Shown here in pieces: positions 1-64,000 of a stretch of DNA of 64,000 nucleotides; position 1 is the stretch's first letter; every line of letters begins with the position of its first letter. The DNA comes from Chryseobacterium turcicum. GTDB lineage: Bacteria > Bacteroidota > Bacteroidia > Flavobacteriales > Weeksellaceae. Both the position numbers and the translations under genes were made by a program. The notes under the pieces are model-generated. The model searched no databases. It was not told where the DNA came from and was given only the letters and a program-made list of their open reading frames with translations. The stretch lies in assembly GCF_021010565.1 (NCBI RefSeq), contig NZ_JAJNAY010000001.1, positions 1,778,001 to 1,842,000 of the forward strand. Direction: 5' to 3'.

Positions 1-764
1 ATTGGTCACCAGAATATCAGTGGGAAATGAATTTTCCTTTGGAAGGATACAATGAATGTTTGATTACTTATATTTTGGCAGCCTCATCGCCAACATATTC
101 TATTGATGCAGAAACGTATGAAAAAGGCTGGACTAGAAATGGAACTTATCTTTCAGACAACGAAAAATACGGACTTCCGATGTATGTAAAGCATAACGGA
201 GCCGAAGAATATGGTGGGCCTTTATTTTGGGCACAATATTCTTACATCGGTTTAGACCCTACCAATTTATCAGATAAATTAATCAAAAATTACTTCGATT
301 TAAATAAAAATCAGGTACTTATTGATTATAAATACTGTGTCGAAAACCCAAAACATTGGAAAGGATATGGACCGAATTATTGGGGATTAACGGCTGGTTA
401 TTCAAGAAATAAAGACGGAAGCGTAGGCTATGATGCTCATTTTCCGCAAAATGACCATGGTGTAATTACTTCAACGGCGGCTTTGAGCAGTTTTCCTTAC
501 ACGCCCAAAGAATCTATGGATTTCTTAAGGTTTATGTATTCAAAACCTGAATTTATCGGTTCCGCAGGGCCTTACGACGCAACTTCAATTCATTATAATA
601 ATTGGACGACGCCAAGATATTTAGCCATCGACCAAGGAACGATTGCTCCGATGATTGAAAATTATCGCACAGGATTTTTATGGAAATTATTCATGAATGC
701 CCCTGAAATTCAACAAGGATTAAAGAAATTAGATTTTAAATCAGAAAAGTACAATATTAAATAG
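1..764 (+). CDS. GH144/glucoamylase-like glycoside hydrolase, C-terminal part
   Basis: This is the end of a gene that begins before the window: the frame is open from base 3, so the internal Met at 27 is not the start. The visible 253 residues carry signatures of the glucoamylase-like family (Pfam PF10091, CAZy GH144): a WSPEYQW-EMNFPLEGYNE stretch, YWGLTAGYS, NDHGVITSTAALSSFPYTP and, near the end, DQGTIAPMIENYRTGFLW. Characterised GH144 enzymes are endo-acting beta-1,2-glucanases of Bacteroidota, active in the periplasm or at the surface. The N-terminus, with any lipoprotein signal, is outside the window. Downstream on the same strand lie a secreted alpha/beta hydrolase and a GH3 beta-glucosidase, which fits a route from glucan to oligosaccharide to glucose. 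The exact substrate is inference. Confidence 0.85.
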   Translation, partial: WSPEYQWEMNFPLEGYNECLITYILAASSPTYSIDAETYEKGWTRNGTYLSDNEKYGLPMYVKHNGAEEYGGPLFWAQYSYIGLDPTNLSDKLIKNYFDLNKNQVLIDYKYCVENPKHWKGYGPNYWGLTAGYSRNKDGSVGYDAHFPQNDHGVITSTAALSSFPYTPKESMDFLRFMYSKPEFIGSAGPYDATSIHYNNWTTPRYLAIDQGTIAPMIENYRTGFLWKLFMNAPEIQQGLKKLDFKSEKYNIK

Positions 765-807
765 TTTTTAGGAGCTATTTGACTATGTCGATTGCTTTTA
801 GAAGCAA

Positions 808-896
808 TTCCCGCTATCCGCTGTATCTTTTTTGTTACGACCTCCGCTTCGCTCCGGCCGCAACAAAAAAGGATGTCGCTCCTATCGGGGCTAAAA
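808..896. repeat. Palindromic intergenic repeat, family R1 copy 1
   Basis: The 274-bp gap 765-1038 holds an imperfect palindrome of about 89 bp. Arms of the form ATCTTTTTTGTT and AACAAAAAAGGAT flank a GC-rich core containing CTCCGCTTCGCTCCG, with outer arms near CCCGCTATCC and CTATCGGGG. A close second copy lies at 6676-6758. It looks like a REP-type non-coding repeat. No transposase for it is visible here. Confidence 0.75.
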
Positions 897-1038
897 AATT
901 GTTTACCCAAAAATCTTTGTCAAGGTTTTAAAATCTTGACAAGGATTATAAACAAAGGCTTTTATCAATAGAAACGGGCTTTAACCCGTTTAAATAAAGA
1001 AATAAAATCAAACGGCTTTAGCCAAAACCTAAAGAAAT

Positions 1039-1746
1039 ATGAATTTAAAATTAAAACACTTACCATTCTTACTTCTTCCGTTTTCTTTAAGCTTAAACGC
1101 TCAGGAAATCAAGGCAGAACTAAATAAAGAAATTAAAAGAACAGAAAAGATATCTTATATTTTAGATTATCCTCAAAACACAAAAGGCAATGTTCCTTTG
1201 ATTGTATTTCTTCATGGTTCGGGAGAAAGAGGTAATAATTTAGAATTGGTGAAAGCACACAGTCCTTTTACGTATAAAAATCTGATAAAAGAACCTGTGG
1301 CAATTTTAGCTCCTCAGTGTCCTGAAAATACTTGGTGGGATACGGTAAGCGTTTATAATTTAATAAAAGAAATTCAGTCAAAATATAAAATTGATGCTTC
1401 CAGAATTCACCTTACCGGGCTTTCGATGGGAGGTTGGGGAACATTAAAACTGGCAATGGAACATCCGGAAATGTTTGCTTCTGTAGTTTCCGTTTGTGCA
1501 CCGACAGACAGAGTAATGTATGCCAATATTCATCAGTACAAAAATTTAAATATGAAAATTTTCCATGGTGGAATGGATGATGTCGTATTGCCGGAAAATG
1601 CATTTAATTTTTACCAAAAGCTGCATCCTATCAATCCATCTGCAGAATTGACGATTTTCCCAAATGATAATCACAATTCTTGGGATTCTACTTATTCAAA
1701 CCCAAAATTGTACGAATGGATGTTGTCTAAGAAAAAAGATAAATAA
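1039..1746 (+). CDS. Secreted alpha/beta hydrolase (predicted peptidase/esterase family)
   Basis: A 235-residue protein with a clear signal peptide (hydrophobic run, then SLNAQ at about residue 22). The catalytic layout of an alpha/beta hydrolase is visible: HGSGERG at about 59 (oxyanion region), GLSMGG with nucleophile Ser129, acidic residue at Asp180/181 in GGMDD, and His212 in DNHNSW. This matches the COG4099 'predicted peptidase' and dienelactone-hydrolase-like group, often found in carbohydrate loci as esterases. It lies 150 bp upstream of the GH3 gene on the same strand, so removal of ester groups from the same glycan is plausible but not shown. Confidence 0.8.
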   Translation: MNLKLKHLPFLLLPFSLSLNAQEIKAELNKEIKRTEKISYILDYPQNTKGNVPLIVFLHGSGERGNNLELVKAHSPFTYKNLIKEPVAILAPQCPENTWWDTVSVYNLIKEIQSKYKIDASRIHLTGLSMGGWGTLKLAMEHPEMFASVVSVCAPTDRVMYANIHQYKNLNMKIFHGGMDDVVLPENAFNFYQKLHPINPSAELTIFPNDNHNSWDSTYSNPKLYEWMLSKKKDK

Positions 1747-1897
1747 TTAAATTAAATGATAAAAGTCTTTGAAAAATTAACTATTTAGTTTTTCTTTGCT
1801 TTAAATAGAATCATTGATAAAAGAAAAAGAAATATAATTTAAGAAGGAAGATATATGAAATCGAAGATTTACGAATTCCTTAAAAAAATGAAGTAGT

Positions 1898-4228
1898 ATG
1901 AGTAAAAAGTTAATTTTAATCGCAACGTTAGCATTGGCTCCAATGTTTTCGGCGCAGGAAATGGTCACGAAACCAGTTCAGGCTTATCAGACAGCTCAAT
2001 ATCAGAATAAGAAAAAAGCTTTTGTTGATGCCTTGTTGGCTAAAATGACCTTAGACGAAAAAATCGGACAGCTTAATTTACCAAGTTCAGGAGATTTTAC
2101 CACAGGTTTGGCTAAAAGTTCAGACATCGGAAAAAAAGTAGAACAAGGTTTAGTAGGTGGACTTTTCAATATAAAAGGAGCAGATAAAATTAAGGCTGTT
2201 CAGAAAGTTGCTGTTGAAAATAGCCGTCTTAAAATTCCGATGATTTTCGGGATGGATGTTATTCACGGGTATGAAACTACTTTCCCAATTCCATTAGGCT
2301 TAGCGGCTTCATGGGATATGAATCTGGTACAGCAGTCAGCAAGAGTTGCAGCAAAAGAAGCTGCTGCAGACGGTATCAACTGGACATTCTCGCCAATGGT
2401 AGATATTTCTCGTGAACCAAGATGGGGAAGAGTTTCTGAAGGTTCTGGTGAAGACCCGTATTTAGGAAGTGAAATTTCTAAAAATATGGTCTACGGTTAT
2501 CAAGGAAAAGACTTGGCAAACGGAACCAATATTTTAGCATGTGTAAAGCACTTTGCACTATACGGAGCTGGTGAGTCTGGTAGAGATTACAACACGGTTG
2601 ACATGAGTCATGTGAGAATGTTTAATGAATATTTTCCACCTTACAAAGCAGCAGTTGATGCAGGAGTAGCTTCTGTAATGGCTTCTTTTAATGAAGTTGA
2701 CGGAGTTCCTGCAACGGGAAGCAGATGGTTGCAGACAGAAGTTTTAAGAAATCAATGGAAATTCAAAGGTTTTGTAGTAACCGATTATACCGGAATCAAC
2801 GAAATGGTTGACCACGGAATGGGAGATTTGCAACAAGTTTCTGCTTTAGCATTAAAAGCCGGAGTTGATATGGATATGGTGGGTGAAGGATTTTTAACCA
2901 CATTAAAAAAATCTTTAGCTGAAGGAAAAGTTATCCAGGCTGAAATCGATATGGCAACAAGAAGAATCCTTGAGGCTAAATATGATTTAGGTTTGTTTGA
3001 TAATCCTTACAAGCATGGTGATGCAAAATTGGCATCAAAAGAAGTGTATAATTTAGAAAACCGTAATATCGCAAGAAGCGCAGCAGCGCAGTCTATGGTT
3101 TTGATGAAGAATGAAAATCAGGTTTTACCTTTAAAAAAATCAGGAACGGTTGCTGTAATTGGCCCATTGGTGAACAACTCGATGAACATGGCCGGAACTT
3201 GGAGTGTAGCTACAAAGCACGCGATTTCTGTTAATTTAATGCAAGGGCTTCAGGCTAATTATGGGAAAGATGTGAAATTTCTTTCTGCAAAAGGAGCCAA
3301 CATTGATTATGATGCTAAATTAGAAGATATTTATGCAGCTCACGGTAAAAAAACCGATAGAGATAATCGTTCAAAGGAAGAATTATTAAAAGAAGCGGTT
3401 GATATTGCCAACAAAGCCGACGTTATTGTTTTGGCGATAGGAGAGTCTGCAGAAATGAGCGGTGAATCTTCTTCAAGAGCTGAAATTACAATTCCTCAGT
3501 CTCAGGTTGATTTATTAAACGAATTGAAAAAAACAGGAAAGCCAATTGCAATGGTGCTTTTCACAGGGCGTCCTTTGGCATTAACCAATGTGAAAGATGC
3601 TCCTGATGCTATTTTGAATGCTTGGTTTGCAGGTTCAGAAGCGGGTAATGCAATTGCTGATGTACTTTTCGGGAAGGTAAATCCTTCAGGAAAACTGCCG
3701 ATGACATTCCCAAGAAGTCTGGGGCAGGTTCCTATTTATTACAATGCTAAAAATACAGGTCGACCATTAAATCAGGAATCAACGGATAAATGTGAATACC
3801 AAAGATTCCGTTCAAATTATATGGATGAGTGTAATACGCCGTTATATCCGTTTGGTTATGGTTTGAGTTACTCTAAATTCAATTATTCTGATATTACGGT
3901 TTCTAATGCAAACCCGAAAGGAAATCAAACCATTCAGGCATCGGTTACTTTGACGAATTCTGGAAACTACGATGGCGCTGAGGTTGTTCAGTTGTACATC
4001 AGAGATATGGTAGGAACGATTACAAGACCAGTAAAAGAATTGAAAGGATTCCAAAAGGTAATGTTGAAAAAAGGAGAATCTAAAAAGATTACTTTCGACA
4101 TCACTCCAGAAAGTCTGAAATTCTACAACGGAGATTTAAAGTATGATTGGGAAGCCGGAGAATTTGATATCATGATTGGTACAAACTCTGAAGAGGTGAA
4201 ACATTCAAAAATCAACTGGACGAAATAA
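1898..4228 (+). CDS. bglX: Glycoside hydrolase family 3 beta-glucosidase
   Basis: A 776-residue, full-length GH3 enzyme with a signal peptide ending near PMFSAQ. It should release glucose from the non-reducing ends of beta-glucosides in the periplasm. Visible parts are the N-terminal (alpha/beta)8 domain with GMDVIHGYETTFPIPLG (about 118-134), KHFALYGAGESGRDYN (217-232) and nucleophile Asp296 in GFVVTDYTG; the second alpha/beta domain (about 395-620) with GESAEMSGE; and a C-terminal fibronectin-III-like domain (about 680-765, NSGNYDGAEVVQLYI). It closely resembles E. coli BglX. It probably finishes degradation of oligosaccharides made by the upstream GH144-type enzyme. Confidence 0.93.
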   Translation: MSKKLILIATLALAPMFSAQEMVTKPVQAYQTAQYQNKKKAFVDALLAKMTLDEKIGQLNLPSSGDFTTGLAKSSDIGKKVEQGLVGGLFNIKGADKIKAVQKVAVENSRLKIPMIFGMDVIHGYETTFPIPLGLAASWDMNLVQQSARVAAKEAAADGINWTFSPMVDISREPRWGRVSEGSGEDPYLGSEISKNMVYGYQGKDLANGTNILACVKHFALYGAGESGRDYNTVDMSHVRMFNEYFPPYKAAVDAGVASVMASFNEVDGVPATGSRWLQTEVLRNQWKFKGFVVTDYTGINEMVDHGMGDLQQVSALALKAGVDMDMVGEGFLTTLKKSLAEGKVIQAEIDMATRRILEAKYDLGLFDNPYKHGDAKLASKEVYNLENRNIARSAAAQSMVLMKNENQVLPLKKSGTVAVIGPLVNNSMNMAGTWSVATKHAISVNLMQGLQANYGKDVKFLSAKGANIDYDAKLEDIYAAHGKKTDRDNRSKEELLKEAVDIANKADVIVLAIGESAEMSGESSSRAEITIPQSQVDLLNELKKTGKPIAMVLFTGRPLALTNVKDAPDAILNAWFAGSEAGNAIADVLFGKVNPSGKLPMTFPRSLGQVPIYYNAKNTGRPLNQESTDKCEYQRFRSNYMDECNTPLYPFGYGLSYSKFNYSDITVSNANPKGNQTIQASVTLTNSGNYDGAEVVQLYIRDMVGTITRPVKELKGFQKVMLKKGESKKITFDITPESLKFYNGDLKYDWEAGEFDIMIGTNSEEVKHSKINWTK

Positions 4229-4252
4229 GCTTTTTTAGGTTTATTGTTCAAT

Positions 4253-4287
4253 AAAAAGCCTTGTCACAATTGTGGCAAGGCTTTTTT
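4253..4287 (+). terminator. Intrinsic terminator after bglX
   Basis: The stem AAGCCTTG/CAAGGCTT with a 12-base loop is followed by a T-run and preceded by an A-run, so it may work in both directions. It sits between the convergent bglX and the T9SS leucine-rich-repeat gene. Confidence 0.85.
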
Positions 4288-4304
4288 ATAAGTATTTAGT
4301 AGTG

Positions 4305-5792
4305 CTATTTCTTTACAATTTTGCTGGTATAAGTTTGGCGATTCGTTTTGATTTGAATAATATAGTTTCCTTGTAAAAGATTTTTTACGTTTACATTTTT
4401 TTCATTATTTCTAAAAATATCAGCAGATATTTTTTGTCCAGACATTGAGAAAATAGAATAATCAATTAACTTTTCCTGAGTTTCTACGTACAAAATATTA
4501 TCGGTAGGATTAGGAAAAACTTTTAATGATAGATTTTTCTGTAGGGCTTCCTGAGTTGATAGCAAAGAACAGTTTGAGGTGACCAATACATTATTACCAA
4601 CTGCAACTTTTACTTTATTTCCATAAATAGATGTAGGATTATCTACACAAATTCCGGTTAATTGTGGCATAAACTGATAATTATAATTTGTTTGCCATAT
4701 AATGTTTTGGTTAAAACCATTTTTTAAATTTATATATTTCATAAGTTGATTTCCCATGAAATCAATATAAACTAGACTTGGATTATTGCTAAGGTCTAGG
4801 CTGGTAAACAAATTATTTCCTGCAAGAAACATACGTAACTGTGATAAATGGCTCACATTAATAGTAGGAATGTAATTATTCGTAATACCTAATGTTTTTA
4901 AATTTAAATTGCTAGAAAGATCAAGGGCTGGTAAATGTGCAGCGCTTGCTTGAAACTCTTCCAAAAGTGGCTGATGTGACAAGTTGATGCCTCCCGCAAA
5001 ATTATTGTTTGTAATATCTAAAAACTTCAGTAAAGAATTATTAGTAAGGTTTAATGATGTGATGGCTGTACCCCCAGTAAACAATCTCTCTAAAGCCAAA
5101 TTTATACTTACATCAATAGAAGGAAGTAAAGAATGTCCTGAAACGGCTATAATTGTAAGCAAAGGATTCTGTGCAACATTCAAAGTAGAAATACTTGTCG
5201 GAATGCTTGTAGCTTTTTGTAAAACCAATTCTTCTAAAACAGGATTTTGTGTAACATTTATACTCGTCAAATTATTATCGTTGATCCATAATTTTTTTAA
5301 TAAAGGATTTTGTGAGACATCGATTGCTGAAAGCCCACCCATAAGTGTACCTCCAATGATGATCTCTTCTAAAAGTGGCTTATTGAAAACATTGATGGAG
5401 GTATTAGGAGCAACACCAATACTCAAATACTTAAGTTGCGTTAATCCGGTCAAGTCAACTGATGTCACCGCTGTACCAAATCCTAATCTAATGTTTTGAA
5501 GCTGGATATTCTGACTAAGATTAAGAGGGGCAGTAATGGGATTGTTGTTAATCATCAGAATGGTTAGATTAGGATAATGCTCAATTCCACCCAGATTAGT
5601 GATATTTTGATTATTATCAATATTAATAGCAGTAGTGTTTTGAGCTTCACTCAAAGAAATCTGTCCGTCGCCATTTACATCTTGAAAAGGAAGTAATGCA
5701 TTCTTAAAATTTACATCTGCGAAATTGATATTTTGTGATAAAACAAGGCTGAAACTTGTCAAAAATAAAAGAAAATAGATTTTTGATTTCAT
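4305..5792 (-). CDS. Secreted leucine-rich-repeat protein with T9SS sorting domain
   Basis: A 495-residue protein. It has a signal peptide (residues 1-19, ending SLVLSQ) and an EF-hand/dockerin-like loop DVNGDGQISLSEAQ at about 38-51. About 15 irregular repeats of the LxxLxIxxNxxxxINVSxNP type follow (about 65-365). A C-terminal domain from VFPNPTDNILYV to the end (about 425-495) has the form of T9SS type A sorting domains. It is therefore predicted to be exported across the outer membrane by the T9SS and anchored or released at the cell surface. The repeats suggest protein or glycan binding. The ligand is unknown. Confidence 0.88.
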   Translation of the reverse strand: MKSKIYFLLFLTSFSLVLSQNINFADVNFKNALLPFQDVNGDGQISLSEAQNTTAINIDNNQNITNLGGIEHYPNLTILMINNNPITAPLNLSQNIQLQNIRLGFGTAVTSVDLTGLTQLKYLSIGVAPNTSINVFNKPLLEEIIIGGTLMGGLSAIDVSQNPLLKKLWINDNNLTSINVTQNPVLEELVLQKATSIPTSISTLNVAQNPLLTIIAVSGHSLLPSIDVSINLALERLFTGGTAITSLNLTNNSLLKFLDITNNNFAGGINLSHQPLLEEFQASAAHLPALDLSSNLNLKTLGITNNYIPTINVSHLSQLRMFLAGNNLFTSLDLSNNPSLVYIDFMGNQLMKYINLKNGFNQNIIWQTNYNYQFMPQLTGICVDNPTSIYGNKVKVAVGNNVLVTSNCSLLSTQEALQKNLSLKVFPNPTDNILYVETQEKLIDYSIFSMSGQKISADIFRNNEKNVNVKNLLQGNYIIQIKTNRQTYTSKIVKK

Positions 5793-5981
5793 ATATTTTT
5801 TTAATTATAGGATTTTAATGGTATATTGGTTTTTTTATCTCTAAAGGTAGATATATTATTTTAATCACAATGTGATGTATTAAAATAATTTGAAAAGCTT
5901 ATGAAGTTTAAAAACTCATCCTTTTTATCAAAAAAGCAATTATTTGGAAACTTTTTGATAACTGAAATAATTTTTATAAAC

Positions 5982-6006
5982 CGCTCATTTTGAGCGATTT
6001 TTTTTA
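5982..6006 (+). terminator. Terminator-like hairpin just upstream of gene 6033
   Basis: The 6-bp stem CGCTCA/TGAGCG with a TTT loop is followed by a run of eight T. On the plus strand it lies 27 bp before the start at 6033, with no plus-strand gene upstream in this window. It may be a relic terminator or an attenuator in a long 5' leader. Confidence 0.5.
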
Positions 6007-6032
6007 TATCTTAGAACTACAAAATACTAAAT

Positions 6033-6443
6033 ATGAAAAAAACAATTTTATTCAGTGCAATCTTCCTTGGTCCACTAGTTTTTGCTCAGAAAACTCCGGT
6101 TGTAGGAGGCGACAGAGACGTTCATGGTTGTATACCTTCTGCAGGTTACACTTATTCTCAACTCAGAAATAATTGCGTAAAAGTTTTTAATCAGAAAATA
6201 AAACTTAAAGAAGTAAACCCAGAAGGAAGTTCAACTTCGATGACGGCAGTCATTTTCAGTAAAAATATGAAGAAAGCTGAGATTTTTATTCCGAATCAAA
6301 GCGCAAAAAGTATTATTCTTGAAAGAGAAGGAAATGGCAAAATCTGGAAAAGTGGAAGCTACATCAAAGAAAGCTATGTTTTAGTTCCTTACAAGAAAAA
6401 AGGGTATCAAATTAAAAAAGATGATGTCGTAATTTATCAATAA
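6033..6443 (+). CDS. Small secreted protein of unknown function
   Basis: A 136-residue protein with a signal peptide (residues 1-18, ending LVFAQ). The mature part begins with a motif GCIPSAGYTYSQLRNNC (about 33-49) whose two cysteines could form a disulfide, followed by a lysine-rich beta-type region (VLVPYKKKGYQIKKDDVVIY). I recognise the GCxxSAGYTxS pattern from uncharacterised flavobacterial secreted proteins, but no function is known to me. The start at 6033 is preferred over the overlapping frame at 5990 because of the signal peptide. It is monocistronic, with terminator-like hairpins on both sides. Confidence 0.75.
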   Translation: MKKTILFSAIFLGPLVFAQKTPVVGGDRDVHGCIPSAGYTYSQLRNNCVKVFNQKIKLKEVNPEGSSTSMTAVIFSKNMKKAEIFIPNQSAKSIILEREGNGKIWKSGSYIKESYVLVPYKKKGYQIKKDDVVIYQ

Positions 6444-6446
6444 AAC

Positions 6447-6477
6447 AAAACAGGAAGTCAAATTGTCTTCCTGTTTT
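6447..6477 (+). terminator. Intrinsic terminator after gene 6033
   Basis: The 11-bp stem AAAACAGGAAG/CTTCCTGTTTT with a 9-base loop begins 3 bp after the stop codon. Confidence 0.85.
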
Positions 6478-6550
6478 ATTTTTATATTGATTTTTAAATT
6501 TTATTCTGTATGATTGACTTTTGATTGACTTCACTCATTTTTTATATAAT

Positions 6551-6623
6551 TCTCGCAGATTAGACAGATTTAGCAGATTAAAAACAGAGATATTGATCTG
6601 CTAAATCAGCAAAATCTGCGAGA
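6551..6623. repeat. Inverted repeat with 28-nt arms
   Basis: Arms 6551-6578 and 6596-6623 are inverted copies of each other with a few mismatches (TCTCGCAGATT outside, TTTAGCAGAT inside). It lies in the 475-bp gap 6444-6918 and has the form of a dispersed non-coding palindrome rather than a terminator, since it has no T-run. Confidence 0.7.
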
Positions 6624-6675
6624 TAAATTATTTTCATATAAATTTAAATAGGCTCTTACATTTTTGTAGCTTTTT

Positions 6676-6758
6676 CCCGCTCTCCACTGTATCTTTTTTG
6701 TTACAATCTCCGCTTCGCTCCGTTTGCAACAAAAAAGGATGTCGTTTCTATCGGGGCT
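6676..6758. repeat. Palindromic intergenic repeat, family R1 copy 2
   Basis: The second copy of the palindrome at 808-896, sharing the CTCCGCTTCGCTCCG core, the ATCTTTTTTGTT/AACAAAAAAGGAT arms and the TATCGGGGCTA end. The flanks differ between copies, which indicates a dispersed element. Confidence 0.75.
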
Positions 6759-6778
6759 AGTCATGATATTTTACAAAT

Positions 6779-6811
6779 AAGCCTCACCGATGTTGAAAAT
6801 CGGTGAGGCTT
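6779..6811 (-). terminator. Strong hairpin terminator 3' of the alcohol dehydrogenase
   Basis: The 13-bp stem AAGCCTCACCGAT/ATCGGTGAGGCTT with a 7-base loop is almost symmetric and could serve either strand. The nearest gene end is that of the minus-strand alcohol dehydrogenase at 6919. Confidence 0.75.
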
Positions 6812-6861
6812 TATTATAAGAAAATTAAAGTAATAAATGGATATAATAATTTACACTAATA

Positions 6862-6893
6862 CATTATACATCATACATCATACATCATACATT
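6862..6893. repeat. Tandem heptamer repeat (CATCATA)n
   Basis: Four tandem 7-bp units (one CATTATA, then three CATCATA) lie just before the 3' end of the alcohol dehydrogenase gene. It is non-coding. Confidence 0.8.
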
Positions 6894-6918
6894 CCACTTT
6901 TTACACTCTACAAAACTG

Positions 6919-8085
6919 CTATCCTGCAACCATTTCTTCAGCATACACAACACCTTCATAGCAAGCATTGTAAATCGCTTTCAATTCATCTAAAGAAGGA
7001 ACTCTTGGGTTAAAACCTGTACAAGGGTCTACCAAAGCATTGTTTGCGATATAATCAAGGTTTTTATCCCAATCTTCTCTTGAAATTCCAAAATCTTTGA
7101 TAGCTGATTGATTGTTAATTTCAGAACGCAATGTCTCAATAGCTTGCGCCAATTCTTCCGTAGTTTCTTTACCAATCACTCTTGCCAAATCAGGGTAACG
7201 CTCAGTAGCAAAAGCATTATAACGGATAACATTCGGAAGGAAAATCGCATTAGAAGCTCCATGAGGAATTCCGTACAGAGCACCTACTTGATGAGACAAT
7301 GAATGTACAATTCCTAACCAAGCATTGTTAAACGCTAATCCTCCCATAAAAGATGCATCATGCATATTTTGACGAGCAATGATATTGTTCGGGTTCTCTA
7401 CAACTTCTTTCAAATTATCAAAAACCAGCTCCAATCCTCCTTTAGAAAGCGCATCAGCGATATTGTTATCGATATTCGAAACATAAGCTTCTACACAATG
7501 TGTTAATACATCAAGACCTGTATTTGCTGTAACATGTGCTGGCATTGAAGCACAGATTTCACCATCAATAATAGCAATGTCCGGAGTTAATTCGTAAGAA
7601 ACAATTGGGTATTTTACGCCTTTTTCACGGTCTGTAATTACCGCTAAACCTGTCGTTTCAGTTCCTGTTCCGCTTGTAGAAGGAATAGCAATGAATTTTG
7701 CTTTGTTCCTTAAAACTGGTACGGTAAAAGGTTTAATCATTGCGTCAAAATCTGCATCTGGATACTCATAAAATACCCACATGATTTTTGCTGCATCAAT
7801 TGCAGAGCAACCTCCTAAACCAATAATCCAGTCTGGTTGAAAATTTTGAATCACTTCAGCACCTTTCATGCACGTTGCAGATGATGGGTCTTCTTCTACA
7901 CCTTCGAAAATTTGAGTTTCAATTCCAGCTTCAGTAAGATAAGCAACAGCTTTATCCAACGTTCCGCTTTTTCTCATCGAGCTTCCTCCGGTTACAATAA
8001 CGGCTTTTTTACCTTTAATATTTTTTAATTCTTCAAGGCTTCCAGCACCGTGAAAAACCTCTCCTGCAATAAATAATTTGCTCAT
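6919..8085 (-). CDS. Iron-containing alcohol dehydrogenase
   Basis: A 388-residue member of the Fe-ADH family (PF00465), an NAD(P)H-dependent cytosolic enzyme that interconverts an alcohol and an aldehyde. The nucleotide-binding motif reads GGCSAID (about 91-97; the usual glycine before Ser is replaced by Cys), followed by STSGTGTETT (136-145). The four metal ligands align with Asp192, His196, His261 and His275, which matches FucO spacing. The substrate (propanediol, butanol, methanol or other) cannot be read from sequence. An AraC-type regulator lies 67 bp upstream on the same strand and is the likely controller. Confidence 0.9.
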   Translation of the reverse strand: MSKLFIAGEVFHGAGSLEELKNIKGKKAVIVTGGSSMRKSGTLDKAVAYLTEAGIETQIFEGVEEDPSSATCMKGAEVIQNFQPDWIIGLGGCSAIDAAKIMWVFYEYPDADFDAMIKPFTVPVLRNKAKFIAIPSTSGTGTETTGLAVITDREKGVKYPIVSYELTPDIAIIDGEICASMPAHVTANTGLDVLTHCVEAYVSNIDNNIADALSKGGLELVFDNLKEVVENPNNIIARQNMHDASFMGGLAFNNAWLGIVHSLSHQVGALYGIPHGASNAIFLPNVIRYNAFATERYPDLARVIGKETTEELAQAIETLRSEINNQSAIKDFGISREDWDKNLDYIANNALVDPCTGFNPRVPSLDELKAIYNACYEGVVYAEEMVAG

Positions 8086-8152
8086 TTTTCTTATTTAATT
8101 TTAATAAGGCAAAATTAGATAAGCCAAAACGAGTAATGTTATACAAACAAGA

Positions 8153-9037
8153 CTATGCGTTATACATTTGCGCCAAATCTTGTTGAAGTTCCGTAGGAGT
8201 TTCTTTAAGCTTTGCTTTTACAAACTTATTGAGTGCAGAAGGGGAATTAAACCCTAAATCAAAAGCAATTTCTTTGTGTGATAAATCTGAAAACATTAAC
8301 TGACGTTTTATTTCCATTAAAATCCGATTATGAATTGCCTGAATTGCCGTTTCCCCACAATGTTTTTTGGTGATAGAGTTGAGCTTTTTTGTTGTAATTG
8401 CTAATTCTTCAGCATAATGTTGAACGGTTCTGTATTGCTTATAATGCTCATTCAATAGCTTTTTAAACCGAACGTAAATTGGTTTGTCTACTGTTTCTTT
8501 ATGTAAAATAGGATGCAAACCATGCACAGACTCAATTAATCCCAACAGAAAAATCTTAATCTGAAATCTTGCCTGTTCTTTTTTAATAAGACTTGGTTTT
8601 TGATAAATTCCTTTAATAATTCTAATCGCATTTATACTTTGTTCAAAATCTTCGGAAGATAAAATTGTACAATTTAGCTGAGTGGAAAGATTCACATTAT
8701 AAGTACTCAATTCATTCTTCAGAATATCAGAACAAAACAATATTTCCTCAAACAGAATAATTTTTCCTTTTAAATCATTACTTACATCTGAAATAAAATG
8801 CACTTGTTCAGGAAAAACCACAGAAATTTTTCCTGCCTTTAGATAATGAATTTTATCTTCAATATGAACCTGTAATGTTCCGTTTTCTATGACAACAATA
8901 AAGAAATGGTCTTTTTTGTGAGGTTTAAAATATTGATTTAAATGTTCCTCATTCAAATCAAAAACACGGAAGGATAGATTTTTATCTTCAAGTTTTTGAA
9001 TGTTTCTCTTAATCTCCAGTTTCTTCATGGTTCCCAT
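8153..9037 (-). CDS. AraC-family transcriptional regulator
   Basis: A 294-residue protein. The N-terminal half (about 15-110) resembles the cupin-like sensing domain of AraC proteins (FFIVVIENGTLQVHIEDKIHYLKAG). The C-terminal half (about 195-290) is an AraC/XylS DNA-binding domain with two helix-turn-helix motifs, the second in FSDLSHKEIAFDLGFNSPSALNKFVK. Met4 (MKKLEIKRN) is an alternative start. Because the alcohol dehydrogenase follows directly on the same strand, it probably regulates that gene in response to a small molecule; the inducer is unknown. Confidence 0.9.
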   Translation of the reverse strand: MGTMKKLEIKRNIQKLEDKNLSFRVFDLNEEHLNQYFKPHKKDHFFIVVIENGTLQVHIEDKIHYLKAGKISVVFPEQVHFISDVSNDLKGKIILFEEILFCSDILKNELSTYNVNLSTQLNCTILSSEDFEQSINAIRIIKGIYQKPSLIKKEQARFQIKIFLLGLIESVHGLHPILHKETVDKPIYVRFKKLLNEHYKQYRTVQHYAEELAITTKKLNSITKKHCGETAIQAIHNRILMEIKRQLMFSDLSHKEIAFDLGFNSPSALNKFVKAKLKETPTELQQDLAQMYNA

Positions 9038-9177
9038 TTCTATGCTTTGTTTTAAAACGAAGCGACAAATTTAGACTAAAACATTCTGAAATTCCAAAAC
9101 ACAATGTTTTTAGAAAAGCTGTTGTCAAATTTTATCATTGAATAATTTTAAATAAAAAACTTTAAACGTCATTTTAC

Positions 9178-9299
9178 AGCAAAAGAATCAAAAGAAATGA
9201 CTAATTCAAAAGTTTACAAAATGTAAAGTTTTTATTTGCTCTCTGTTTTGATGGCTTTTGAATAACTCATTCTTTCATAAAATCTTTTGTTGCTTTTGC
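9178..9299. repeat. Dispersed inverted repeat, AGCAAAAG type
   Basis: In the 381-bp gap 9038-9418, an arm at 9178-9195 (AGCAAAAGAATCAAAAGA) is matched in inverted form at 9283-9299 (TCTTTTGTTGCTTTTGC). The same arm pair recurs at 41766-41821 with a short loop. A promoter for the S9 peptidase gene must lie between here and 9418, but I see no clear consensus. Confidence 0.6.
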
Positions 9300-9418
9300 G
9301 GTTAAAAAAATGTCTTGCGCTAAAAGAATAATTAATTTCACAAATGAGCGATAAATAATGTAACGTTTTGGGTGTCTGAAGCGTCTTATTATATATCGTT
9401 TAACCAAATCCATCAAAT

Positions 9419-11422
9419 ATGAATTTAAATTCCAAAATTTTAGGTATTACACAAGTGGTAATAACAAGTCTCATGATGAATGCACAAACTAAAGATAGCA
9501 AATTGCCGGGTGATCCGACTTTGGTTTCTTCAAAAGCTACAATAGAAAAACTAATCTCTTATGACAAAGGAAATTTTAAGTATAAAGTAGAAGATTATTT
9601 TGCAAGGCCAAAAGCTTCACAATTTAAAATTTCTCCTGACGGATTGTATTTATCCTATAAAGAAAAAGATAAGGACAGTAAAAATCATGTCTATGTAAAA
9701 GATTTAAAATCGGGTAAAATTACAAAGGCATTGGTTGAAAAAGATGATTTAATAAGAAGCTACGGATGGCTTGATAAAAAACGTCTTTTTTACACACAGG
9801 ATAAAGGTGGAAACGAAAATATCCATTTATACGCAGCAGATATTGACGGTAAAAACCTAAAAGATTTGACTCCTTTTGAAGGAATCACGTTAAATTCTGT
9901 AAGATTGATTAAAGATACAGAGTTTGTTATTGTGACTATGAATAAGAACAATAAGCAGATTTTCGAGCCTTATAAAATCAATTTTAATACCGGCGAAATT
10001 ACTCAATTGTATGAAAATAAAGATGTAAAAAGCCCGATTGATGAATATCTTTTTGACAGACAGGGAAATCTGAGAGGCTATACCATTCTTGAAAATGGGT
10101 TAACGACCAAACTGTTTTACAAAGATTTGCAGACAGGCAAGTTTAATCTCGTTAAAGCGACCGATTGGAAAGATACTTTTAGTGTGATTGGTTTCAATGA
10201 TAATTCTAAAAACAAAGATGAGGTTTATTTGGTAACCAATATTGATGGCGACAAATCTAGAATTGTATTGTATGATTTAAAGAAAAACGAAATTATTAAG
10301 GAAGTATATTCTAATCCAACATTTGATGTTTCTTCTATAACACAGGCTGGAAAAAACCGAAATTATGAGCTAGATTACATCAGTTATAACGGAATTAAAA
10401 ACGAAACTATTCCTGTAAGTAAGTTTTACAAAGAAATTCACGATAAACTGACTTCTGAATTTGGCGATAAACAGTTTGGAATTGCTTCTTCGGATGATAA
10501 AAACGAAAAATTATTGGTTGTTGTTGATAGTGATAAATTGTACGGAAAATACTATGAGTACGATACAAAATCAAAAACAACCAAGCTTCTTTTTGATTTG
10601 ATGCCTCAGCTAAAAGAAGAAGATATGGCAGAAATGCGTCCTATCGAATTCAAAAGTAGAGACGGACTTACCATTCACGGGTATATTACATTACCAAAAG
10701 CAGCATTGAATGGTGAAAAAGTTCCTTTAATTGTCAATCCTCACGGTGGTCCGCAAGGAATAAGAGACGATTGGGGGTTCAATCCTGAAACACAATTGTT
10801 TGCAAGTAGAGGATATGCTACTTTGCAGGTTAATTTCAGAATTTCAGGAGGCTATGGAAAAGAGTTTCAGACATCTGGCTACAAACAAATTGGCCGTAAA
10901 GCGATGGATGATGTAGAAGACGGCGTAAAATATGCAATTGAGCAAGGATGGATTGATAAAAACAAAGTGGCCATCTATGGTGGAAGTCATGGCGGTTACG
11001 CGACATTGATGGGATTAATTAAAACTCCTGATTTGTACTCTTGTGGTGTTGATTATGTTGGTGTTTCCAATATCTTCACATTCTTCGATTCTTTCCCTGA
11101 ATATTGGAAGCCTTATAAAGAAATGGTAAAGCAAATCTGGTATGATTTGGATAATCCTGAAGAAGCCAAAATAGCAAAAGAAGTTTCACCAGTTTTCCAG
11201 ATTGATAAAATTAAAAAGCCATTATTTGTGGTTCAGGGAGCCAATGACCCTAGAGTAAATATTAACGAGTCTGACCAGATCGTTAAAGCTTTACGAGGTA
11301 AAGGATTTGAAGTTCCTTACATGGTAAAATATGATGAAGGGCACGGTTTTGGAAAAGAACTCAACAGAATTGAGTTTTATAAGTCGATGTTAGGTTTCTT
11401 TGCCGAAAATTTCAAAAAATAA
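9419..11422 (+). CDS. S9-family serine peptidase (prolyl oligopeptidase type), exported
   Basis: A 667-residue protein with an N-terminal export signal (residues 1-21, MNAQ). The first ~400 residues form a beta-propeller-like region (repeated YVKDLKSGK, LYAADIDGK and similar elements). The C-terminal 260 residues are the alpha/beta-hydrolase peptidase domain with Ser523 in GGSHGG, Asp610 in GANDPRVN and His642 in DEGHGFG. It resembles the S9C acylaminoacyl/dipeptidyl peptidase group, probably working on peptides in the periplasm. It is a single gene followed by its own terminator. Confidence 0.92.
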   Translation: MNLNSKILGITQVVITSLMMNAQTKDSKLPGDPTLVSSKATIEKLISYDKGNFKYKVEDYFARPKASQFKISPDGLYLSYKEKDKDSKNHVYVKDLKSGKITKALVEKDDLIRSYGWLDKKRLFYTQDKGGNENIHLYAADIDGKNLKDLTPFEGITLNSVRLIKDTEFVIVTMNKNNKQIFEPYKINFNTGEITQLYENKDVKSPIDEYLFDRQGNLRGYTILENGLTTKLFYKDLQTGKFNLVKATDWKDTFSVIGFNDNSKNKDEVYLVTNIDGDKSRIVLYDLKKNEIIKEVYSNPTFDVSSITQAGKNRNYELDYISYNGIKNETIPVSKFYKEIHDKLTSEFGDKQFGIASSDDKNEKLLVVVDSDKLYGKYYEYDTKSKTTKLLFDLMPQLKEEDMAEMRPIEFKSRDGLTIHGYITLPKAALNGEKVPLIVNPHGGPQGIRDDWGFNPETQLFASRGYATLQVNFRISGGYGKEFQTSGYKQIGRKAMDDVEDGVKYAIEQGWIDKNKVAIYGGSHGGYATLMGLIKTPDLYSCGVDYVGVSNIFTFFDSFPEYWKPYKEMVKQIWYDLDNPEEAKIAKEVSPVFQIDKIKKPLFVVQGANDPRVNINESDQIVKALRGKGFEVPYMVKYDEGHGFGKELNRIEFYKSMLGFFAENFKK

Positions 11423-11446
11423 AAAACAGTTTTTATAAATTAATCG

Positions 11447-11477
11447 AAACGGAAAGTATTTTTACTTTCCGTTTTTT
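11447..11477 (+). terminator. Intrinsic terminator after the S9 peptidase
   Basis: The stem AAACGGAAAGTA/TACTTTCCGTTT (12 bp, 4-base loop) runs into a T-tract. Confidence 0.88.
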
Positions 11478-11630
11478 GTTTAAACACAAACAAGGATGTT
11501 TTTTTAATTGTGAAATTTGTGAAGAAAAATTTGTGTTTAAAAAACTGGATGAATAAAAGAAAACCTGAAATTTCCAAAAAATATTTTAAATTTATTAAAG
11601 TAAAACAAAATAGACACTCGTCTTAGTAAT

Positions 11631-12209
11631 ATGGAGGTTGTCGAAAAATTACCAATGCCACAGAAGGAAAAAGAAAACATAATTTCTCAAACCGTATCAA
11701 GTTACGGTGGAAAACTGATGTCTTTCATTCGTCCCAAAGTGAAAAATACAGAAGATGCGGAAGATATTCTTCAGGAAGTCTGGTATCAGTTTAGCAGTTT
11801 GACCAATCTTGCAGAAATTGTAAATGTTGGTGGATGGCTGTATCGGGTAACAGCCAATAAAATCACCGATAAATACCGTAAAAAGAAAACCGAAAATCTT
11901 GAAGATTTTGTCTACGAAGATGAAGACGGAACTTTTTCGATAAAAGATATTCTCCTTTTGGATGAAAGTGCAGGGCCGGAAGTGAAAATGTTTCAGGATG
12001 AAATTTGGAAAAAACTCTTTGAAGCCTTAGCCGAACTTCCTGAAAAGCAGAGATTGGTTTATACAGAAAACGAACTTAATGATAAAACTTTGCAGCAAAT
12101 TGCAGATGAACAGGGCGAAAATATAAAAACCATCATCAGCAGAAAAAATTATGCAGTAAAGCATTTAAGAAACAGATTGAGAAAGTTATACGAAGATTTA
12201 AATAATTAG
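11631..12209 (+). CDS. ECF-type RNA polymerase sigma factor
   Basis: A 192-residue sigma-70 family protein with only regions 2 and 4. Region 2 is at about 27-100 (SFIRPKVKNTEDAEDILQEV, then GGWLYRVTANKITDKYRKKK). Region 4 is at about 130-190 (LPEKQRLVYTENELND, LQQIADEQGENIKTIISR, with helix-turn-helix). It directs RNA polymerase to a small regulon. No classical anti-sigma gene follows; instead two small membrane proteins lie downstream, one only 11 bp after its stop. The start at 11631 is chosen because it gives the full region 2 and a natural N-terminus; Met9 is an alternative. Confidence 0.9.
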   Translation: MEVVEKLPMPQKEKENIISQTVSSYGGKLMSFIRPKVKNTEDAEDILQEVWYQFSSLTNLAEIVNVGGWLYRVTANKITDKYRKKKTENLEDFVYEDEDGTFSIKDILLLDESAGPEVKMFQDEIWKKLFEALAELPEKQRLVYTENELNDKTLQQIADEQGENIKTIISRKNYAVKHLRNRLRKLYEDLNN

Positions 12210-12220
12210 AAATAGTAGAA

Positions 12221-12559
12221 ATGAATAATAAATATAAGAAAAGTTGGGCTCTTTTAATTTTATGTCCACCCTTGATATTCCTTGTCGTTGCATTGATTGT
12301 AATGTCATTGTGGAATTGTATTCTTCCTGAAATTATTGGCGTAAAAACCATTAATTATTGGCAGGCAATGGGAATTTTAATTTTAAGTAAAATTCTTTTC
12401 GGCGGTTTTCATGGGAAATTCGGACAGGGAATGAGAGATATGAAAGAAAAGCATCTGAGACATAAAATGGAAGGAATGTCTGATGAGGAAAAAGAAAAAT
12501 TCAAAGAAATCTGGAGACAAAAATGCTCAACAGGATTTTTCAACAGAAATAACGAATAG
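12221..12559 (+). CDS. Small membrane protein co-transcribed with the ECF sigma factor
   Basis: A 112-residue protein with two predicted transmembrane segments (about 10-32 and 46-62), then a glycine-rich turn (GGFHGKFGQGM) and a charged cytosolic tail. The tail contains MSDEEKEKFKEIWRQKCS (about 87-104). It starts 11 bp after the sigma factor stop, so it is very likely in the same operon. By position it could modulate the sigma factor, but it has no zinc-binding anti-sigma motif (HxxxCxxC). The tail is similar to the end of the 85-residue protein at 12794. Function unknown. Confidence 0.75.
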   Translation: MNNKYKKSWALLILCPPLIFLVVALIVMSLWNCILPEIIGVKTINYWQAMGILILSKILFGGFHGKFGQGMRDMKEKHLRHKMEGMSDEEKEKFKEIWRQKCSTGFFNRNNE

Positions 12560-12645
12560 TTTTATTTTAAGAAGTAGTAAAGTAAAATCAAAACGAAATT
12601 CGTCTCTATAAAAAACAAAAGTATCTGTCTTATTTAAAAATAAAA

Positions 12646-12730
12646 CCTTGTGTTCTTAGCTGAGTGAAACGCCTTTGCGAAACTTAAAAACAGTTAGCTG
12701 GCAGAAAAAACTTTGCGGACTTTGCGTTAA
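12646..12730. repeat. Dispersed direct repeat R4, copy 1
   Basis: A segment containing CTGAGTGAAACGCCTTTGC and, 50 bp on, ACTTTGCGGACTTTGCGTTA. A second copy occurs at 13284-13370. It fills most of the gap between the two small membrane-protein genes. Confidence 0.65.
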
Positions 12731-12793
12731 ATATTTTGTTTTTGATAAGACATATTTTAAAACTAGAAATAGTAAAATTTAAAATTTAAGAAA

Positions 12794-13051
12794 ATGAAAA
12801 ATTCAGTATTAAAAGGTATTTTAGGAGCTGTTGCAGTTGCAGGTGTTGCCATAATTGCCAAAAAAGTAATCGAAAGAAAAAGATTTGTAAGAGGTATTTT
12901 TAATGAATACGGAATCAAAGAAAAATCTCCATTCGGATTGGCAGATAAAATCAGAGAAATGGATGAAGAGCAATATCAAGAACTGAAAGGAAAGTTCAAG
13001 AAAGAATTTGCGTCAAGATGTTGCAAAAAAGATAATACTTGCGAAGCGTAA
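12794..13051 (+). CDS. Small membrane-anchored protein of unknown function
   Basis: An 85-residue protein: one hydrophobic segment at about 8-24 (GILGAVAVAGVAIIAKKV), a basic stretch, then a helical tail with MDEEQYQELKGKFKKEFASRC and a Cys-Cys pair (RCCKK). The tail pattern (Met, acidic pair, Phe-Lys, basic, Cys) resembles that of the protein encoded at 12221. Both may belong to one paralogous family tied to the ECF sigma factor; the link is inference. A strong terminator follows. Confidence 0.7.
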   Translation: MKNSVLKGILGAVAVAGVAIIAKKVIERKRFVRGIFNEYGIKEKSPFGLADKIREMDEEQYQELKGKFKKEFASRCCKKDNTCEA

Positions 13052-13079
13052 GTTTTATATAACTAAATTGAAATTGTTA

Positions 13080-13123
13080 ATTCCGACGCGAGAAGTTTTG
13101 TTTCTCGCGTCGGAATTTTTTTT
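13080..13123 (+). terminator. Very strong intrinsic terminator closing the sigma-factor locus
   Basis: The 15-bp GC-rich stem ATTCCGACGCGAGAA/TTCTCGCGTCGGAAT is followed by eight T. Confidence 0.93.
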
Positions 13124-13180
13124 ACTATGAATGAGCTTTGCCACAAATGCACGAATTTTCTTTCATTAAATCAATACAAA

Positions 13181-13248
13181 GTTTGTCATTCCGGAGGAAT
13201 CTAAGCTATTTTTAGGCTCGTTGCCGAGATTCCTGCGGAATGACAAAC
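13181..13248. repeat. Palindromic repeat with 22-nt arms
   Basis: Arms GTTTGTCATTCCGGAGGAAT and ATTCCTGCGGAATGACAAAC are inverted copies with one mismatch. They flank a 24-nt centre that holds its own small hairpin. It lies in the 413-bp gap 13052-13464, which otherwise has only a terminator, repeat R4 copy 2 and a promoter. Confidence 0.8.
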
Positions 13249-13283
13249 TCGACGGAGAATAAAATTCAAAAAATTAAAAAATT

Positions 13284-13370
13284 CCTCTTAACTGAGTGAA
13301 ACGCCTTTGCAAACGAAAAATATTTTCAATAATTTAAAAAGAATCTTTGCAACCCCTGCGTTAAAAAAAA
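13284..13370. repeat. Dispersed direct repeat R4, copy 2
   Basis: Shares ACTGAGTGAAACGCCTTTGC and a following CTTTGC..CTGCGTTAAA element with 12646-12730 in the same orientation. It is non-coding. Confidence 0.6.
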
Positions 13371-13420
13371 ATTATTTCGCTTTGCTCGCAATGACAAAAT
13401 TCGTGAATTCGTGGCTTCTT

Positions 13421-13455
13421 TATTTTTGCCCGAATCGACAAATTCCTTATTTTTG
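13421..13455 (+). promoter_or_regulatory. Two candidate flavobacterial -7 boxes before the DnaJ-like gene
   Basis: TATTTTTG occurs at 13421-13428 and again at 13448-13455, each matching the TAnnTTTG consensus known from Flavobacterium. The second lies only 9 bp before the start codon at 13465, so the first is the likelier promoter unless the transcript is nearly leaderless. Confidence 0.5.
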
Positions 13456-13464
13456 TTTCTCTAA

Positions 13465-14115
13465 ATGAAAGACTACTACTATTTTCTCGGTATTTCTCAC
13501 GATGCTTCAGATGAAGACATCAAAAAATCTTACAGAAAACTTTCATTAAAATACCATCCCGACAAAAACCAGGATGATGATTTTTTTGCAGAGCGTTTCA
13601 AAGAAATCCAAGAAGCGTATGAAACTTTAAGTGATAAAGGAAGAAGAATTACGTATGACCAGAATTTAGAAAGTCAGCAGAAAAGCTTCAGATATACCGT
13701 TCCACCAGCGATTAAGACTTTTACAGCGAATAAAATTCATGCAAAAAAAGGGGAAGAGATTATCATAACCTGGCAAACTCAAAATGCTGATGTGGTAAAA
13801 GTTTTACCATTTGGCTTAGAAAAAGCGTATGGGGAAAGAATTTTTAAAATCACAGAATTTAAAAACGGTAAATTCCAATTGTTGTTGCATGCTACCAATT
13901 CTCTTTTGCATAAAACCGTCGTTCAGGGAATTACAATAACAGAAGTTTTTGAGAATGATAGTGAAAAATTCAGAGACAGAGCCGAGGAATTATTTAAATC
14001 ACAACCACGCACGGCAGCAAATCCTAAAGGACATCCAAAAATTTTCAGATTAATCTCTGGTTTGTTGATTTTAGCTTTAGTAATTTACTTTTTAATTAGT
14101 AGCCTAACTAACTAA
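13465..14115 (+). CDS. J-domain protein with C-terminal membrane anchor
   Basis: A 216-residue protein. A DnaJ domain occupies residues 1-65, with the HPD triplet at 31-33 (KYHPDKNQ), which stimulates Hsp70 ATPase activity. Residues about 75-160 look like a beta-rich, Ig-like domain ([20 protein letters not shown]). The end has one transmembrane segment at about 193-212 ([16 protein letters not shown]). It has no Gly/Phe or zinc-finger region, so it is not DnaJ itself but a type C J-protein that should recruit DnaK to the membrane. It ends in a 4-bp convergent overlap with the small gene at 14112. Confidence 0.87.
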
Positions 14116-14267
14116 GCCAATTTCTTATTTCCCGGGCATTTTTTGCAACGTTTTCCTTTTTTAAACTTTTTGCAACACGATTTTTTGTCACCGCAGAACA
14201 TTTCTTCGTTCTTAAAAGAAAAAGCAGGAGACAATGGTGGTACCTTAAATGGAGTGATGATATTCAT
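14112..14267 (-). CDS. 51-residue cysteine- and lysine-rich protein
   Basis: A short minus-strand frame, ATG at 14265-14267 and TAG at 14112-14114. The sequence starts [18 protein letters not shown] and ends in [20 protein letters not shown] plus PGNKKLA. Five cysteines and 14 lysines in the last 30 residues suggest a small metal- or nucleic-acid-binding protein. I recognise similar short Cys/Lys-tailed proteins in Flavobacteriia, without known function. Its stop overlaps the stop of the convergent J-domain gene. Confidence 0.7.
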
Positions 14268-14504
14268 GATGCAAATATATTAATTTAGAATAAATATAAT
14301 TAATATATTTTGATAAATCTGTATTCGCTGACTAGCAAGTAGTTTGAAGTAATTTTAAACGTTCAAATTTTAATTTTTGCTTTAAAATATATAACCAAAA
14401 CAAGTTGTAAGAACATTTAATATCAACTTAACATAAGTTGCGCAATCGGCTAAAAAATCGTAATTTTACGAATCTTTTTTTACAAACAAAATCTAATATA
14501 AAAA

Positions 14505-17363
14505 ATGAATACAGAACAGTTTGTGAGCCGTCACATTTCCGTAAATGAAGCCGATAAACAGGCAATGTTGGAAAAAGTTGGCGTTTCAAGTATCGAAGAG
14601 TTAATTTCTCAAACCATTCCAGCATCAATCCGTTTAGAAAATGATCTGAACATCTCGGAGGCACTTTCGGAGTATCAAATGCTAAATCATTCGAAAGAAT
14701 TGGCATCTAAGAACACAGATTATACAAGCTATATCGGTTTTGGATATCACAATACGCTTTTACCTTCGGCGATTCAGAGAAATATCTTTGAAAACCCAAG
14801 TTGGTATACCGCTTATACGCCTTATCAAGCTGAAATTGCGCAGGGAAGATTAGAAGCTTTATTAAATTATCAAACTGTAGTTTGCGATTTAACAGGTTTT
14901 GGCTTGGCAAACGCATCTTTGTTGGATGAGTCTACAGCAGCTGCAGAAGCAATGCACATGTTCTTTAATAACAGAACAAAAGATCAGAAAAAAGCAGGAG
15001 CAAACAAGTTCTTTATTTCTGATTTGGTATTGCCACAAACCGTTTCTGTTCTTAAAACAAAAGCTGAAGGTTTAGAAATTGAAATCGTAATCGGTGACCA
15101 CAAAACGCATGAGTTTGACGGTTCTTATTACGGAGTTTTATTACAATATCCTGGTAAAAACGGAATCGTTTTAGACTATACAGAAGATATCGTAGAGTAC
15201 AAAAAATTAGATTTACAGGTTGTCTTAGCTTGTGATCCTATGGCTTTGGTTAAATTGAAATCTCCTGCATCAATGGGTGCTGACTGTGCCGTTGGTACTT
15301 CTCAGAGATTCGGTATTCCATTGGGTTATGGTGGTCCTCACGCAGCATTTTTCTCTTGTAAAGAAGATTACAAAAGAGATATCCCAGGAAGAATCATTGG
15401 TGTTTCTCAGGATATGTACGGAAAACGTGCATTGAGAATGGCTTTGCAGACGAGAGAGCAACATATTAAGAGAGAAAGAGCAACTTCAAATATTTGTACT
15501 GCTCAGGTTCTTTTGGCTGTAATGGCTGGAATGTACGCTGTTTATCACGGTCCTAAAGGATTAAACTATATCGCTGATCAGATTCACTTTAAAGCAAATG
15601 CATTAAAAGGTGGTTTGAAAGCTCTAGGATATCAGACTGCAGAAGAGCCAATCTTCGACACCGTGAAAATTGTAATGGCTGAAGAGGAGAAAGCAAGATT
15701 AAACAGATTGATGCTTGATCATAATTTAAACCTTAACTATTTCACAGAAGGAGTTGTAAGTATTGCCATCAACGAAAGTACAACGCTAGAAAAACTAAAT
15801 GTTTTGATGGCTTCTTTTGCTCAGTTTAAAGATAAGCAAACTTTCAAATTAGAAATTAAAGAAGGATACAGTATTCCTGAAGAAAATCTTAGAAAAGATG
15901 AGATTTTAACAGAATCAGTATTCAACAAATATCATACAGAGACCGAATTGATGCGTTACATCAAGCGTCTTGAAAGAAAAGATTTATCATTAACGCATTC
16001 AATGATTTCTCTTGGATCTTGTACAATGAAATTGAACGCTGCGACTCAGATGTTGCCACTTTCGTGGGCAGATTGGGGAAGTGTTCACCCATTTGTACCG
16101 GTAAACCAAGCTGGAGGTTATCAGGAAATGATTCATGAACTGGAAAAAGATTTAGCTGAAATTACAGGTTTTGCAGGAACTTCTCTTCAGCCCAATTCAG
16201 GAGCTCAGGGAGAATATGCAGGATTGATGGTGATCAGAGAATATCATATCTCAAGAGGTGAAGGTCACAGAAATGTAGTATTGATTCCTCAGTCTGCACA
16301 CGGAACAAACCCTGCTTCTGCAGCAATGGCAGGAATGAAGATTGTTGTTGTTAAAAACCTTGAAAATGGAGAAATTGATTTCGAAGATTTGAAAGCTAAA
16401 ACAGAGCAGCATTCTACAAACCTTTCTTGTGTAATGATCACCTATCCGTCAACTTACGGATTCTTTGATGCCAACATTATCGAAATTACAAACTTAATCC
16501 ACCAACATGGCGGACAAGTTTATATGGATGGTGCCAACATGAATGCTCAGGTAGGATATACAAGCCCAGGAAACATTGGCGCAGACGTTTGTCACCTTAA
16601 TCTTCACAAAACTTTCGCAATTCCTCACGGAGGTGGAGGTCCTGGAGTTGGTCCAATCTGTGTCGCTAAACACTTGGTTCCTTTCTTACCAACGAATGCA
16701 AACATTAATGTAGGTTCTAGTGAAGCTATTGCAGGGATTTCTGCTGCACCTTACGGATCAGGATTAATCTTAAATATTTCTTACGCTTACATCAAAATGT
16801 TGGGAACTTCAGGTTTGAAAAAAGCTACAGAACACGCAATTTTAAATGCAAATTATTTAAAAGAGATCTTAGCTGAACATTTCCCAATTTTATATTCAAA
16901 CGAAAACGGAAAAGTAGCACACGAATGTATCGTAGACTTCCGTCAATTCAAATCTTTAGGAATTGAAGTGGCTGATGTTGCAAAGAGATTGATGGATTAT
17001 GGTTTCCATGCTCCAACAGTATCTTTCCCGGTTGCAGGAACATTGATGATTGAGCCTACAGAATCTGAAAGTAAATCTGAAATCGACCGTTTTGCTGAAG
17101 CTTTAATTGCTATCAAACAAGAAATCGATGAGATTGCAAATGGAGAAGCTGATCAAACAAACAACGTATTGAAAAATGCTCCTCACACTGAGCAATTGGT
17201 TATTTCTGATTCTTGGGATAAACCATACAGCAGAGAGAAAGCAGCTTATCCGCTAGAGTGGGTAAGAGATCACAAATTCTTTGCTTCAGTTTCTAGAGTT
17301 GATGAAGCTTACGGAGACAGAAACTTAGTTTGTACTTGTGAGCCAATTGAAGCTTATATGTAA
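14505..17363 (+). CDS. gcvP: Glycine dehydrogenase (decarboxylating), P protein
   Basis: A 952-residue, full-length P protein of the glycine cleavage system. It decarboxylates glycine on PLP and passes the aminomethyl group to the lipoyl arm of GcvH. Both halves of the fused two-domain form are present. The N-terminal half carries GFGYHNTLLP and ESTAAAEAM; the C-terminal half carries HGTNPASA and the PLP lysine Lys702 in NLHKTFAIPHGGGGPGVGP. The lipoyl-making gene lipB lies 10 kb downstream but is not linked. The 3' end (about 99 bp) is duplicated at 24174-24272, marking an insertion hotspot. Confidence 0.97.
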   Translation: MNTEQFVSRHISVNEADKQAMLEKVGVSSIEELISQTIPASIRLENDLNISEALSEYQMLNHSKELASKNTDYTSYIGFGYHNTLLPSAIQRNIFENPSWYTAYTPYQAEIAQGRLEALLNYQTVVCDLTGFGLANASLLDESTAAAEAMHMFFNNRTKDQKKAGANKFFISDLVLPQTVSVLKTKAEGLEIEIVIGDHKTHEFDGSYYGVLLQYPGKNGIVLDYTEDIVEYKKLDLQVVLACDPMALVKLKSPASMGADCAVGTSQRFGIPLGYGGPHAAFFSCKEDYKRDIPGRIIGVSQDMYGKRALRMALQTREQHIKRERATSNICTAQVLLAVMAGMYAVYHGPKGLNYIADQIHFKANALKGGLKALGYQTAEEPIFDTVKIVMAEEEKARLNRLMLDHNLNLNYFTEGVVSIAINESTTLEKLNVLMASFAQFKDKQTFKLEIKEGYSIPEENLRKDEILTESVFNKYHTETELMRYIKRLERKDLSLTHSMISLGSCTMKLNAATQMLPLSWADWGSVHPFVPVNQAGGYQEMIHELEKDLAEITGFAGTSLQPNSGAQGEYAGLMVIREYHISRGEGHRNVVLIPQSAHGTNPASAAMAGMKIVVVKNLENGEIDFEDLKAKTEQHSTNLSCVMITYPSTYGFFDANIIEITNLIHQHGGQVYMDGANMNAQVGYTSPGNIGADVCHLNLHKTFAIPHGGGGPGVGPICVAKHLVPFLPTNANINVGSSEAIAGISAAPYGSGLILNISYAYIKMLGTSGLKKATEHAILNANYLKEILAEHFPILYSNENGKVAHECIVDFRQFKSLGIEVADVAKRLMDYGFHAPTVSFPVAGTLMIEPTESESKSEIDRFAEALIAIKQEIDEIANGEADQTNNVLKNAPHTEQLVISDSWDKPYSREKAAYPLEWVRDHKFFASVSRVDEAYGDRNLVCTCEPIEAYM

Positions 17364-17365
17364 TT
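17267..17365 (+). repeat. Direct repeat copy A: the intact gcvP 3' end
   Basis: These 99 bases, ending just after the gcvP stop codon, align without gaps to 24174-24272 with 7 mismatches by my count (about 93% identity). The pair bounds a 6.9-kb segment containing accessory genes and two IS elements. Confidence 0.9.
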
Positions 17366-17384
17366 AAAAGTTTTTTAAAAATAG

Positions 17385-17416
17385 AACTCCCTTTCAGTGA
17401 TGAGAGGGAGTTTTTG
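17385..17416 (+). terminator. gcvP terminator
   Basis: The stem AACTCCCT/AGGGAGTT with a 12-base loop (TTCAGTGATGAG) is followed by T-rich sequence. The same hairpin recurs at 26751-26777, and a decayed half recurs near 24290. Confidence 0.85.
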
Positions 17417-17616
17417 TTTAGTTGTGGAGGTATGATTTATTTTGAACATCCAACTTCTTCCAAATAGTTATCGTAAGTAAATTCACCTGAACCCGAAGCT
17501 TCACTAATATATTCCTCACTAGATACTCCTTCGTTTATTTTTTTTTGATTTTCAGAATTTAAATCTCTTAAATATTTATTTGTAAATATGAATTTTCCAT
17601 TTTCATATTTGATTTT

Positions 17617-18599
17617 TATGTATATCCGTAATTGTCCATAATTTCGTATATTTACCTATAGTTTAATAAGTTAGATGGATATATTTAGTTTTACAGCTCA
17701 TTTTGGTACTGAGGAAGATTGCAAAATTCATTTTAAAGAGCAGAGAGATAAAATTGGGGTTGTTTGTAAATGCGGTCACAATGAGCATTTCTGGATTAAA
17801 AGTATCTGGAGCTACGAATGCAAAAAGTGTCGTAAAAGGATTTCCTTGAAGAGCGGTACGATTATGCAGAACTCAAATCTTTCTTTTTTAGTTTGGTACA
17901 AAACCATGTTTCTGATGAGCGTTACCAAGAAAGGTTTTTCGTCTAAAGAAATCCAGAAACAATTAGGATTAAAGCGTTATGAGCCAGTTTGGGCAATGGT
18001 TCATAAACTAAGAAAAGCCATGGGAACCCGCGATGAAAGATATACTTTGGAAGGGATGATAGAGTTTGATGAAGGATATTTCACGGTAGAATCCAGCGAG
18101 ATTGAACAAGAAAAAGGAGTTCGAGGCAGAGGTGCAGCAGGCAAACAAAACGTTGCTGTGATGGCTGAATCTACCCCTTTGGAGAATCTTGAAACTGGAG
18201 AAAAATCTAGTTCTTGTAGGTATTTTAAGGCTAAAGTTTTAGAAACGCATCTTTCCTTAGAAATTAATGAAACCATTAAAGAATGTATCGATAATGAAAG
18301 TATTGTTTTCACTGATAAAAGCACATCTTACGTAGATATTTCTGATTTTGTTGAGCTTCATATTACAGAAAAATCGGACAAAGAAACTACGGAAGAGATT
18401 TTAAAATGGGTTCATATTACCATCAGCAATGCGAAGCGAAATTTATTGGGAAATTATCATAAAATCAAAAGAAAGTACTTACAACTATACTTAAATGAAT
18501 TTATCTACAAACTAAACCGAAGATATTTTGGAGACCAACTCTTCGAAAGGCTCATTATTGCTAACATTACGGCAGTATGATGAAAAACGGATATACATA
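17617..18599 (+). mobile_element. Insertion sequence, IS1595 family (983 bp)
   Basis: Terminal inverted repeats begin TATGTATATCCGT at both ends (13 identical bases, then partial similarity). The 8-bp target duplication TTGATTTT lies at 17609-17616 and 18600-18607, and 8 bp is the usual length for IS1595-type elements. One transposase gene fills it. The ends and target copies are intact, so the element could still be mobile. Confidence 0.9.
17675..18580 (+). CDS. IS1595-family transposase
   Basis: A 301-residue DDE-type transposase. The N-terminus has the zinc-ribbon typical of the family (CKCGH at about 31-35 and CKKC at about 49-52). It is followed by a helix-turn-helix-like region (MSVTKKGFSSKEIQKQLGL) and the ISXO2-like DDE domain starting with GMIEFDEGYF (about 128-137), which contains the first catalytic Asp. 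The second catalytic Asp is likely in IVFTDKSTSYVDI (about 209-221). The length fits an intact enzyme. It belongs to the IS at 17617-18599 and is unrelated in function to its neighbours. Confidence 0.9.
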   Translation: MDIFSFTAHFGTEEDCKIHFKEQRDKIGVVCKCGHNEHFWIKSIWSYECKKCRKRISLKSGTIMQNSNLSFLVWYKTMFLMSVTKKGFSSKEIQKQLGLKRYEPVWAMVHKLRKAMGTRDERYTLEGMIEFDEGYFTVESSEIEQEKGVRGRGAAGKQNVAVMAESTPLENLETGEKSSSCRYFKAKVLETHLSLEINETIKECIDNESIVFTDKSTSYVDISDFVELHITEKSDKETTEEILKWVHITISNAKRNLLGNYHKIKRKYLQLYLNEFIYKLNRRYFGDQLFERLIIANITAV

Positions 18600-18994
18600 T
18601 TGATTTTTAATGTTTTAATATCTTCCAAACTCTCTTCAGAATTTTCTTCAGTATGAGAATATAATACCGGGTGTTTTTGTGCCGCCCAATATATAAAGCT
18701 ATTGCTTTTTGTGAATTTATTGTTTTTAAAGAAAACGATATATCTTTCTACTAATTTCTTTTTAGAATCAAAGCCTTCTACAAAGTAAATTTCTTTTATA
18801 TTGCAGTTTTTTATATTTTTTATTACTTGTTTTTTATAGCTGGTTGATTTTTTGAAATTATGCTTAATGTATGAGTCTACATTAGTGATTGAATTTTGAC
18901 CAAATAAAAATATGGCAAAAAGTAAAAGTATTATTGTTGTTATTTTTTTCATTTTTAGTAATTTATAATGATTTTGATAAGTTGTAATAAGTAT

Positions 18995-20485
18995 TAATTA
19001 GTCATGCCTTAAAATGTATTTAATTTATTGTATTTCAATATTTTAATTAAACAAAACACATAAGCTCTATCTTCTAAATTGCCAAAAAGTTGTATTTTAG
19101 AGTATAGAAAGCGGCAATATGTTAGGCAAAACAAAACAAGATTTACAACAGGATTTATTTAAAACCAGACTCACGGAACTCATTAATATGGAGCATCCAC
19201 TTGTGCAATTAGCCCATGAGCTTGATTGGGATCATTTGGAACAAGAGTTTGAAAAATTCTTTTCAACCCACGGAAGACCCTCTGTTGCCATTCGAAAAAT
19301 TGCCGGTTTATTACTTTTGAAAGAACTGTTTAAAGAAAGCGATGAATCCGTTGTGGAAAGATGGATAGAGAACGCCTATTGGCAATATTTCACGGGAGAA
19401 ACCTTTTTTCAAACCGCACAACCATTTGATCCAAGCCAGTTCGTTCATTTCAGAAAAAGGATAGGAGAAAGAGGTCTGGAATATTTGTTGAGTCAAAGCG
19501 TAAAGCTTCATCCGAGAGCAAAATTTGAAAAAGAAGTTCAAATAGACACGACGGTTCAGGAGAAAAACATCACTTTTCCCACGGATGCAAAACTGGCAAA
19601 AAAAGTGATTGACAATTGCGTGAAAATAGCTAAAAAAGAAGGTATTCCCCAGAGGCAAACCTACAAAAGAGTGAGCAAACAATTGCTGAGAGATGCGTAT
19701 TTTGGTCATCATCCGCGACGAAAAAAGAAAGCATTGATGTCACGGAAAAAGCTTCGGACTTTGGGAAAAAGACTACTTCGTGAATTGGAGAGAAAATTAC
19801 CGGAAACTATTTTAGAAAACTACAAACTGGAGTTTGAAAAGTATCAAAAAGTTTTGACCCAAGAGCGAACTACGAAAGATAAGATTTACAGTTTGCACGA
19901 GCCCCAAACTTCGTGTATTGCAAAAGGGAAATCGGGGAAGGCTTATGAATTTGGGTCAAAAGTAGCGATTGTGAGAGGAAGAAAAACGGGTGTTATCACT
20001 TCCATAAAAAGATTTTCAGGGAATCCACATGACAGCAAAACTTTAGAAGAATCTCTAGCCCAAAGCCAAAGGGTTCGAGAATTAATTGGCGGAACAAGAC
20101 CTGAAATAGCGAGTACAGATCGAGGTTTTCGAGGAGTAAAAGAAATAGAGGGAACTGAAATTTTAATTCCACAAAATAAAAAAGCAAGCACCAAATATGG
20201 GCAAGAAGTTGCCAGAAAAAGATTCCGAGCGAGAGCAGCCATTGAACCTTGTATCTCTCATTTAAAAAGAAGCCATTCTTTAGGTTTAAACTTTCTAAAA
20301 GGAGTTATAGGAGATATCCATAATGCTATTTTAGCGGGGATAGGATACAACTTAAAGCTTCGATTAAATCAGATCAAAGCCCAAATTATTTTTTGCTTTC
20401 AAATAATATTCAACTTTTCAAAAAAAAAAAAAGCCACTATTTTTGTTGAAACTAAAATAGTGGCTTTTTAAGGAATGACTAATTA
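18995..20485 (+). mobile_element. Insertion sequence, IS5-like family (about 1.49 kb)
   Basis: Ends carry inverted repeats GTCATGCCTTAAAA (left, from 19001) and GTCATTCCTTAAAA (right, complement, ending 20479), flanked on both sides by TAATTA. That palindrome may be the target duplication or part of the termini. The element interrupts the 3' end of the minus-strand peptidoglycan hydrolase gene. A hairpin near 20424-20469 (AAAAAGCCACTATTTT/AAAATAGTGGCTTTTT) near the right end may act as a terminator. Confidence 0.82.
19119..20471 (+). CDS. IS5-like DDE transposase
   Basis: A 450-residue protein. The N-terminal DUF772-type region (HPLVQLAHELDWDHLEQEF, GRPSVAIRKIAGLLLLKEL, FRKRIG) is followed by a DDE_Tnp_1 domain with catalytic residues likely in VQIDTTVQEKN (about 142), IASTDRGFRG (about 335-344) and a Glu in ARAAIEPCISHLKRSH (about 376-391). 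The last ~20 residues after an A-rich run read through the terminal hairpin, so the original C-terminus may have been slightly shorter. No sign of inactivation in the catalytic core. Confidence 0.88.
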   Translation: MLGKTKQDLQQDLFKTRLTELINMEHPLVQLAHELDWDHLEQEFEKFFSTHGRPSVAIRKIAGLLLLKELFKESDESVVERWIENAYWQYFTGETFFQTAQPFDPSQFVHFRKRIGERGLEYLLSQSVKLHPRAKFEKEVQIDTTVQEKNITFPTDAKLAKKVIDNCVKIAKKEGIPQRQTYKRVSKQLLRDAYFGHHPRRKKKALMSRKKLRTLGKRLLRELERKLPETILENYKLEFEKYQKVLTQERTTKDKIYSLHEPQTSCIAKGKSGKAYEFGSKVAIVRGRKTGVITSIKRFSGNPHDSKTLEESLAQSQRVRELIGGTRPEIASTDRGFRGVKEIEGTEILIPQNKKASTKYGQEVARKRFRARAAIEPCISHLKRSHSLGLNFLKGVIGDIHNAILAGIGYNLKLRLNQIKAQIIFCFQIIFNFSKKKKATIFVETKIVAF

Positions 20486-21857
20486 GTTCCCCATAATACT
20501 TTCCTGTTGAAATATTTTTATGTCCTTGCTTGAAATCTCCATCCATGTTTACAGATCCTCTATTATATGCAATAGCTGTAAATACTTTTTCTGTGCTATT
20601 TAATATAGTTTTGTTTTTAAGTCTAGGTGTTCTTTGTTGAGCAGCGATTAACTCTTGGAGTAACAGATTTAAACATTTTTCAAAATTTCTCCATTCTTTT
20701 TTTAGAAAATAATTGGGATTAGTTTTAAAATGTTGTAAATCATACTGGAATATCCCATATCCTCTACAGAATTTATTTGGATTTTTATCATAAAGTTGTT
20801 TATATGTAGAGTCCCATTTGCCAACATTTTTTAGTGCTTCACGAGCAATTAAAAACATTTCATTACCTTGGGGATAAGAAAGTAATTCTGTTTTTGTTTT
20901 AGGGAATGCATTTCTATTTGGGCTATCGAGCGTATCTCCTGTACAACAAAGTAGCAATTCGTCTAAACTTGTTTTACCAATTATTTTACTCCAAATATAG
21001 CCGGTTTCCTGATATGCTATTGCTGCTAATAAATCTAAATCGAATGGTGTACCTTGTAATTTATCTTGAATAATTGTACCAAATGTATTTTTGAACCATA
21101 ATAAAACTTTTTCAAGATTTGTATAAGCTTTTACTTTTAAAAGTGATAAGGTACCCCGTCCACAACAATTCCTTTTGTTCTTTGAAAATTAGTCACGGCT
21201 TGTGCAATTTCAGTATTGTATTCATCTGTAATTTCACCATGAAACAAATTTAATTTTTGTAGATTTTCTTTTGTTTCTTTTACGATTTTATTTTTCATGA
21301 CAGGAGAGCTGACATAAAAATTAAAGGGTGGGTTTTGATAGTCAAAAATAAAATCATTATTAATATCATATTGAACATTGTTGATTAATAAACCATACTC
21401 CCATTTTCGACCAATTATTTTACTTTTACAAACACCATCATTTTTACTTTTTGCTTCTATGGTACCTCCATTACCATCACTAAATACAATATGCCCAATA
21501 TCTATATTTTTGAATCCCGGAGACCTAAGAAGAATAGCTCCATAAGTTTGAGCAGCTTCACTAATACTAATTTCTGTGCAATGTGTTTTAATATCCTTTT
21601 CCCAATAACCTGTATATGATTCTTTTCCCCTTATTCCAATTTTGAAATTAGTTGTTTGAAATACTACCCAACTAATAAATTCTGCACAATCCCAAGGTCC
21701 TTTATAATTAGGATTATCAAAGGGAACATTCGCTCCAAACTCATATTTTTCACCAACGTGTTGGTTTGCAATATTTAATAATTCTTTTCCAGTTGCCATA
21801 TCATTAGTTTTTTTTATATTACTTTTTATAATTCTGTTTTCCCAGATTACTTTTAGT

Positions 21858-22289
21858 TTATTTAGATTTAGCCTCAATCCATACTTTATTTAATTTATAA
21901 AGAATATTCTGATATTGTTGTTTAAATAATTCAATCGTGTTTTCATCAATTTGGTAATTTTGTTTTTCTCTGAAATTAATTTCAAATTTTAATTTATATA
22001 TTTCCATCAAGGCATTATTATATGCTATCCACATTCCTTTATTATCAAAAAAGGTATTGTAAGCACTTATTACTGTTATGCATCCGGAAATAATAAGGGC
22101 AATAATTCTTAGTCTGTCTTCTATTTTTTCTAAATTTAATCCTAAAACGATTGTTGAAGTTGCAGCTAAAACTGTTATACTTAAATAAGTACAAAATGCA
22201 ATTCGTCTATAATATAATCTGCTGCTATTGATTCGGGTTATTCTACGATCTATTTGTTCTTTAAGAAATTTTAGCTGTTCAGATTCCAT
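21858..22289 (-). CDS. SLATT/DUF4231-like two-helix membrane protein
   Basis: A 143-residue protein with an N-terminal charged helix (SEQLKFLKEQIDRRITRI), two transmembrane segments at about 31-50 and 61-78, and a C-terminal helical region beginning WIAYNNALMEIYKLKFEINF (about 87-106). This order and the W-x-x-x-x-x-A...E pattern match the SLATT class (DUF4231 and relatives), proposed from comparative genomics as pore-forming effectors in bacterial conflict systems. Its start overlaps the upstream gene by 11 bp, indicating translational coupling, and the peptidoglycan hydrolase gene begins 58 bp after its stop. No SMODS or SLOG nucleotide-signalling partner is visible. Class assignment is by eye. 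Confidence 0.65.
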   Translation of the reverse strand: MESEQLKFLKEQIDRRITRINSSRLYYRRIAFCTYLSITVLAATSTIVLGLNLEKIEDRLRIIALIISGCITVISAYNTFFDNKGMWIAYNNALMEIYKLKFEINFREKQNYQIDENTIELFKQQYQNILYKLNKVWIEAKSK

Positions 22290-23061
22290 CCTTTTTCTCT
22301 TTTAATAATTCAAAAACAATTTTCATCATTTCTATCTGTATATCTTTATGCTCATTCTGAGCTTCAATATTTATATATGGAATTTTATTTTCTTTACAAT
22401 ACACGGATAATGATCCATCATCAGTTGGTTTATCTGTTTCTAATGCAACATTTTTGTTTAGATTCTTTAACTTATCAAAATCTTCTTGCTCTGTTACTAC
22501 AAAATAATCATCAGGATCTACTCCTTTCGCACTAAATACATCTTTTGCATTTACTCCTTTTTTGTAATTAATGATTGATGCAGTTCCATTATTTCCTCCA
22601 TAACCATCCATATTGTTATGCACTGCAATAATGTATTTGTTTTTATTTTTTGTGGAAAATTCTTTTAATAAATCTTTACCAAATTTTTCTAAACCAATTT
22701 TAAATTCTTTAGGATATTTAGAATTAAATGTTCTATTAATTCCTTCAGTAGAAAAAACTCTATTGGGATCGAATTCATAAATTTGATCTTTCAATCCGAA
22801 AATTAAATTTCTTTTACCATTTCCTACTTGGCTTACTTCAAGGAGACTGAAGCTTACCTCTTTCGGCAAACTGTGAAAGGCTTCTATAGCTGTATTTTCG
22901 TCATCATGTAATGATAATAATGTAGCTATCGCAATAGGGTTTTCTGTGTATATGATGTTACATGATTTTGTTCCGAGTGGCAATGTGAATGGTTCATTAT
23001 GGTTTAAATTACATATAAATACTGCCGGTATAAAAAGTAATCTAATGAATTGTGTCTTCAT
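22279..23061 (-). CDS. Exported protein with M14-like zinc-site motif, function unknown
   Basis: A 260-residue protein with a probable signal peptide (residues 1-18, LLFIPAVFICNL). It contains LSLHDDENTAIEAF with His52 and Glu55 in an HxxE arrangement, and a later AVHNNMDGYGG with His148. This layout recalls the zinc ligands of M14 carboxypeptidases and aspartoacylases. Further conserved-looking elements are DPDDYFVVT (182-190), TDDGSLSVY (213-221) and PYINIEAQNEHKDIQ (228-242). I do not recognise a characterised homologue; a peptidase or amidase acting on cell-wall peptides is an inference supported by the neighbouring peptidoglycan hydrolase. It is the first gene of the minus-strand cluster. 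Confidence 0.6.
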   Translation of the reverse strand: MKTQFIRLLFIPAVFICNLNHNEPFTLPLGTKSCNIIYTENPIAIATLLSLHDDENTAIEAFHSLPKEVSFSLLEVSQVGNGKRNLIFGLKDQIYEFDPNRVFSTEGINRTFNSKYPKEFKIGLEKFGKDLLKEFSTKNKNKYIIAVHNNMDGYGGNNGTASIINYKKGVNAKDVFSAKGVDPDDYFVVTEQEDFDKLKNLNKNVALETDKPTDDGSLSVYCKENKIPYINIEAQNEHKDIQIEMMKIVFELLKEKKDGI

Positions 23062-23106
23062 GATTTATAGTTTTATCTATACAAAGCTATACCACATACT
23101 ATACAA

Positions 23107-23134
23107 AAAAAATAGCTATTAATAGCTATTTTTT
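23107..23134. terminator. Perfect palindromic terminator after the LuxR gene
   Basis: A 28-bp perfect palindrome (AAAAAATAGCTATT, then its complement) gives a stem with T-run on either strand. It separates the LuxR-type gene from the SLATT cluster, which therefore probably has its own promoter in 23062-23106. Confidence 0.75.
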
Positions 23135-23139
23135 AATTT

Positions 23140-23916
23140 CTAAATCCATCCTTCTTTTATCGATTTGCTGAGTAATTCTAGTGGAGTGTGCACTTCAGCC
23201 TTGCAAAGAATGTTTTTCCGATGATTATTTACCGTATTCAGGCTTATAAATAATTCTTCAGCGATTGTTTTGCTGTTTTTGCCTTCTACAATGCATTTCA
23301 GAATTTCTTTTTCTCTTTTGGTAAATAGATCAAACGATTTGGTGAGGGGTTCGGTAATCTCTACATTATAGTAAGAGGGCTCATCATCAAAGCCAATAAT
23401 AGAAAAACATGGGATGCCTGATTTTTTAATATGCGTGATATCTGTATGTAAAACTAGGCTTCTGTAATAGTTGTTTTCATCAAATTCTATGGCAACAATC
23501 TGATGGAGTAGGCGTATATAGTTTTGGTTTTTATTCCGTATTCTGTAATCGTGCTGAAATTTGTAGCTGCCTCTTTTTTCTAATGGTAACTTATCAAAAA
23601 AATCGGTCAACTTATTTTCGAAATTCAAAAAATAAGGTTTGTCATCTGGATGAATCTGATCCAGAAAAAAAGAAGCATTTATTTCGCTAGGTTCATATCC
23701 AAGAACATCTTTAATATTGGGGCTGATGAATTCTAATTCCATCTCGCATATATTAAAAATCATATAGTAATGGCGACCGGTTTGAAAAATGTTTAATAAT
23801 CTCTTATGAAGTTCTAATGTTAACTCCAAATCTTTCACGTAAGGTGTATCAGTTTTAATAACTTTACCCCAAACTTCTGTAGCAGCTTGATACAAAGATG
23901 ATTTTGATTTTTTCAT
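23140..23916 (-). CDS. PAS-LuxR transcriptional regulator
   Basis: A 258-residue protein. A PAS fold lies at about 50-165 (YYMIFNICEMELEFISPNIKD, FLDQIHPDDKPYF, QHDYRIRNKNQNYIRLLHQI). A LuxR/GerE-type helix-turn-helix lies at about 195-255 (FTKREKEILKCIVEGKNSKT, IAEELFISLNTVNNHRKNIL). Such one-component regulators are numerous in Chryseobacterium; the PAS domain would sense a small ligand or redox state. It precedes the SLATT/peptidoglycan cluster on the same strand, but a palindromic terminator lies between, so regulation of that cluster is only possible, not shown. Confidence 0.88.
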   Translation of the reverse strand: MKKSKSSLYQAATEVWGKVIKTDTPYVKDLELTLELHKRLLNIFQTGRHYYMIFNICEMELEFISPNIKDVLGYEPSEINASFFLDQIHPDDKPYFLNFENKLTDFFDKLPLEKRGSYKFQHDYRIRNKNQNYIRLLHQIVAIEFDENNYYRSLVLHTDITHIKKSGIPCFSIIGFDDEPSYYNVEITEPLTKSFDLFTKREKEILKCIVEGKNSKTIAEELFISLNTVNNHRKNILCKAEVHTPLELLSKSIKEGWI

Positions 23917-24749
23917 GATAATATTAGTTTTTCACCAAGTATATCTATAGAAAATCAGCAATCTTTATGGTAGTAAACTATTTTTAATGATTTATAGCTT
24001 CTGTCAATATTTGATTGAATAAAATTCTATAAATAATGTAAGGCATTGTGTTCTTGTTTTGAACAAATATAAAGCTTATTTTAACTGAATCTTTTTTATA
24101 ATCAATTATTTTCTGATTATTGGGATAAAACACACGTTATATAGGACTTAGCTTGTTATTTACAGCAAGTGATAGATCACAAATTCTTTACTTCGGTTTC
24201 TAGAGTTGATGAAGCTTACGGAAATAGAAACTTAGTTTGTACTTGTGAGCAGATTTAAGCTTATATGTAATTGAGTTTTTTAGATATAATGAATCCCTTT
24301 CAGAGATTAATCTGACTAAACCCATTGTATATTTTAAATCTTTGTCTTTAGAAAATAAGTGAAACTGCTTCGTTTGTCTTTATTTCAGTTTTCTTATTGA
24401 ACTCTTTGTAATAGATATAGAAATTCTCGAAATGAGAAAACCGCTCAAATGAAAAAGAATTGTAATAGTGATGAAGTCCGAGATTAACATTCTTGCTTTA
24501 CTTTTTAGTTTATTACTCAAAAAGAAATCCTTCGATAATTTTTCAAAAAAAATCATCATTTAATGAATAAATATCCAATATTTTATAAAAATAAGTAATG
24601 AAATCATTTTATTTAATTGGTTGTTTTTCAGTTGTTTAACAATGTTTTTATTGGTTTTTTTGAAAATTATATTTTGAAAATTATTAATTAAGCTAACTTT
24701 AACAATAAAATATTACCTTGGTATCTTTAAATTTTACAAACAAAAAACG
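23917..24749. other. 833-bp non-coding region with gene relics
   Basis: It contains the decayed gcvP tail (24174-24272) and, on the minus strand, a short frame at about 24348-24495 ending LHHYYNSFSFERFSHFENFY and on to EAVSLIF, with a stop in the frame only a few codons upstream. That fragment looks like the C-terminus of a lost gene. The remainder is AT-rich. The promoter of the gene at 24750 must lie in the last 150 bp, but no exact TAnnTTTG box is visible. Confidence 0.6.
24174..24272 (+). repeat. Direct repeat copy B: decayed gcvP 3' end
   Basis: An ungapped 99-bp match to 17267-17365. In the gcvP frame it reads [20 protein letters not shown], then VCTCEQI and a stop where gcvP has Glu (GAA to TAA). 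A half-decayed terminator (ATCCCTTTCAG) follows at about 24291. It is a relic, not a functional gene, and marks the right edge of the first island. Confidence 0.9.
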
Positions 24750-26345
24750 ATGAAATTCAATTACAAAAAAACAATACCTGTATGTGTAGGTATTCTTTTT
24801 TCAGGACTAAGTTATGCACAAGCTCCAGCCATAGAATGGCAAAAATCTTTAGGAGGAACAGGTGATGAATACGCAAGTTCCATTATTCAAACTGCTGATG
24901 GCGGTTTTATGGTTGCCGGAACTTCTAATTCAAATAATGGAGATGTAACAGGAAATCATGGAAATCAGGATTACTGGCTAACAAAACTAAATCCAGCAGG
25001 AAATCTTTCATGGCAAAAATCTTTTGGGGGAACAGCAAGTGACTTTGCAACTTCTATTATTCAAACTGCTGACGATGGATATGTGGTTGCTGGAAGTACT
25101 AATTCAAACAATGGAGATGTAACAGGAAATCACGGAAATTCAGATGGCTGGATCTTAAAAATAAATTCTGATGCCGGAGTTGTTTTTTGGAAAAAAACTT
25201 TGGGCGGAACAGATTATGAAGTTATCAGTGAAATTATTCCTACGACAGATGGCGGATATATATTTGCAGGAAACTCTTCTTCAAATAATGGTGATGTACC
25301 GGGAAATAATGGCTATGTGGATTACTGGATTGTAAAAGTAAATTCTGATGGGGATGTTCAATGGAAAAAAAACTTTGGCGGAACAGGAGACGACAGAGCA
25401 TCTTCTATTGTTCAAACTAGTGATGGGGGATATGTAGTAGCAGGATATGCAGAAAACAATAATGGTGATGTAACAGGAAATCATGGGGGGAAAGATTATT
25501 GGATTTTAAAATTAAATACTGATGGGGGCGTTATTTATTGGAAGAAATCGTTCGGAGGAGTGTATCAAGAATTACCGGCATCTATTATAAAAACTTCAGA
25601 TGGAGGCTTTATTTTAGCGGGTTCGACGAATTCTAATGATGGCGATGTATCAGGAAATCATGGAATTGATGATTATTGGATCGTAAAAGTAAATTCAACG
25701 GGAGATCTTCAATGGCAAAAAGCTTTAGGAGGAAGTTCAGCAGATCAGGGGTCTTCTATTATTCAAACTGCCGATGGAGGATATTTAGTTGTAGGAAGTT
25801 CTGCTTCTAATGACGGACAGGTAACAGGACATCATCCTTCTTCAGGCGGTGTCGGAGAAGGTCCTTTTTCTTATGATTGTTGGGCCGTAAAATTAAATTC
25901 CGCAGGAAGTATTCAATGGAATAAAAGTCTGGGTGGGTCAGGTAGTGATCATGGTAACTCTGTTATTCAAACTACGGATGGCGGTTACGTTATTGCAGGA
26001 AGTTCAAATTCAAACAATGGCGATGTGACAGGAAATCATGGAGGAGAGGATGTTTGGATCGTGAAACTTGCTCCGGATAATTTGGCCACTAATGAAATTG
26101 CAAAAGATGTTACAACAGTTAATGTTTTCCCTAATCCGGCAAAAGACAATGTTACTTTAAAACTTGATTATTTTACACCGTCTATGGAGGTCACAATTAC
26201 TGATATGGTAGGGAGAACCATTCAAACTCAGAAATTAGAAGGACTGACAACAAAAATAAATACCGACAACCTTAAAAAAGGAACCTATTTTCTTAATTTA
26301 ACTGGAGGTAGAGAAAATGTAAGCAAAAAATTTATTAAAGAATAA
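24750..26345 (+). CDS. T9SS-exported protein with seven propeller-like repeats
   Basis: A 531-residue protein with a signal peptide (residues 1-24, LSYAQA). Seven repeats of about 55-66 residues follow (about 29-445), each of the form WxKSxGGTxxDxxxSIIQTxDGGYxVAG, then SNSNNGDVTGNHG, then DYWIxKLNxxG. The number and beta-rich pattern suggest a seven-bladed propeller; the NNGDVxGNHG loops are Asp/Asn-rich and could bind calcium. The sixth repeat carries an insertion (HHPSSGGVGEGPFSYD). The last ~75 residues (VNVFPNPAKDNVTLKL to KKFIKE) form a T9SS type A sorting domain, so the protein is surface-exposed or secreted. The role is unknown. Confidence 0.9.
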   Translation: MKFNYKKTIPVCVGILFSGLSYAQAPAIEWQKSLGGTGDEYASSIIQTADGGFMVAGTSNSNNGDVTGNHGNQDYWLTKLNPAGNLSWQKSFGGTASDFATSIIQTADDGYVVAGSTNSNNGDVTGNHGNSDGWILKINSDAGVVFWKKTLGGTDYEVISEIIPTTDGGYIFAGNSSSNNGDVPGNNGYVDYWIVKVNSDGDVQWKKNFGGTGDDRASSIVQTSDGGYVVAGYAENNNGDVTGNHGGKDYWILKLNTDGGVIYWKKSFGGVYQELPASIIKTSDGGFILAGSTNSNDGDVSGNHGIDDYWIVKVNSTGDLQWQKALGGSSADQGSSIIQTADGGYLVVGSSASNDGQVTGHHPSSGGVGEGPFSYDCWAVKLNSAGSIQWNKSLGGSGSDHGNSVIQTTDGGYVIAGSSNSNNGDVTGNHGGEDVWIVKLAPDNLATNEIAKDVTTVNVFPNPAKDNVTLKLDYFTPSMEVTITDMVGRTIQTQKLEGLTTKINTDNLKKGTYFLNLTGGRENVSKKFIKE

Positions 26346-26366
26346 TTTACTTTTTATCAATGTCTG

Positions 26367-26396
26367 AAAAAAACCTGTCTCGTGCAGGTTTTTTTG
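26367..26396 (+). terminator. Intrinsic terminator after gene 24750
   Basis: The stem AAAACCTG/CAGGTTTT with a 7-base loop is followed by a T-run. Confidence 0.88.
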
Positions 26397-26441
26397 TTAA
26401 TTATTAATCAGAATAACAACATCAGAATATTACCCTAAAAT

Positions 26442-26690
26442 TAATCTTTATGAAGTATTATCGTATTAGCTCTTGTGTTATCAGAAGAATCTTTAATTTC
26501 TATTCTAAAATGATTTTCCAATTTGTAAATAAACACAGAATTGCCACCATATCCTGTAGATTGGCTAATTATTAATTGTTCGATACCATTATATTTTTCA
26601 TATACATTTGTTTCAAAGTATAACTTACAGTATTTCCTTTAATTTTATTAACTGTGTAATCAGTAGAAATTTTCTCTAGCTTTTAAAATC
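26442..26690 (-). pseudogene. Decayed gene fragment
   Basis: Two minus-strand frames can be joined by one frameshift: KISTDYTVNKIKGNTVSYTL, then ETNVYEKYNGIEQLIISQST, continuing to IEIKDSSDNTRANTIILHKD and a stop at 26442-26444. No start codon is apparent. It looks like the C-terminal ~80 residues of a lost secreted or lipoprotein gene. The family is not recognised. Confidence 0.5.
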
Positions 26691-26731
26691 CAAAACTCCT
26701 CACTTTTTCTCTAATGATTTCCAGATTATTA

Positions 26732-26777
26732 ATTTTTTTAAATATAATAAATCCCTTTCAGTGATGAGAGGGATTTT
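26732..26777 (+). repeat. Third copy of the gcvP downstream/terminator sequence
   Basis: Contains ATCCCTTTCAGTGATGAGAG and GGATTTT, nearly identical to the gcvP terminator (17385-17413). It is preceded by an A/T tract that resembles the copy near 24276-24300. It bounds the second accessory block. Confidence 0.8.
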
Positions 26778-26853
26778 ATTTATGGTGAAGAAATTATTTA
26801 TATTAAGATAAATTTGAAGTCTCGAGAATTTACAGACAAAAAACTTGTAATGC

Positions 26854-27078
26854 TTATTGCTTACTTTCGCTTGTTTTCTCTAGCTTTCGTTTTTTCAGAT
26901 ACTCGGTTGTATTACCGTTCCAATAACATTTTATGCATCTTTTATTTTCAAAAACGTGAGTGCAATTTTCGTAATTATACAGTATATGTGAACATTCAGG
27001 ACAAAGATTAGACATTTTGGATGTCGTAGAAAAATATTCGCTTTGGCATTCTTCACATTTTCTAATTTCATTTTTCAT
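26854..27078 (-). CDS. Small zinc-ribbon protein
   Basis: A 74-residue protein with four cysteine pairs: CEEC (8-11), CPEC (26-29), C39 and CIKC (48-51), plus His residues. This is consistent with one or two zinc ribbons, and the tail is basic. It probably binds zinc and perhaps nucleic acid or protein. No characterised homologue is known to me. The plus-strand ORF on the opposite strand has no such features and is rejected. It lies among decayed genes, and its start overlaps the end of a relic. Confidence 0.65.
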   Translation of the reverse strand: MKNEIRKCEECQSEYFSTTSKMSNLCPECSHILYNYENCTHVFENKRCIKCYWNGNTTEYLKKRKLEKTSESKQ

Positions 27079-27080
27079 TC

Positions 27081-27250
27081 TTAATATTTAGCATCAATGG
27101 AGGTGAATAATTCTTTATTCTCATAAAAGTGGTGTGTATCAAAATAATTGCTAAGGTATCTATTTTATTAATCTCAAACTGAAAATTTGATTTATTAAAA
27201 CTTCTCATAACTTTTTGGCTATCATCTTTTTCTTTTTGGTCACTTTATTT
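27081..27250 (-). pseudogene. Decayed C-terminal gene fragment
   Basis: Minus-strand translation gives KVMRSFNKSNFQFEINKIDT, LAIIL and then, after a one-base frameshift, FDTHHFYENKELFTSIDAKY followed by TAA at 27081-27083. There is no start codon. It is probably the remnant of a gene that once preceded the zinc-ribbon gene. Confidence 0.5.
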
Positions 27251-27257
27251 TTTTCTA

Positions 27258-27647
27258 TTAATAGTAAATCTCGATGGAGCGGGTTCGTCGGGATTGGTGG
27301 GCGTCTATGGAGTGGATGCTCTTTTGCCTTGTAATTTTCGATTGTGGATTTTTGCTTCTTCCTTCCGATGCACTTGAAGCCTGTATCACATTGATGAATC
27401 TTGTTGTCATCGTTTTAATGCCGCTGAAAGCTTCCTGTCTTTCACTTACTTTTCCATTGTAAACTGTGTTTTTAGATAAAACATCCGCCAAAGTAAAGTC
27501 AGCAGATTCTTTTAATACGGTGAGTGCAGGTAATTGTAAGTTGGGATTTGAGGGATTGTACGAAGTGCCGTAGCCAATTACAAATTCGATTAAGGTCTGA
27601 AGGTTTGCAATGTTTTTTGCATGACCCGTTTCTGTGGTTGATGCCAT
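27258..27647 (-). pseudogene. Chryseobacterium-type conserved protein, C-terminus frameshifted
   Basis: The N-terminal 95 residues (MASTTETGHAKNIANLQTLI to FINVIQASSASEG) match a conserved flavobacterial protein family of unknown function that I recognise by its opening and by a later QGKR motif. Here the frame drifts after SKNPQSKI into a basic, unlikely tail. The expected QGKRASTP and TPTNPDEPAPS are found in the next frame, interrupted by a stop. The gene is therefore probably inactive or yields an altered C-terminus. The plus-strand ORF over it is a shadow. Confidence 0.65.
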
Positions 27648-27957
27648 AAGTCATTTGTGTTTAAATTGTTAGTGTAACAAATGTAGATTTTTTTTGGATG
27701 TGGATGAAGGGTTAGGATTGAGTTTTTTTAATGGGAAAACCTCGCTTGGGTGCGAGGTTTGTTTAAAATTATTTTTGTTGCTTATGGATTTTTTAGAGTA
27801 CGAGCGAGATGTTGGTACTAGCGGGACGCATAGTTAATGTTAATTTATAGAAATCAAAAATATATTTTCTAAAATTAGATCTATGAATTTAAATCAGAAT
27901 AAAATGAAAAAAATCTGCTCCCAAAAGAAACAGATTTTATATTATTAAAGTATTTAA
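27648..27957. other. 310-bp gap with a minus-strand terminator
   Basis: It holds a hairpin at 27737-27760 (AAACCTCGC/GCGAGGTTT, 6-base loop) and otherwise unremarkable AT-rich sequence. The promoter of the degraded gene at 27258 should lie near 27650-27700. No gene is visible. Confidence 0.6.
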
Positions 27958-28689
27958 TTAAGCTTTCACTACCAACTCAGCTTCAAAAACATCTGCAAAA
28001 TGCTTTCTGATTTTAGCTTTAATATCTTCCATTTCTTCAGGAGTAAGGTCTCTTTCAAGCTCTCTTTTCAGAGATGTCACCTGTTTGTCTTTAATACCGC
28101 AAGGAATAATATATTCAAAGTAACGCATATCAGTATTAATGTTTAAGGCAAAACCGTGCAAAGTAACCCAACGGGAAGCTTTTACGCCCATGGCGCAGAT
28201 TTTTCTCGCGTAAGGTTTTCCCACATCCAGCCAAACTCCGGTTTCTCCGGGAGAACGCTCACCATTTAATCCGTATTCGGCAATAGTTCTGATAATCACT
28301 TCCTCAAGATTTCTCATGTATTTGTGAATGTCTGTGAAGAAATTTTCTAAATCTAAAACCGGATAACCTACGATTTGTCCGTAACCGTGATAGGTAATAT
28401 CTCCGCCACGATTTACTTTTACAAAAGTGGCATCTATCTCTTTTAATTTATCGATTCCGGCAAGCATATTTTCTTCATGACCGCTTTTACCGAGTGTATA
28501 AACGTGAGGATGTTCTACCAAAAGAAAATGATTGGGCGTTGTAAGATGTTGCTCCGCAGGGAGATCTCTGTTTTTAACTTTAATATCAATAATATCTTTC
28601 ATCAGTTTTTCCTGATAATCCCAAGAAGGTTGATATTCTTTGATACCTAAATCTTCAAATTCTACGACTTTATTCTGATGTGTATTCAT
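27958..28689 (-). CDS. lipB: Octanoyl-ACP:protein N-octanoyltransferase
   Basis: A 243-residue, full-length LipB. It transfers octanoate from acyl-carrier protein to the lipoyl domains of 2-oxoacid dehydrogenases and GcvH, the first step of lipoate synthesis. The family motif RGGDITYHGYGQ is at 94-105, the conserved lysine Lys170 is in GVKASRW, and the acyl-thioester Cys197 is in IPCGIKD. It lies 31 bp after trpA on the same strand and may be co-transcribed at the end of the trp operon, although the pathways are unrelated. Its product is needed for GcvH, the partner of the gcvP product in this window. Confidence 0.96.
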   Translation of the reverse strand: MNTHQNKVVEFEDLGIKEYQPSWDYQEKLMKDIIDIKVKNRDLPAEQHLTTPNHFLLVEHPHVYTLGKSGHEENMLAGIDKLKEIDATFVKVNRGGDITYHGYGQIVGYPVLDLENFFTDIHKYMRNLEEVIIRTIAEYGLNGERSPGETGVWLDVGKPYARKICAMGVKASRWVTLHGFALNINTDMRYFEYIIPCGIKDKQVTSLKRELERDLTPEEMEDIKAKIRKHFADVFEAELVVKA

Positions 28690-28720
28690 ACTTTTTGTTA
28701 ACGAACAAATTTAGTGATTT

Positions 28721-29476
28721 TTAATTTTTTATAGAATTAATAAAATCTATGGCTTTTATTCTCCAATCTTTATCGTTGAGCAAGATGTTAACGAAGGCGG
28801 TGCCGATGATTCCACCGTCTGCTTTTTGGGTAACATTTTCAAAATCTTCTTTAGATTTAATTCCAAAACCTATCATTACAGGATTTTTCAGTGGGAGAGA
28901 GGCTACTCTGGAAAGGTAGTCTTCGTTTTTTAAAACAGCATTTTCGTTTCCTGTTGTGGATGAGGAGCTTACAGCATACAAAAAGCCTGAACTTAATGAA
29001 TCCAAATATAACATTCTCTCATCTGAAGTTTCAGGAGTTACCAAAAACGTAAAATTCAAATTATATTTTTTTAAAATTTGCTGATAGTTTTTTTCAAATT
29101 CAATCGGTGGTAAATCAGGAATAATTAAACCTGAAACTCCACTTTCCGAACATGCTGCGCAAAATTTTTCAAATCCGAAACTCAATACCGGATTGATATA
29201 TCCCATTAAAATAATTGGAATTGTTATTTCATTTTTAACAGATTTCAACTGAGAAAGCAAAGTTGAAATGGTCATTCCGTTGTTCAAAGCCAGTTCATGA
29301 GCTTTTTGAATGACTGGTCCATCTGCAACAGGGTCAGAATAAGGCATTCCGATTTCCATCATATCGGCTCCGGAATCTTGAATAAGTTTTATAATTTCAG
29401 CCGTATTTTCCAATTGCGGAATTCCTGCGGTGAAGTAGATGTTGAGGAGTTTAGGTTGGATATTATTTTGAGACAT
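28721..29476 (-). CDS. trpA: Tryptophan synthase alpha subunit
   Basis: A 251-residue TIM barrel that cleaves indole-3-glycerol phosphate to indole, which is channelled to TrpB. Catalytic Glu41 and Asp52 are visible in ADMMEIGMPYSDPVADGPV, and the phosphate-binding end has GFGIKSKEDF and GIIGTAFV. It is the last trp gene, 284 bp downstream of trpB; the gap holds a REP element and an R2 repeat, unlike the tight spacing typical of trpBA. Confidence 0.96.
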   Translation of the reverse strand: MSQNNIQPKLLNIYFTAGIPQLENTAEIIKLIQDSGADMMEIGMPYSDPVADGPVIQKAHELALNNGMTISTLLSQLKSVKNEITIPIILMGYINPVLSFGFEKFCAACSESGVSGLIIPDLPPIEFEKNYQQILKKYNLNFTFLVTPETSDERMLYLDSLSSGFLYAVSSSSTTGNENAVLKNEDYLSRVASLPLKNPVMIGFGIKSKEDFENVTQKADGGIIGTAFVNILLNDKDWRIKAIDFINSIKN

Positions 29477-29498
29477 ATGTTTCTTTTTATATTGGTTT

Positions 29499-29541
29499 GA
29501 TAGGATTTTATCCTATCCTTTGTTAAGCCGTCCTTTCAGGA
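29499..29541 (+). repeat. REP element copy (RAYT-associated), between trpB and trpA
   Basis: A small hairpin GATAGGATTTTATCCTATC is followed by TTAAGCCGTCCTTTCAGGAT. The GTCCTTTCAGGA(C) core is shared with copies at 31428-31477, 31958-32016 and 35265-35310. Confidence 0.8.
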
Positions 29542-29570
29542 TTTTTTTGAAAAATTTTATAATTGTTGAC

Positions 29571-29730
29571 GAAATTGCGACCCACTTCGACAAGCTCAGC
29601 ATAAACTCTTTGAGCGGAACTCCTTTTTTATTTTTTGTCCCTCGACTCAGCTCAGGATGACAAAAAATAAAAAAGAGTGGGAGCCCTTCGATAAGCTCAG
29701 GATAAACTACAGACGGAATTTGTCGCCATA
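29571..29730 (+). repeat. Dispersed repeat R2, copy in the trpB-trpA gap
   Basis: Starts GAAATTGCGACCC, contains two inverted segments (CTTTTTTATTTTTTGTCC and GACAAAAAATAAAAAAG) and ends AAACTACAGACGGAATTTG. Related copies are at 35360-35484 (same orientation) and 38793-38910 (inverted). Confidence 0.75.
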
Positions 29731-29760
29731 AAAATTAATTTATCATTGATAATTAACCAT

Positions 29761-30948
29761 TTATAATTTAGAAAGATACGTTTCCATATCCTTATCACCA
29801 CGACCAGAAAGACAAATGACAACAATATCAGTTTCGTTAAATTTCTTTTTATCTAAAACCGCCAAAGCATGAGCGCTTTCCAAAGCTGGAATAATTCCTT
29901 CCAGTTTAGTTAAATCAAAGGCAGACTGTAAGGCTTCATCATCATTAATGCTAAAAAATTCAGCACGGTTTTCTTTAAATAAATGCGCATGAAAAGGCCC
30001 AATTCCAGGGTAATCTAAACCTGCAGAAATAGAATGTGGCTCAATAACCTGTCCGTCTTCAGTTTGCATAACCAAACTTTTGCTGCCGTGTAAAACACCC
30101 AAAGTTCCGAGAAAAGTCGTTGCAGCAGATTTTCCGGAATCTATGCCAAAACCTCCTGCTTCTGCGGCAATAATTTTCACATTTTCTTCTTCTACAAAAT
30201 GATAGAAAGTTCCTGCAGCATTACTTCCACCGCCTACACATGCGATGACATAATCAGGAGTTGAACGCCCGATTTGTTCGTTAAGTTGCTCTTTAATTTC
30301 TTTAGAAATTACCGACTGAAATCTTGCCACCAAATCAGGAAACGGATGCGGACCAACCACACTTCCAATAACGTAATGAGTGGTTGTAGAATTATTAATC
30401 CAGTCTCGTAAAGCTTCATTCACTGCATCTTTCAAAGTTTTTGAACCAGAAGTTGCAGGAATAACGGTTGCTCCCAACATTTTCATTCTTGCCACATTCG
30501 GAGCTTGTCTTGCAATGTCGATTTCGCCCATGTAAACGATACATTCTAAACCAAGCAAAGCACAAGCTGTTGCGGTTGCTACACCGTGTTGTCCGGCTCC
30601 GGTTTCGGCAATGATTCTGTGTTTTCCCAAACGTTTTGTCAATAAAACTTGCCCCAAAGCATTGTTAATTTTATGTGCTCCGGTATGGTTGAGGTCTTCT
30701 CTTTTTAAATAAATATTCGTTTTATATTTTTTACTTAAATTTTTCGCTAAATACAGCGGAGTAGCACGACCTACATAGTTTTTCAGCAAATCTTGATACT
30801 CATTCTGAAATTCTTCAGATTCAATAATTTGCAGATAGTTTTTTTGCAATTCTTCTACATTCGGAAACAGCATTTCGGGAATAAAAGCACCACCGAATTC
30901 TCCGTAATAGCCTTGTTCATCTGGATTTTTATAATTTGTTTTAATCAT
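29761..30948 (-). CDS. trpB: Tryptophan synthase beta subunit
   Basis: A 395-residue PLP enzyme that joins indole and serine to give tryptophan. It opens with the usual [18 protein letters not shown] lysine Lys93 is in [13 protein letters not shown], and the phosphate-binding GGGSNA is near residue 244. The start overlaps the stop of the OsmC gene by 8 bp, so the two are translationally coupled. Confidence 0.97.
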
Positions 30949-31414
30949 TTTTATACTTGATTTCGGGTTGATGTTTTACTTTAAAATTTAATGAGTTGGC
31001 AATGAAACAATATTCATTTGCATTTTGATGAAGTTCGATTGCTTTTTCGACCATATCTTTTTCCGAAACCAAAATTTGGGGTTTTAGGATGATTTCTGTA
31101 AATTTTCCACTTCCGTTTTCGCTTTCTATCATTGTTCCTTCAGCAAAATCAAGATACTCCAAAACTAAAATTTTATTGACCGAACAAAAATGTAAATACC
31201 ACAAAAGATGACAAGAAGAAACAGAAGCTAGCAACAAATCTTCAGGATTATGAAGCGCCGGATTCCCTAAAAACGCAGGGTCAGAAGAACCTTCGATTTC
31301 TGCTTTTCCATCCACCGAAATGATATAGCTTCTTTCATAGGAACGGTAATTTTTTGTGGACTCACCGGTATTTCCTGTCCATTCTATTTTTGATTTGTAT
31401 TGATGATTTTTCAT
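30941..31414 (-). CDS. OsmC/Ohr-family protein inside the trp operon
   Basis: A 157-residue OsmC-type protein with the two redox cysteines in [10 protein letters not shown] (Cys68) and NEYCFIANS (Cys137), as in thiol peroxidases that reduce organic hydroperoxides. The general fold is also used for other thiol chemistry. It sits between the REP transposase and trpB and overlaps trpB by 8 bp. It has no known role in tryptophan synthesis; I assume it is a co-transcribed passenger or links trp synthesis to oxidative stress. Confidence 0.85.
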
Positions 31415-31427
31415 TTTTCATTTTTTT

Positions 31428-31477
31428 AAGTCCTGAAAGGACGATTTAATAAAGGATTGGATGAAGTCCAATCTAAC
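31428..31477 (-). repeat. REP element copy flanking the REP transposase (inverted)
   Basis: On the minus strand it reads GATTGGACTTCATCCAATC, a gap, then TTAAATCGTCCTTTCAGGAC. It is oriented opposite to the copy at 31958-32016 on the other side of the transposase gene. Confidence 0.85.
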
Positions 31478-31492
31478 GTATGATGAACAAAA

Positions 31493-31945
31493 TTAATCCC
31501 AAAGATATTTTTCATCATATTCAATTTGGTATTTTTTATAATAATTAATGACTTCTGTTTTGAAATCAAATTCTCTATGATGTTCTCTTTGATTTTTAAT
31601 ATAACTCGTCACTGGGAAAATATTATTTGGACTTACGGAAAAAGCACCATAACCATCTTGCCAAAAGAAATTTTCATACTTTTTACCTTTCGTTTTTATC
31701 CATTTTGATGAATGCGCTTTTATTTCCTGCACCAATTTCATTAAAGCTATCTTTTTTGAAAGTAAACAAAGAATATGTATATGATTATCTGTACCTCCAA
31801 TTTGCAATGCCGTGCTTTCAGAATCTTTACATAGCGTGGCAATGTATGAGAACAATTCTTTTTCTATGTTTTCATCAATAAAATCTTCGCGATGTTTTGT
31901 ACTAAAAACAATATGGATGTAATTTTTAACTAATGATTGTGACAT
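31493..31945 (-). CDS. REP-associated tyrosine transposase (RAYT, IS200-like)
   Basis: A 150-residue Y1-transposase/HUH endonuclease (PF01797). The HUH motif is at His55 and His57 in TDNHIHILC and the nucleophile is Tyr115 in SYIKNQREHH. It is intact in length. Unlike a full IS200 it is flanked by inverted REP copies (31428-31477 and 31958-32016), and matching REPs occur elsewhere in the trp operon. This arrangement is typical of single-copy RAYT genes that spread REP sequences. It interrupts the trp operon between trpF and osmC without breaking a gene. Confidence 0.9.
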   Translation of the reverse strand: MSQSLVKNYIHIVFSTKHREDFIDENIEKELFSYIATLCKDSESTALQIGGTDNHIHILCLLSKKIALMKLVQEIKAHSSKWIKTKGKKYENFFWQDGYGAFSVSPNNIFPVTSYIKNQREHHREFDFKTEVINYYKKYQIEYDEKYLWD

Positions 31946-31957
31946 GTTTTTTTGTGT

Positions 31958-32016
31958 TCCGATTATTGTAATCGGATTTGCATCCGATTCTGTGCTAAAT
32001 CGTCCTTTCAGGACTC
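31958..32016 (+). repeat. REP element copy overlapping the trpF 3' end
   Basis: A hairpin TTCCGATTATTGTAATCGGA is followed by a GATTTGCATCCGATTC-type stem and then TGCTAAATCGTCCTTTCAGG. The element reaches into the last codons of trpF (ending ...SIKNES), so the REP supplies part of the trpF coding end. Confidence 0.85.
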
Positions 32017-32727
32017 GTTCTTTATTGAATCTTTAAATTCTTTTATTTTTTCTACATCTTTAATTCCAGGTTCAATTTCAAATTTTGAATTGATATCGAG
32101 GGCGAATGGTTGTTTTAACTTTGTCAAAGTTTTATTTTCATGCAGATTAACTTTGACAATTTTTTTCAAATTTTCAACATTTTCTAAAGAAATTCCGCCG
32201 CTTAAAAAATAAGGAAGTGGAATCTCTATGTCGTTCAAAATATTCCAATTGAATGTTTTTCCTGTTCCGCCGAACGCTATAGAATCGGTGTCGAAAAGGA
32301 GATAGTTGATAGTTGATGGTTGTTGGTTGATGGTTTTTTGTAATTCATCAGAAGATTGGTTGCCAATTCTAATAACGTTGATAATTTTAATGTTTTCGCC
32401 TATTAATTGTCTTAATTGCAATATGAATTTTTCATCTTCATCTCCGTGTAATTGAATCATATCAAGCTGAGCTTCTGAAGTGATTTCCACAATTGCTTTA
32501 ATGCTTTCATTTACAAAAACGCCAACTTTTCTAAAATGTGGAATTTCAGCAATTTCTTTTAAACTCAAATAATTCAAAACGTATCTTGGTGATTTTTCGT
32601 AGAAAATAAAGCCAAGAAAATCAATTTTTAATGCCACTAATTCACGAATTTGATTGAGCTGTGTCAAACCACAAACTTTTAGCTTTGGTTGACGGTTGTT
32701 GGTTGATGGTTGTTGGCTTTCAATCAT
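32008..32727 (-). CDS. trpF: Phosphoribosylanthranilate isomerase
   Basis: A 239-residue TIM barrel (isomerises phosphoribosylanthranilate to CdRP). The conserved beginning KLKVCGLTQ (general base Cys19) starts only at residue 15. Catalytic Asp is in LLFDTDSIAFGGTGKTFNW, and the phosphate site includes FLSGGI. It is longer than the usual ~205 residues for two reasons. Residues 1-14 (ESQQPSTNNRQP) and a loop near 130 (INQQPSTINY) are both encoded by the same short AACCAACAACCATC-type repeat. The C-terminus overlaps a REP element. Both insertions are outside the active site, so the enzyme is probably functional. Confidence 0.95.
   Translation of the reverse strand: MIESQQPSTNNRQPKLKVCGLTQLNQIRELVALKIDFLGFIFYEKSPRYVLNYLSLKEIAEIPHFRKVGVFVNESIKAIVEITSEAQLDMIQLHGDEDEKFILQLRQLIGENIKIINVIRIGNQSSDELQKTINQQPSTINYLLFDTDSIAFGGTGKTFNWNILNDIEIPLPYFLSGGISLENVENLKKIVKVNLHENKTLTKLKQPFALDINSKFEIEPGIKDVEKIKEFKDSIKNES
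32301..32339. repeat. Low-complexity GTTGATGGTTGTTGG repeat inside trpF
   Basis: Tandem-like GTTGATGGTTGTTGGTTGAT units encode QQPSTINY in a surface loop before strand 6 of TrpF. The same unit is at 32684-32716, 35204-35236 and, in intergenic form, 55661-55692. Confidence 0.8.
32684..32716. repeat. Low-complexity repeat at the trpF start
   Basis: TTGACGGTTGTTGGTTGATG, then GTTGTTGG, encodes SQQPSTNNRQP at the N-terminus of TrpF, upstream of the conserved KVCGLT. Confidence 0.8.
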
Positions 32728-32737
32728 TGCTAAACTG

Positions 32738-33517
32738 TTATATTGTTACATTAGAAACAAATTCTCTGAATTTATTTCCCGGATTTTCATTTTTCATAAA
32801 ATATTCGCCCATCAAAAAACCGTCAAATCCTTTTTCTTTTAAGAATCTGAAATCTTCTTCGTTATAAATTCCGCTTTCTGCAATCGATAAAATATTTTCT
32901 GGAAGCTGATTTTTTAGGTTTACAGAATGTTGTAAATCAACTTTGAAATCTTTTAAGTTTCTGTTATTAATTCCTACAAAATCGATGTTTTTGTTAATAT
33001 GTTTGAGTTCTTCCTCAGTATGAATTTCCAATAAAACCTCTAAATTTAATTGATGAGCCAAATCGGTAAACTCTGAAACTTGTTGTGGCGAAAGACAAGC
33101 TGCAATCAACAAAATAACATCAGCTCCAATTGACTTTGCTTCATAAAACTGATATTCATCAATCATAAAATCTTTTCGCAAAATCGGAATTTGGATATGA
33201 TTTCTTACGCTTAAAATATCATTAAAACTTCCACCGAAAAAATCTTTGTCGGTAAGAATGGAAATTGCACTTGCCCCAAATTTTTCATACGCTGAAGTTA
33301 CTTCTAAAGGCGAAATTTGATTATTAATAATCCCTTTTGAAGGCGATTGTCTTTTATATTCAGCAATAATTCCGGATTTTGTTTTAATCGTTTCTTTTAA
33401 CGAAAAAGTTTCTCGGTTGAAAAATTCGGAATCTTTAAGTTGTTCCACAGAGATTTTAGATTTTGAATCTTTAACTTCCTGCCTTTTTCTTTCTATGATT
33501 TTGTCTAAAATGTTCAT
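32738..33517 (-). CDS. trpC: Indole-3-glycerol-phosphate synthase
   Basis: A 259-residue TIM barrel that decarboxylates and closes CdRP to indole-3-glycerol phosphate. Signature elements are IAEYKRQSPSKG (about 51-62, catalytic Lys), LRKDFMIDEYQ (about 115-125), GINNRNLKDF and LSIAESGI. It is separate from trpF, as is usual outside enterobacteria, and lies 10 bp upstream of it in the operon. Confidence 0.97.
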   Translation of the reverse strand: MNILDKIIERKRQEVKDSKSKISVEQLKDSEFFNRETFSLKETIKTKSGIIAEYKRQSPSKGIINNQISPLEVTSAYEKFGASAISILTDKDFFGGSFNDILSVRNHIQIPILRKDFMIDEYQFYEAKSIGADVILLIAACLSPQQVSEFTDLAHQLNLEVLLEIHTEEELKHINKNIDFVGINNRNLKDFKVDLQHSVNLKNQLPENILSIAESGIYNEEDFRFLKEKGFDGFLMGEYFMKNENPGNKFREFVSNVTI

Positions 33518-33573
33518 TTTTAATAATTATCAATTGTAAATTTTAATAATACTGTATAGTTAATCATTAACAA

Positions 33574-34563
33574 TTAATCATTAATAATTGAGCGAAGCGA
33601 CTTCAGCGCTTTTCCTTCAAATAAACTTTCTTTCACTAAAGCCAAACAATCCTCATACGTCCCAAATTTCTTTGTGTGATGCAACGCAACCGCTGCATTG
33701 ACTAAAACAACTGCGTTTTGTGAGTCCGTGCCGTTTCCTTCCAATATATTTTTAAAAATTTGTGCCGTTTCTTCGATGGTTTCTCCAGCTTTTATATTTT
33801 CAGAATCAACGGATTTAAATCCTAAATCTTCTGCCGAATAAATGTTTTCACCGCTTTTTGTAATGATTTTGCTGTCTTGAGTAAGGCTTATTTCGTCGTA
33901 TCCATCCATTCCATGAACTAAAACAAAATCCTGATTTTCTTGCTGCAACAAATACTGATATATTCTTGCGATTTCCAGATTGTAAACTCCAATTACCGAA
34001 AATTGTGGTTTTGCTGGATTTACCAACGGACCAAGCAGATTGAAAAAAGTTCGTAAACCTAAGGATTTACGTAAAGCTCCGACAGATTGCAATGCAGGAT
34101 GAAAATAAGGAGCGTGAAGAAAACAAATATTTGCTTTTTCCAAATCTTGATTGAGTTCGTCTGAAGTTTTTTTGAACTGATAGCCTAAAGCTTCTAAAAC
34201 ATTCGATGAACCTGTAACCGTTGATGCTCCGTAGTTTCCGTGTTTGGTCACTTTTTGTCCTGTACCAGCAACTACAAAACTTGCCAAAGTAGAAATGTTG
34301 ATGGTATTTTTTCCGTCACCACCTGTTCCCACGATATCAATACTGCCATTGGTGTTCAAATTAACCGGAACAGCCATTTGAAGAAGTGCTTCTCTGAAAC
34401 CTTTCAATTCTTCTAAGGTAATATTTCGCATCAGAAAAATACTGATAAAAGCTGTGACTTCAGTTGCGTTAAATTTATTTTGAGCTATCTCAATCATAAT
34501 AGCTTTTGCCTGCGATTTTGACAAAGTGTGATGATTAAATAGGTATTCTAATATTTCTTTCAT
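33574..34563 (-). CDS. trpD: Anthranilate phosphoribosyltransferase
   Basis: A 329-residue enzyme that couples anthranilate to PRPP. Key motifs are GTGGDGKNT at 79-87 (pyrophosphate binding), KHGNYGASTVTGSS (anthranilate tunnel), a DGYDEI metal site and LNLLGPLVNP-like FNLLGPLVNPA. The gaps on both sides (33518-33573 and 34564-34637) contain AT-rich repeats of the ATTAACAATTAATCATTAAT type. Confidence 0.97.
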   Translation of the reverse strand: MKEILEYLFNHHTLSKSQAKAIMIEIAQNKFNATEVTAFISIFLMRNITLEELKGFREALLQMAVPVNLNTNGSIDIVGTGGDGKNTINISTLASFVVAGTGQKVTKHGNYGASTVTGSSNVLEALGYQFKKTSDELNQDLEKANICFLHAPYFHPALQSVGALRKSLGLRTFFNLLGPLVNPAKPQFSVIGVYNLEIARIYQYLLQQENQDFVLVHGMDGYDEISLTQDSKIITKSGENIYSAEDLGFKSVDSENIKAGETIEETAQIFKNILEGNGTDSQNAVVLVNAAVALHHTKKFGTYEDCLALVKESLFEGKALKSLRSIIND

Positions 34564-34645
34564 TTTTAGTTGTTAATGGTTAATTGTTAATGATTAATTT
34601 GATTGGTTTTTAGTCATTAACAATTAATAATTTATAATTAACCAT
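34564..34645. repeat. AT-rich inter-cistronic repeat (TTAATGATTAACAATTAA type)
   Basis: GTTAATGGTTAATTGTTAAT and its inverse at TCATTAACAATTAATAATTT lie in the trpG-trpD gap. Similar sequences fill 33560-33588 (trpD-trpC) and 29735-29765 (before the trpB end). Confidence 0.6.
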
Positions 34646-35249
34646 TGAGAAGAAAATTTTCAATAATTTTCTTTCCATCGGGTGTTAAAATACTTTCAGG
34701 GTGGTATTGAACGCCATGAACATCATATGTTTTGTGTTTCAGGCTCATAATCATTCCTTTGCTGTCTGTACTGGTAATTTCCAATTCATCAGGAAAGTTT
34801 TCAGGATTAACTGCCCAACTGTGATATCGCCCAACTTCTAAAGTCTGCGGTAAATCATTGAAAAGTTTATGCTCACTGATTTGAATTGCTTCCGTAGCAA
34901 CACCGTGATAAATTTCAGTGAGATTAATTAAACTTCCGCCAAACGCTTCTGCAATCGCTTGTTGCCCAAGACAAACGCCAAGAATAGATTTTGTAGGAGC
35001 ATATTTTTTAATTAAATCCAATAAAATTCCAGCTTCTTCAGGAATTCCTGGTCCTGGTGAAAGAATGATTTTGTCGTATTTCTCAATTTCTTCGAGTGAA
35101 ATTTCATCGTTTCGGTAAACATCAACCTTTTGATTTGTAATTTGCTCAATCATCTGAACGAGATTGTAGGTGAAGCTGTCGTAATTATCAAATACCAAAA
35201 TTTTTGTTGTTGGTTGTTGGTTGTTAGTTGAGGGTTTTATATTTGTCAT
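34638..35249 (-). CDS. trpG: Anthranilate synthase glutaminase component
   Basis: A 203-residue class I glutamine amidotransferase that supplies ammonia to TrpE. The triad is visible: Cys93 in GVCLGQQAIAEAFGG, and His183 and Glu185 in GVQYHPESILT. The conserved start KILVFDNYDSFTYNL begins at residue 16; the first 15 residues (NIKPSTNNQQPTT) come from the short repeat also seen in trpF. It may also serve folate synthesis (pabA role), since no second copy is in the window. Confidence 0.95.
   Translation of the reverse strand: MTNIKPSTNNQQPTTKILVFDNYDSFTYNLVQMIEQITNQKVDVYRNDEISLEEIEKYDKIILSPGPGIPEEAGILLDLIKKYAPTKSILGVCLGQQAIAEAFGGSLINLTEIYHGVATEAIQISEHKLFNDLPQTLEVGRYHSWAVNPENFPDELEITSTDSKGMIMSLKHKTYDVHGVQYHPESILTPDGKKIIENFLLNG
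35204..35236. repeat. Low-complexity repeat at the trpG start
   Basis: TTGTTGTTGGTTGTTGGTTG, then TTAGTTGAGGG, encodes PSTNNQQPTT before the conserved TrpG core. It is the same unit as in trpF. Confidence 0.75.
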
Positions 35250-35264
35250 TTTGTTTATATTTTT

Positions 35265-35310
35265 AATTGGATTTTATCCAATTCTATGTTAAATCGTCCT
35301 TTCAGGACTC
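35265..35310 (+). repeat. REP element copy between trpE and trpG
   Basis: A perfect small hairpin AATTGGATTTTATCCAATT is followed by TTAAATCGTCCTTTCAGGAC. It belongs to the RAYT-linked family. Confidence 0.85.
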
Positions 35311-35359
35311 ATTATTATCTGTTTCTTGATTTTTATGAGCTAAATTTTCTATTTATAAC

Positions 35360-35484
35360 AAAATTGCGACCCGGCTTGAGCGGAAATCCTTTTTGTTATT
35401 GCGATTGCTGAAAAATTCCAAAGATTGTTTCATTTTGTTCGCAATGACAAAAAGATTGGCAGCGGAAGACGGAAATTGTCGCCA
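35360..35484 (+). repeat. Dispersed repeat R2, copy between trpE and trpG
   Basis: AAATTGCGACCCGGCTTGAG at the start and GGAAATTGTCGCCAT at the end match the copy at 29571-29730; the inner part differs (contains GTTATTGCGATTGCTG and CGCAATGAC as an inverted pair). Confidence 0.7.
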
Positions 35485-35492
35485 TGAAAATT

Positions 35493-36911
35493 TTAAACTA
35501 ATTTCTCCGCTTTTTCAACCGCTTTTTTGAGGGCATTCAATTTATTGTTAACTTCTTCCAGCTCGTTTTGAGGAATTGATTTTGCAACAATGCCTGCTCC
35601 TGCCTGATAAAATAAAGTATTGTTTTTACTAAGAAATGTTCGAATCATAATGGCTTGATTACAATCTCCATTCAGACCAATCATTCCGATACAACCGCCG
35701 TAATAACCACGCGAATCTTTTTCGTATTCATCGATAAGCTGAAGGGCTTTATATTTTGGTGCGCCGCTTAAAGTTCCTTGTGGAAATGTTGCAGAAACCA
35801 ATTCAAAAGGATTGGCGTTTTCTTCCAAATCTGCGGTCACTTCACTCACCATGTGAATAACGTGAGAGAAAAACTGGATTTCTTTAAGTTTGGTAACCGT
35901 CACATTTTTACCTTTTTTTCCTAAATCGTTTCGGGCTAAATCGACCAACATGGTATGTTCTGCATTTTCTTTAGGGTCTTTCTTTAAAGCTTCTGCAGAT
36001 TGTAAATCGGTTTCGAAATCCCCACTTCTTTTAAAAGTTCCTGCGATAGGATGAATGATTGCTTTATCGTTTTTAATAATTAATTGACTTTCAGGGCTTG
36101 AGCCAAATAATTTGTAATTTCCATAATCGAAAAAGAATAAATAAGGAGATGGATTGATGTTTCTCAACGCACGATATACATTAAACTCGTCTCCTTTAAA
36201 TTTTTGCTCAAATCTTCTGCTTAAAACCAATTGAAATACATCACCTCTTTTGCAGTGTTTATGGGCTTTGTCTACCAGTTCCAGATATTCTGCATCGTTA
36301 AGATTTGAAGTTTCATAACCGTCTTTTTCAAATGGATAAACGAGGGTGTTTTTATTTTTGATTAAATCCTGTAATAAGCGCATTTCAGACTTTACGCCAT
36401 CAATTTTATTTTCGATAAGATGCATCTCGTCATTAAAATGATTAATAGCAATGACATATTGGTACAATCTGTAACGAAGAATAGGGATTTCAACTTCTTT
36501 GCTTTGAGGTTTGAATTTGATATTTTCAAAAAACGGAACCGCTTCAAAACTAGTATATCCAAAAAGACTTTGCGCCGTTTTTTCTATTTTGTCATCTGTT
36601 TTTTCACAAACAAAAACTTTTGAAAACTCATTAAGCAATTGAGTAACTTCAATGTTTTCTAAAGATTTTTTCTCCGGATTTTCATTGGGAAATTTAATTT
36701 CATACTCGTGGTAATTTTTTATTTCAATTCCGGCAATAGCGTTTATAGCGATGAAAGAAAAGTTGTTGTCGATACTTTTTGCGTCTGAACTTTCAAGCAA
36801 AATGGTATCGCGAAATTTATCTCTTATCTGCAAATAAATATTCATAGGAGTCTGTAAATCACCTAGTGTTTTTTTTGAAGTGGTTTTTATATGGATGGTA
36901 TTGTTAAACAT
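35493..36911 (-). CDS. trpE: Anthranilate synthase component I
   Basis: A 472-residue chorismate-utilising enzyme, first step of the pathway. The tryptophan feedback-site motif LLESS is at 38-42. The catalytic domain has LVLSRRFE, YLFFFDYGNYKLFGSSPE, PIAGTFKR, HTMLVDLARNDLG, GTLSGAPK and IRTFLS. It is the first structural gene of the operon and is preceded by an attenuator, so it is probably controlled both by feedback inhibition and by attenuation. Confidence 0.97.
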   Translation of the reverse strand: MFNNTIHIKTTSKKTLGDLQTPMNIYLQIRDKFRDTILLESSDAKSIDNNFSFIAINAIAGIEIKNYHEYEIKFPNENPEKKSLENIEVTQLLNEFSKVFVCEKTDDKIEKTAQSLFGYTSFEAVPFFENIKFKPQSKEVEIPILRYRLYQYVIAINHFNDEMHLIENKIDGVKSEMRLLQDLIKNKNTLVYPFEKDGYETSNLNDAEYLELVDKAHKHCKRGDVFQLVLSRRFEQKFKGDEFNVYRALRNINPSPYLFFFDYGNYKLFGSSPESQLIIKNDKAIIHPIAGTFKRSGDFETDLQSAEALKKDPKENAEHTMLVDLARNDLGKKGKNVTVTKLKEIQFFSHVIHMVSEVTADLEENANPFELVSATFPQGTLSGAPKYKALQLIDEYEKDSRGYYGGCIGMIGLNGDCNQAIMIRTFLSKNNTLFYQAGAGIVAKSIPQNELEEVNNKLNALKKAVEKAEKLV

Positions 36912-36937
36912 TTTTATAATTTTTTTAAAATTTGGAA

Positions 36938-36971
36938 CAAAAAAAAGACTTCAACGCAATCGTCAAAGTCT
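36938..36971 (-). terminator. trp attenuator (3:4 terminator hairpin)
   Basis: On the minus-strand transcript, AGACUUUGACG and CGUUGAAGUCU form an 11-bp stem (two wobble pairs) with a 4-base loop and a run of eight U, 35 nt after the leader peptide stop and 26 nt before trpE. Its 5' arm can instead pair with CGUCGGGUCU inside the leader ORF (37028-37037), which would be the antiterminator. Confidence 0.88.
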
Positions 36972-37005
36972 CTGTATGTTTTTCTATAGAATTCTAGTTG
37001 TAATT

Positions 37006-37083
37006 TTAACAACACGACAATAGCATCAGACCCGACGAAGAGTTTGAGTGCCACCACCAATTTTTGTTGTTAGAAATAATCAT
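37006..37083 (-). CDS. trpL: trp leader peptide (25 residues, WWW)
   Basis: ATG at 37081-37083 and TAA at 37006-37008 give MIISNNKNWWWHSNSSSGLM, then LLSCC. Three consecutive Trp codons lie at residues 9-11. Directly downstream is an attenuator hairpin and then trpE. This is the classical arrangement for ribosome-mediated attenuation: with scarce charged tRNA-Trp the ribosome stalls on the WWW codons, frees the antiterminator segment (37028-37037) and allows read-through. There is no Shine-Dalgarno site, as expected in this phylum. Confidence 0.88.
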   Translation of the reverse strand: MIISNNKNWWWHSNSSSGLMLLSCC

Positions 37084-37219
37084 GGTACAAATGTAGAAAA
37101 TTTTTTATTATCAAAAACAAGAAAAATTAAAAAGCTGAAATTTATTTTCATTTCTGTGGAATCAGTTTAAATATGATTTAATATAGCTGCAAATCTCACA
37201 TTTAAAACTTTATTTTTTA

Positions 37220-37227
37220 TATTTTTG
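37220..37227 (+). promoter_or_regulatory. Candidate -7 box before the small lipoprotein operon
   Basis: TATTTTTG matches the flavobacterial TAnnTTTG box, 19 bp before the start at 37247. No clear -33 TTG is visible. Confidence 0.55.
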
Positions 37228-37246
37228 TGACCAAATTAGAAAAGCA

Positions 37247-37459
37247 ATGAAAAAAGTATTAGCAATCGTATTCTTAGGAAGTTTAGTAGCAGTAAGCTGT
37301 TCAAAAAAAGCAGATAAATCTTTACAAGACAGCAATATTATGCTAGAAGAGCCTGCAGCAACTACTGTTGTAGATTCTACAGCTAAGAAAACAGATTCTA
37401 CACCGGCTCCGGCTGCAACGCCTGCACCTGCAACAACAGATTCTACAGCAACAAAATAA
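37247..37459 (+). CDS. Small Ala/Pro/Thr-rich lipoprotein
   Basis: A 70-residue protein with a type II signal peptide (lipobox VAVSC, Cys18) and a low-complexity mature part (PAATTVVDSTAKKTDSTPAP and similar), probably a flexible periplasmic tether. The stop codon overlaps the start of the cytochrome gene (TAATG), so the two are translationally coupled. The minus-strand ORF over it is a shadow of the repetitive sequence. Confidence 0.8.
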   Translation: MKKVLAIVFLGSLVAVSCSKKADKSLQDSNIMLEEPAATTVVDSTAKKTDSTPAPAATPAPATTDSTATK

Positions 37460-37827
37460 TGAAACAACTGTTTTTAACAGGAGTTTTAAGCTTATTTATT
37501 GTTTCCTGTTCTAAAAAAGAAGATTCTCAAACTCTATCAACAGATTCTACAGATATTTCAACGCCTGTACCTACTAATGTTTCAGGAAAAGATTTAATAG
37601 AAGCTTCTGATTGTATGGCTTGTCATAATGCTGTGGAAAGAACGATAGGACCATCTTATAAAGAAATTGCCGAAAAATATTCTGAAAAAGATATTGAAAC
37701 GCTGGCTTCAAAAATTATTGAAGGCGGAAGTGGAGTATGGGGAAGTGTTCCTATGCAGCCTCACTCGCAAATTTCTAAAGATGATGCCAAAAAAATGGTA
37801 GAATATATTCTAAGTCAGAAGAAATAG
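37459..37827 (+). CDS. Lipoprotein c-type cytochrome
   Basis: A 122-residue protein with a lipobox (FIVSC, Cys17), a Ser/Thr/Pro-rich linker and a small cytochrome c domain (about 45-120). It has heme attachment CMACH at about 52-56 and the probable distal Met ligand in SVPMQPHSQI. This form corresponds to class I c551/c552-type electron carriers anchored to a membrane in the periplasm. It is coupled to the preceding lipoprotein gene and followed after 3 bp by rlmF. Confidence 0.9.
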   Translation: MKQLFLTGVLSLFIVSCSKKEDSQTLSTDSTDISTPVPTNVSGKDLIEASDCMACHNAVERTIGPSYKEIAEKYSEKDIETLASKIIEGGSGVWGSVPMQPHSQISKDDAKKMVEYILSQKK

Positions 37828-37830
37828 TTC

Positions 37831-38754
37831 ATGACCGAAAAATCAACTCTGCACCCAAGAAATCTGCACCGAAATCCTTATGATTTTGATTTGCTGGTTT
37901 CTTGTGTGCCAGAATTGAAACATTATGTTTTTACCAATTCTTATGGTACACCAACCATTAATTTCAGCATTCCTAAAGCGGTAAAATTGCTTAACAAAGC
38001 TTTGCTGGAGCATTTTTATAGTATTAAAAACTGGGATATTCCAGACGAGAATCTTTGTCCGCCAATTCCTGGGCGTGCAGATTACATTCATTATCTCGCA
38101 GATTTGCTAGGTGAAAATTCCAAAGAAATTCCGAAAGGTGTATCGGTAAAAGGTTTGGATATTGGTACAGGTGCCAATTTGGTGTATCCTTTACTAGCGC
38201 ATCAATCTTACGGTTGGAAAATGTTGGGAACCGATGTTAATCAGAAATCTTTAGACAATGCTCAGAAGATTTTAAATGAAAATCCTGATTTTTCTGAAAA
38301 TATTCAGTTAAAATTTCAATCGGATTCCAATTTTATATTCAAAAATATTCTCTCTCCTGAAGATAGATTCTCATTCTCGATGTGCAATCCGCCTTTTCAC
38401 GATTCTGAAGAATCTGCAATAAAAGGGAATCTTAGGAAGACAAGAAATCTTAAAAAAACGAAGCTTCCAAAAGCTAATCTCAATTTCGGCGGACAACAAT
38501 CTGAGTTGTGGTGCGAAGGTGGCGAATTATCTTTTATCTCAAAGATGATTACGGAAAGCACTTCGTATTCCTCACAAATTTTATGGTTTACGTGCCTCGT
38601 TTCTAAACAAGAAAATTTGTATAAATTGACTTCCCTTTTGAAAAAAATAAAAACGGTCGAGGTGAAAACGATAGATATGGCTCAAGGTCAGAAAATCAGC
38701 AGAATCTTAGCGTGGACTTTTGTTCCCAAGGAAAATAGGAAAGATTGGTTTTAA
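37831..38754 (+). CDS. rlmF: 23S rRNA (adenine-1618-N6)-methyltransferase
   Basis: A 307-residue DUF890/RlmF-type methyltransferase. It has the SAM-binding region GLDIGTGANLVYPLL (about 110-124), NDxN-type acidic residue in GTDVNQKSLDNA and the catalytic CNPPFHDS (about 189-196). It opens with LHPRNLHRNPYDFDLL, as is typical of RlmF. It begins 3 bp after the cytochrome stop, so it is likely co-transcribed with an unrelated membrane electron carrier. Confidence 0.94.
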   Translation: MTEKSTLHPRNLHRNPYDFDLLVSCVPELKHYVFTNSYGTPTINFSIPKAVKLLNKALLEHFYSIKNWDIPDENLCPPIPGRADYIHYLADLLGENSKEIPKGVSVKGLDIGTGANLVYPLLAHQSYGWKMLGTDVNQKSLDNAQKILNENPDFSENIQLKFQSDSNFIFKNILSPEDRFSFSMCNPPFHDSEESAIKGNLRKTRNLKKTKLPKANLNFGGQQSELWCEGGELSFISKMITESTSYSSQILWFTCLVSKQENLYKLTSLLKKIKTVEVKTIDMAQGQKISRILAWTFVPKENRKDWF

Positions 38755-38792
38755 AATTTGCCGAACCATTTCTTTAGGTTTGGGCAGCTTAA

Positions 38793-38910
38793 TCCGCCTG
38801 TAGTTTATCCTGAGCTTGTCGAAGGGCTCCCGCTTTTTATTTTGTTGCTTTCGACTCCGCTCAACCAACAAAATAAAAGAGCTCCGCTCAAGTCGGGCTG
38901 CAATTTTGGT
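38793..38910 (-). repeat. Dispersed repeat R2, inverted copy before lysS
   Basis: Read on the minus strand it gives CAAAATTGCAGCCCGACTTG, AGCGGAGCTC, a stem of CTTTTATTTTGTTG type with its inverse, then GCCCTTCGACAAGCTCAGGA and AAACTACAGGCGG. It fills the middle of the 333-bp gap 38755-39087. Confidence 0.75.
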
Positions 38911-39056
38911 ATCATAAACTAGTCTTTAGCAAGATTAGAAGGCTTTTGTTTTGTGAACTTTAAAAGAGAAACATACTCAACTTCAATTCAATATGAAACT
39001 TTTGTTACTTTTATGGTTAAAACAAAATTCCAGTTTCATAAACGTTTAAAATTCAC

Positions 39057-39064
39057 TATTTTTG
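39057..39064 (+). promoter_or_regulatory. Candidate lysS -7 box
   Basis: TATTTTTG fits TAnnTTTG and lies 23 bp before the lysS start codon. Confidence 0.6.
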
Positions 39065-39087
39065 CAATTCGAAAAAATTGAATTACA

Positions 39088-40785
39088 ATGCAATTATCAG
39101 AACAGGAAATCATTAGAAGAGAAAAGCTGAATAAGCTTGTTGAAATGGGAATCAACGCATTCCCAGCGGAAGAATACACGATTACAGATACTACAGAATC
39201 TATAAAACAGGATTTTTCTGAAAGTAAACAGGTGAAGATTGCAGGTAGATTGATGTCCCGTAGAATTCAAGGGAAGGCTTCTTTTGCTGAATTGCAGGAT
39301 TCTACAGGAAGAATTCAGGTTTATTTTAACAGAGATGAAATTTGTACAGGTGAAGATAAAACTTTATACAATGAGGTTTACAAGCACCTTTTAGATATTG
39401 GAGATATTATCGGTATTGAAGGAGAATTATTCACCACTCAGGTTGGTGAAAAGACAGTTTTAGTAAAAAACTTTACCCTTTTAACGAAATCTCTTCGCCC
39501 GCTTCCGTTGCCAAAAGTAGATGCTGAAGGTAATACACACGACGGTTTTACAGACCCAGAAATGCGTTACAGACAGCGTTATGCGGATTTGGTGGTGAAT
39601 CCTCATGTGAAAGAAATTTTCATGAAAAGAACAAAATTGTTCACCGCTATGAGGAATTTCTTTAATGACGCAGGATATTTTGAAGTAGAAACTCCGGTTT
39701 TACAATCTATTCCTGGGGGAGCAGCAGCACGTCCTTTTATCACGCATCATAATGCTTTAGATATTCCATTATATCTAAGAATTGCAAACGAATTATATCT
39801 TAAAAGATTAATCGTTGGTGGTTTTGACGGTGTTTATGAATTCTCAAAAAACTTCAGAAATGAAGGGATGGACAGAACGCATAACCCAGAATTTACAGCG
39901 ATGGAAATCTATGTAGCTTACAAAGATTACAACTGGATGATGGATTTTACTGAGAAATTATTAGAATTCTGTGCAATGCAGGTTAATGGAGCTTCGGAAT
40001 CTACTTTTGGAGAACATACCATCAGCTGGAAAGCACCTTATCCAAGAGTTTCTATGACAGAAGCTATTCAAAAATATACAGGTTTTGATATTACAGGAAA
40101 GTCTGAACAAGAATTATTTGACTTTGCAAAATCTATCGGAATTGATGTGAACGAAACGATGGGTAAAGGAAAATTAATCGATGAAATATTTGGTGAAAAA
40201 TGTGAAGGAAACTTCATTCAGCCAACTTTTATCACAGATTATCCGGTAGAAATGTCGCCTTTAACCAAAAAGCACAGAAGTCAGGAAGGTCTGACAGAAC
40301 GTTTTGAATTAATGGTTTGTGGTAAAGAAATTGCAAATGCATATTCTGAGCTGAATGACCCAATTGACCAAAGAGCACGTTTCGAAGACCAGTTGAAATT
40401 GGCTGAAAAAGGTGATGATGAAGCAACAGGATTTATCGATGAAGATTTCTTAAGAGCTCTAGAATATGGGATGCCACCAACGTCAGGTTTAGGAATCGGT
40501 ATGGATAGATTGATTATGTTCTTAACCAATAATCCATCTATTCAGGAGGTATTATTCTTCCCTCAAATGAAGCCTGAAAAAGCAGTGCCTCAAATCGAAT
40601 TGGGAGAAGATGAAAAAATAATTCTTGAAATTCTGAAATCAGGAGAGCAGATTGCTTTGACAGAAGTAAAAACTTTAAGTAAATTATCTGGTAAAAAGTG
40701 GGACAAGGCTTCTAAAACTTTAACCAAAGGAAACTTGGTGAAAGTGGAGAAGATTGACGAGGTAGTTTTGATGAAATTGGCTTAA
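39088..40785 (+). CDS. lysS: Lysyl-tRNA synthetase, class II
   Basis: A 565-residue enzyme charging tRNA-Lys. The OB-fold anticodon domain is at about 45-150 (VKIAGRLMSRRIQGKASFAE). The class II core has motif 2 (FRNEGMDRTHNPEFTAMEIY) and motif 3 (GLGIGMDRLIMFLTN, about 470-484). After the usual end near FFPQMKPEK there are ~65 extra residues (IELGEDEKIILEILKSGEQI to VLMKLA) that look like a winged-helix domain, a feature I associate with Bacteroidota LysS. It is monocistronic with its own terminator. Confidence 0.97.
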   Translation: MQLSEQEIIRREKLNKLVEMGINAFPAEEYTITDTTESIKQDFSESKQVKIAGRLMSRRIQGKASFAELQDSTGRIQVYFNRDEICTGEDKTLYNEVYKHLLDIGDIIGIEGELFTTQVGEKTVLVKNFTLLTKSLRPLPLPKVDAEGNTHDGFTDPEMRYRQRYADLVVNPHVKEIFMKRTKLFTAMRNFFNDAGYFEVETPVLQSIPGGAAARPFITHHNALDIPLYLRIANELYLKRLIVGGFDGVYEFSKNFRNEGMDRTHNPEFTAMEIYVAYKDYNWMMDFTEKLLEFCAMQVNGASESTFGEHTISWKAPYPRVSMTEAIQKYTGFDITGKSEQELFDFAKSIGIDVNETMGKGKLIDEIFGEKCEGNFIQPTFITDYPVEMSPLTKKHRSQEGLTERFELMVCGKEIANAYSELNDPIDQRARFEDQLKLAEKGDDEATGFIDEDFLRALEYGMPPTSGLGIGMDRLIMFLTNNPSIQEVLFFPQMKPEKAVPQIELGEDEKIILEILKSGEQIALTEVKTLSKLSGKKWDKASKTLTKGNLVKVEKIDEVVLMKLA

Positions 40786-40812
40786 GCTTAATTATCAAAG
40801 AAAATTATATTT

Positions 40813-40844
40813 AAATTCCTGAAATTATTTTCAGGAATTTTTTG
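40813..40844 (+). terminator. lysS terminator
   Basis: The stem AAATTCCTGAAA/TTTCAGGAATTT is followed by T residues. Confidence 0.85.
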
Positions 40845-40899
40845 TTTTATTAAACAATAATTAAATATTTTTCCGTTTTTAAAGAAAACTCAAAATCTG

Positions 40900-41718
40900 A
40901 TGAAATACTTCATTTTCTTCTTTTTAATTTCAGCAGGATTGAATGCACAAATGATGACTTCTGTTTATTTTGAGCACAAGTCTTATGAATTAAATCCTGA
41001 GTCTAAGAAAAAACTGGATAGTTTAGCACAATTGAAAACCAGCTTAAAATTCAAAATTTTTGGAAATTGTGACTCTTCCGGAACGAATGAATACAATAAT
41101 AAGCTTTCAGAAGACCGTGCAAATATAGTTCGTCATTATCTTCAGAATAAAATTTCAGAAAATATCCAGTTAATCAGTGTTATTGGTTTGGGAGAAGCAA
41201 AGCAAATCAATGACAACAGTACCGATGAATTGAGTGGGAAGAACCGTAGAGTAGATGTTTTTATTGAAAACGCTTTTGCTCCAGGAGAGAAAATTTCAAG
41301 AAATGCTTTACCTAATTTTTTAAGTACGGAAATTTCTCAGATGAAAGTAAAAGATACTTTTGCGCTTCCGAATGTCAATTTTGTTGGTGGTCGTCATGTT
41401 TGGCTTCCGAAAGGACAATCTGAAATTGTAAAACTTTTAAAAATACTGAAAGAAAATCCTAGATTAGAAATCGAATTGCAAGGACATATTTGCTGCGATT
41501 ACGAAAATTTTGATGGGGAAGATTTAGATTTAAAAACATTCAATCTTTCGTTTACCCGAGCCAACGCAATCAAAGAATTTCTAGTGAAAAACGGAATAGA
41601 TTCCAATAGAATTATAGCGAGAGGGCTCGGTCATCTTAATCCTGTAGCATATCCCGAAGAAACAGAATTAGATAAAACTAAAAACCGAAGAGTTGAAGTG
41701 GTTTTAATTAAAAAATAA
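40900..41718 (+). CDS. Exported protein with two OmpA-like domains
   Basis: A 272-residue protein with a signal peptide (1-16, GLNAQ). It contains two consecutive OmpA C-terminal domains. The first is at about 20-125 (YFEHKSYELNPESKKKLDSL, GNCDSSGTNEYNNKLSEDRA, GKNRRVDVFIE). The second is at about 160-272 (LPKGQSEIVKLLKILKENP, LQGHICCD, LSFTRANAIKEFLVKNGID, NRRVEVVLIK). Such domains bind peptidoglycan through diaminopimelate. With no beta-barrel it is probably a periplasmic protein linking cell wall and envelope. A single gene. Confidence 0.88.
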   Translation: MKYFIFFFLISAGLNAQMMTSVYFEHKSYELNPESKKKLDSLAQLKTSLKFKIFGNCDSSGTNEYNNKLSEDRANIVRHYLQNKISENIQLISVIGLGEAKQINDNSTDELSGKNRRVDVFIENAFAPGEKISRNALPNFLSTEISQMKVKDTFALPNVNFVGGRHVWLPKGQSEIVKLLKILKENPRLEIELQGHICCDYENFDGEDLDLKTFNLSFTRANAIKEFLVKNGIDSNRIIARGLGHLNPVAYPEETELDKTKNRRVEVVLIKK

Positions 41719-41765
41719 TGCTCTGATTGGGTAACTAATTATTTTTATAGGTCATATTTTTTAAT

Positions 41766-41821
41766 AGCAAAAGCATCAAAAGAAAAGCTCATAACATGCT
41801 AAAATCTTTTGATGCTTTTGC
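41766..41821. terminator. Bidirectional terminator between the OmpA-like gene and cydB
   Basis: Arms AGCAAAAGCATCAAAAGA and TCTTTTGATGCTTTTGC form a 17-bp stem with a 21-base loop. The same arm pair forms the dispersed repeat at 9178-9299, so a repeat may have been recruited as terminator for the two convergent genes. Confidence 0.7.
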
Positions 41822-41843
41822 GGTAAAATAAAATAATTTCAAA

Positions 41844-42851
41844 TTATTTCTTTGATGCCTTTGAAAACGAAAACATCAGATAAAACAAAAATGGAAGGAT
41901 AAAAAGTGAACCTAAAACCAAAGCCCAGCCTAGTGCTGAAATCGTCTTTGGAGCTGCAATATGTTTTAATAAAGAAAGATGCTGCCCATTTCCTAATAAA
42001 ATAATATCCGGATAGTGCTGATAGGTTGCTGCGACCAAAATCATGATGATTTGAAATCCTGCCAAAGCTCTTACCGGAAGTAGTTTTTTCTGATGCATCG
42101 CTCTTAAAATTAATCCTAAAGCAACGGTTGCAAAACTTATTGCCATTACACCTAGATATTTTGAGAAAATCCATTTTGTTAAAGGAATATCAGAAAGATA
42201 GGCGGCTAAAAACACCAATAATCCTGTAATGACTACAAAAATCATTGTTTGGTGTGATTTGTGAATCATTAATTCTAATTCCAATCTATCGCTAGTTTCA
42301 CGTAAAGAAAAAATTGATGCTAAATAGGCACAAAGTGAAACAGTGAATAGTCCTACAGCAACTCCAAACCAATTGAGCCAACTAAAAACATACAAGTCTA
42401 AAAAGTTATTCGCATCAGGATTGATTGATTGTGAAACGGTGGCAGCAGCTATTAAACCTAAGAAAAAAGGAGTTAAGAGACTTGCGTAATAGAAAATCTG
42501 CGTGTAAATAATCTGCCATCGGTCTTCTACCGCATCATAATGTCTGAAGGTAAATGCAGTACCTCTTGCAATGATTCCAACCAGCATTAGTACTAGCGGG
42601 ATATGAAGGTAAGTTGATAGGGTAGTATAGATTTCAGGAAATCCTACAAATAAAATAACAATCGCAATAATGAGCCACATATGATTGGCTTCCCAAACGG
42701 GAGCAATCGACTCGTACATGATTTTTTCAGTGTGCTTTCTGTTTTTCTTTTTGGTCATTAATTCTACGATTCCCGCTCCAAAATCAGCTCCGCCCAAAAT
42801 CACATAAAGACATACGGAAAGCCATAGAAAACCAATTACAACGTAAATCAT
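41844..42851 (-). CDS. cydB: Cytochrome bd oxidase subunit II
   Basis: A 335-residue membrane protein with eight to nine hydrophobic segments. It shows the subunit II signatures FLWLSVCLYVILGGADFGAG at the start, EANHMWLI (about 55-62) and GTAFTFRH. Together with CydA it forms the quinol oxidase that reduces oxygen with high affinity. The start codon overlaps the end of cydA by 4 bp, indicating coupled translation. Confidence 0.94.
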   Translation of the reverse strand: MIYVVIGFLWLSVCLYVILGGADFGAGIVELMTKKKNRKHTEKIMYESIAPVWEANHMWLIIAIVILFVGFPEIYTTLSTYLHIPLVLMLVGIIARGTAFTFRHYDAVEDRWQIIYTQIFYYASLLTPFFLGLIAAATVSQSINPDANNFLDLYVFSWLNWFGVAVGLFTVSLCAYLASIFSLRETSDRLELELMIHKSHQTMIFVVITGLLVFLAAYLSDIPLTKWIFSKYLGVMAISFATVALGLILRAMHQKKLLPVRALAGFQIIMILVAATYQHYPDIILLGNGQHLSLLKHIAAPKTISALGWALVLGSLFILPFLFYLMFSFSKASKK

Positions 42852-44191
42852 GATTTTTTGTTTTTAGAATTAAACTGAGGGTCTGTAGGGTCATAAAGTT
42901 TGGGAACCATCTGTATCTGTCTTCTCAAAAGAAAAATAATAATTAATGACAATGAAATGAATATAGCCGTGAAAAAATAAAACGAATATTGAATTCCCGG
43001 CATTGGTGTAACAGCATCAACGGTTTTCATGATTCCATAGATAATCCAAGGCTGTCTGCCTACTTCAGTGACCGTCCAGCCTGCTTCTAAAGCAATATAT
43101 CCGAAAGGGGTAGCAAAAAGAAAAGTTTTTAACAACCAGTTTTTATTTAGCCAATCTTTTTTGAAAAAGAAAGCATAAAGATAAAGACTTCCTATGCTAA
43201 TCATGACGACTCCAAAGAAAATCATAATTTGGAAAGCATAGTGTACCACCGCAACCGGTGGCCATTCATCTCTTGGGAAATCATTCAATCCTTTCACTTC
43301 AGCATTAAAATCATTACTCACCAGAAAGCTTAATACTTTTGGGATTTTTATAGCATATCTAATTTCTCCTTTCTCTTCATCAGGAATTCCGCCTAAAACA
43401 AAAGCAGCTCCTTTTTCGGTTTCAAAATGAGCTTCCATTGCGGCTAATTTAATAGGTTGTCTTTCTGCAACAGATTTTGCGGCAATATCACCACTCAAAG
43501 GCGCACCAAAAGCACCAATCATTGCAAACGCAGCCGCAATTCTAAATGCCTTGGTATGGAATTCTACATTTTTCTTTCGCATAATTAAAAAAGCATGAAC
43601 TCCTGCAACAGCAAATCCTGTCGCACAAAAAGCGGCAACGGTCATATGCAGCGCTTGCGGAAACCAAGCGTCATTAAACATTGCTTTTATAGGGTCTATA
43701 TTGAGGTATTGCCCATTGATATAATCAAATCCTGTGGGTGAATTCATCCAGGCATTGGCAGCAACTACTAAAATTCCTGATGCTAAACCACTTAAACCAA
43801 CCAGAAATCCGCAAAACCAGTGAAACCATTTGTTAAATTTATCCCAACCATAAAGAAAAAAACCAATGGCAATTGCTTCAATAAAAAATGCTGTTCCTTC
43901 TAAAGAAAATGGCATTCCGAAAATGGGTCCGGCGTGTTTCATAAACCCTGGCCAAAGCAATCCCAATTCAAATGAAAGCATGGTTCCGGAAACTGCTCCG
44001 GTAGCAAATAAAATAGCAACACCTTTACTCCAAGCTTTGGTAAGCCCTTTATAAATTTCGTTTCCGGTTTTGAGATATTTCCAATGGGCAAATGCCATTA
44101 AAAAAGGCATAACCATTCCTACGCAGGCGAAGATGATATGAAAACCTAAAGAAAGCGCCATTTGGGCGCGTGCAGCAATGAAATCATCCAT
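42848..44191 (-). CDS. cydA: Cytochrome bd oxidase subunit I
   Basis: A 447-residue membrane protein carrying the hemes. It begins ARAQMALSLGFHIIFAC with the heme ligand His18. Helix III carries GTMLSFELGLLWPGFM and SLEGTAFFIEA (Glu98, Glu106), and WFPQALHMTVAA has another likely heme His. The Q-loop is short, so this belongs to the CIO/short-loop subclass rather than the E. coli long-loop type. It expects quinol as donor (menaquinone in this phylum, made with the UbiE/MenG enzyme at 59585). Confidence 0.95.
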   Translation of the reverse strand: MDDFIAARAQMALSLGFHIIFACVGMVMPFLMAFAHWKYLKTGNEIYKGLTKAWSKGVAILFATGAVSGTMLSFELGLLWPGFMKHAGPIFGMPFSLEGTAFFIEAIAIGFFLYGWDKFNKWFHWFCGFLVGLSGLASGILVVAANAWMNSPTGFDYINGQYLNIDPIKAMFNDAWFPQALHMTVAAFCATGFAVAGVHAFLIMRKKNVEFHTKAFRIAAAFAMIGAFGAPLSGDIAAKSVAERQPIKLAAMEAHFETEKGAAFVLGGIPDEEKGEIRYAIKIPKVLSFLVSNDFNAEVKGLNDFPRDEWPPVAVVHYAFQIMIFFGVVMISIGSLYLYAFFFKKDWLNKNWLLKTFLFATPFGYIALEAGWTVTEVGRQPWIIYGIMKTVDAVTPMPGIQYSFYFFTAIFISLSLIIIFLLRRQIQMVPKLYDPTDPQFNSKNKKS

Positions 44192-44344
44192 AATATTAAT
44201 TTTTCACTTGAAAGTTACGTATAAAATTACGGTAACTTTATATGATTTAAAACATTACAATAATTTCAAGTTTGCAATGTAACTTTATTGTTTTTTATTT
44301 GTGAAATAAACTCAGTATTTTAGGATTAATTCTGATATTTTTAG

Positions 44345-46357
<2,013 letters not shown>

Positions 46358-46379
46358 GCATTTTTTTAAATAATATTTT

Positions 46380-46412
46380 AAAGACTCCATTTTATATGGA
46401 GTCTTTTTTTTA
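46380..46412 (+). terminator. gyrB terminator
   Basis: The stem AAAGACTCCAT/ATGGAGTCTTT is followed by eight or more T. Confidence 0.9.
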
Positions 46413-46473
46413 ATTAAAATTTAATAATTCTCATATTCATGATTTTATTTTAACATTTTCTTAAGATTTTTTA

Positions 46474-46481
46474 TATTTTTG
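46474..46481 (+). promoter_or_regulatory. Candidate -7 box of the DUF3857 gene pair
   Basis: TATTTTTG lies 15 bp before the ATG at 46497. The position of this box shows that the TTG at 46479 cannot be the start codon. Confidence 0.6.
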
Positions 46482-46496
46482 CCGAAAATAATAACC

Positions 46497-48392
46497 ATGA
46501 TGAAACTTCTTTGTTTAGGTGCTTTTTCCTTAGCATCTATTTATTATGCACAAAGTTATCCGGTATCCGAAATCAGTGATGTATTAAAAAAGAACGCAAG
46601 TGCTGTAATACGAAATGAGAGTACAGTCTTAGAAATTAATAAAATTGATGAAATTGTTTATCGAAATTCTTCAGCCATCACTGTCATCAACAAAGATGCG
46701 GTAAGTTTTTCTCTTCCTAAAATATATTATGAGAAAGGAAATTCGGTTTCAAATATTAAAGTAACCGTATATGATGAAAAAGGAGCAAAAATAAAGAGCT
46801 ACTCTAAAAGTGATTTTACCGATGTTGCAGCTAATTCTCAAGGCTCATTTCATTCTGATAGCAGGATGATGTATTTATCTTATACACCTACCAGTTATCC
46901 TTATACCATTGAGTTTAGTTATGATCAGAAAGATCAGAATACTATTTTTATCCCAGACTTTACGCCTTATAATGATTTTAATATTTCTTTACAGAAAAGC
47001 AGTTTTAAAATCATCAATAAGTCAGGAATCAATTTACGTTCAAAAACGTATGATTCGCCTTTCGGTTTTGCTTCGGTTAATGTTTCAGACGAAGATGGAA
47101 TTAAATTATATACCTATCAAAATGTTCCTGCCATTGATCAGGAAGATATGGTTCCTAATCCTAAAAAAATAGTACCCAAAGTAAGCTTTTCTTTGGATCA
47201 GTTTAATTTGGTAGGAAAAAAAGGAAGTATTACTAATTGGAAAGATTTTGGAGTTTGGTATTATAATAATTTATTGACACCGGTTTCAGCTTCTACTCCT
47301 CAAATAAAAGCTGAAATTGCAGCACTTAATCTTTCGGGATCTACCGAAGAGAAAGTGAAGAAGATTTATCAGTATATGCAAAGTAAAACACGATACGTTT
47401 TCGTTGCCTTAGGAATTGGAGGTTGGCAACCTATGATGCCCGATGAAGTACAGAAAAAAGGGTATGGAGATTGTAAAGGTCTTTCAAATTATATGAAAAT
47501 ACTTTTGGATGAAGCTGGAATACCATCATATTATTGTAAAGTCAATTCTAGTTCATCCTCTATTTCATTTGATAAAGATTTTCCTAAAATGGGAGGTAAT
47601 CATATTATTTTATGTGTCCCTACAGAAAAAGGAAATATTTGGCTAGAAAATACCTCTCAGGATATGGCTTACAATCATTTAAGTTTCAGTACGACAGATA
47701 GAAACGTACTAGCCGTAAAGCCTGACGGAATTGAGATTATGGAAACTCCAAGTTATTCTTCACAACAAAATAAGGAAAAACAGGTGTTAAATATTCAGTT
47801 AAATCCTGATAAAACGATTACCGGAAAGGGGAAGTTTACTTATACCGGAAATCAGTATGATTTTAATTTATCTTATTCAGGTTTAGGACAGACTGAAAAA
47901 AATAGTGCCATAAAAAATGCGCTTTCTACATTAGATTTTGAGAAAGTAGAAATGTCTGATTTTAACAATAACAGAGATTTAGCAACAATCGATTTTAATC
48001 TGAATTTTAAAGCGGTTAATTATTCAAAAATGGTGGGTTCAAGCTATATTTTTAGGGCTGTTCCTATTTATACAAATTCGACATTTTATCAAAATGAAAA
48101 CCGTAATCTTCCATTTGAAAACCGTTTTTCTTATGAAGACGATTATGAGATTGTTTATCAGCTTCCAGTAGGGTATACTATCGAAGAAATGCCGGAAAAT
48201 AGTGCTGTTGTTTCAGATTTTGGAACGTACAAAATTACTTTTGAGAAAAAAGACGAAAAATTGATTGTAAAAAGGTTTATTCAAATAAAAAAAGGGTTGC
48301 ATTCTAAAGAAAAATACAATGACTACGTAAGTTTCAGAAAAAAAATAATGAATGCTGATAACTCAAAAATTTTAATTTCAAAAAAATCATAA
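46497..48392 (+). CDS. Exported DUF3857/transglutaminase-like protein (1 of 2)
   Basis: A 631-residue protein starting MMKLLCLGAFSL, with a signal peptide ending IYYAQS. An N-terminal DUF3857 domain (about 45-260) with the YTIEFSYDQKD and QNVPAIDQEDMVPN elements precedes a transglutaminase-like core. The core carries KIYQYMQSKTRYV, GYGDCKGLSNYMKILLDEAG (catalytic Cys) and GGNHIILCVP (His), and a C-terminal beta-rich region follows. Such proteins are common, often paired, periplasmic proteins in Bacteroidota, with unknown substrate. The next gene follows with no gap and encodes a relative. Confidence 0.88.
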   Translation: MMKLLCLGAFSLASIYYAQSYPVSEISDVLKKNASAVIRNESTVLEINKIDEIVYRNSSAITVINKDAVSFSLPKIYYEKGNSVSNIKVTVYDEKGAKIKSYSKSDFTDVAANSQGSFHSDSRMMYLSYTPTSYPYTIEFSYDQKDQNTIFIPDFTPYNDFNISLQKSSFKIINKSGINLRSKTYDSPFGFASVNVSDEDGIKLYTYQNVPAIDQEDMVPNPKKIVPKVSFSLDQFNLVGKKGSITNWKDFGVWYYNNLLTPVSASTPQIKAEIAALNLSGSTEEKVKKIYQYMQSKTRYVFVALGIGGWQPMMPDEVQKKGYGDCKGLSNYMKILLDEAGIPSYYCKVNSSSSSISFDKDFPKMGGNHIILCVPTEKGNIWLENTSQDMAYNHLSFSTTDRNVLAVKPDGIEIMETPSYSSQQNKEKQVLNIQLNPDKTITGKGKFTYTGNQYDFNLSYSGLGQTEKNSAIKNALSTLDFEKVEMSDFNNNRDLATIDFNLNFKAVNYSKMVGSSYIFRAVPIYTNSTFYQNENRNLPFENRFSYEDDYEIVYQLPVGYTIEEMPENSAVVSDFGTYKITFEKKDEKLIVKRFIQIKKGLHSKEKYNDYVSFRKKIMNADNSKILISKKS

Positions 48393-50330
48393 ATGAAAAA
48401 TATAATAACCCTATTGTCTGTGTTTTTAATAAATACAGCTCTTTTTGCGCAGGATAATAAATTTTTAAAAATGCCTAAGTTTAATAAAGATGATCTTAAA
48501 AAAGAGAAATCAGAAATTGATCCGAAAGCACCCGCAGAAATACTGTATCGATCCATACATTATCGTATAGATAATAACACCGGAAACCTTATAAAAGAAT
48601 ATACTTATCGTGTGAAAATTTACGAAAAAGACAAATCTGAAGATTGGCATAATCTTGAGGTTTCTCTTTATGATAACAACTCCGGAGATCGTGAATTTTT
48701 AAATAATATGAAAGCTTTGGTATATAATCTTGAAGGAGATAATGTAGTTGAAACTAAAGTTGATAAAAGTTCAAAATTTAAATCAAAAGAAAATAAATAT
48801 ATAACCGTTAATAAATATGCTTTTCCTAGCATAAAGAATGGATCAATTTTAGAGTACCATTACGAGGTTTCGTCACCGTTTTCGTATGAAATTCCATTGA
48901 TTTATATAGAATTAGATACTCCTTCTGTCTATACAGAATATGTTTTTGATACCCCTTTGCAAATGTCTTACAACGTAGATTTTACAGGAAGTTTGTTGCC
49001 GAAATACAAAGCTATGAAGGAAGAAATAATGTATGGTTCACAATATAAAACCTATAGATTCGGTTATGATAACCTAAAAGGTTTTAAGACTGAGAAGTAT
49101 GTGAATAATAATGATAATTACAGAACGAAAATAAGAGCTGAACTTCATTCAACTTATTTTGGTAATAATCTCAAAATGTATACCTCTAATTGGGAAGATA
49201 TTAGAAAAAAATTATGGGATCATGATGATTTTGGGGTACAGTACAAAAAAGATAAATTGGTAAAAGAGTTGCTTCCTGCAGGAATTCTAAATGAAAAAGA
49301 CGATATGTCTAAAGCGAATAAAATTTTGGATTATGTAAAAACGAGTTATACATGGAACTACAATAATGGTATTTATGCAGAAAACGGAATCAAAGATGTT
49401 ATCAAAAATAAGATAGGAAATGATGCAGATCTTAATTTGATGTTGACTGCAATATTTAGAAGCGCAAATATTAAAGCATACCCAATACTTATTTCTACGG
49501 TAAGAAATGGGTACTTAAATTTAACATTTCCTAATTTGGGTAATTTTAATTATGTAGTTGTAGGAGCCGAAATCAATAAAGTATTTTATCTTTTTGATGC
49601 AACTTCAAAACAGTCGCAGGCCAATCTTTTACCATCACGAGTGTGGAATAATAATGGTCTCTTGATGAAAGATGATAAAGCAGAAACTATTTTTCTTAAT
49701 AACGTTAAAATAAGTTACAATAGTCATACTGTCAAAGCAAAAATAAATTCTGATGGTACTGTTTCAGGTGTTTATCAAGATCAAGACGAAGGGATGATGG
49801 CTATGAATGCAAAAGAAAACTTTGATGAAAATCCAGATAAATATAAAAAAGAGTATAAGGAAAATTTTTCAGTAGATTTTAATAATATCAACTCTAGAGT
49901 TTTGGATGGGGGAGAGTTTCGTTCTACGATGAGCTTCGCATCAAACAATATGATTGATAACTTAGGGAAAAAGATAATTATGAACCCTCTTTTATTTTTA
50001 CATCAGACCAAAAATGATTTTGACCAATTGGATGAAAGAAGATATATGATTGATTTTATTTCGCCCATTAGTAAAACAAAAGTTGTTGAAATAGAAATTC
50101 CTGAGGGATATGACGTAAGTGATTTACCAAAAAATAAAAAAATTGTTACCGAAGATAAAGAAATAAGCTATTCTTACACGATAGAGAAAAAAGATAATAG
50201 AATTATTACGATTTCAGAATATAATATTGCAAGTGCAAATTATCCCAAAGAATATTATCCGGCATTCAAAAAAATATGGAAAGTAATTTCAGATTATGAA
50301 AGTCAGGTAATGAGTTTGATTAAAAAATAA
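48393..50330 (+). CDS. Exported DUF3857/transglutaminase-like protein (2 of 2)
   Basis: A 645-residue relative of the preceding protein, with signal peptide (1-19, ALFAQ), DUF3857 region (about 45-240, TYRVKIYEKDKSEDWHNLEV, YPSIKNGSILEYHYEV-like AFPSIKNGSILEYHYEV) and a transglutaminase-like core near 300-420 (ANKILDYVKTSYTWN, IGNDADLNLMLTAIFRSANI). Here the usual GDCKD motif reads GNDADL, with no cysteine at the catalytic position, so this paralogue is probably inactive as a transglutaminase and may act as a partner or scaffold. It starts at the base after the previous stop. Confidence 0.87.
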   Translation: MKNIITLLSVFLINTALFAQDNKFLKMPKFNKDDLKKEKSEIDPKAPAEILYRSIHYRIDNNTGNLIKEYTYRVKIYEKDKSEDWHNLEVSLYDNNSGDREFLNNMKALVYNLEGDNVVETKVDKSSKFKSKENKYITVNKYAFPSIKNGSILEYHYEVSSPFSYEIPLIYIELDTPSVYTEYVFDTPLQMSYNVDFTGSLLPKYKAMKEEIMYGSQYKTYRFGYDNLKGFKTEKYVNNNDNYRTKIRAELHSTYFGNNLKMYTSNWEDIRKKLWDHDDFGVQYKKDKLVKELLPAGILNEKDDMSKANKILDYVKTSYTWNYNNGIYAENGIKDVIKNKIGNDADLNLMLTAIFRSANIKAYPILISTVRNGYLNLTFPNLGNFNYVVVGAEINKVFYLFDATSKQSQANLLPSRVWNNNGLLMKDDKAETIFLNNVKISYNSHTVKAKINSDGTVSGVYQDQDEGMMAMNAKENFDENPDKYKKEYKENFSVDFNNINSRVLDGGEFRSTMSFASNNMIDNLGKKIIMNPLLFLHQTKNDFDQLDERRYMIDFISPISKTKVVEIEIPEGYDVSDLPKNKKIVTEDKEISYSYTIEKKDNRIITISEYNIASANYPKEYYPAFKKIWKVISDYESQVMSLIKK

Positions 50331-50351
50331 TCAATTATTGATGCAAATTTT

Positions 50352-50380
50352 AAAAACCATTCATTTTGTGAATGGTTTTT
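50352..50380 (+). terminator. Terminator after the DUF3857 pair
   Basis: The stem AAAAACCATTCA/TGAATGGTTTTT is nearly perfect with a short loop. Confidence 0.88.
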
Positions 50381-50406
50381 GCATTCTAGTCGAAAAATAA
50401 ATTATT

Positions 50407-51231
50407 ATGAAAAATACAGTTGTTCCCATTTTACTTTCTGCAGTCTTCCTTTTTTATGCCTGTAAAAAGACTGACTCAAAAACAGTGGATACCAACACAG
50501 AAATCAAAAGCCCCGAAAAATTTACAATAGATTCTCTTAAAATGAATGATTCTATAAAGATTAACGAAAAGCTTTCTGTGAATTACGCGTCAAAAGTATT
50601 GGTTTTTCCTACTTTAAAAGATAAAGCGTTATTAGACAGTATTTACTACGATAAAACTGGAATTATAGATTATTCAAAAAAAGGATTGCAAAGCTTTCTA
50701 GAAAAAGATAAAGCTGAATTTTTCTCATCGGTAAAAGAAGACAGTAAAGAGTGGATTTCTGATATTCAAAATCCTCAAACTTGGGAAGCTGGCTCGTTTA
50801 TGAAGCTTATTTCACAAAACGACGATTTTCTTCAGATTGAATATTTGCATACTTCTTATGAAGGTGGAGCTCATGGTAATTATTCATTCGATGTGAGAGT
50901 TTTCGATTTAAAAAACAACAAAAAATTAGATTTAAAAGATATTACTACAATGCCTAAAGCAAAATTGGAAGAACTTTTAATGAAAAATCTCGACAAAATT
51001 CCTAGTGGAACGACTGATTCTGATGGTCCGGTTAAAAATTCAGATATGCTTTTGGTAGATGTGATTCCGGTAAACAAAGATTTTTACTGTGATGAGAAAA
51101 ATCTCTATTTTCATTACAGCCCTTATGAAATTGCAGCTTTTGCAGCCGGAGATATTGTAATTCCTGTCTCTTGGAAAGAACTTGAAGGAACAATTAATCC
51201 TGAATTTAAAAATAGAATGAAAATAAATTAA
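50407..51231 (+). CDS. Lipoprotein with DUF4163/DUF3298 (RsiV-like) domain
   Basis: A 274-residue lipoprotein with lipobox LFYAC (Cys19). The C-terminal two thirds resemble the DUF4163-DUF3298 pair found in the extracellular part of the anti-sigma factor RsiV and in many stand-alone exported proteins. Visible elements are YLHTSYEGGAHGNYSFDVRV, LDLKDITTMPKAKLEELL, and FHYSPYEIAAFAAGDIVIPV. RsiV binds lysozyme; a similar ligand role here is only a possibility. Single gene with its own terminator. Confidence 0.85.
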   Translation: MKNTVVPILLSAVFLFYACKKTDSKTVDTNTEIKSPEKFTIDSLKMNDSIKINEKLSVNYASKVLVFPTLKDKALLDSIYYDKTGIIDYSKKGLQSFLEKDKAEFFSSVKEDSKEWISDIQNPQTWEAGSFMKLISQNDDFLQIEYLHTSYEGGAHGNYSFDVRVFDLKNNKKLDLKDITTMPKAKLEELLMKNLDKIPSGTTDSDGPVKNSDMLLVDVIPVNKDFYCDEKNLYFHYSPYEIAAFAAGDIVIPVSWKELEGTINPEFKNRMKIN

Positions 51232-51235
51232 TATT

Positions 51236-51262
51236 AATGCTTCCAAACCGGAAGCATTTTTT
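51236..51262 (+). terminator. Terminator after the DUF3298 lipoprotein
   Basis: The 9-bp stem AATGCTTCC/GGAAGCATT with a 5-base loop is followed by T residues that lead directly into the next promoter. Confidence 0.85.
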
Positions 51263-51269
51263 ACTTTTG
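51262..51269 (+). promoter_or_regulatory. Candidate -7 box for a near-leaderless transcript
   Basis: TACTTTTG matches TAnnTTTG and ends 5 bp before the ATG at 51275. Transcription from it would start at or next to the start codon. Confidence 0.55.
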
Positions 51270-51274
51270 TGGCA

Positions 51275-52126
51275 ATGGAGAAAGTAGCTTTTATCATCAA
51301 TCCTTTTTCGGCAAAAAAAAATTATCAGCCATTTTTGAACGAACTTAAAAATAAAGTGCAGAATCCGCTGTATTATATTTCTGAGTCAATTTTGGGAACT
51401 TATGATTTTATTGATAAGCATTTTGATGAGGTTGATTTCTTTGTAGCCATTGGAGGCGACGGAACGATTTCTACAGTCGCCAAACAGCTCATTAATACCG
51501 AAAAAGTGTTAGCTATTTTTCCTGCAGGTTCTGGAAATGGTTTTTCTAACGAAACACAGTTTAGCAAAAATTTAGATGAATTATTAGATAAACTAAAAGC
51601 TAAAAAATCTCGTAAAATAGATACTTTTACGGTAAATGGCAGACTTTCTATCAATGTTTCAGGAACTGGTTTTGACGGAAAAGTGGTAAAAGAATTTGAA
51701 AAAACCAACCGCGGATTCAAAAATTATATTAAAGTTTCTTTGAAGACTTTCTTTAGTTATAAACCCATTAAACTGAAGTTTTTTGACGAAAATTATAAGC
51801 AGTATAACGGAAAATATTTGATGGTGAATATTGCCAACACCCGCCAGTTTGGTAACAACGCTTACATTGCGCCTATGGCAAGTAAAAGTGACGGTTTGGT
51901 AGATATGGTTTTGGTGAAAAAATTTCCGTTAACGTATTCGCCGCTTTTTGCATTCAGAATGTTTACCAAAAAACTGAAGGAAGATGATTACATTACCTAT
52001 CTTCCTGTTTCAGAAATTGAGTTTAAAGTAAATACCAAAAACTGGCATCTCGATGGGGAATTCAATAAAATAAAATCTCCGATTCACGTGAAAGTTCAGC
52101 CTTCAAGTCTGAATATTTTAATCTAA
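51275..52126 (+). CDS. Diacylglycerol/lipid kinase family protein
   Basis: A 283-residue protein starting MEKVAFIINPFSAKK; the GTG at 51269 lies inside the promoter box and is rejected. It belongs to the DAGK catalytic family (PF00781), with NPFSAKKN at the start, the ATP/Mg motif GGDGTISTVAKQL (about 54-66) and PAGSGNGFSNE. The C-terminal half has NIANTRQFGNNAYIAPMAS, as in YegS/BmrU-type lipid kinases. Likely role: phosphorylation of diacylglycerol or a related lipid at the cytoplasmic face of the inner membrane. Confidence 0.92.
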   Translation: MEKVAFIINPFSAKKNYQPFLNELKNKVQNPLYYISESILGTYDFIDKHFDEVDFFVAIGGDGTISTVAKQLINTEKVLAIFPAGSGNGFSNETQFSKNLDELLDKLKAKKSRKIDTFTVNGRLSINVSGTGFDGKVVKEFEKTNRGFKNYIKVSLKTFFSYKPIKLKFFDENYKQYNGKYLMVNIANTRQFGNNAYIAPMASKSDGLVDMVLVKKFPLTYSPLFAFRMFTKKLKEDDYITYLPVSEIEFKVNTKNWHLDGEFNKIKSPIHVKVQPSSLNILI

Positions 52127-52275
52127 AATCATTGTGAAATAAGAAAGCCTTCCGCAAAGAAGGCTAAAACATAACTGATGAATGCATTATTGTTATGATA
52201 ATAATGTATTCTAAGGTCGGTAATTAGAACTTATATTTTTATGGTTTTAATCATATAGATAAAAAAACTTAATTT

Positions 52276-52324
52276 TATTGCCTATTGCCTATTGCCTATT
52301 GCCTATTGCCTATTGCCTATTGTT
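52276..52324. repeat. Heptamer tandem repeat (TATTGCC)n at the end of the VOC gene
   Basis: Six perfect TATTGCC units and a seventh degenerate one. On the minus strand the units encode IGNRQ and the stop codon of the VOC-domain lipoprotein, so the last residues and stop derive from the repeat. Confidence 0.92.
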
Positions 52325-52773
52325 TCATGAAGGGCAATTCGGTTTCCTTCACTATCTTCAAATTCGGCAACCGCAAAACCATGTTTTTGATTTATGGTTT
52401 TAGGATAAAGAATTTTTCCATTGCTTTCTAGAACTTTTTTTAGGGTAGAATCAATATTATCAGTTTTAAAATAAATTATTATTCCATCTTTAGTTGGTTT
52501 ATAAACATCTCCTTTTGCCAAAGCTCCGGAAATTCCGCTTTTGGTTTCTTCGAAAGGAAAAAGTACCATTTCATAATCATCGATGATTTCTTTTTCAAAT
52601 TTAAAATTAAAAACATCGGTATAAAATTTTTCTGCCCGTTCTATATTGGTTACAGGAATTTCAAAATACACAACAGGGTTATTTTTATTCATTTTTTTGT
52701 TATTATTTTGCTCTTTGCAGGCTAAAGAAATACATGCAATAAATAGGAGTATAAATTTTGTGAAGATTTTCAT
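52303..52773 (-). CDS. VOC-fold (glyoxalase-like) lipoprotein
   Basis: A 156-residue protein with lipobox ISLAC (Cys19), then a single vicinal-oxygen-chelate domain (about 33-150): VVYFEIPVTNIERAEKFYTD, GIIIYFKTDNIDSTLKKVLE and FAVAEFEDSEGNRIALHE (final Glu/His possible metal ligands). Most VOC proteins are cytosolic; a periplasmic lipoprotein form suggests binding or conversion of a small molecule in the envelope. The substrate is unknown. The C-terminus runs into a heptamer tandem repeat. It is probably co-transcribed with the transporter gene 11 bp upstream. Confidence 0.85.
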   Translation of the reverse strand: MKIFTKFILLFIACISLACKEQNNNKKMNKNNPVVYFEIPVTNIERAEKFYTDVFNFKFEKEIIDDYEMVLFPFEETKSGISGALAKGDVYKPTKDGIIIYFKTDNIDSTLKKVLESNGKILYPKTINQKHGFAVAEFEDSEGNRIALHETIGNRQ

Positions 52774-52784
52774 TAAATAATTCT

Positions 52785-54065
52785 TTAAACTTCCAGTTTT
52801 TTCTCAATTTCATTAGGATTAGCAAGACAATATTGAAGTTGTCCTTTATCCAGCTGTTTTTCCCAATTGGCTACAACAACAGTTGCTATAGAATTTCCAA
52901 TCACGTTGGTTAAAGCACGGCATTCACTCATAAATTTATCAATTCCTAAAATTAGGGTCATTCCCGCAATAGGAATTTCGGGAACTACAGCCAGCGTTGC
53001 GGCCAAAGTTACAAAACCGGCTCCCGTAACTCCTGCTGCTCCTTTAGAACTCAACATTGCCACTAAAAGGAGCATCAATTGTTTTTCGATAGATAAATCT
53101 ATATTTAATGCCTGTGCAATGAATAATGAGGCGAGAGTCATGTAAATATTCGTGCCGTCAAGATTAAAAGAATATCCGGTAGGAATCACCAAGCCTACAA
53201 TCGCTCTAGAACAACCTGCTTTTTCCATCTTTTCCATAATTCCTGGGAGTGCAGATTCTGAAGAACTTGTGCCTAAAACTAACAAAAGTTCTTCTTTTAG
53301 ATAATACATCAGTTTAAAAATATTGAAACCGTTGTACCAAGCAACTGCGCCTAAAACCAAAACTACAAATAGGATAGAAGTGATGTAGAAAGTTCCTACA
53401 AGAAGAATTAAATTTAAAACAGATGCCAAGCCATATTTTCCAATCGTAAAAGCCATTGCTCCAAATGCTCCTATGGGCGCTAATTTCATCAGCATATGAA
53501 CGATTTTAAAAACCGGAGCAGCAAGAACCTGTAAGAATTCGGTTACTTTTCCACTTTTTTCTTTTGTTAAAACCAAAGCAACTCCCATTAAAATCGCCAC
53601 CAAAAGTACCTGAAGAATATTATCTCCAATGAGTGGGCTGAATAATGTTTCAGGAATAATATTCATAATAAATCCTGTAAGCGTAGTATCATGAGCCTTT
53701 TGCTGATATTGTGAAACATCGCCCGATAAACTTACAGGGTCGATATTTAGTCCAGCTCCCGGTTTGATGATATTTCCTACAACCAATCCGATAATTAAAG
53801 CTAATGTTGAGAATGTGAAAAAGTACAACATTGCTTTTATCGCAATACGACCTACTTTTTTCAGGTCTGTCATGTGAGCAATTCCTAAAGTAAGGGTAAT
53901 GAAAATCACCGGAGCGATAATCATTTTCACCAATTTGATAAAACCGTCGCCTAAAGGTTTCATTTTTTCGCCTAATTCGGGGTAGAAATTACCTAAGAGA
54001 ATTCCTAAAGTGATGGCAATAATCACTTGGAAATATAATTGCTGATAGAATTTTTTCTTTTTCAA
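52785..54065 (-). CDS. dctA: Dicarboxylate/amino acid:cation symporter (DAACS family)
   Basis: A 426-residue inner-membrane transporter of the glutamate/C4-dicarboxylate family (PF00375), with about eight transmembrane helices and two re-entrant loops. Signatures: [21 protein letters not shown] (serine-rich loop, about 265-285), [21 protein letters not shown] (about 295-315) and [15 protein letters not shown] (about 338-352). It imports succinate, fumarate, malate or glutamate with Na+ or H+. The symbol dctA is the nearest; gltP-type specificity cannot be excluded from sequence. Confidence 0.9.
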
Positions 54066-54177
54066 AGCTGAACGTTTCTTAAATATTTCCGAAAATTACA
54101 GAATTTAAACAAATTATTTAAAAGAATAATGAAAGCTTCGCACATATTTTGGGGATTAAACATATTTAAATTCATTG

Positions 54178-54418
54178 TTGTCCGGTAAAATTTAGAAATA
54201 CAATAACAGGTCGTTCCTCTGGAACTTTAATGATAAAAGAACTCCTATTTTCTATTAACAGTTTGCTAATAATGAGCTGTATTAATCTAATCCCATCGGG
54301 ATTTACTGTTAATAGAAAAAATGAAATTACCAAAAAAACAAAGCTCCAGAGGAGCGACCTGTCGATTTATCTTATTAATATTGAGTTTGTCAATTTGTTT
54401 ATTGTTTTAACCGGACAA
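54178..54418. mobile_element. 241-bp palindromic, MITE-like element
   Basis: In the 553-bp gap 54066-54618. Terminal arms TTGTCCGGTAAAA and TTTTAACCGGACAA, inner arms ACAGGTCGTTCCTCTGGAAC and GCTCCAGAGGAGCGACCTGT, and central arms TTTTCTATTAACAG and CTGTTAATAGAA are nested inverted repeats. The centre contains CCCATCGGG. No coding capacity is convincing. It resembles non-autonomous REPIN/MITE elements of Bacteroidota; no matching transposase is in the window. Confidence 0.7.
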
Positions 54419-54583
54419 AAATGATATAAATTAAAACAATCATAAAAATCAAAGAAAAAAATAGCATTGGTTTTAAACTTTAAATCTATCCTGAAAACGA
54501 GAAAGTTATCAACTTAAACCTAAAAGATGATAAAAATTACCTACTAAATCGCGATTTTGTTTTCCCATCGTATTCAAAATATT

Positions 54584-54591
54584 TATTTTTG
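54584..54591 (+). promoter_or_regulatory. Candidate -7 box of the threonine dehydrogenase gene
   Basis: TATTTTTG, with TTTG at 54556-54559 as a possible -33 element (24-bp spacing, slightly long). It lies 27 bp before the start codon. Confidence 0.6.
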
Positions 54592-54618
54592 CCTTCAATC
54601 ATCTAATAATAAATAAAA

Positions 54619-55584
54619 ATGGAGTCCTACACGGAAAAAATATTGATTACAGGTGCTTTAGGGCAAATCGGAACGGAGCTTACGAATAGATTAGTAGAAA
54701 TACATGGAGCTGAAAATGTAGTTGCTTCGGGTCTTGACAGATACCAAAAAGGTCTTACTTCTGCCGGACATTACGAAAGAATGGACGTTACCAATACTCA
54801 ATTGGTAAGACAGGTCATCAAAGATTACGAAATTACAACCGTTTATCACTTAGCTTCTCTTTTATCAGGAACATCTGAAAAGCAGCCAATTTTTGCTTGG
54901 AAATTAAATCTTGAGCCCCTTCTTCAATTTTGTGAATTGGCGAAAGAAGGTTTGCTTAAAAAGATTTTCTGGCCAAGTTCTATCGCTGTTTTTGGGAAAG
55001 GAATTCCCAAAGAAAATGTAGGTCAGGATGTTGTTTTGAATCCTACAACCGTTTATGGTATTTCTAAAATGGCGGGTGAAAAATGGTGCGAATATTATTT
55101 TGATAAGTATGGAGTAGACGTAAGAAGTATCCGTTACCCTGGTTTAATCTCTTGGAAAACTCCTGCAGGTGGAGGAACTACAGATTATGCAGTTGAAATT
55201 TTCTACGAAGCAATTGAAGAAGGAAAATATACAAGTTTTATTTCTGAAAATACAGGAATGCCAATGTTGTATATGGATGATGCCATCAATGCAACTTTGC
55301 AGTTAATGGATGCTCCAAAAGAAAGTTTAACAGTTCGTTCTTCATATAATTTGGGTGGAATGTCTTTCACTCCGAAAGAACTGGCAGCTGAAATTAAAAA
55401 AGAAATCCCTGAATTTGAAATTGATTACAAACCAGATTTCAGACAAGCTATTGCAGATTCTTGGCCAGCTTCAATTGATGATTCTGTAGCTAAAAAAGAT
55501 TGGGGATTATCTTATAATTTCGGAATTTCTGAGATGTCAAAAGACATGATTAAGAATTTAAAAGTAAAATTGAATAAAAATTAA
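54619..55584 (+). CDS. tdh: L-threonine 3-dehydrogenase, SDR type
   Basis: A 321-residue extended short-chain dehydrogenase/UDP-glucose-epimerase-like protein. NAD-binding GALGQIG is at 12-18, the substrate loop is WPSSIAVFG, and catalytic Tyr146 and Lys150 are in VYGISKMAGE. The C-terminal GTTDYAVEIFYEAIEEGKY is typical. This matches the short-chain L-threonine dehydrogenases first described from Flavobacterium and Cupriavidus, which oxidise threonine to 2-amino-3-ketobutyrate. That product normally goes on to glycine, linking metabolically with gcvP in this window. It is not the zinc-type Tdh. Confidence 0.9.
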   Translation: MESYTEKILITGALGQIGTELTNRLVEIHGAENVVASGLDRYQKGLTSAGHYERMDVTNTQLVRQVIKDYEITTVYHLASLLSGTSEKQPIFAWKLNLEPLLQFCELAKEGLLKKIFWPSSIAVFGKGIPKENVGQDVVLNPTTVYGISKMAGEKWCEYYFDKYGVDVRSIRYPGLISWKTPAGGGTTDYAVEIFYEAIEEGKYTSFISENTGMPMLYMDDAINATLQLMDAPKESLTVRSSYNLGGMSFTPKELAAEIKKEIPEFEIDYKPDFRQAIADSWPASIDDSVAKKDWGLSYNFGISEMSKDMIKNLKVKLNKN

Positions 55585-55660
55585 TTTAGAACAATACTTT
55601 TGCGGTTAAAAATATATCTTAAGTTTTTTTATCATGTACAAAAATAGGCTGTCGGATTTC

Positions 55661-55692
55661 ACACCATCAACCGACAACTAAAAACCAACAAC
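55661..55692. repeat. Intergenic copy of the AACCAACAACC-type repeat
   Basis: CACCATCAACCGACAACTAA, then AACCAACAACG, lies just before the gene at 55699. It is the non-coding counterpart of the repeat found inside trpF and trpG. Confidence 0.65.
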
Positions 55693-55698
55693 GATTAA

Positions 55699-56451
55699 AT
55701 GATATTGCTCACTTTTAACATCGTAAACTTTGAGGCTGAAATTAAAAACGGCGTCATTATTTCTGATGATGAAAGACTGAAAATTACAGAAAGTAATACC
55801 AAAGCAATTCTTAGAATTTTAGATTTACACGATATAAAATCGAGTTTTTTTGTAGAAATTTCTATCGCAGAAAAACTTCAAAATTTATTAAAAGCAATTT
55901 CTGCTCAAGGGCATGAAATTGCTTTTTATAATAAAAATTCGAGCCTCGAAACTATAGAGGCTGCAAAAAAAACAACTCAGGATTTTCTTGAAAAACAAAT
56001 CAAAGGAATTCGTCAAAAAGACAACCAATTTTCTTTAGAAGAATTAAAATCAATAGGTTTTAATTATATTTCAAATATTGACCATGCAGATATTCTGTTT
56101 CCTTTTAAACGCTTAAAAAGAACTTCAGAAATCATTGAAGATAATGGATTAAGTATTGTTCCGGAAAGTATTTCGCCGTACAGCCAGTTACCTTACAATG
56201 ATTTTGTTTTTCAGATTTTGCCGATGCAGTATTATCAGAATATGGTTTTTGAAACCTTGAAAAATGATGACTTTGTCTTAATTTATCTTGAATCTTGGCA
56301 GTTTACCGATATCAATAAATATCAGTTTAAAGTTCCGTTTTACCGAAGTTTTTATTTAGGAAAAAAAATGGAAGACAAACTTGAAGCCTTACTTTCCTGG
56401 ATTAATGAAAAGGAATTGGCAACTTCAAGAATGAAAGATTATATTTTTTAG
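55699..56451 (+). CDS. NodB-like (polysaccharide deacetylase-type) protein, metal site missing
   Basis: A 250-residue protein whose order of elements follows polysaccharide deacetylases: a first beta-strand ILLTFNIVNFE, then TESNTKAILRILDLHDIKSS and FFVEISIAEK, GHEIAFYNKNSSLETIEAA, IKGIRQKDNQFS and LVYLESWQF-like FVLIYLESWQF. However, the catalytic Asp-Asp of the first motif is replaced (TFNI for TFDD) and the HxxxH motif reads EIAFYN with only one His before it. Deacetylase activity by the usual metal mechanism is therefore unlikely. It may be a binding protein or use another mechanism. Confidence 0.75.
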   Translation: MILLTFNIVNFEAEIKNGVIISDDERLKITESNTKAILRILDLHDIKSSFFVEISIAEKLQNLLKAISAQGHEIAFYNKNSSLETIEAAKKTTQDFLEKQIKGIRQKDNQFSLEELKSIGFNYISNIDHADILFPFKRLKRTSEIIEDNGLSIVPESISPYSQLPYNDFVFQILPMQYYQNMVFETLKNDDFVLIYLESWQFTDINKYQFKVPFYRSFYLGKKMEDKLEALLSWINEKELATSRMKDYIF

Positions 56452-56575
56452 AGTTTCGAGATACGAGATTCGAAAGATTCGCAGTTTAAATTCGGAATTT
56501 AAACCGGAAACTAAAATTTTCAAATTAAAATCTTTAATCTCGAATTGCAAACCCTGAAACTCGTATCTCTTAACT
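56452..56575. repeat. Inverted GAGATACGAG repeat between convergent genes
   Basis: GAGATACGAG at 56458-56467 and CTCGTATCTC at 56560-56569 bracket a stretch rich in TCGAGATTCGA-like words. The right end overlaps the first bases after the stop of the metallophosphoesterase. It may act as a bidirectional terminator. Confidence 0.6.
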
Positions 56576-57775
56576 CAATTCAAAGAGTGTAATTTCAGGT
56601 AAAACCCCAACTCTTCCGGGATAGCCTAAAACTCCGAAACCTCTGTTTACGTACAGCATTTTTCCTTCACTTTCATATAAATCTGCCCATTTTGGATATT
56701 TATATTGTACGGGAGACCATTTTATATTTTTTAAATCTAAACCAAACTGCATTCCGTGCGTGTGCCCAGAAAGTGTCAAATGAATGTCTATTGGATGTTT
56801 TTTTACCACGTAATCGAAATGAGTAGGGTCGTGGCTCATTAATATTTTAGTGGCGTTTGGCGGTACGTTTTCTAGAGCTTTGTCAATTTTCCCAAATTGT
56901 GGAAAAGGTTTTAATCCCCAGTTTTCAACACCTAAAATGTAAATTTCTTCACCGTTTTTCTCAATAACTCTGTTTTCGTTACGAAGCATGTTAAAACCGG
57001 CTTGTTTTTGATAATCAATTAGGTTGTCAAGGTTTTCCTTTTGTTCGTTTGGAGATTTCCATTTTACATAATCACCATAATCATGGTTTCCTAAAACTGA
57101 AAACTTGCCGTCTTTCGCTTTAATTTTAGAAAATAATGAAATAAACGGCTTAAACTCATCAGCAACATTGTTTACCATATCTCCTGTAAATAAAACTAAA
57201 TCAGGGTTTTGCTCATTAATTAAATCAATAGCATGCTGTAGTTTGCTTGGGTCAGAAAAACTTCCGCTGTGAACGTCTGAAATCTGAATGATTTTATATC
57301 CTTTAAAGCTCTTAGGAAGATTAGCAAACTTTACTCTTACTCTTCTTACAGTATGTCGGTATTTCCCAAATGTAATTCCATCTATAAAAAGCGCAGAAAG
57401 TACACCACCTAAACCTAATCCCACTAAGCTTAAAAACTTTCTTCTTTCTGGGAAAAAATTCTCTGTAGGCCTTGTTAATCCTACCAAATAACCTCCAGTT
57501 CTGAAAATATCATCAATCAATAAAAACAGAACGATGAAAATTTTAGGTAAAATAAAAATTAAAAATAAAGAAATCGTTATTTGAGCTCTCTCGGTACTTC
57601 TGTCTGTTCTTTGAAAGTGAGCGACTTCGTACGCAAAAATGCTGTAGATTGCTAAAGAAAAAATAATATAGCCGAGTCTTATCCAGAAATTATCGGTTAA
57701 GGTTCTTATTGCCTGAAAAATGTAAACTTCTAAAAATAAGAAGATTGCGGCGATAAATAAGAAGTTTTTCTGCAT
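56570..57775 (-). CDS. Membrane-anchored metallophosphoesterase
   Basis: A 401-residue protein starting MQKNFLFIAAIF at 57775; the apparent GTG start at 57796 lies inside a terminator hairpin and is rejected. Four or so N-terminal transmembrane segments (about 1-120) precede a calcineurin-like phosphoesterase domain (about 155-395). Its metal-binding motifs are ISDVHSGSF, GDMVNN, LGNHDYGD, LMSHDPTHFD and LSGHTHGMQFG. It resembles YaeI/YpbG-type enzymes, which may cleave lipid-linked phosphate. Substrate unknown. Confidence 0.9.
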   Translation of the reverse strand: MQKNFLFIAAIFLFLEVYIFQAIRTLTDNFWIRLGYIIFSLAIYSIFAYEVAHFQRTDRSTERAQITISLFLIFILPKIFIVLFLLIDDIFRTGGYLVGLTRPTENFFPERRKFLSLVGLGLGGVLSALFIDGITFGKYRHTVRRVRVKFANLPKSFKGYKIIQISDVHSGSFSDPSKLQHAIDLINEQNPDLVLFTGDMVNNVADEFKPFISLFSKIKAKDGKFSVLGNHDYGDYVKWKSPNEQKENLDNLIDYQKQAGFNMLRNENRVIEKNGEEIYILGVENWGLKPFPQFGKIDKALENVPPNATKILMSHDPTHFDYVVKKHPIDIHLTLSGHTHGMQFGLDLKNIKWSPVQYKYPKWADLYESEGKMLYVNRGFGVLGYPGRVGVLPEITLFELS

Positions 57776-57785
57776 GATAAGATTT

Positions 57786-57822
57786 AAAAAAAGCACAAAA
57801 AATAAATTTCCTGTGCTTTTTT
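57786..57822 (-). terminator. Terminator after the ketoacyl synthase gene
   Basis: Arms AAAAAGCACA and TGTGCTTTTT form a stem with a 14-base loop and A/T runs on both sides. Confidence 0.8.
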
Positions 57823-57842
57823 ATATTTTTTAATTAATATTC

Positions 57843-58910
57843 TTAGGGAAATTTATAAACGATCGCATTAATGTTCATTCCGGCTCCAACCGAAGTCATC
57901 ACAATGTTACCTTTATCTTTAAACGTATGACCCTCCATTTTTCCTTTAATTATTAAATCAAACATCGTAGGAATTGTGGCTACAGAAGTATTTCCCAAAT
58001 CCTGAACAGTCATAGGAGATACAGCATGGTCGTAATTTTTCACATCATATAACTTGTGAAGTCTGTCTATCATTGCATAATCCATCTTTGCATTAGCTTG
58101 GTGGATTAATATTTTGTCGATATCTTCAATAGATAATCCAGCGTCATCGATAGTTTCTTTAATTGCAGAAGGAACGTTCTTTAGCGCATATTCATAGATT
58201 TTTCTTCCCTGCATTCTTACAAATAGACGAGTCTGATCTGATTCTTCATTGATAGAAGGGCCATTTGCAAGGTAATTAAGCTCCACACCATTATCACAAA
58301 TTGTATTGTGAGCGATGATTCCTACATTTTCTTCGTCAGTAGCTTGTACTACTACAGCTCCCGCTCCATCAGCAAAAATCATTCTGTTTCTATCGTAAGG
58401 ATCGGTTACTCTGCTTAGCGTTTCGGCACCGATGACAAGAATTGTTTTTGCAACTTTAGCTTTAATCAAGTTATTTGCTAAAATCATGGCTTCAACCCAT
58501 CCTGGGCAACCGAAAATCATATCGTAAGTAATACATTTTCTGTTTTTGATGCCTAATTTGTTTTTAACTCTTGCAGCCATGGTTGGCATAAAATCTACAT
58601 AACCATTGACGGTAACTTCACCAAAATTACTGGCGTAAATAATATAATCAAGCTCTTCCTGATCTACATTAGCATCAGCAATAGCAATTTTTGCAGCTTC
58701 AAAACCGATTTGTGAATTTGAAAGATTATCATCAATAAACCTCCTGTTTTCTATCTCTGTAATTTCAACAAATTTTGCAATAGTTTCTTCAGCAGGTTTG
58801 TCAATCTTTACTCCTTCGTCCGTATAAAACTCTGAATCTAAGAAAAAATCTCTTCCAATTACTCTATTCGGAAGATAAGATCCGGAACCAATAATGATCG
58901 TATTTGGCAT
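57843..58910 (-). CDS. 3-oxoacyl-ACP synthase III family protein
   Basis: A 355-residue thiolase-fold enzyme of the KAS III/FabH type. The Cys-His-Asn triad is complete: Cys135 in IFGCPGWVEA, His270 in LIHQANAKM and Asn307 in DLGNTSVATIP; the loop GAETLSRVTDPYDRN and the end GAGMNINAIVYKF fit the family. It condenses an acyl-CoA with malonyl-ACP to start fatty acid or polyketide chains. It is longer than housekeeping FabH (~320-330 residues), so it may be a paralogue for special starters rather than the main FabH. Confidence 0.9.
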   Translation of the reverse strand: MPNTIIIGSGSYLPNRVIGRDFFLDSEFYTDEGVKIDKPAEETIAKFVEITEIENRRFIDDNLSNSQIGFEAAKIAIADANVDQEELDYIIYASNFGEVTVNGYVDFMPTMAARVKNKLGIKNRKCITYDMIFGCPGWVEAMILANNLIKAKVAKTILVIGAETLSRVTDPYDRNRMIFADGAGAVVVQATDEENVGIIAHNTICDNGVELNYLANGPSINEESDQTRLFVRMQGRKIYEYALKNVPSAIKETIDDAGLSIEDIDKILIHQANAKMDYAMIDRLHKLYDVKNYDHAVSPMTVQDLGNTSVATIPTMFDLIIKGKMEGHTFKDKGNIVMTSVGAGMNINAIVYKFP

Positions 58911-59011
58911 TCGCGTATGTAATTTTTTTAAAGACGCAAAGTTAATAATTAATATTAATAAGAAAGAATTAAAAATATTATTAAATTTGCAAAAATTGTT
59001 TCAGACAATCT

Positions 59012-59581
59012 ATGAAAAACAATCCGTCTTTAAAAGGTTTAATTATTGCCGCTGTGGTGTTTATCGGTGCTTTCGCCGTATACAACTTCTTTCTGGCAAA
59101 GAAAAACTACTATCTTGTAGATAATCCTACGCCTAATACTTACTATTTTAAAATAAACAATGGCTCTGAAGGCGTTATTTCGGCAGGCCAGTTTGTAAAG
59201 GTAGATTTACAAAAAGGAAAAAATTCTATTAAAGTTTTTGATCAGAATAAGAAAATGCTTTATGATTCTGCTTTTGAAGTGAATAAGGTTCGTGGTCTTT
59301 TAAATATCGCCCATAAAGATTATTATATTAATGAGCAATATTATGGATACAATCTTAAAAAAGATTCATTACTTTTGGCGTTAGATAAAACCATGATTGA
59401 TGGAAAACAATATTATGGGGGTGCTAAACGTTTTAATAAACTCTACACAGAAGATTTTTATTATAATGTAGATGAAGATTATGATCAGATGATCAAAAAT
59501 ATTCAGAAAGTAGAATCTCGTACAAAGATTTTCCGCAAGCAGGATTATCTTAATTATTATAAAGAATACTATAAGTTTTAA
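59012..59581 (+). CDS. Single-span membrane protein of unknown function
   Basis: A 189-residue protein with one transmembrane segment near the N-terminus (about 9-28, GLIIAAVVFIGAFAVYNFFL) and a periplasmic domain rich in Tyr, Lys and Asp (NYYLVDNPTPNTYYFKINNG, VDEDYDQMIKNIQKVESRTK). It starts the ubiE-porT operon: the ubiE start is 3 bp after its stop. No recognised domain. The start at 59012 is favoured by the membrane segment; the overlapping frame at 58894 is rejected. Confidence 0.75.
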   Translation: MKNNPSLKGLIIAAVVFIGAFAVYNFFLAKKNYYLVDNPTPNTYYFKINNGSEGVISAGQFVKVDLQKGKNSIKVFDQNKKMLYDSAFEVNKVRGLLNIAHKDYYINEQYYGYNLKKDSLLLALDKTMIDGKQYYGGAKRFNKLYTEDFYYNVDEDYDQMIKNIQKVESRTKIFRKQDYLNYYKEYYKF

Positions 59582-59584
59582 GTT

Positions 59585-60316
59585 TTGACAAAAGATATCA
59601 ACCAAGTAACGCCCTACAATTCTGAATCTAGCAAAAAGAGTCAGGTAGAAGACATGTTCGACAATATTGCGCCTAAATACGATTTATTAAACCACGTACT
59701 TTCTATGAAAATAGATGTGCTTTGGAGAAATAAACTGGTAAAATGGATGAACCACGATGCCCCAAAAGAAACGTTGGATGTCGCCACAGGAACCGGTGAT
59801 TTAGCTATTGCCGTAGAAAAAGGAACCGGAGCAAAAGTTGTGGGATTAGATTTGTCGCAACAAATGTTAAATGTTGGTATTGTTAAAATAAAAAAACTTA
59901 ATTTAGACGGCAAAATTTCCATGCAAAAGGGCGATGCAGAAAATTTACCTTTCGAGGACAATAGATTTGATGCCGTTTCCGTTGCTTTTGGAGTGAGAAA
60001 TTTTGAAAACCTTACCAAAGGTTTGGCAGAACTGAGAAGAGTAGTAAAAGAAAACAAAAGCGTTTATATTCTGGAGTTTTCTAAAGTAGAGGGTTTTTTA
60101 GGGCCATTTTATATGTTTTATTTCAAAAATATATTGCCGGCAATAGGCAGGTTGGTTTCTAAAGATAGTAGAGCGTATACTTATCTTCCGGATTCTGTAA
60201 ATGCATTTCCATTTGGAGAAAAGATGAGACAAATTCTCTTAGATACAGGATTTAAAAAAGTAGAATACAAAAAGCTAAGTTTAGGTATAGCCACAATTTA
60301 TAAAGCAACAAAATAA
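59585..60316 (+). CDS. ubiE: Demethylmenaquinone methyltransferase
   Basis: A 243-residue UbiE/MenG-type methyltransferase making menaquinone from demethylmenaquinone. SAM-binding motif ETLDVATGTGDLAIAVE is at about 59-75, VVGLDLSQQML follows, and the family signatures DVLWRNKLVKWM and DAVSVAFGVRNFENL are present. The start is a TTG at 59585: the protein then begins MTKDINQVTPYNSE, which fits the family, while the next ATG would remove conserved sequence. The spacing to both neighbours is 3 bp. Its product supplies the quinol used by cytochrome bd (41.8-44.2 kb). Confidence 0.94.
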   Translation: MTKDINQVTPYNSESSKKSQVEDMFDNIAPKYDLLNHVLSMKIDVLWRNKLVKWMNHDAPKETLDVATGTGDLAIAVEKGTGAKVVGLDLSQQMLNVGIVKIKKLNLDGKISMQKGDAENLPFEDNRFDAVSVAFGVRNFENLTKGLAELRRVVKENKSVYILEFSKVEGFLGPFYMFYFKNILPAIGRLVSKDSRAYTYLPDSVNAFPFGEKMRQILLDTGFKKVEYKKLSLGIATIYKATK

Positions 60317-60319
60317 CCT

Positions 60320-61102
60320 ATGAATAAATTTCTATTAAAAGCTCTGGTTTTAGCCTCAGTTAATATTGCATTCTTTGCAGATGCTCAATTTAGAACCCGT
60401 AACAGGATGGACAAGTTGGAAGACTTCGACCAAAAGACAGTCAGCTGGGGTTTCTATTTGAATGCAAATGCAATAGACTACAAAATTGTGTTTAATCCTA
60501 GATACGGAATGTATGAAAATCATAATCTTGTATCTTCTAAACAAAGCACAAGTTTCGGAGCAGGTCTTATTGCCAAGTTTAGATTGAATGATTATTTAGA
60601 CGTTAGAGTAGAACCGGGTTTGCAGTTTGCTCAAAGAGAATTGACTTTTAATACACAATCAAATGATATTTATAAAGATGGAAGTTTAACAAATGCTCCA
60701 TTTATTCCTATGACTTTAACAGATAAAGACAGAATAAGGGAAATTAAATCTACTTTAATTGATATTCCTGTGATGTTAGAATTACACGGGGAAAGATGGT
60801 ATAATTCAAGACCATATGTTGCGGCTGGGGTAAATTACATTGTTAATCTACAGTCAAACTCAGATTCTCCAGATGACAATATGCAGCAGGTTTTCAGATC
60901 TACAACGCATAATTTTGCTTGGTCTGCAGAAATGGGAGTTCAATTCTATTTTAATAAGTTTAAACTGACTCCAGCGGTAAGAGGTACATTCTTTATGAAT
61001 AACGAAATCGTTGCCGATAATGCTACTACGCCTCCTTATTGGTCTTCAGCAGTTTCTACATTGCAAACAAGAGCGATTATGTTTGTATTGAAGTTTGAAT
61101 AA
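60320..61102 (+). CDS. porT: PorT-family outer membrane protein of the type IX secretion system
   Basis: A 260-residue protein with a signal peptide (1-22, FFADAQF) and an eight- or ten-stranded beta-barrel pattern ending in Phe (FVLKFE). It resembles PorT/SprT (outer membrane beta-barrel family PF13568), required for T9SS assembly: WGFYLNANAIDYKIVFNP, STSFGAGLIAKFRLNDYLDV, and LIDIPVMLELHGERWYNSRP. Its position directly after ubiE is, from memory, a conserved arrangement in Flavobacteriia. It supports the T9SS predictions for the two sorting-domain proteins here. Confidence 0.85.
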   Translation: MNKFLLKALVLASVNIAFFADAQFRTRNRMDKLEDFDQKTVSWGFYLNANAIDYKIVFNPRYGMYENHNLVSSKQSTSFGAGLIAKFRLNDYLDVRVEPGLQFAQRELTFNTQSNDIYKDGSLTNAPFIPMTLTDKDRIREIKSTLIDIPVMLELHGERWYNSRPYVAAGVNYIVNLQSNSDSPDDNMQQVFRSTTHNFAWSAEMGVQFYFNKFKLTPAVRGTFFMNNEIVADNATTPPYWSSAVSTLQTRAIMFVLKFE

Positions 61103-61122
61103 AATAATATAAAATTAATATA

Positions 61123-61153
61123 AAAAGGAGGTGCTTGGCATCTCCTTTTTTAT
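61123..61153 (+). terminator. Terminator after porT
   Basis: The stem AAAAGGAG-G-TGC/GCA-T-CTCCTTTT has a T-run. The GGAGG in it is not a ribosome-binding site for any gene. Confidence 0.88.
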
Positions 61154-61202
61154 TTTTGTTAAAATATTGAGATTATTATTTTTATCAATACTATTATTTT
61201 CC

Positions 61203-61210
61203 TATTTTTG
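61203..61210 (+). promoter_or_regulatory. Candidate -7 box of the zapA operon
   Basis: TATTTTTG fits TAnnTTTG, 29 bp before the coiled-coil gene that precedes zapA. Confidence 0.6.
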
Positions 61211-61239
61211 CTAATAGTTAGAAAATTTATAAACCTGAA

Positions 61240-61542
61240 ATGCTTCAAGAATTAGAAAATAATTTTTCAGAATTAGAGAAAAAGATTTTGAACCTCCAAA
61301 AAAGTAATCAAAATTTATCTGAAAAATATTTAGAATTAAATAAAGAGCATACCGAGCTGAAGGCGAAATATGATGAGGAAAGAAAAAAAAATCAGGTATT
61401 GGCAGAAGAACAGAAAAATATAAAATTGTATTCAGCAATATCAGGAAATCCTGAACACAACAGACTCATGAAAAACCATATCAACAGATTGGTAAAAGAA
61501 GTAGACTTTTGTATTGCACAGCTTCAAAATAGTGGATTATAA
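61240..61542 (+). CDS. Coiled-coil protein upstream of zapA
   Basis: A 100-residue protein that is nearly all coiled coil in residues 1-62 (LENNFSELEKKILNLQKSNQ, YLELNKEHTELKAKYDEERK), followed by NPEHNRLMKNHINRLVKEVD and CIAQL. The stop overlaps the zapA start (TAATG), implying a joint role at the division site, possibly like ZapB. The conserved end ('NHINRLVKEVDFCI') recalls a family found next to zapA in Bacteroidota. Function not demonstrated. Confidence 0.8.
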   Translation: MLQELENNFSELEKKILNLQKSNQNLSEKYLELNKEHTELKAKYDEERKKNQVLAEEQKNIKLYSAISGNPEHNRLMKNHINRLVKEVDFCIAQLQNSGL

Positions 61543-61829
61543 TGGAGGTAAGGAGAATAACCATCAACATTGCAGGAAGAGTATATCCGCTAAATGTACC
61601 CGCAGCAGAAGAAGAAACACTGCGTAAAGTGGGGAAGCAAATTGAAAATATGATTAAAGATTTTGAACAAAATTTTGATGTAAGAGATAAACAAGATGCT
61701 TTAGCAATGTGCGCCCTAAAATTAGGAACCAATGCAGAAGTAGTAGCTCTAACTCATGAAAAAAATATAAAATCGACCAACGAAAGATTAGTGAAAATTA
61801 ATCAGTCGATGGATGATATAGGAAAATAG
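61542..61829 (+). CDS. zapA: Cell division protein ZapA
   Basis: A 95-residue ZapA: RRITINIAGRVYPLNVPAAE at the start, EETLRKVGKQIENMIKDFEQ and DVRDKQDALAMCALKLGTNA, then a coiled-coil end. ZapA bundles FtsZ filaments at the Z-ring in the cytoplasm. It overlaps the preceding gene by one base and is followed by a 6S-like RNA and rny. In proteobacteria too, the 6S RNA gene (ssrS) follows zapA. Confidence 0.92.
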   Translation: MEVRRITINIAGRVYPLNVPAAEEETLRKVGKQIENMIKDFEQNFDVRDKQDALAMCALKLGTNAEVVALTHEKNIKSTNERLVKINQSMDDIGK

Positions 61830-61845
61830 ATATTTTTTCCAGAAA

Positions 61846-62020
61846 AACTGCCTACAGTAATTCTAACACATTAAGGTAAACTCAACACTAAACAATTAAT
61901 GTTCGAAAGTCTTTTCAATGGCGTGCTGCACTACGCAGATTACAGAGAGAAGGAATCAGATCAAATCGTGGAGATCAGGAGTTTACTCTAAATCTATGAA
62001 TTGCTGTGGGTTTTTTATTT
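61846..62020 (+). ncRNA. ssrS: 6S RNA-like structured RNA (6S-Flavo type)
   Basis: Between zapA and rny lies a GC-richer, non-coding stretch. The ends CCTACAGTAATTC (61851-61863) and GAATTGCTGTGGG (61998-62010) form a 13-bp closing stem, directly followed by TTTTTTATTTT as terminator. Inside, GTAAACTC (61876-61883) pairs with GAGTTTAC (61979-61986), leaving a large central region with a small hairpin near GCGTGC...ACGC (61921-61936). A long rod with a central bubble is the 6S RNA form, which binds RNA polymerase holoenzyme. The position after zapA supports it. Confidence 0.72.
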
Positions 62021-62055
62021 TAAATTAACAAGACAATTAAAAACTCAATATATAT

Positions 62056-63624
62056 ATGACAACAGCCATAATAGTAGGCGTTATTTGCTTAGTAATCGGT
62101 GCAATAGCAGGGATGTTTTTCTCTAAAAGTTCACTGAATACAAAAGCTAAATTCATTGTAGATGATGCACAAAAGAACGCTGAAAACCTTATAGAAAAAG
62201 CTAATGTACAAGCTGAATCCATAAAAAAAGAAAAAAACCTTCAGGCTAAAGAAAAATTCTTAGAACTAAAGTCTCAGCATGACTCAGATATTCAGTCTCG
62301 CGAAAAGAAAATGCAGGATGCTGAAAAAAGAACCAAAGACAAAGAAAATAAGCTGAATGACGAGCTTAGCAAAGCCGGAAAATTAGAAAAAGATCTTGAC
62401 AGACAGATTGCTGATTATGCTAAGAAAAATGAAATTTTAGAGAAAAAGCAAAGCGACTTAGAGCAGGCAACTGCTAAGAAAGTTGAAGTGCTGGAGAAAA
62501 TCTCAAACTACACCGCAGAAGAAGCTAAAGCAGAATTGGTAGAAACCATGAGAGCAGAGGCTAAAACAAGAGCTCAGGCGCACGTTCAGAGCATTATGGA
62601 AGAAGCTCAGCTGAATGCTAAAAGTGAAGCAAGAAAAATCGTTATTCAGACGATTCAACGAATTGGTACAGAACAGGCGATTGAAAACTCCGTTTCGGTA
62701 TTTAATATTGAATCTGATGAAGTAAAAGGTAGAATTATCGGTAGAGAAGGTAGAAACATTCGTGCTTTGGAAGCAATGACGGGTGTAGAAATTATCGTTG
62801 ATGATACTCCAGAAGCAATTCTTCTTTCATGTTTTGATCCTGTAAGAAGAGAGATTGCAAGATTATCACTTCACAGATTGGTTACGGACGGTAGAATTCA
62901 CCCGGCAAGAATCGAAGAAGTTGTAGAAAAAACAAAAAAACAAATCGAAGAAGAAATTATCGAAGTTGGTAAAAGAACGATTATCGATTTAGGAATTCAC
63001 GGGTTACACCCAGAATTGGTGAAAATCGTGGGTAGAATGAAATACCGTTCTTCTTACGGTCAAAACCTTTTACAGCACTCAAGAGAAGTTGCCAACATTG
63101 CTGCAACAATGGCTGCTGAATTAGGATTAAACGTGAAATTAGCGAAAAGAGCAGGTCTTTTACATGATATTGGTAAAGTTCCTGAGCAGGAATCTGAGCT
63201 TCCACACGCACTTTTAGGAATGCAGTGGGCAGAAAAATATGGTGAAAATGCAGAAGTTATCAATGCTATCGGTGCTCACCATGACGAAGTAGAAATGACC
63301 TCTTTATTGTCTCCAATCATCCAGGTTGCCGATGCTATTTCAGGAGCAAGACCAGGAGCAAGAAGACAGGTTTTAGAATCTTACATCCAAAGGCTAAAAG
63401 ATCTTGAAGCTGCAGCATTAAGCTTTGAAGGAGTTTCTTCAGCATATGCAATTCAGGCTGGTAGAGAGCTAAGAGTAATGGTAGAAAGCAGTAGAATAAA
63501 CGACGAAATGTCTTCTCAGCTTTCTTATGATATTTCTGAGAAAATTCAAAACGAATTAACGTATCCAGGACAAGTAAAAGTTACGGTAATCAGAGAAACA
63601 AGAACTGTAAATATCGCGAGATAA
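62056..63624 (+). CDS. rny: Ribonuclease Y
   Basis: A 522-residue endoribonuclease that starts mRNA decay at the membrane. One N-terminal transmembrane helix (about 3-23, [18 protein letters not shown]), a long coiled coil (about 30-190), a KH domain with [20 protein letters not shown] (about 224-243), and an HD domain with His370-Asp371 in [12 protein letters not shown] and [12 protein letters not shown]. The length is standard. It follows the 6S-like RNA and may share no transcript with it because of the terminator. Confidence 0.97.
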
Positions 63625-63644
63625 TACATCTTATTAATAATACG

Positions 63645-63677
63645 AAAGACCTTTCATTAAATTGAAAGGTCTTTTTT
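63645..63677 (+). terminator. rny terminator
   Basis: The 12-bp stem AAAGACCTTTCA/TGAAAGGTCTTT with a 6-base loop is followed by T residues. Confidence 0.9.
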
Positions 63678-63791
63678 ATGAAAATTTATTAAGATTAAAT
63701 TATTTTATGAATTCTTTTGTTTAAGTTAAGTTATTTGTAAATATTTCATAATATTTATTATTTTGTTGTCGTTTTATTGGTGAATTATATT

Positions 63792-63799
63792 TAAATTTG
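63792..63799 (+). promoter_or_regulatory. Candidate -7 box of the bacteriocin-like precursor gene
   Basis: TAAATTTG (TAnnTTTG) with a TTG at 63766-63768 as possible -33 element (23-bp spacing), 34 bp before the ATG. Confidence 0.65.
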
Positions 63800-63833
63800 A
63801 GAATCAAACTATATTAATTGAAAAACAAATAAC

Positions 63834-64000
63834 ATGACAAACAACATTTTAAAAAACGCGAAAAAATTAAAACAAGCTGATCTTAAAAACATTGTCGGAG
63901 GAGTAAGCGGAAATCCTGATTTATCTTTTTGTGGATGCAGTTGCACAGGAGCTGTTACAGGTCCTTTATATTGTACAAAGTATTTTGCTTGCCCTCAAGT
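63834..64000 (+). CDS. Double-glycine-leader, bacteriocin-like precursor peptide (partial at window end)
   Basis: ATG at 63834; 55 residues are visible and the end is outside the window. The leader MTNNILKNAKKLKQADLKNI is followed by VGG at about 21-23, a typical cleavage site for PCAT/C39 ABC peptidase-transporters, with the LxxxDLKxIxGG pattern known from Chryseobacterium bacteriocin-like peptides. The core starts VSGNPDLSFCGCSCTGAVTG and has five cysteines (CGCSC, C, C) in the visible 32 residues, so disulfides or ring modification are possible. No export or modification gene is in the window; they may follow to the right. Confidence 0.78.
   Translation, partial: MTNNILKNAKKLKQADLKNIVGGVSGNPDLSFCGCSCTGAVTGPLYCTKYFACPQ

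Follow-up and report, generated by a model that had tools for sequence, protein, structure and literature searches.

A putative ribosome-mediated attenuator with a probably leaderless leader peptide ahead of the trp operon of Chryseobacterium

We identified a leader upstream of the trp genes of Chryseobacterium in which a short open reading frame (ORF) with three tandem Trp codons precedes an intrinsic terminator. Its sequence and predicted folding make it very likely that this trp leader controls the operon by ribosome-mediated attenuation of transcription. Its message is probably leaderless, starting without any 5′ untranslated region (UTR) and not merely free of a Shine-Dalgarno site. An earlier reading of the same DNA, made from the letters alone (the sequence-only reading), had proposed ribosome-mediated trp attenuation. 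The proposal is supported by the Trp codons and both alternative stems, which are kept in all 81 sequences of a set of close relatives, and by folding with a stalled ribosome in the same 81. None of these relatives has lost the Trp codons or either stem, a loss that the reading had named as evidence against itself.

Leader anatomy and conservation among close relatives

The window, by which we mean the whole 64,000-nucleotide stretch analysed, contains the features listed in Table 1. Both the 25-codon ORF with three consecutive Trp codons and the 11-bp terminator stem followed by eight U, as described by the sequence-only reading, are present where it had placed them. The alternative pairing that it had noted, between segment 2 and the 5′ arm of the stem, comprises 10 bp with one bulged base. 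The same reading was right in placing the antiterminator segment inside the leader ORF and wrong in placing it 7 codons after the Trp codons; the segment begins 13 nt (4 codons and one base) past the last Trp codon, or about 7 codons past the first.

Table 1. Coordinates of the trp leader, its predicted RNA elements and the downstream genes in the window.
Feature	Position	Strand	Basis or remark
−7 promoter box TACATTTG (consensus TAnnTTTG)	37088-37095	minus	read directly
Predicted transcription start, +1 = A of leader AUG	37083	minus	predicted from the 4-nt spacing and published flavobacterial spacing
trp leader ORF MIISNNKNWWWHSNSSSGLMLLSCC, 25 codons + TAA	37006-37083	minus	ATG 37083-37081, stop TAA 37008-37006
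Three tandem Trp codons (codons 9-11), sensor, TGGTGGTGG	37051-37059	minus	read directly
1:2 hairpin (anti-antiterminator), inside leader ORF	37007-37072	minus	MFE structure, 26 pairs
Segment 2, antiterminator strand CGTCGGGTCT	37028-37037	minus	pairs with segment 3
Segment 3, terminator 5′ arm and antiterminator 3′ strand	36961-36971	minus	
Segment 4, terminator 3′ arm	36946-36956	minus	11-bp stem with segment 3
U tract of intrinsic terminator, eight U	36939-36946	minus	read directly
trpE, regulated gene, ATG at 36911	35493-36911	minus	Pfam Anth_synt_I_N and Chorismate_bind
trpG	34638-35249		Pfam GATase
trpD	33574-34563		Pfam Glycos_transf_3
trpC	32738-33517		Pfam IGPS
trpF	32008-32727		Pfam PRAI
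Y1/IS200-like transposase ORF between trpF and trpB	31493-31945	minus	PF01797
OsmC-like ORF between trpF and trpB	30941-31414		
trpB	29761-30948		Pfam PALP
trpA	28721-29476		sequence and position only

The intrinsic terminator stands between the trp leader and trpE, the first gene, and the genes downstream of the leader follow in the order trpE, trpG, trpD, trpC, trpF, Y1 transposase, OsmC-like, trpB and trpA. The nearest TrpE matches of the window are from Chryseobacterium, at up to 94% identity, so the assignment to this genus is sound. Elsewhere on its minus strand the window has two copies of Flavo-1 (Rfam RF01705), an RNA motif inferred by computation, at 803-896 (68.9 bits) and 6669-6762 (64.4 bits).

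The close set consists of the window and the best 80 of 377 named trpE loci, of which 79 are titled Chryseobacterium and one (L073) Weeksellaceae bacterium; its alignment (A1) holds 81 sequences, 78 of them distinct. The leader ORF lies at the identical place in 81/81, starting with ATG in 80 and with GTG in one (L005, C. aahli), and the WWW codons (TGGTGGTGG) are invariant throughout. Insertions and deletions within the ORF are multiples of 3, and the distance from its stop to the terminator is free to vary. The first Trp codon is codon 9, 24 nt from the leader ATG, in 77/81. The T run has at least 6 residues in 79/81, the window included, and 5 in L020 and L026.

Competing helices, ribosome position and wider distribution

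Folding of the 189-nt leader region, a check suggested by the sequence-only reading, gave −40.4 kcal/mol (mean of shuffles −29.6, z −2.9), and none of 200 shuffles was as good. Because the segments of the 2:3 antiterminator overlap both the 1:2 hairpin and the 3:4 terminator, the three helices compete. All three are well paired in alignment A1. For the 1:2 hairpin, 92.2% of cells are paired, against 33-54% with the partner slid, and 37 cells are changed on both sides (as many in 0/500 shuffles); these two-sided changes are confined to 4 pairs, a count matched by 45/500 shuffles, and the outermost pair is mostly open. The 3:4 terminator is paired in 99.8% of cells, with one pair changed from A-U to G-C in 35 sequences, a number of cells reached in 0/500 shuffles, although one such pair occurs in 383/500. 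The 2:3 antiterminator is paired in 99.9% of cells over the 78 distinct sequences; within the genus it shows no covariation, its bases hardly varying, and its duplex energy in the window alone is not significant, being equalled by 6% of 300 shuffles (p 0.06).

In each of the 81 sequences we folded the RNA as far as segment 3, that segment included, and moved a ribosome footprint from codon to codon. With the A-site at any of the three Trp codons, or one codon beyond, 2:3 dominates (mean P(2:3) >0.5) in 81/81. Once the A-site lies 5-15 codons beyond the first Trp, 2:3 is dominant in 0/81, because the ribosome itself covers segment 2. The result at the three Trp codons is robust to the size of the footprint (81/81 for A+12 to A+16), and shorter footprints at the first Trp codon give 2:3 in 78/81 (A+10) and 80/81 (A+11).

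The scan also points to states in which segment 2 is free elsewhere. When the A-site precedes the first Trp by two to seven codons, 2:3 is also allowed in 45-61 of the 81, and the switch is thus not exclusive to the Trp codons. With no ribosome 2:3 still wins in 24/81 species, in which untranslated RNA need therefore not terminate; the window is not among them (0.02). Segment 2 is exposed again in 59/81 with the ribosome at the stop codon and in 77/81 one codon earlier, so the model depends on timing.

Beyond the close set, we found TrpE in 98/196 genomes of the order and 47/149 of the class. The order set comprises 60 upstream regions of the 98 genomes, 3 of them from the same genus; left out were the window's own locus, one located at a contig edge, 12/15 same-genus loci and 24/27 from the ~600-kb genomes of one family (f16). 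The class set comprises 40 of 48 places in the 47 genomes; of the others, 5 belong to the same order, 2 lie at contig edges and 1 is a weak, partial match. Regions L144 and L170 are shortened by contig ends. A short ORF with WW or WWW, together with a terminator, precedes trpE at 53/60 order loci and 23/40 class loci, and this arrangement spans 23 families, counting that of the window. By the criteria used, 24 of 101 loci (60, 40 and the window) have no leader with a terminator; among the 24 are L126, L142, L164 and L174, in which a Trp-rich short ORF is present and the terminator search was negative. No trp leader was found in the three sampled ~600-kb genomes.

The sequence of the switch is rewritten between families: the antiterminator strand is TCGGGGTTCT in one and TGTGAACAGC in another, and each matches its own terminator. 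Compared with dinucleotide shuffles, 37 of 77 duplexes reach p 0.05 singly, and that of the window (p 0.06) is not one of them. At the 76 further loci, a ribosome placed on the last Trp codon gives a mean probability of 0.63 for pairing of the terminator 5′ arm and loop with upstream RNA. The mean is 0.41 when the ribosome is at the stop codon, 0.36 when there is none and 0.42 for base-by-base shuffles of the leaders. This pairing at the Trp stall exceeds the mean of the locus's own shuffles in 76/76 loci, is matched by at most 1/30 shuffles in 40/76, and exceeds the stop-codon and the ribosome-free state in 62/76 each. Related genomes are not independent, so P values for the 76 loci are too small and the distribution across 23 families is more informative.

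Promoter geometry and the start of the leader

In 81/81 sequences of the close set a TAnnTTTG box ends exactly 4 nt ahead of the leader start codon, with no insertion or deletion among 16 different spacer sequences. The base at −1 is a pyrimidine in 81/81 and +1 would be A in 80/81; a pyrimidine before the start and A at +1 is the usual pattern of transcription start sites. No Shine-Dalgarno word occurs within 20 nt upstream of the leader in any of the 81, as the sequence-only reading had remarked for the window, and no TAnnTTTG box lies between the leader stop and trpE in 80/81. Flavobacterium psychrophilum belongs to the same order as Chryseobacterium. In the report on its promoters, the box has the consensus TAnnTTTG and lies at −12 to −5 (PMC9723704), and the study on F. 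johnsoniae accepts candidates with 4 or 5 nt from box to start as probable promoters and describes Bacteroidota as mostly lacking Shine-Dalgarno sites (PMC6847099). Together with this published geometry, the 4-nt spacing would place +1 on the A of the AUG, and the Chryseobacterium trp leader is thus probably leaderless. Leaderless mRNAs are uncommon in these bacteria, at 5.5% in F. psychrophilum (PMC9723704), and 3.7% of 5′ UTRs are shorter than 10 nt in B. thetaiotaomicron (PMC7366714).

A different picture is seen for the his operon. As an internal comparison we searched 30 Chryseobacterium genomes, 29 of which had a hisG match, for leader ORFs with at least 4 His. A His-rich leader ORF (HHYYHH or similar) followed by a T-run lies upstream of hisG in 29/29. 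The distance from box to ATG is 16-21 nt in 29/29 and 17 nt in 22/29, which corresponds to a predicted 5′ UTR of 12-17 nt. With 4 nt for trp and 16-21 nt for his, there is a consistent difference between the two leaders within the genus, and we reject the idea that all leader ORFs of the genus are leaderless. The his leader peptide of the source genome is MKPNFLTVHHYYHHLC, with a T-run behind it (L181, G000:C1:2245828-2249292; relatives L185-L212). We looked for further leader peptides in the 450 nt upstream of ilvD and hom (this genome, one gene each), and none was evident. In the same genome the prephenate dehydratase gene (L184, G000:C1:2778843-2782373) has the box TACATTTG 4 nt ahead of its ATG, suggesting that this gene may also be leaderless.

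Promoter spacing is more variable at the 76 further trp loci. Taking the smallest spacing of at least 3 nt from a strict box to an in-frame ATG, within 60 nt, we found 4-5 nt at 19 loci (including 3 of the same genus), 6-9 nt at 11, at least 10 nt at 31 and no strict box at 15. We therefore reject the idea that trp attenuation in general requires a leaderless start. The distance of 24 nt from ATG to the first Trp codon recurs at many of the 76 (not counted), regardless of promoter spacing. Three loci of another genus of the same family (g3; L085, L086 and L088) have an intact leader and no strict box close to the ATG; they share an upstream inverted-repeat-like stretch, gacagtt...ctgtc, which suggests a changed promoter.

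The range of spacings among relatives, either 4-9 nt or at least 10 nt, and the acceptance of both 4 and 5 nt in F. johnsoniae are compatible with an alternative in which the attenuator is the same and the message is not truly leaderless. Transcription might start variably, at the A, giving a translatable RNA, or at the U of the AUG, giving one that is not; or a short 5′ UTR might be made from another promoter. We consider this unlikely, since the 4-nt spacing is free of insertions and deletions in 81/81 despite its 16 spacer sequences, and since the bases at −1 and +1 follow the pattern expected of a start site. We therefore favour a leaderless trp leader in Chryseobacterium.

Proposed mechanism, alternatives and known systems

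In the mechanism that we propose, the helices are those folded in silico and the regulatory steps are inferred. Transcription would begin at or beside the A of the leader AUG, and the first ribosome would probably load on the 5′-terminal AUG. When Trp-tRNA is scarce, the ribosome would stall at codons 9-11, covering segment 1 and leaving segment 2 free. Segment 2 would pair with segment 3 as soon as the polymerase has made it, so that no terminator forms and trpE is read. When Trp-tRNA is plentiful, the ribosome would proceed into codons 14-24 and mask segment 2 itself, which we call transit masking. If segment 2 is masked while the polymerase makes segments 3 and 4, the 3:4 terminator would form and transcription would stop before trpE. 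Alternatively, the ribosome may be released under plenty and the 1:2 hairpin refold. In this species the 1:2 hairpin is also predicted to sequester segment 2 when there is no translation, likewise favouring termination.

The residues that follow WWW (xSNSSSGL..LSCC) are conserved within the genus, as would be expected if the leader peptide itself acted, either by arresting the ribosome or in trans, the mode proposed for the Sinorhizobium peptide peTrpL, with the RNA structure secondary. These residues, however, coincide with the RNA pairing partners. The codon TCA and, downstream of it, the codons TCG TCG GGT CTG, the latter lying over segment 2, are invariant in 80/80 including at synonymous sites, which points to a constraint on the RNA. 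Other families keep the RNA switch with a different peptide sequence behind WWW. Pairing and synonymous invariance explain the conservation outside WWW, and we reject a peptide function as very improbable. Least probable of all is an attenuator that binds a protein or a tRNA (TRAP-like or T-box-like), the short ORF being fortuitous. All such attenuators share a terminator ahead of the first gene, but in 81/81 the WWW codons and the start position are conserved and indels preserve the frame. No T-box or other Rfam family matches over the leader at the gathering score or by a credible weak match, and on this basis we reject a T-box, a riboswitch or another known RNA family.

Attenuation by a translated leader is thus the reading that we retain, and its closest model is the trpL leader of E. 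coli. As in trpL, a short ORF carries tandem Trp codons at about codons 9-11, 1:2, 2:3 and 3:4 helices compete, and a U-tract terminator precedes trpE. Unlike trpL, the Chryseobacterium leader has no Shine-Dalgarno site, probably has no 5′ UTR, and has three Trp codons. Its antiterminator strand lies in the ORF well ahead of the stop, and a ribosome at the stop leaves segment 2 uncovered, whereas in E. coli a ribosome at the stop codon covers it. The leader has no match at the gathering score, and no credible weaker one, to the Rfam Trp leader family (which we take to be RF00513), and hence it would work in a similar manner and is not a member of that sequence family. In short, the leader is predicted to work like trpL and yet matches the curated family by no test made here.

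A search of the open literature, by title and the start of the abstract, found no description of a trp leader from Chryseobacterium or other Bacteroidota, which does not establish priority; a 2010 comparative survey by Lopatovskaya et al. may cover Bacteroidetes. A 2021 publication had already raised the possibility of attenuation in flavobacteria. For F. psychrophilum, one sentence of the report proposes leader-peptide attenuation of amino-acid operons, the same mechanism as that proposed here and with mapped promoters; the parts of that report available to us do not mention leaderless leaders (PMC9723704). In Sinorhizobium meliloti, as in Chryseobacterium, the trpL RNA (rnTrpL) starts with the ATG of a short leader ORF before trpE(G) and acts by attenuation; S. 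meliloti is of another phylum, and the peptide has 14 amino acids there against 25 here (PMC7298713). The authors of a 2010 survey wrote that they knew of demonstrated leader-peptide systems from Proteobacteria and Actinobacteria alone until their own case in Firmicutes (PMC2965389).

Why the start should be so strictly kept is a matter on which we can be only tentative. Chryseobacterium may retain exact leaderlessness because, where there is no Shine-Dalgarno site, attenuation requires a ribosome to bind the 5′-terminal AUG as it emerges from the polymerase. Combined with an antiterminator inside the ORF, this could give transit masking, in which termination depends on a ribosome in motion rather than on one resting at the stop codon. 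A switch of this kind, with rewritten sequences and leaderless or short-UTR starts, might operate through much of the class and would imply tight coupling of transcription and translation at these leaders.

To our knowledge, little is settled on how closely ribosomes track RNA polymerase in Bacteroidota. With a range of at least 23 families, a trp attenuator would offer a natural and quantitative readout of transcription-translation coupling. Within one genus, the probably leaderless trp leader and the leadered his leader would provide a built-in comparison of translation starts.
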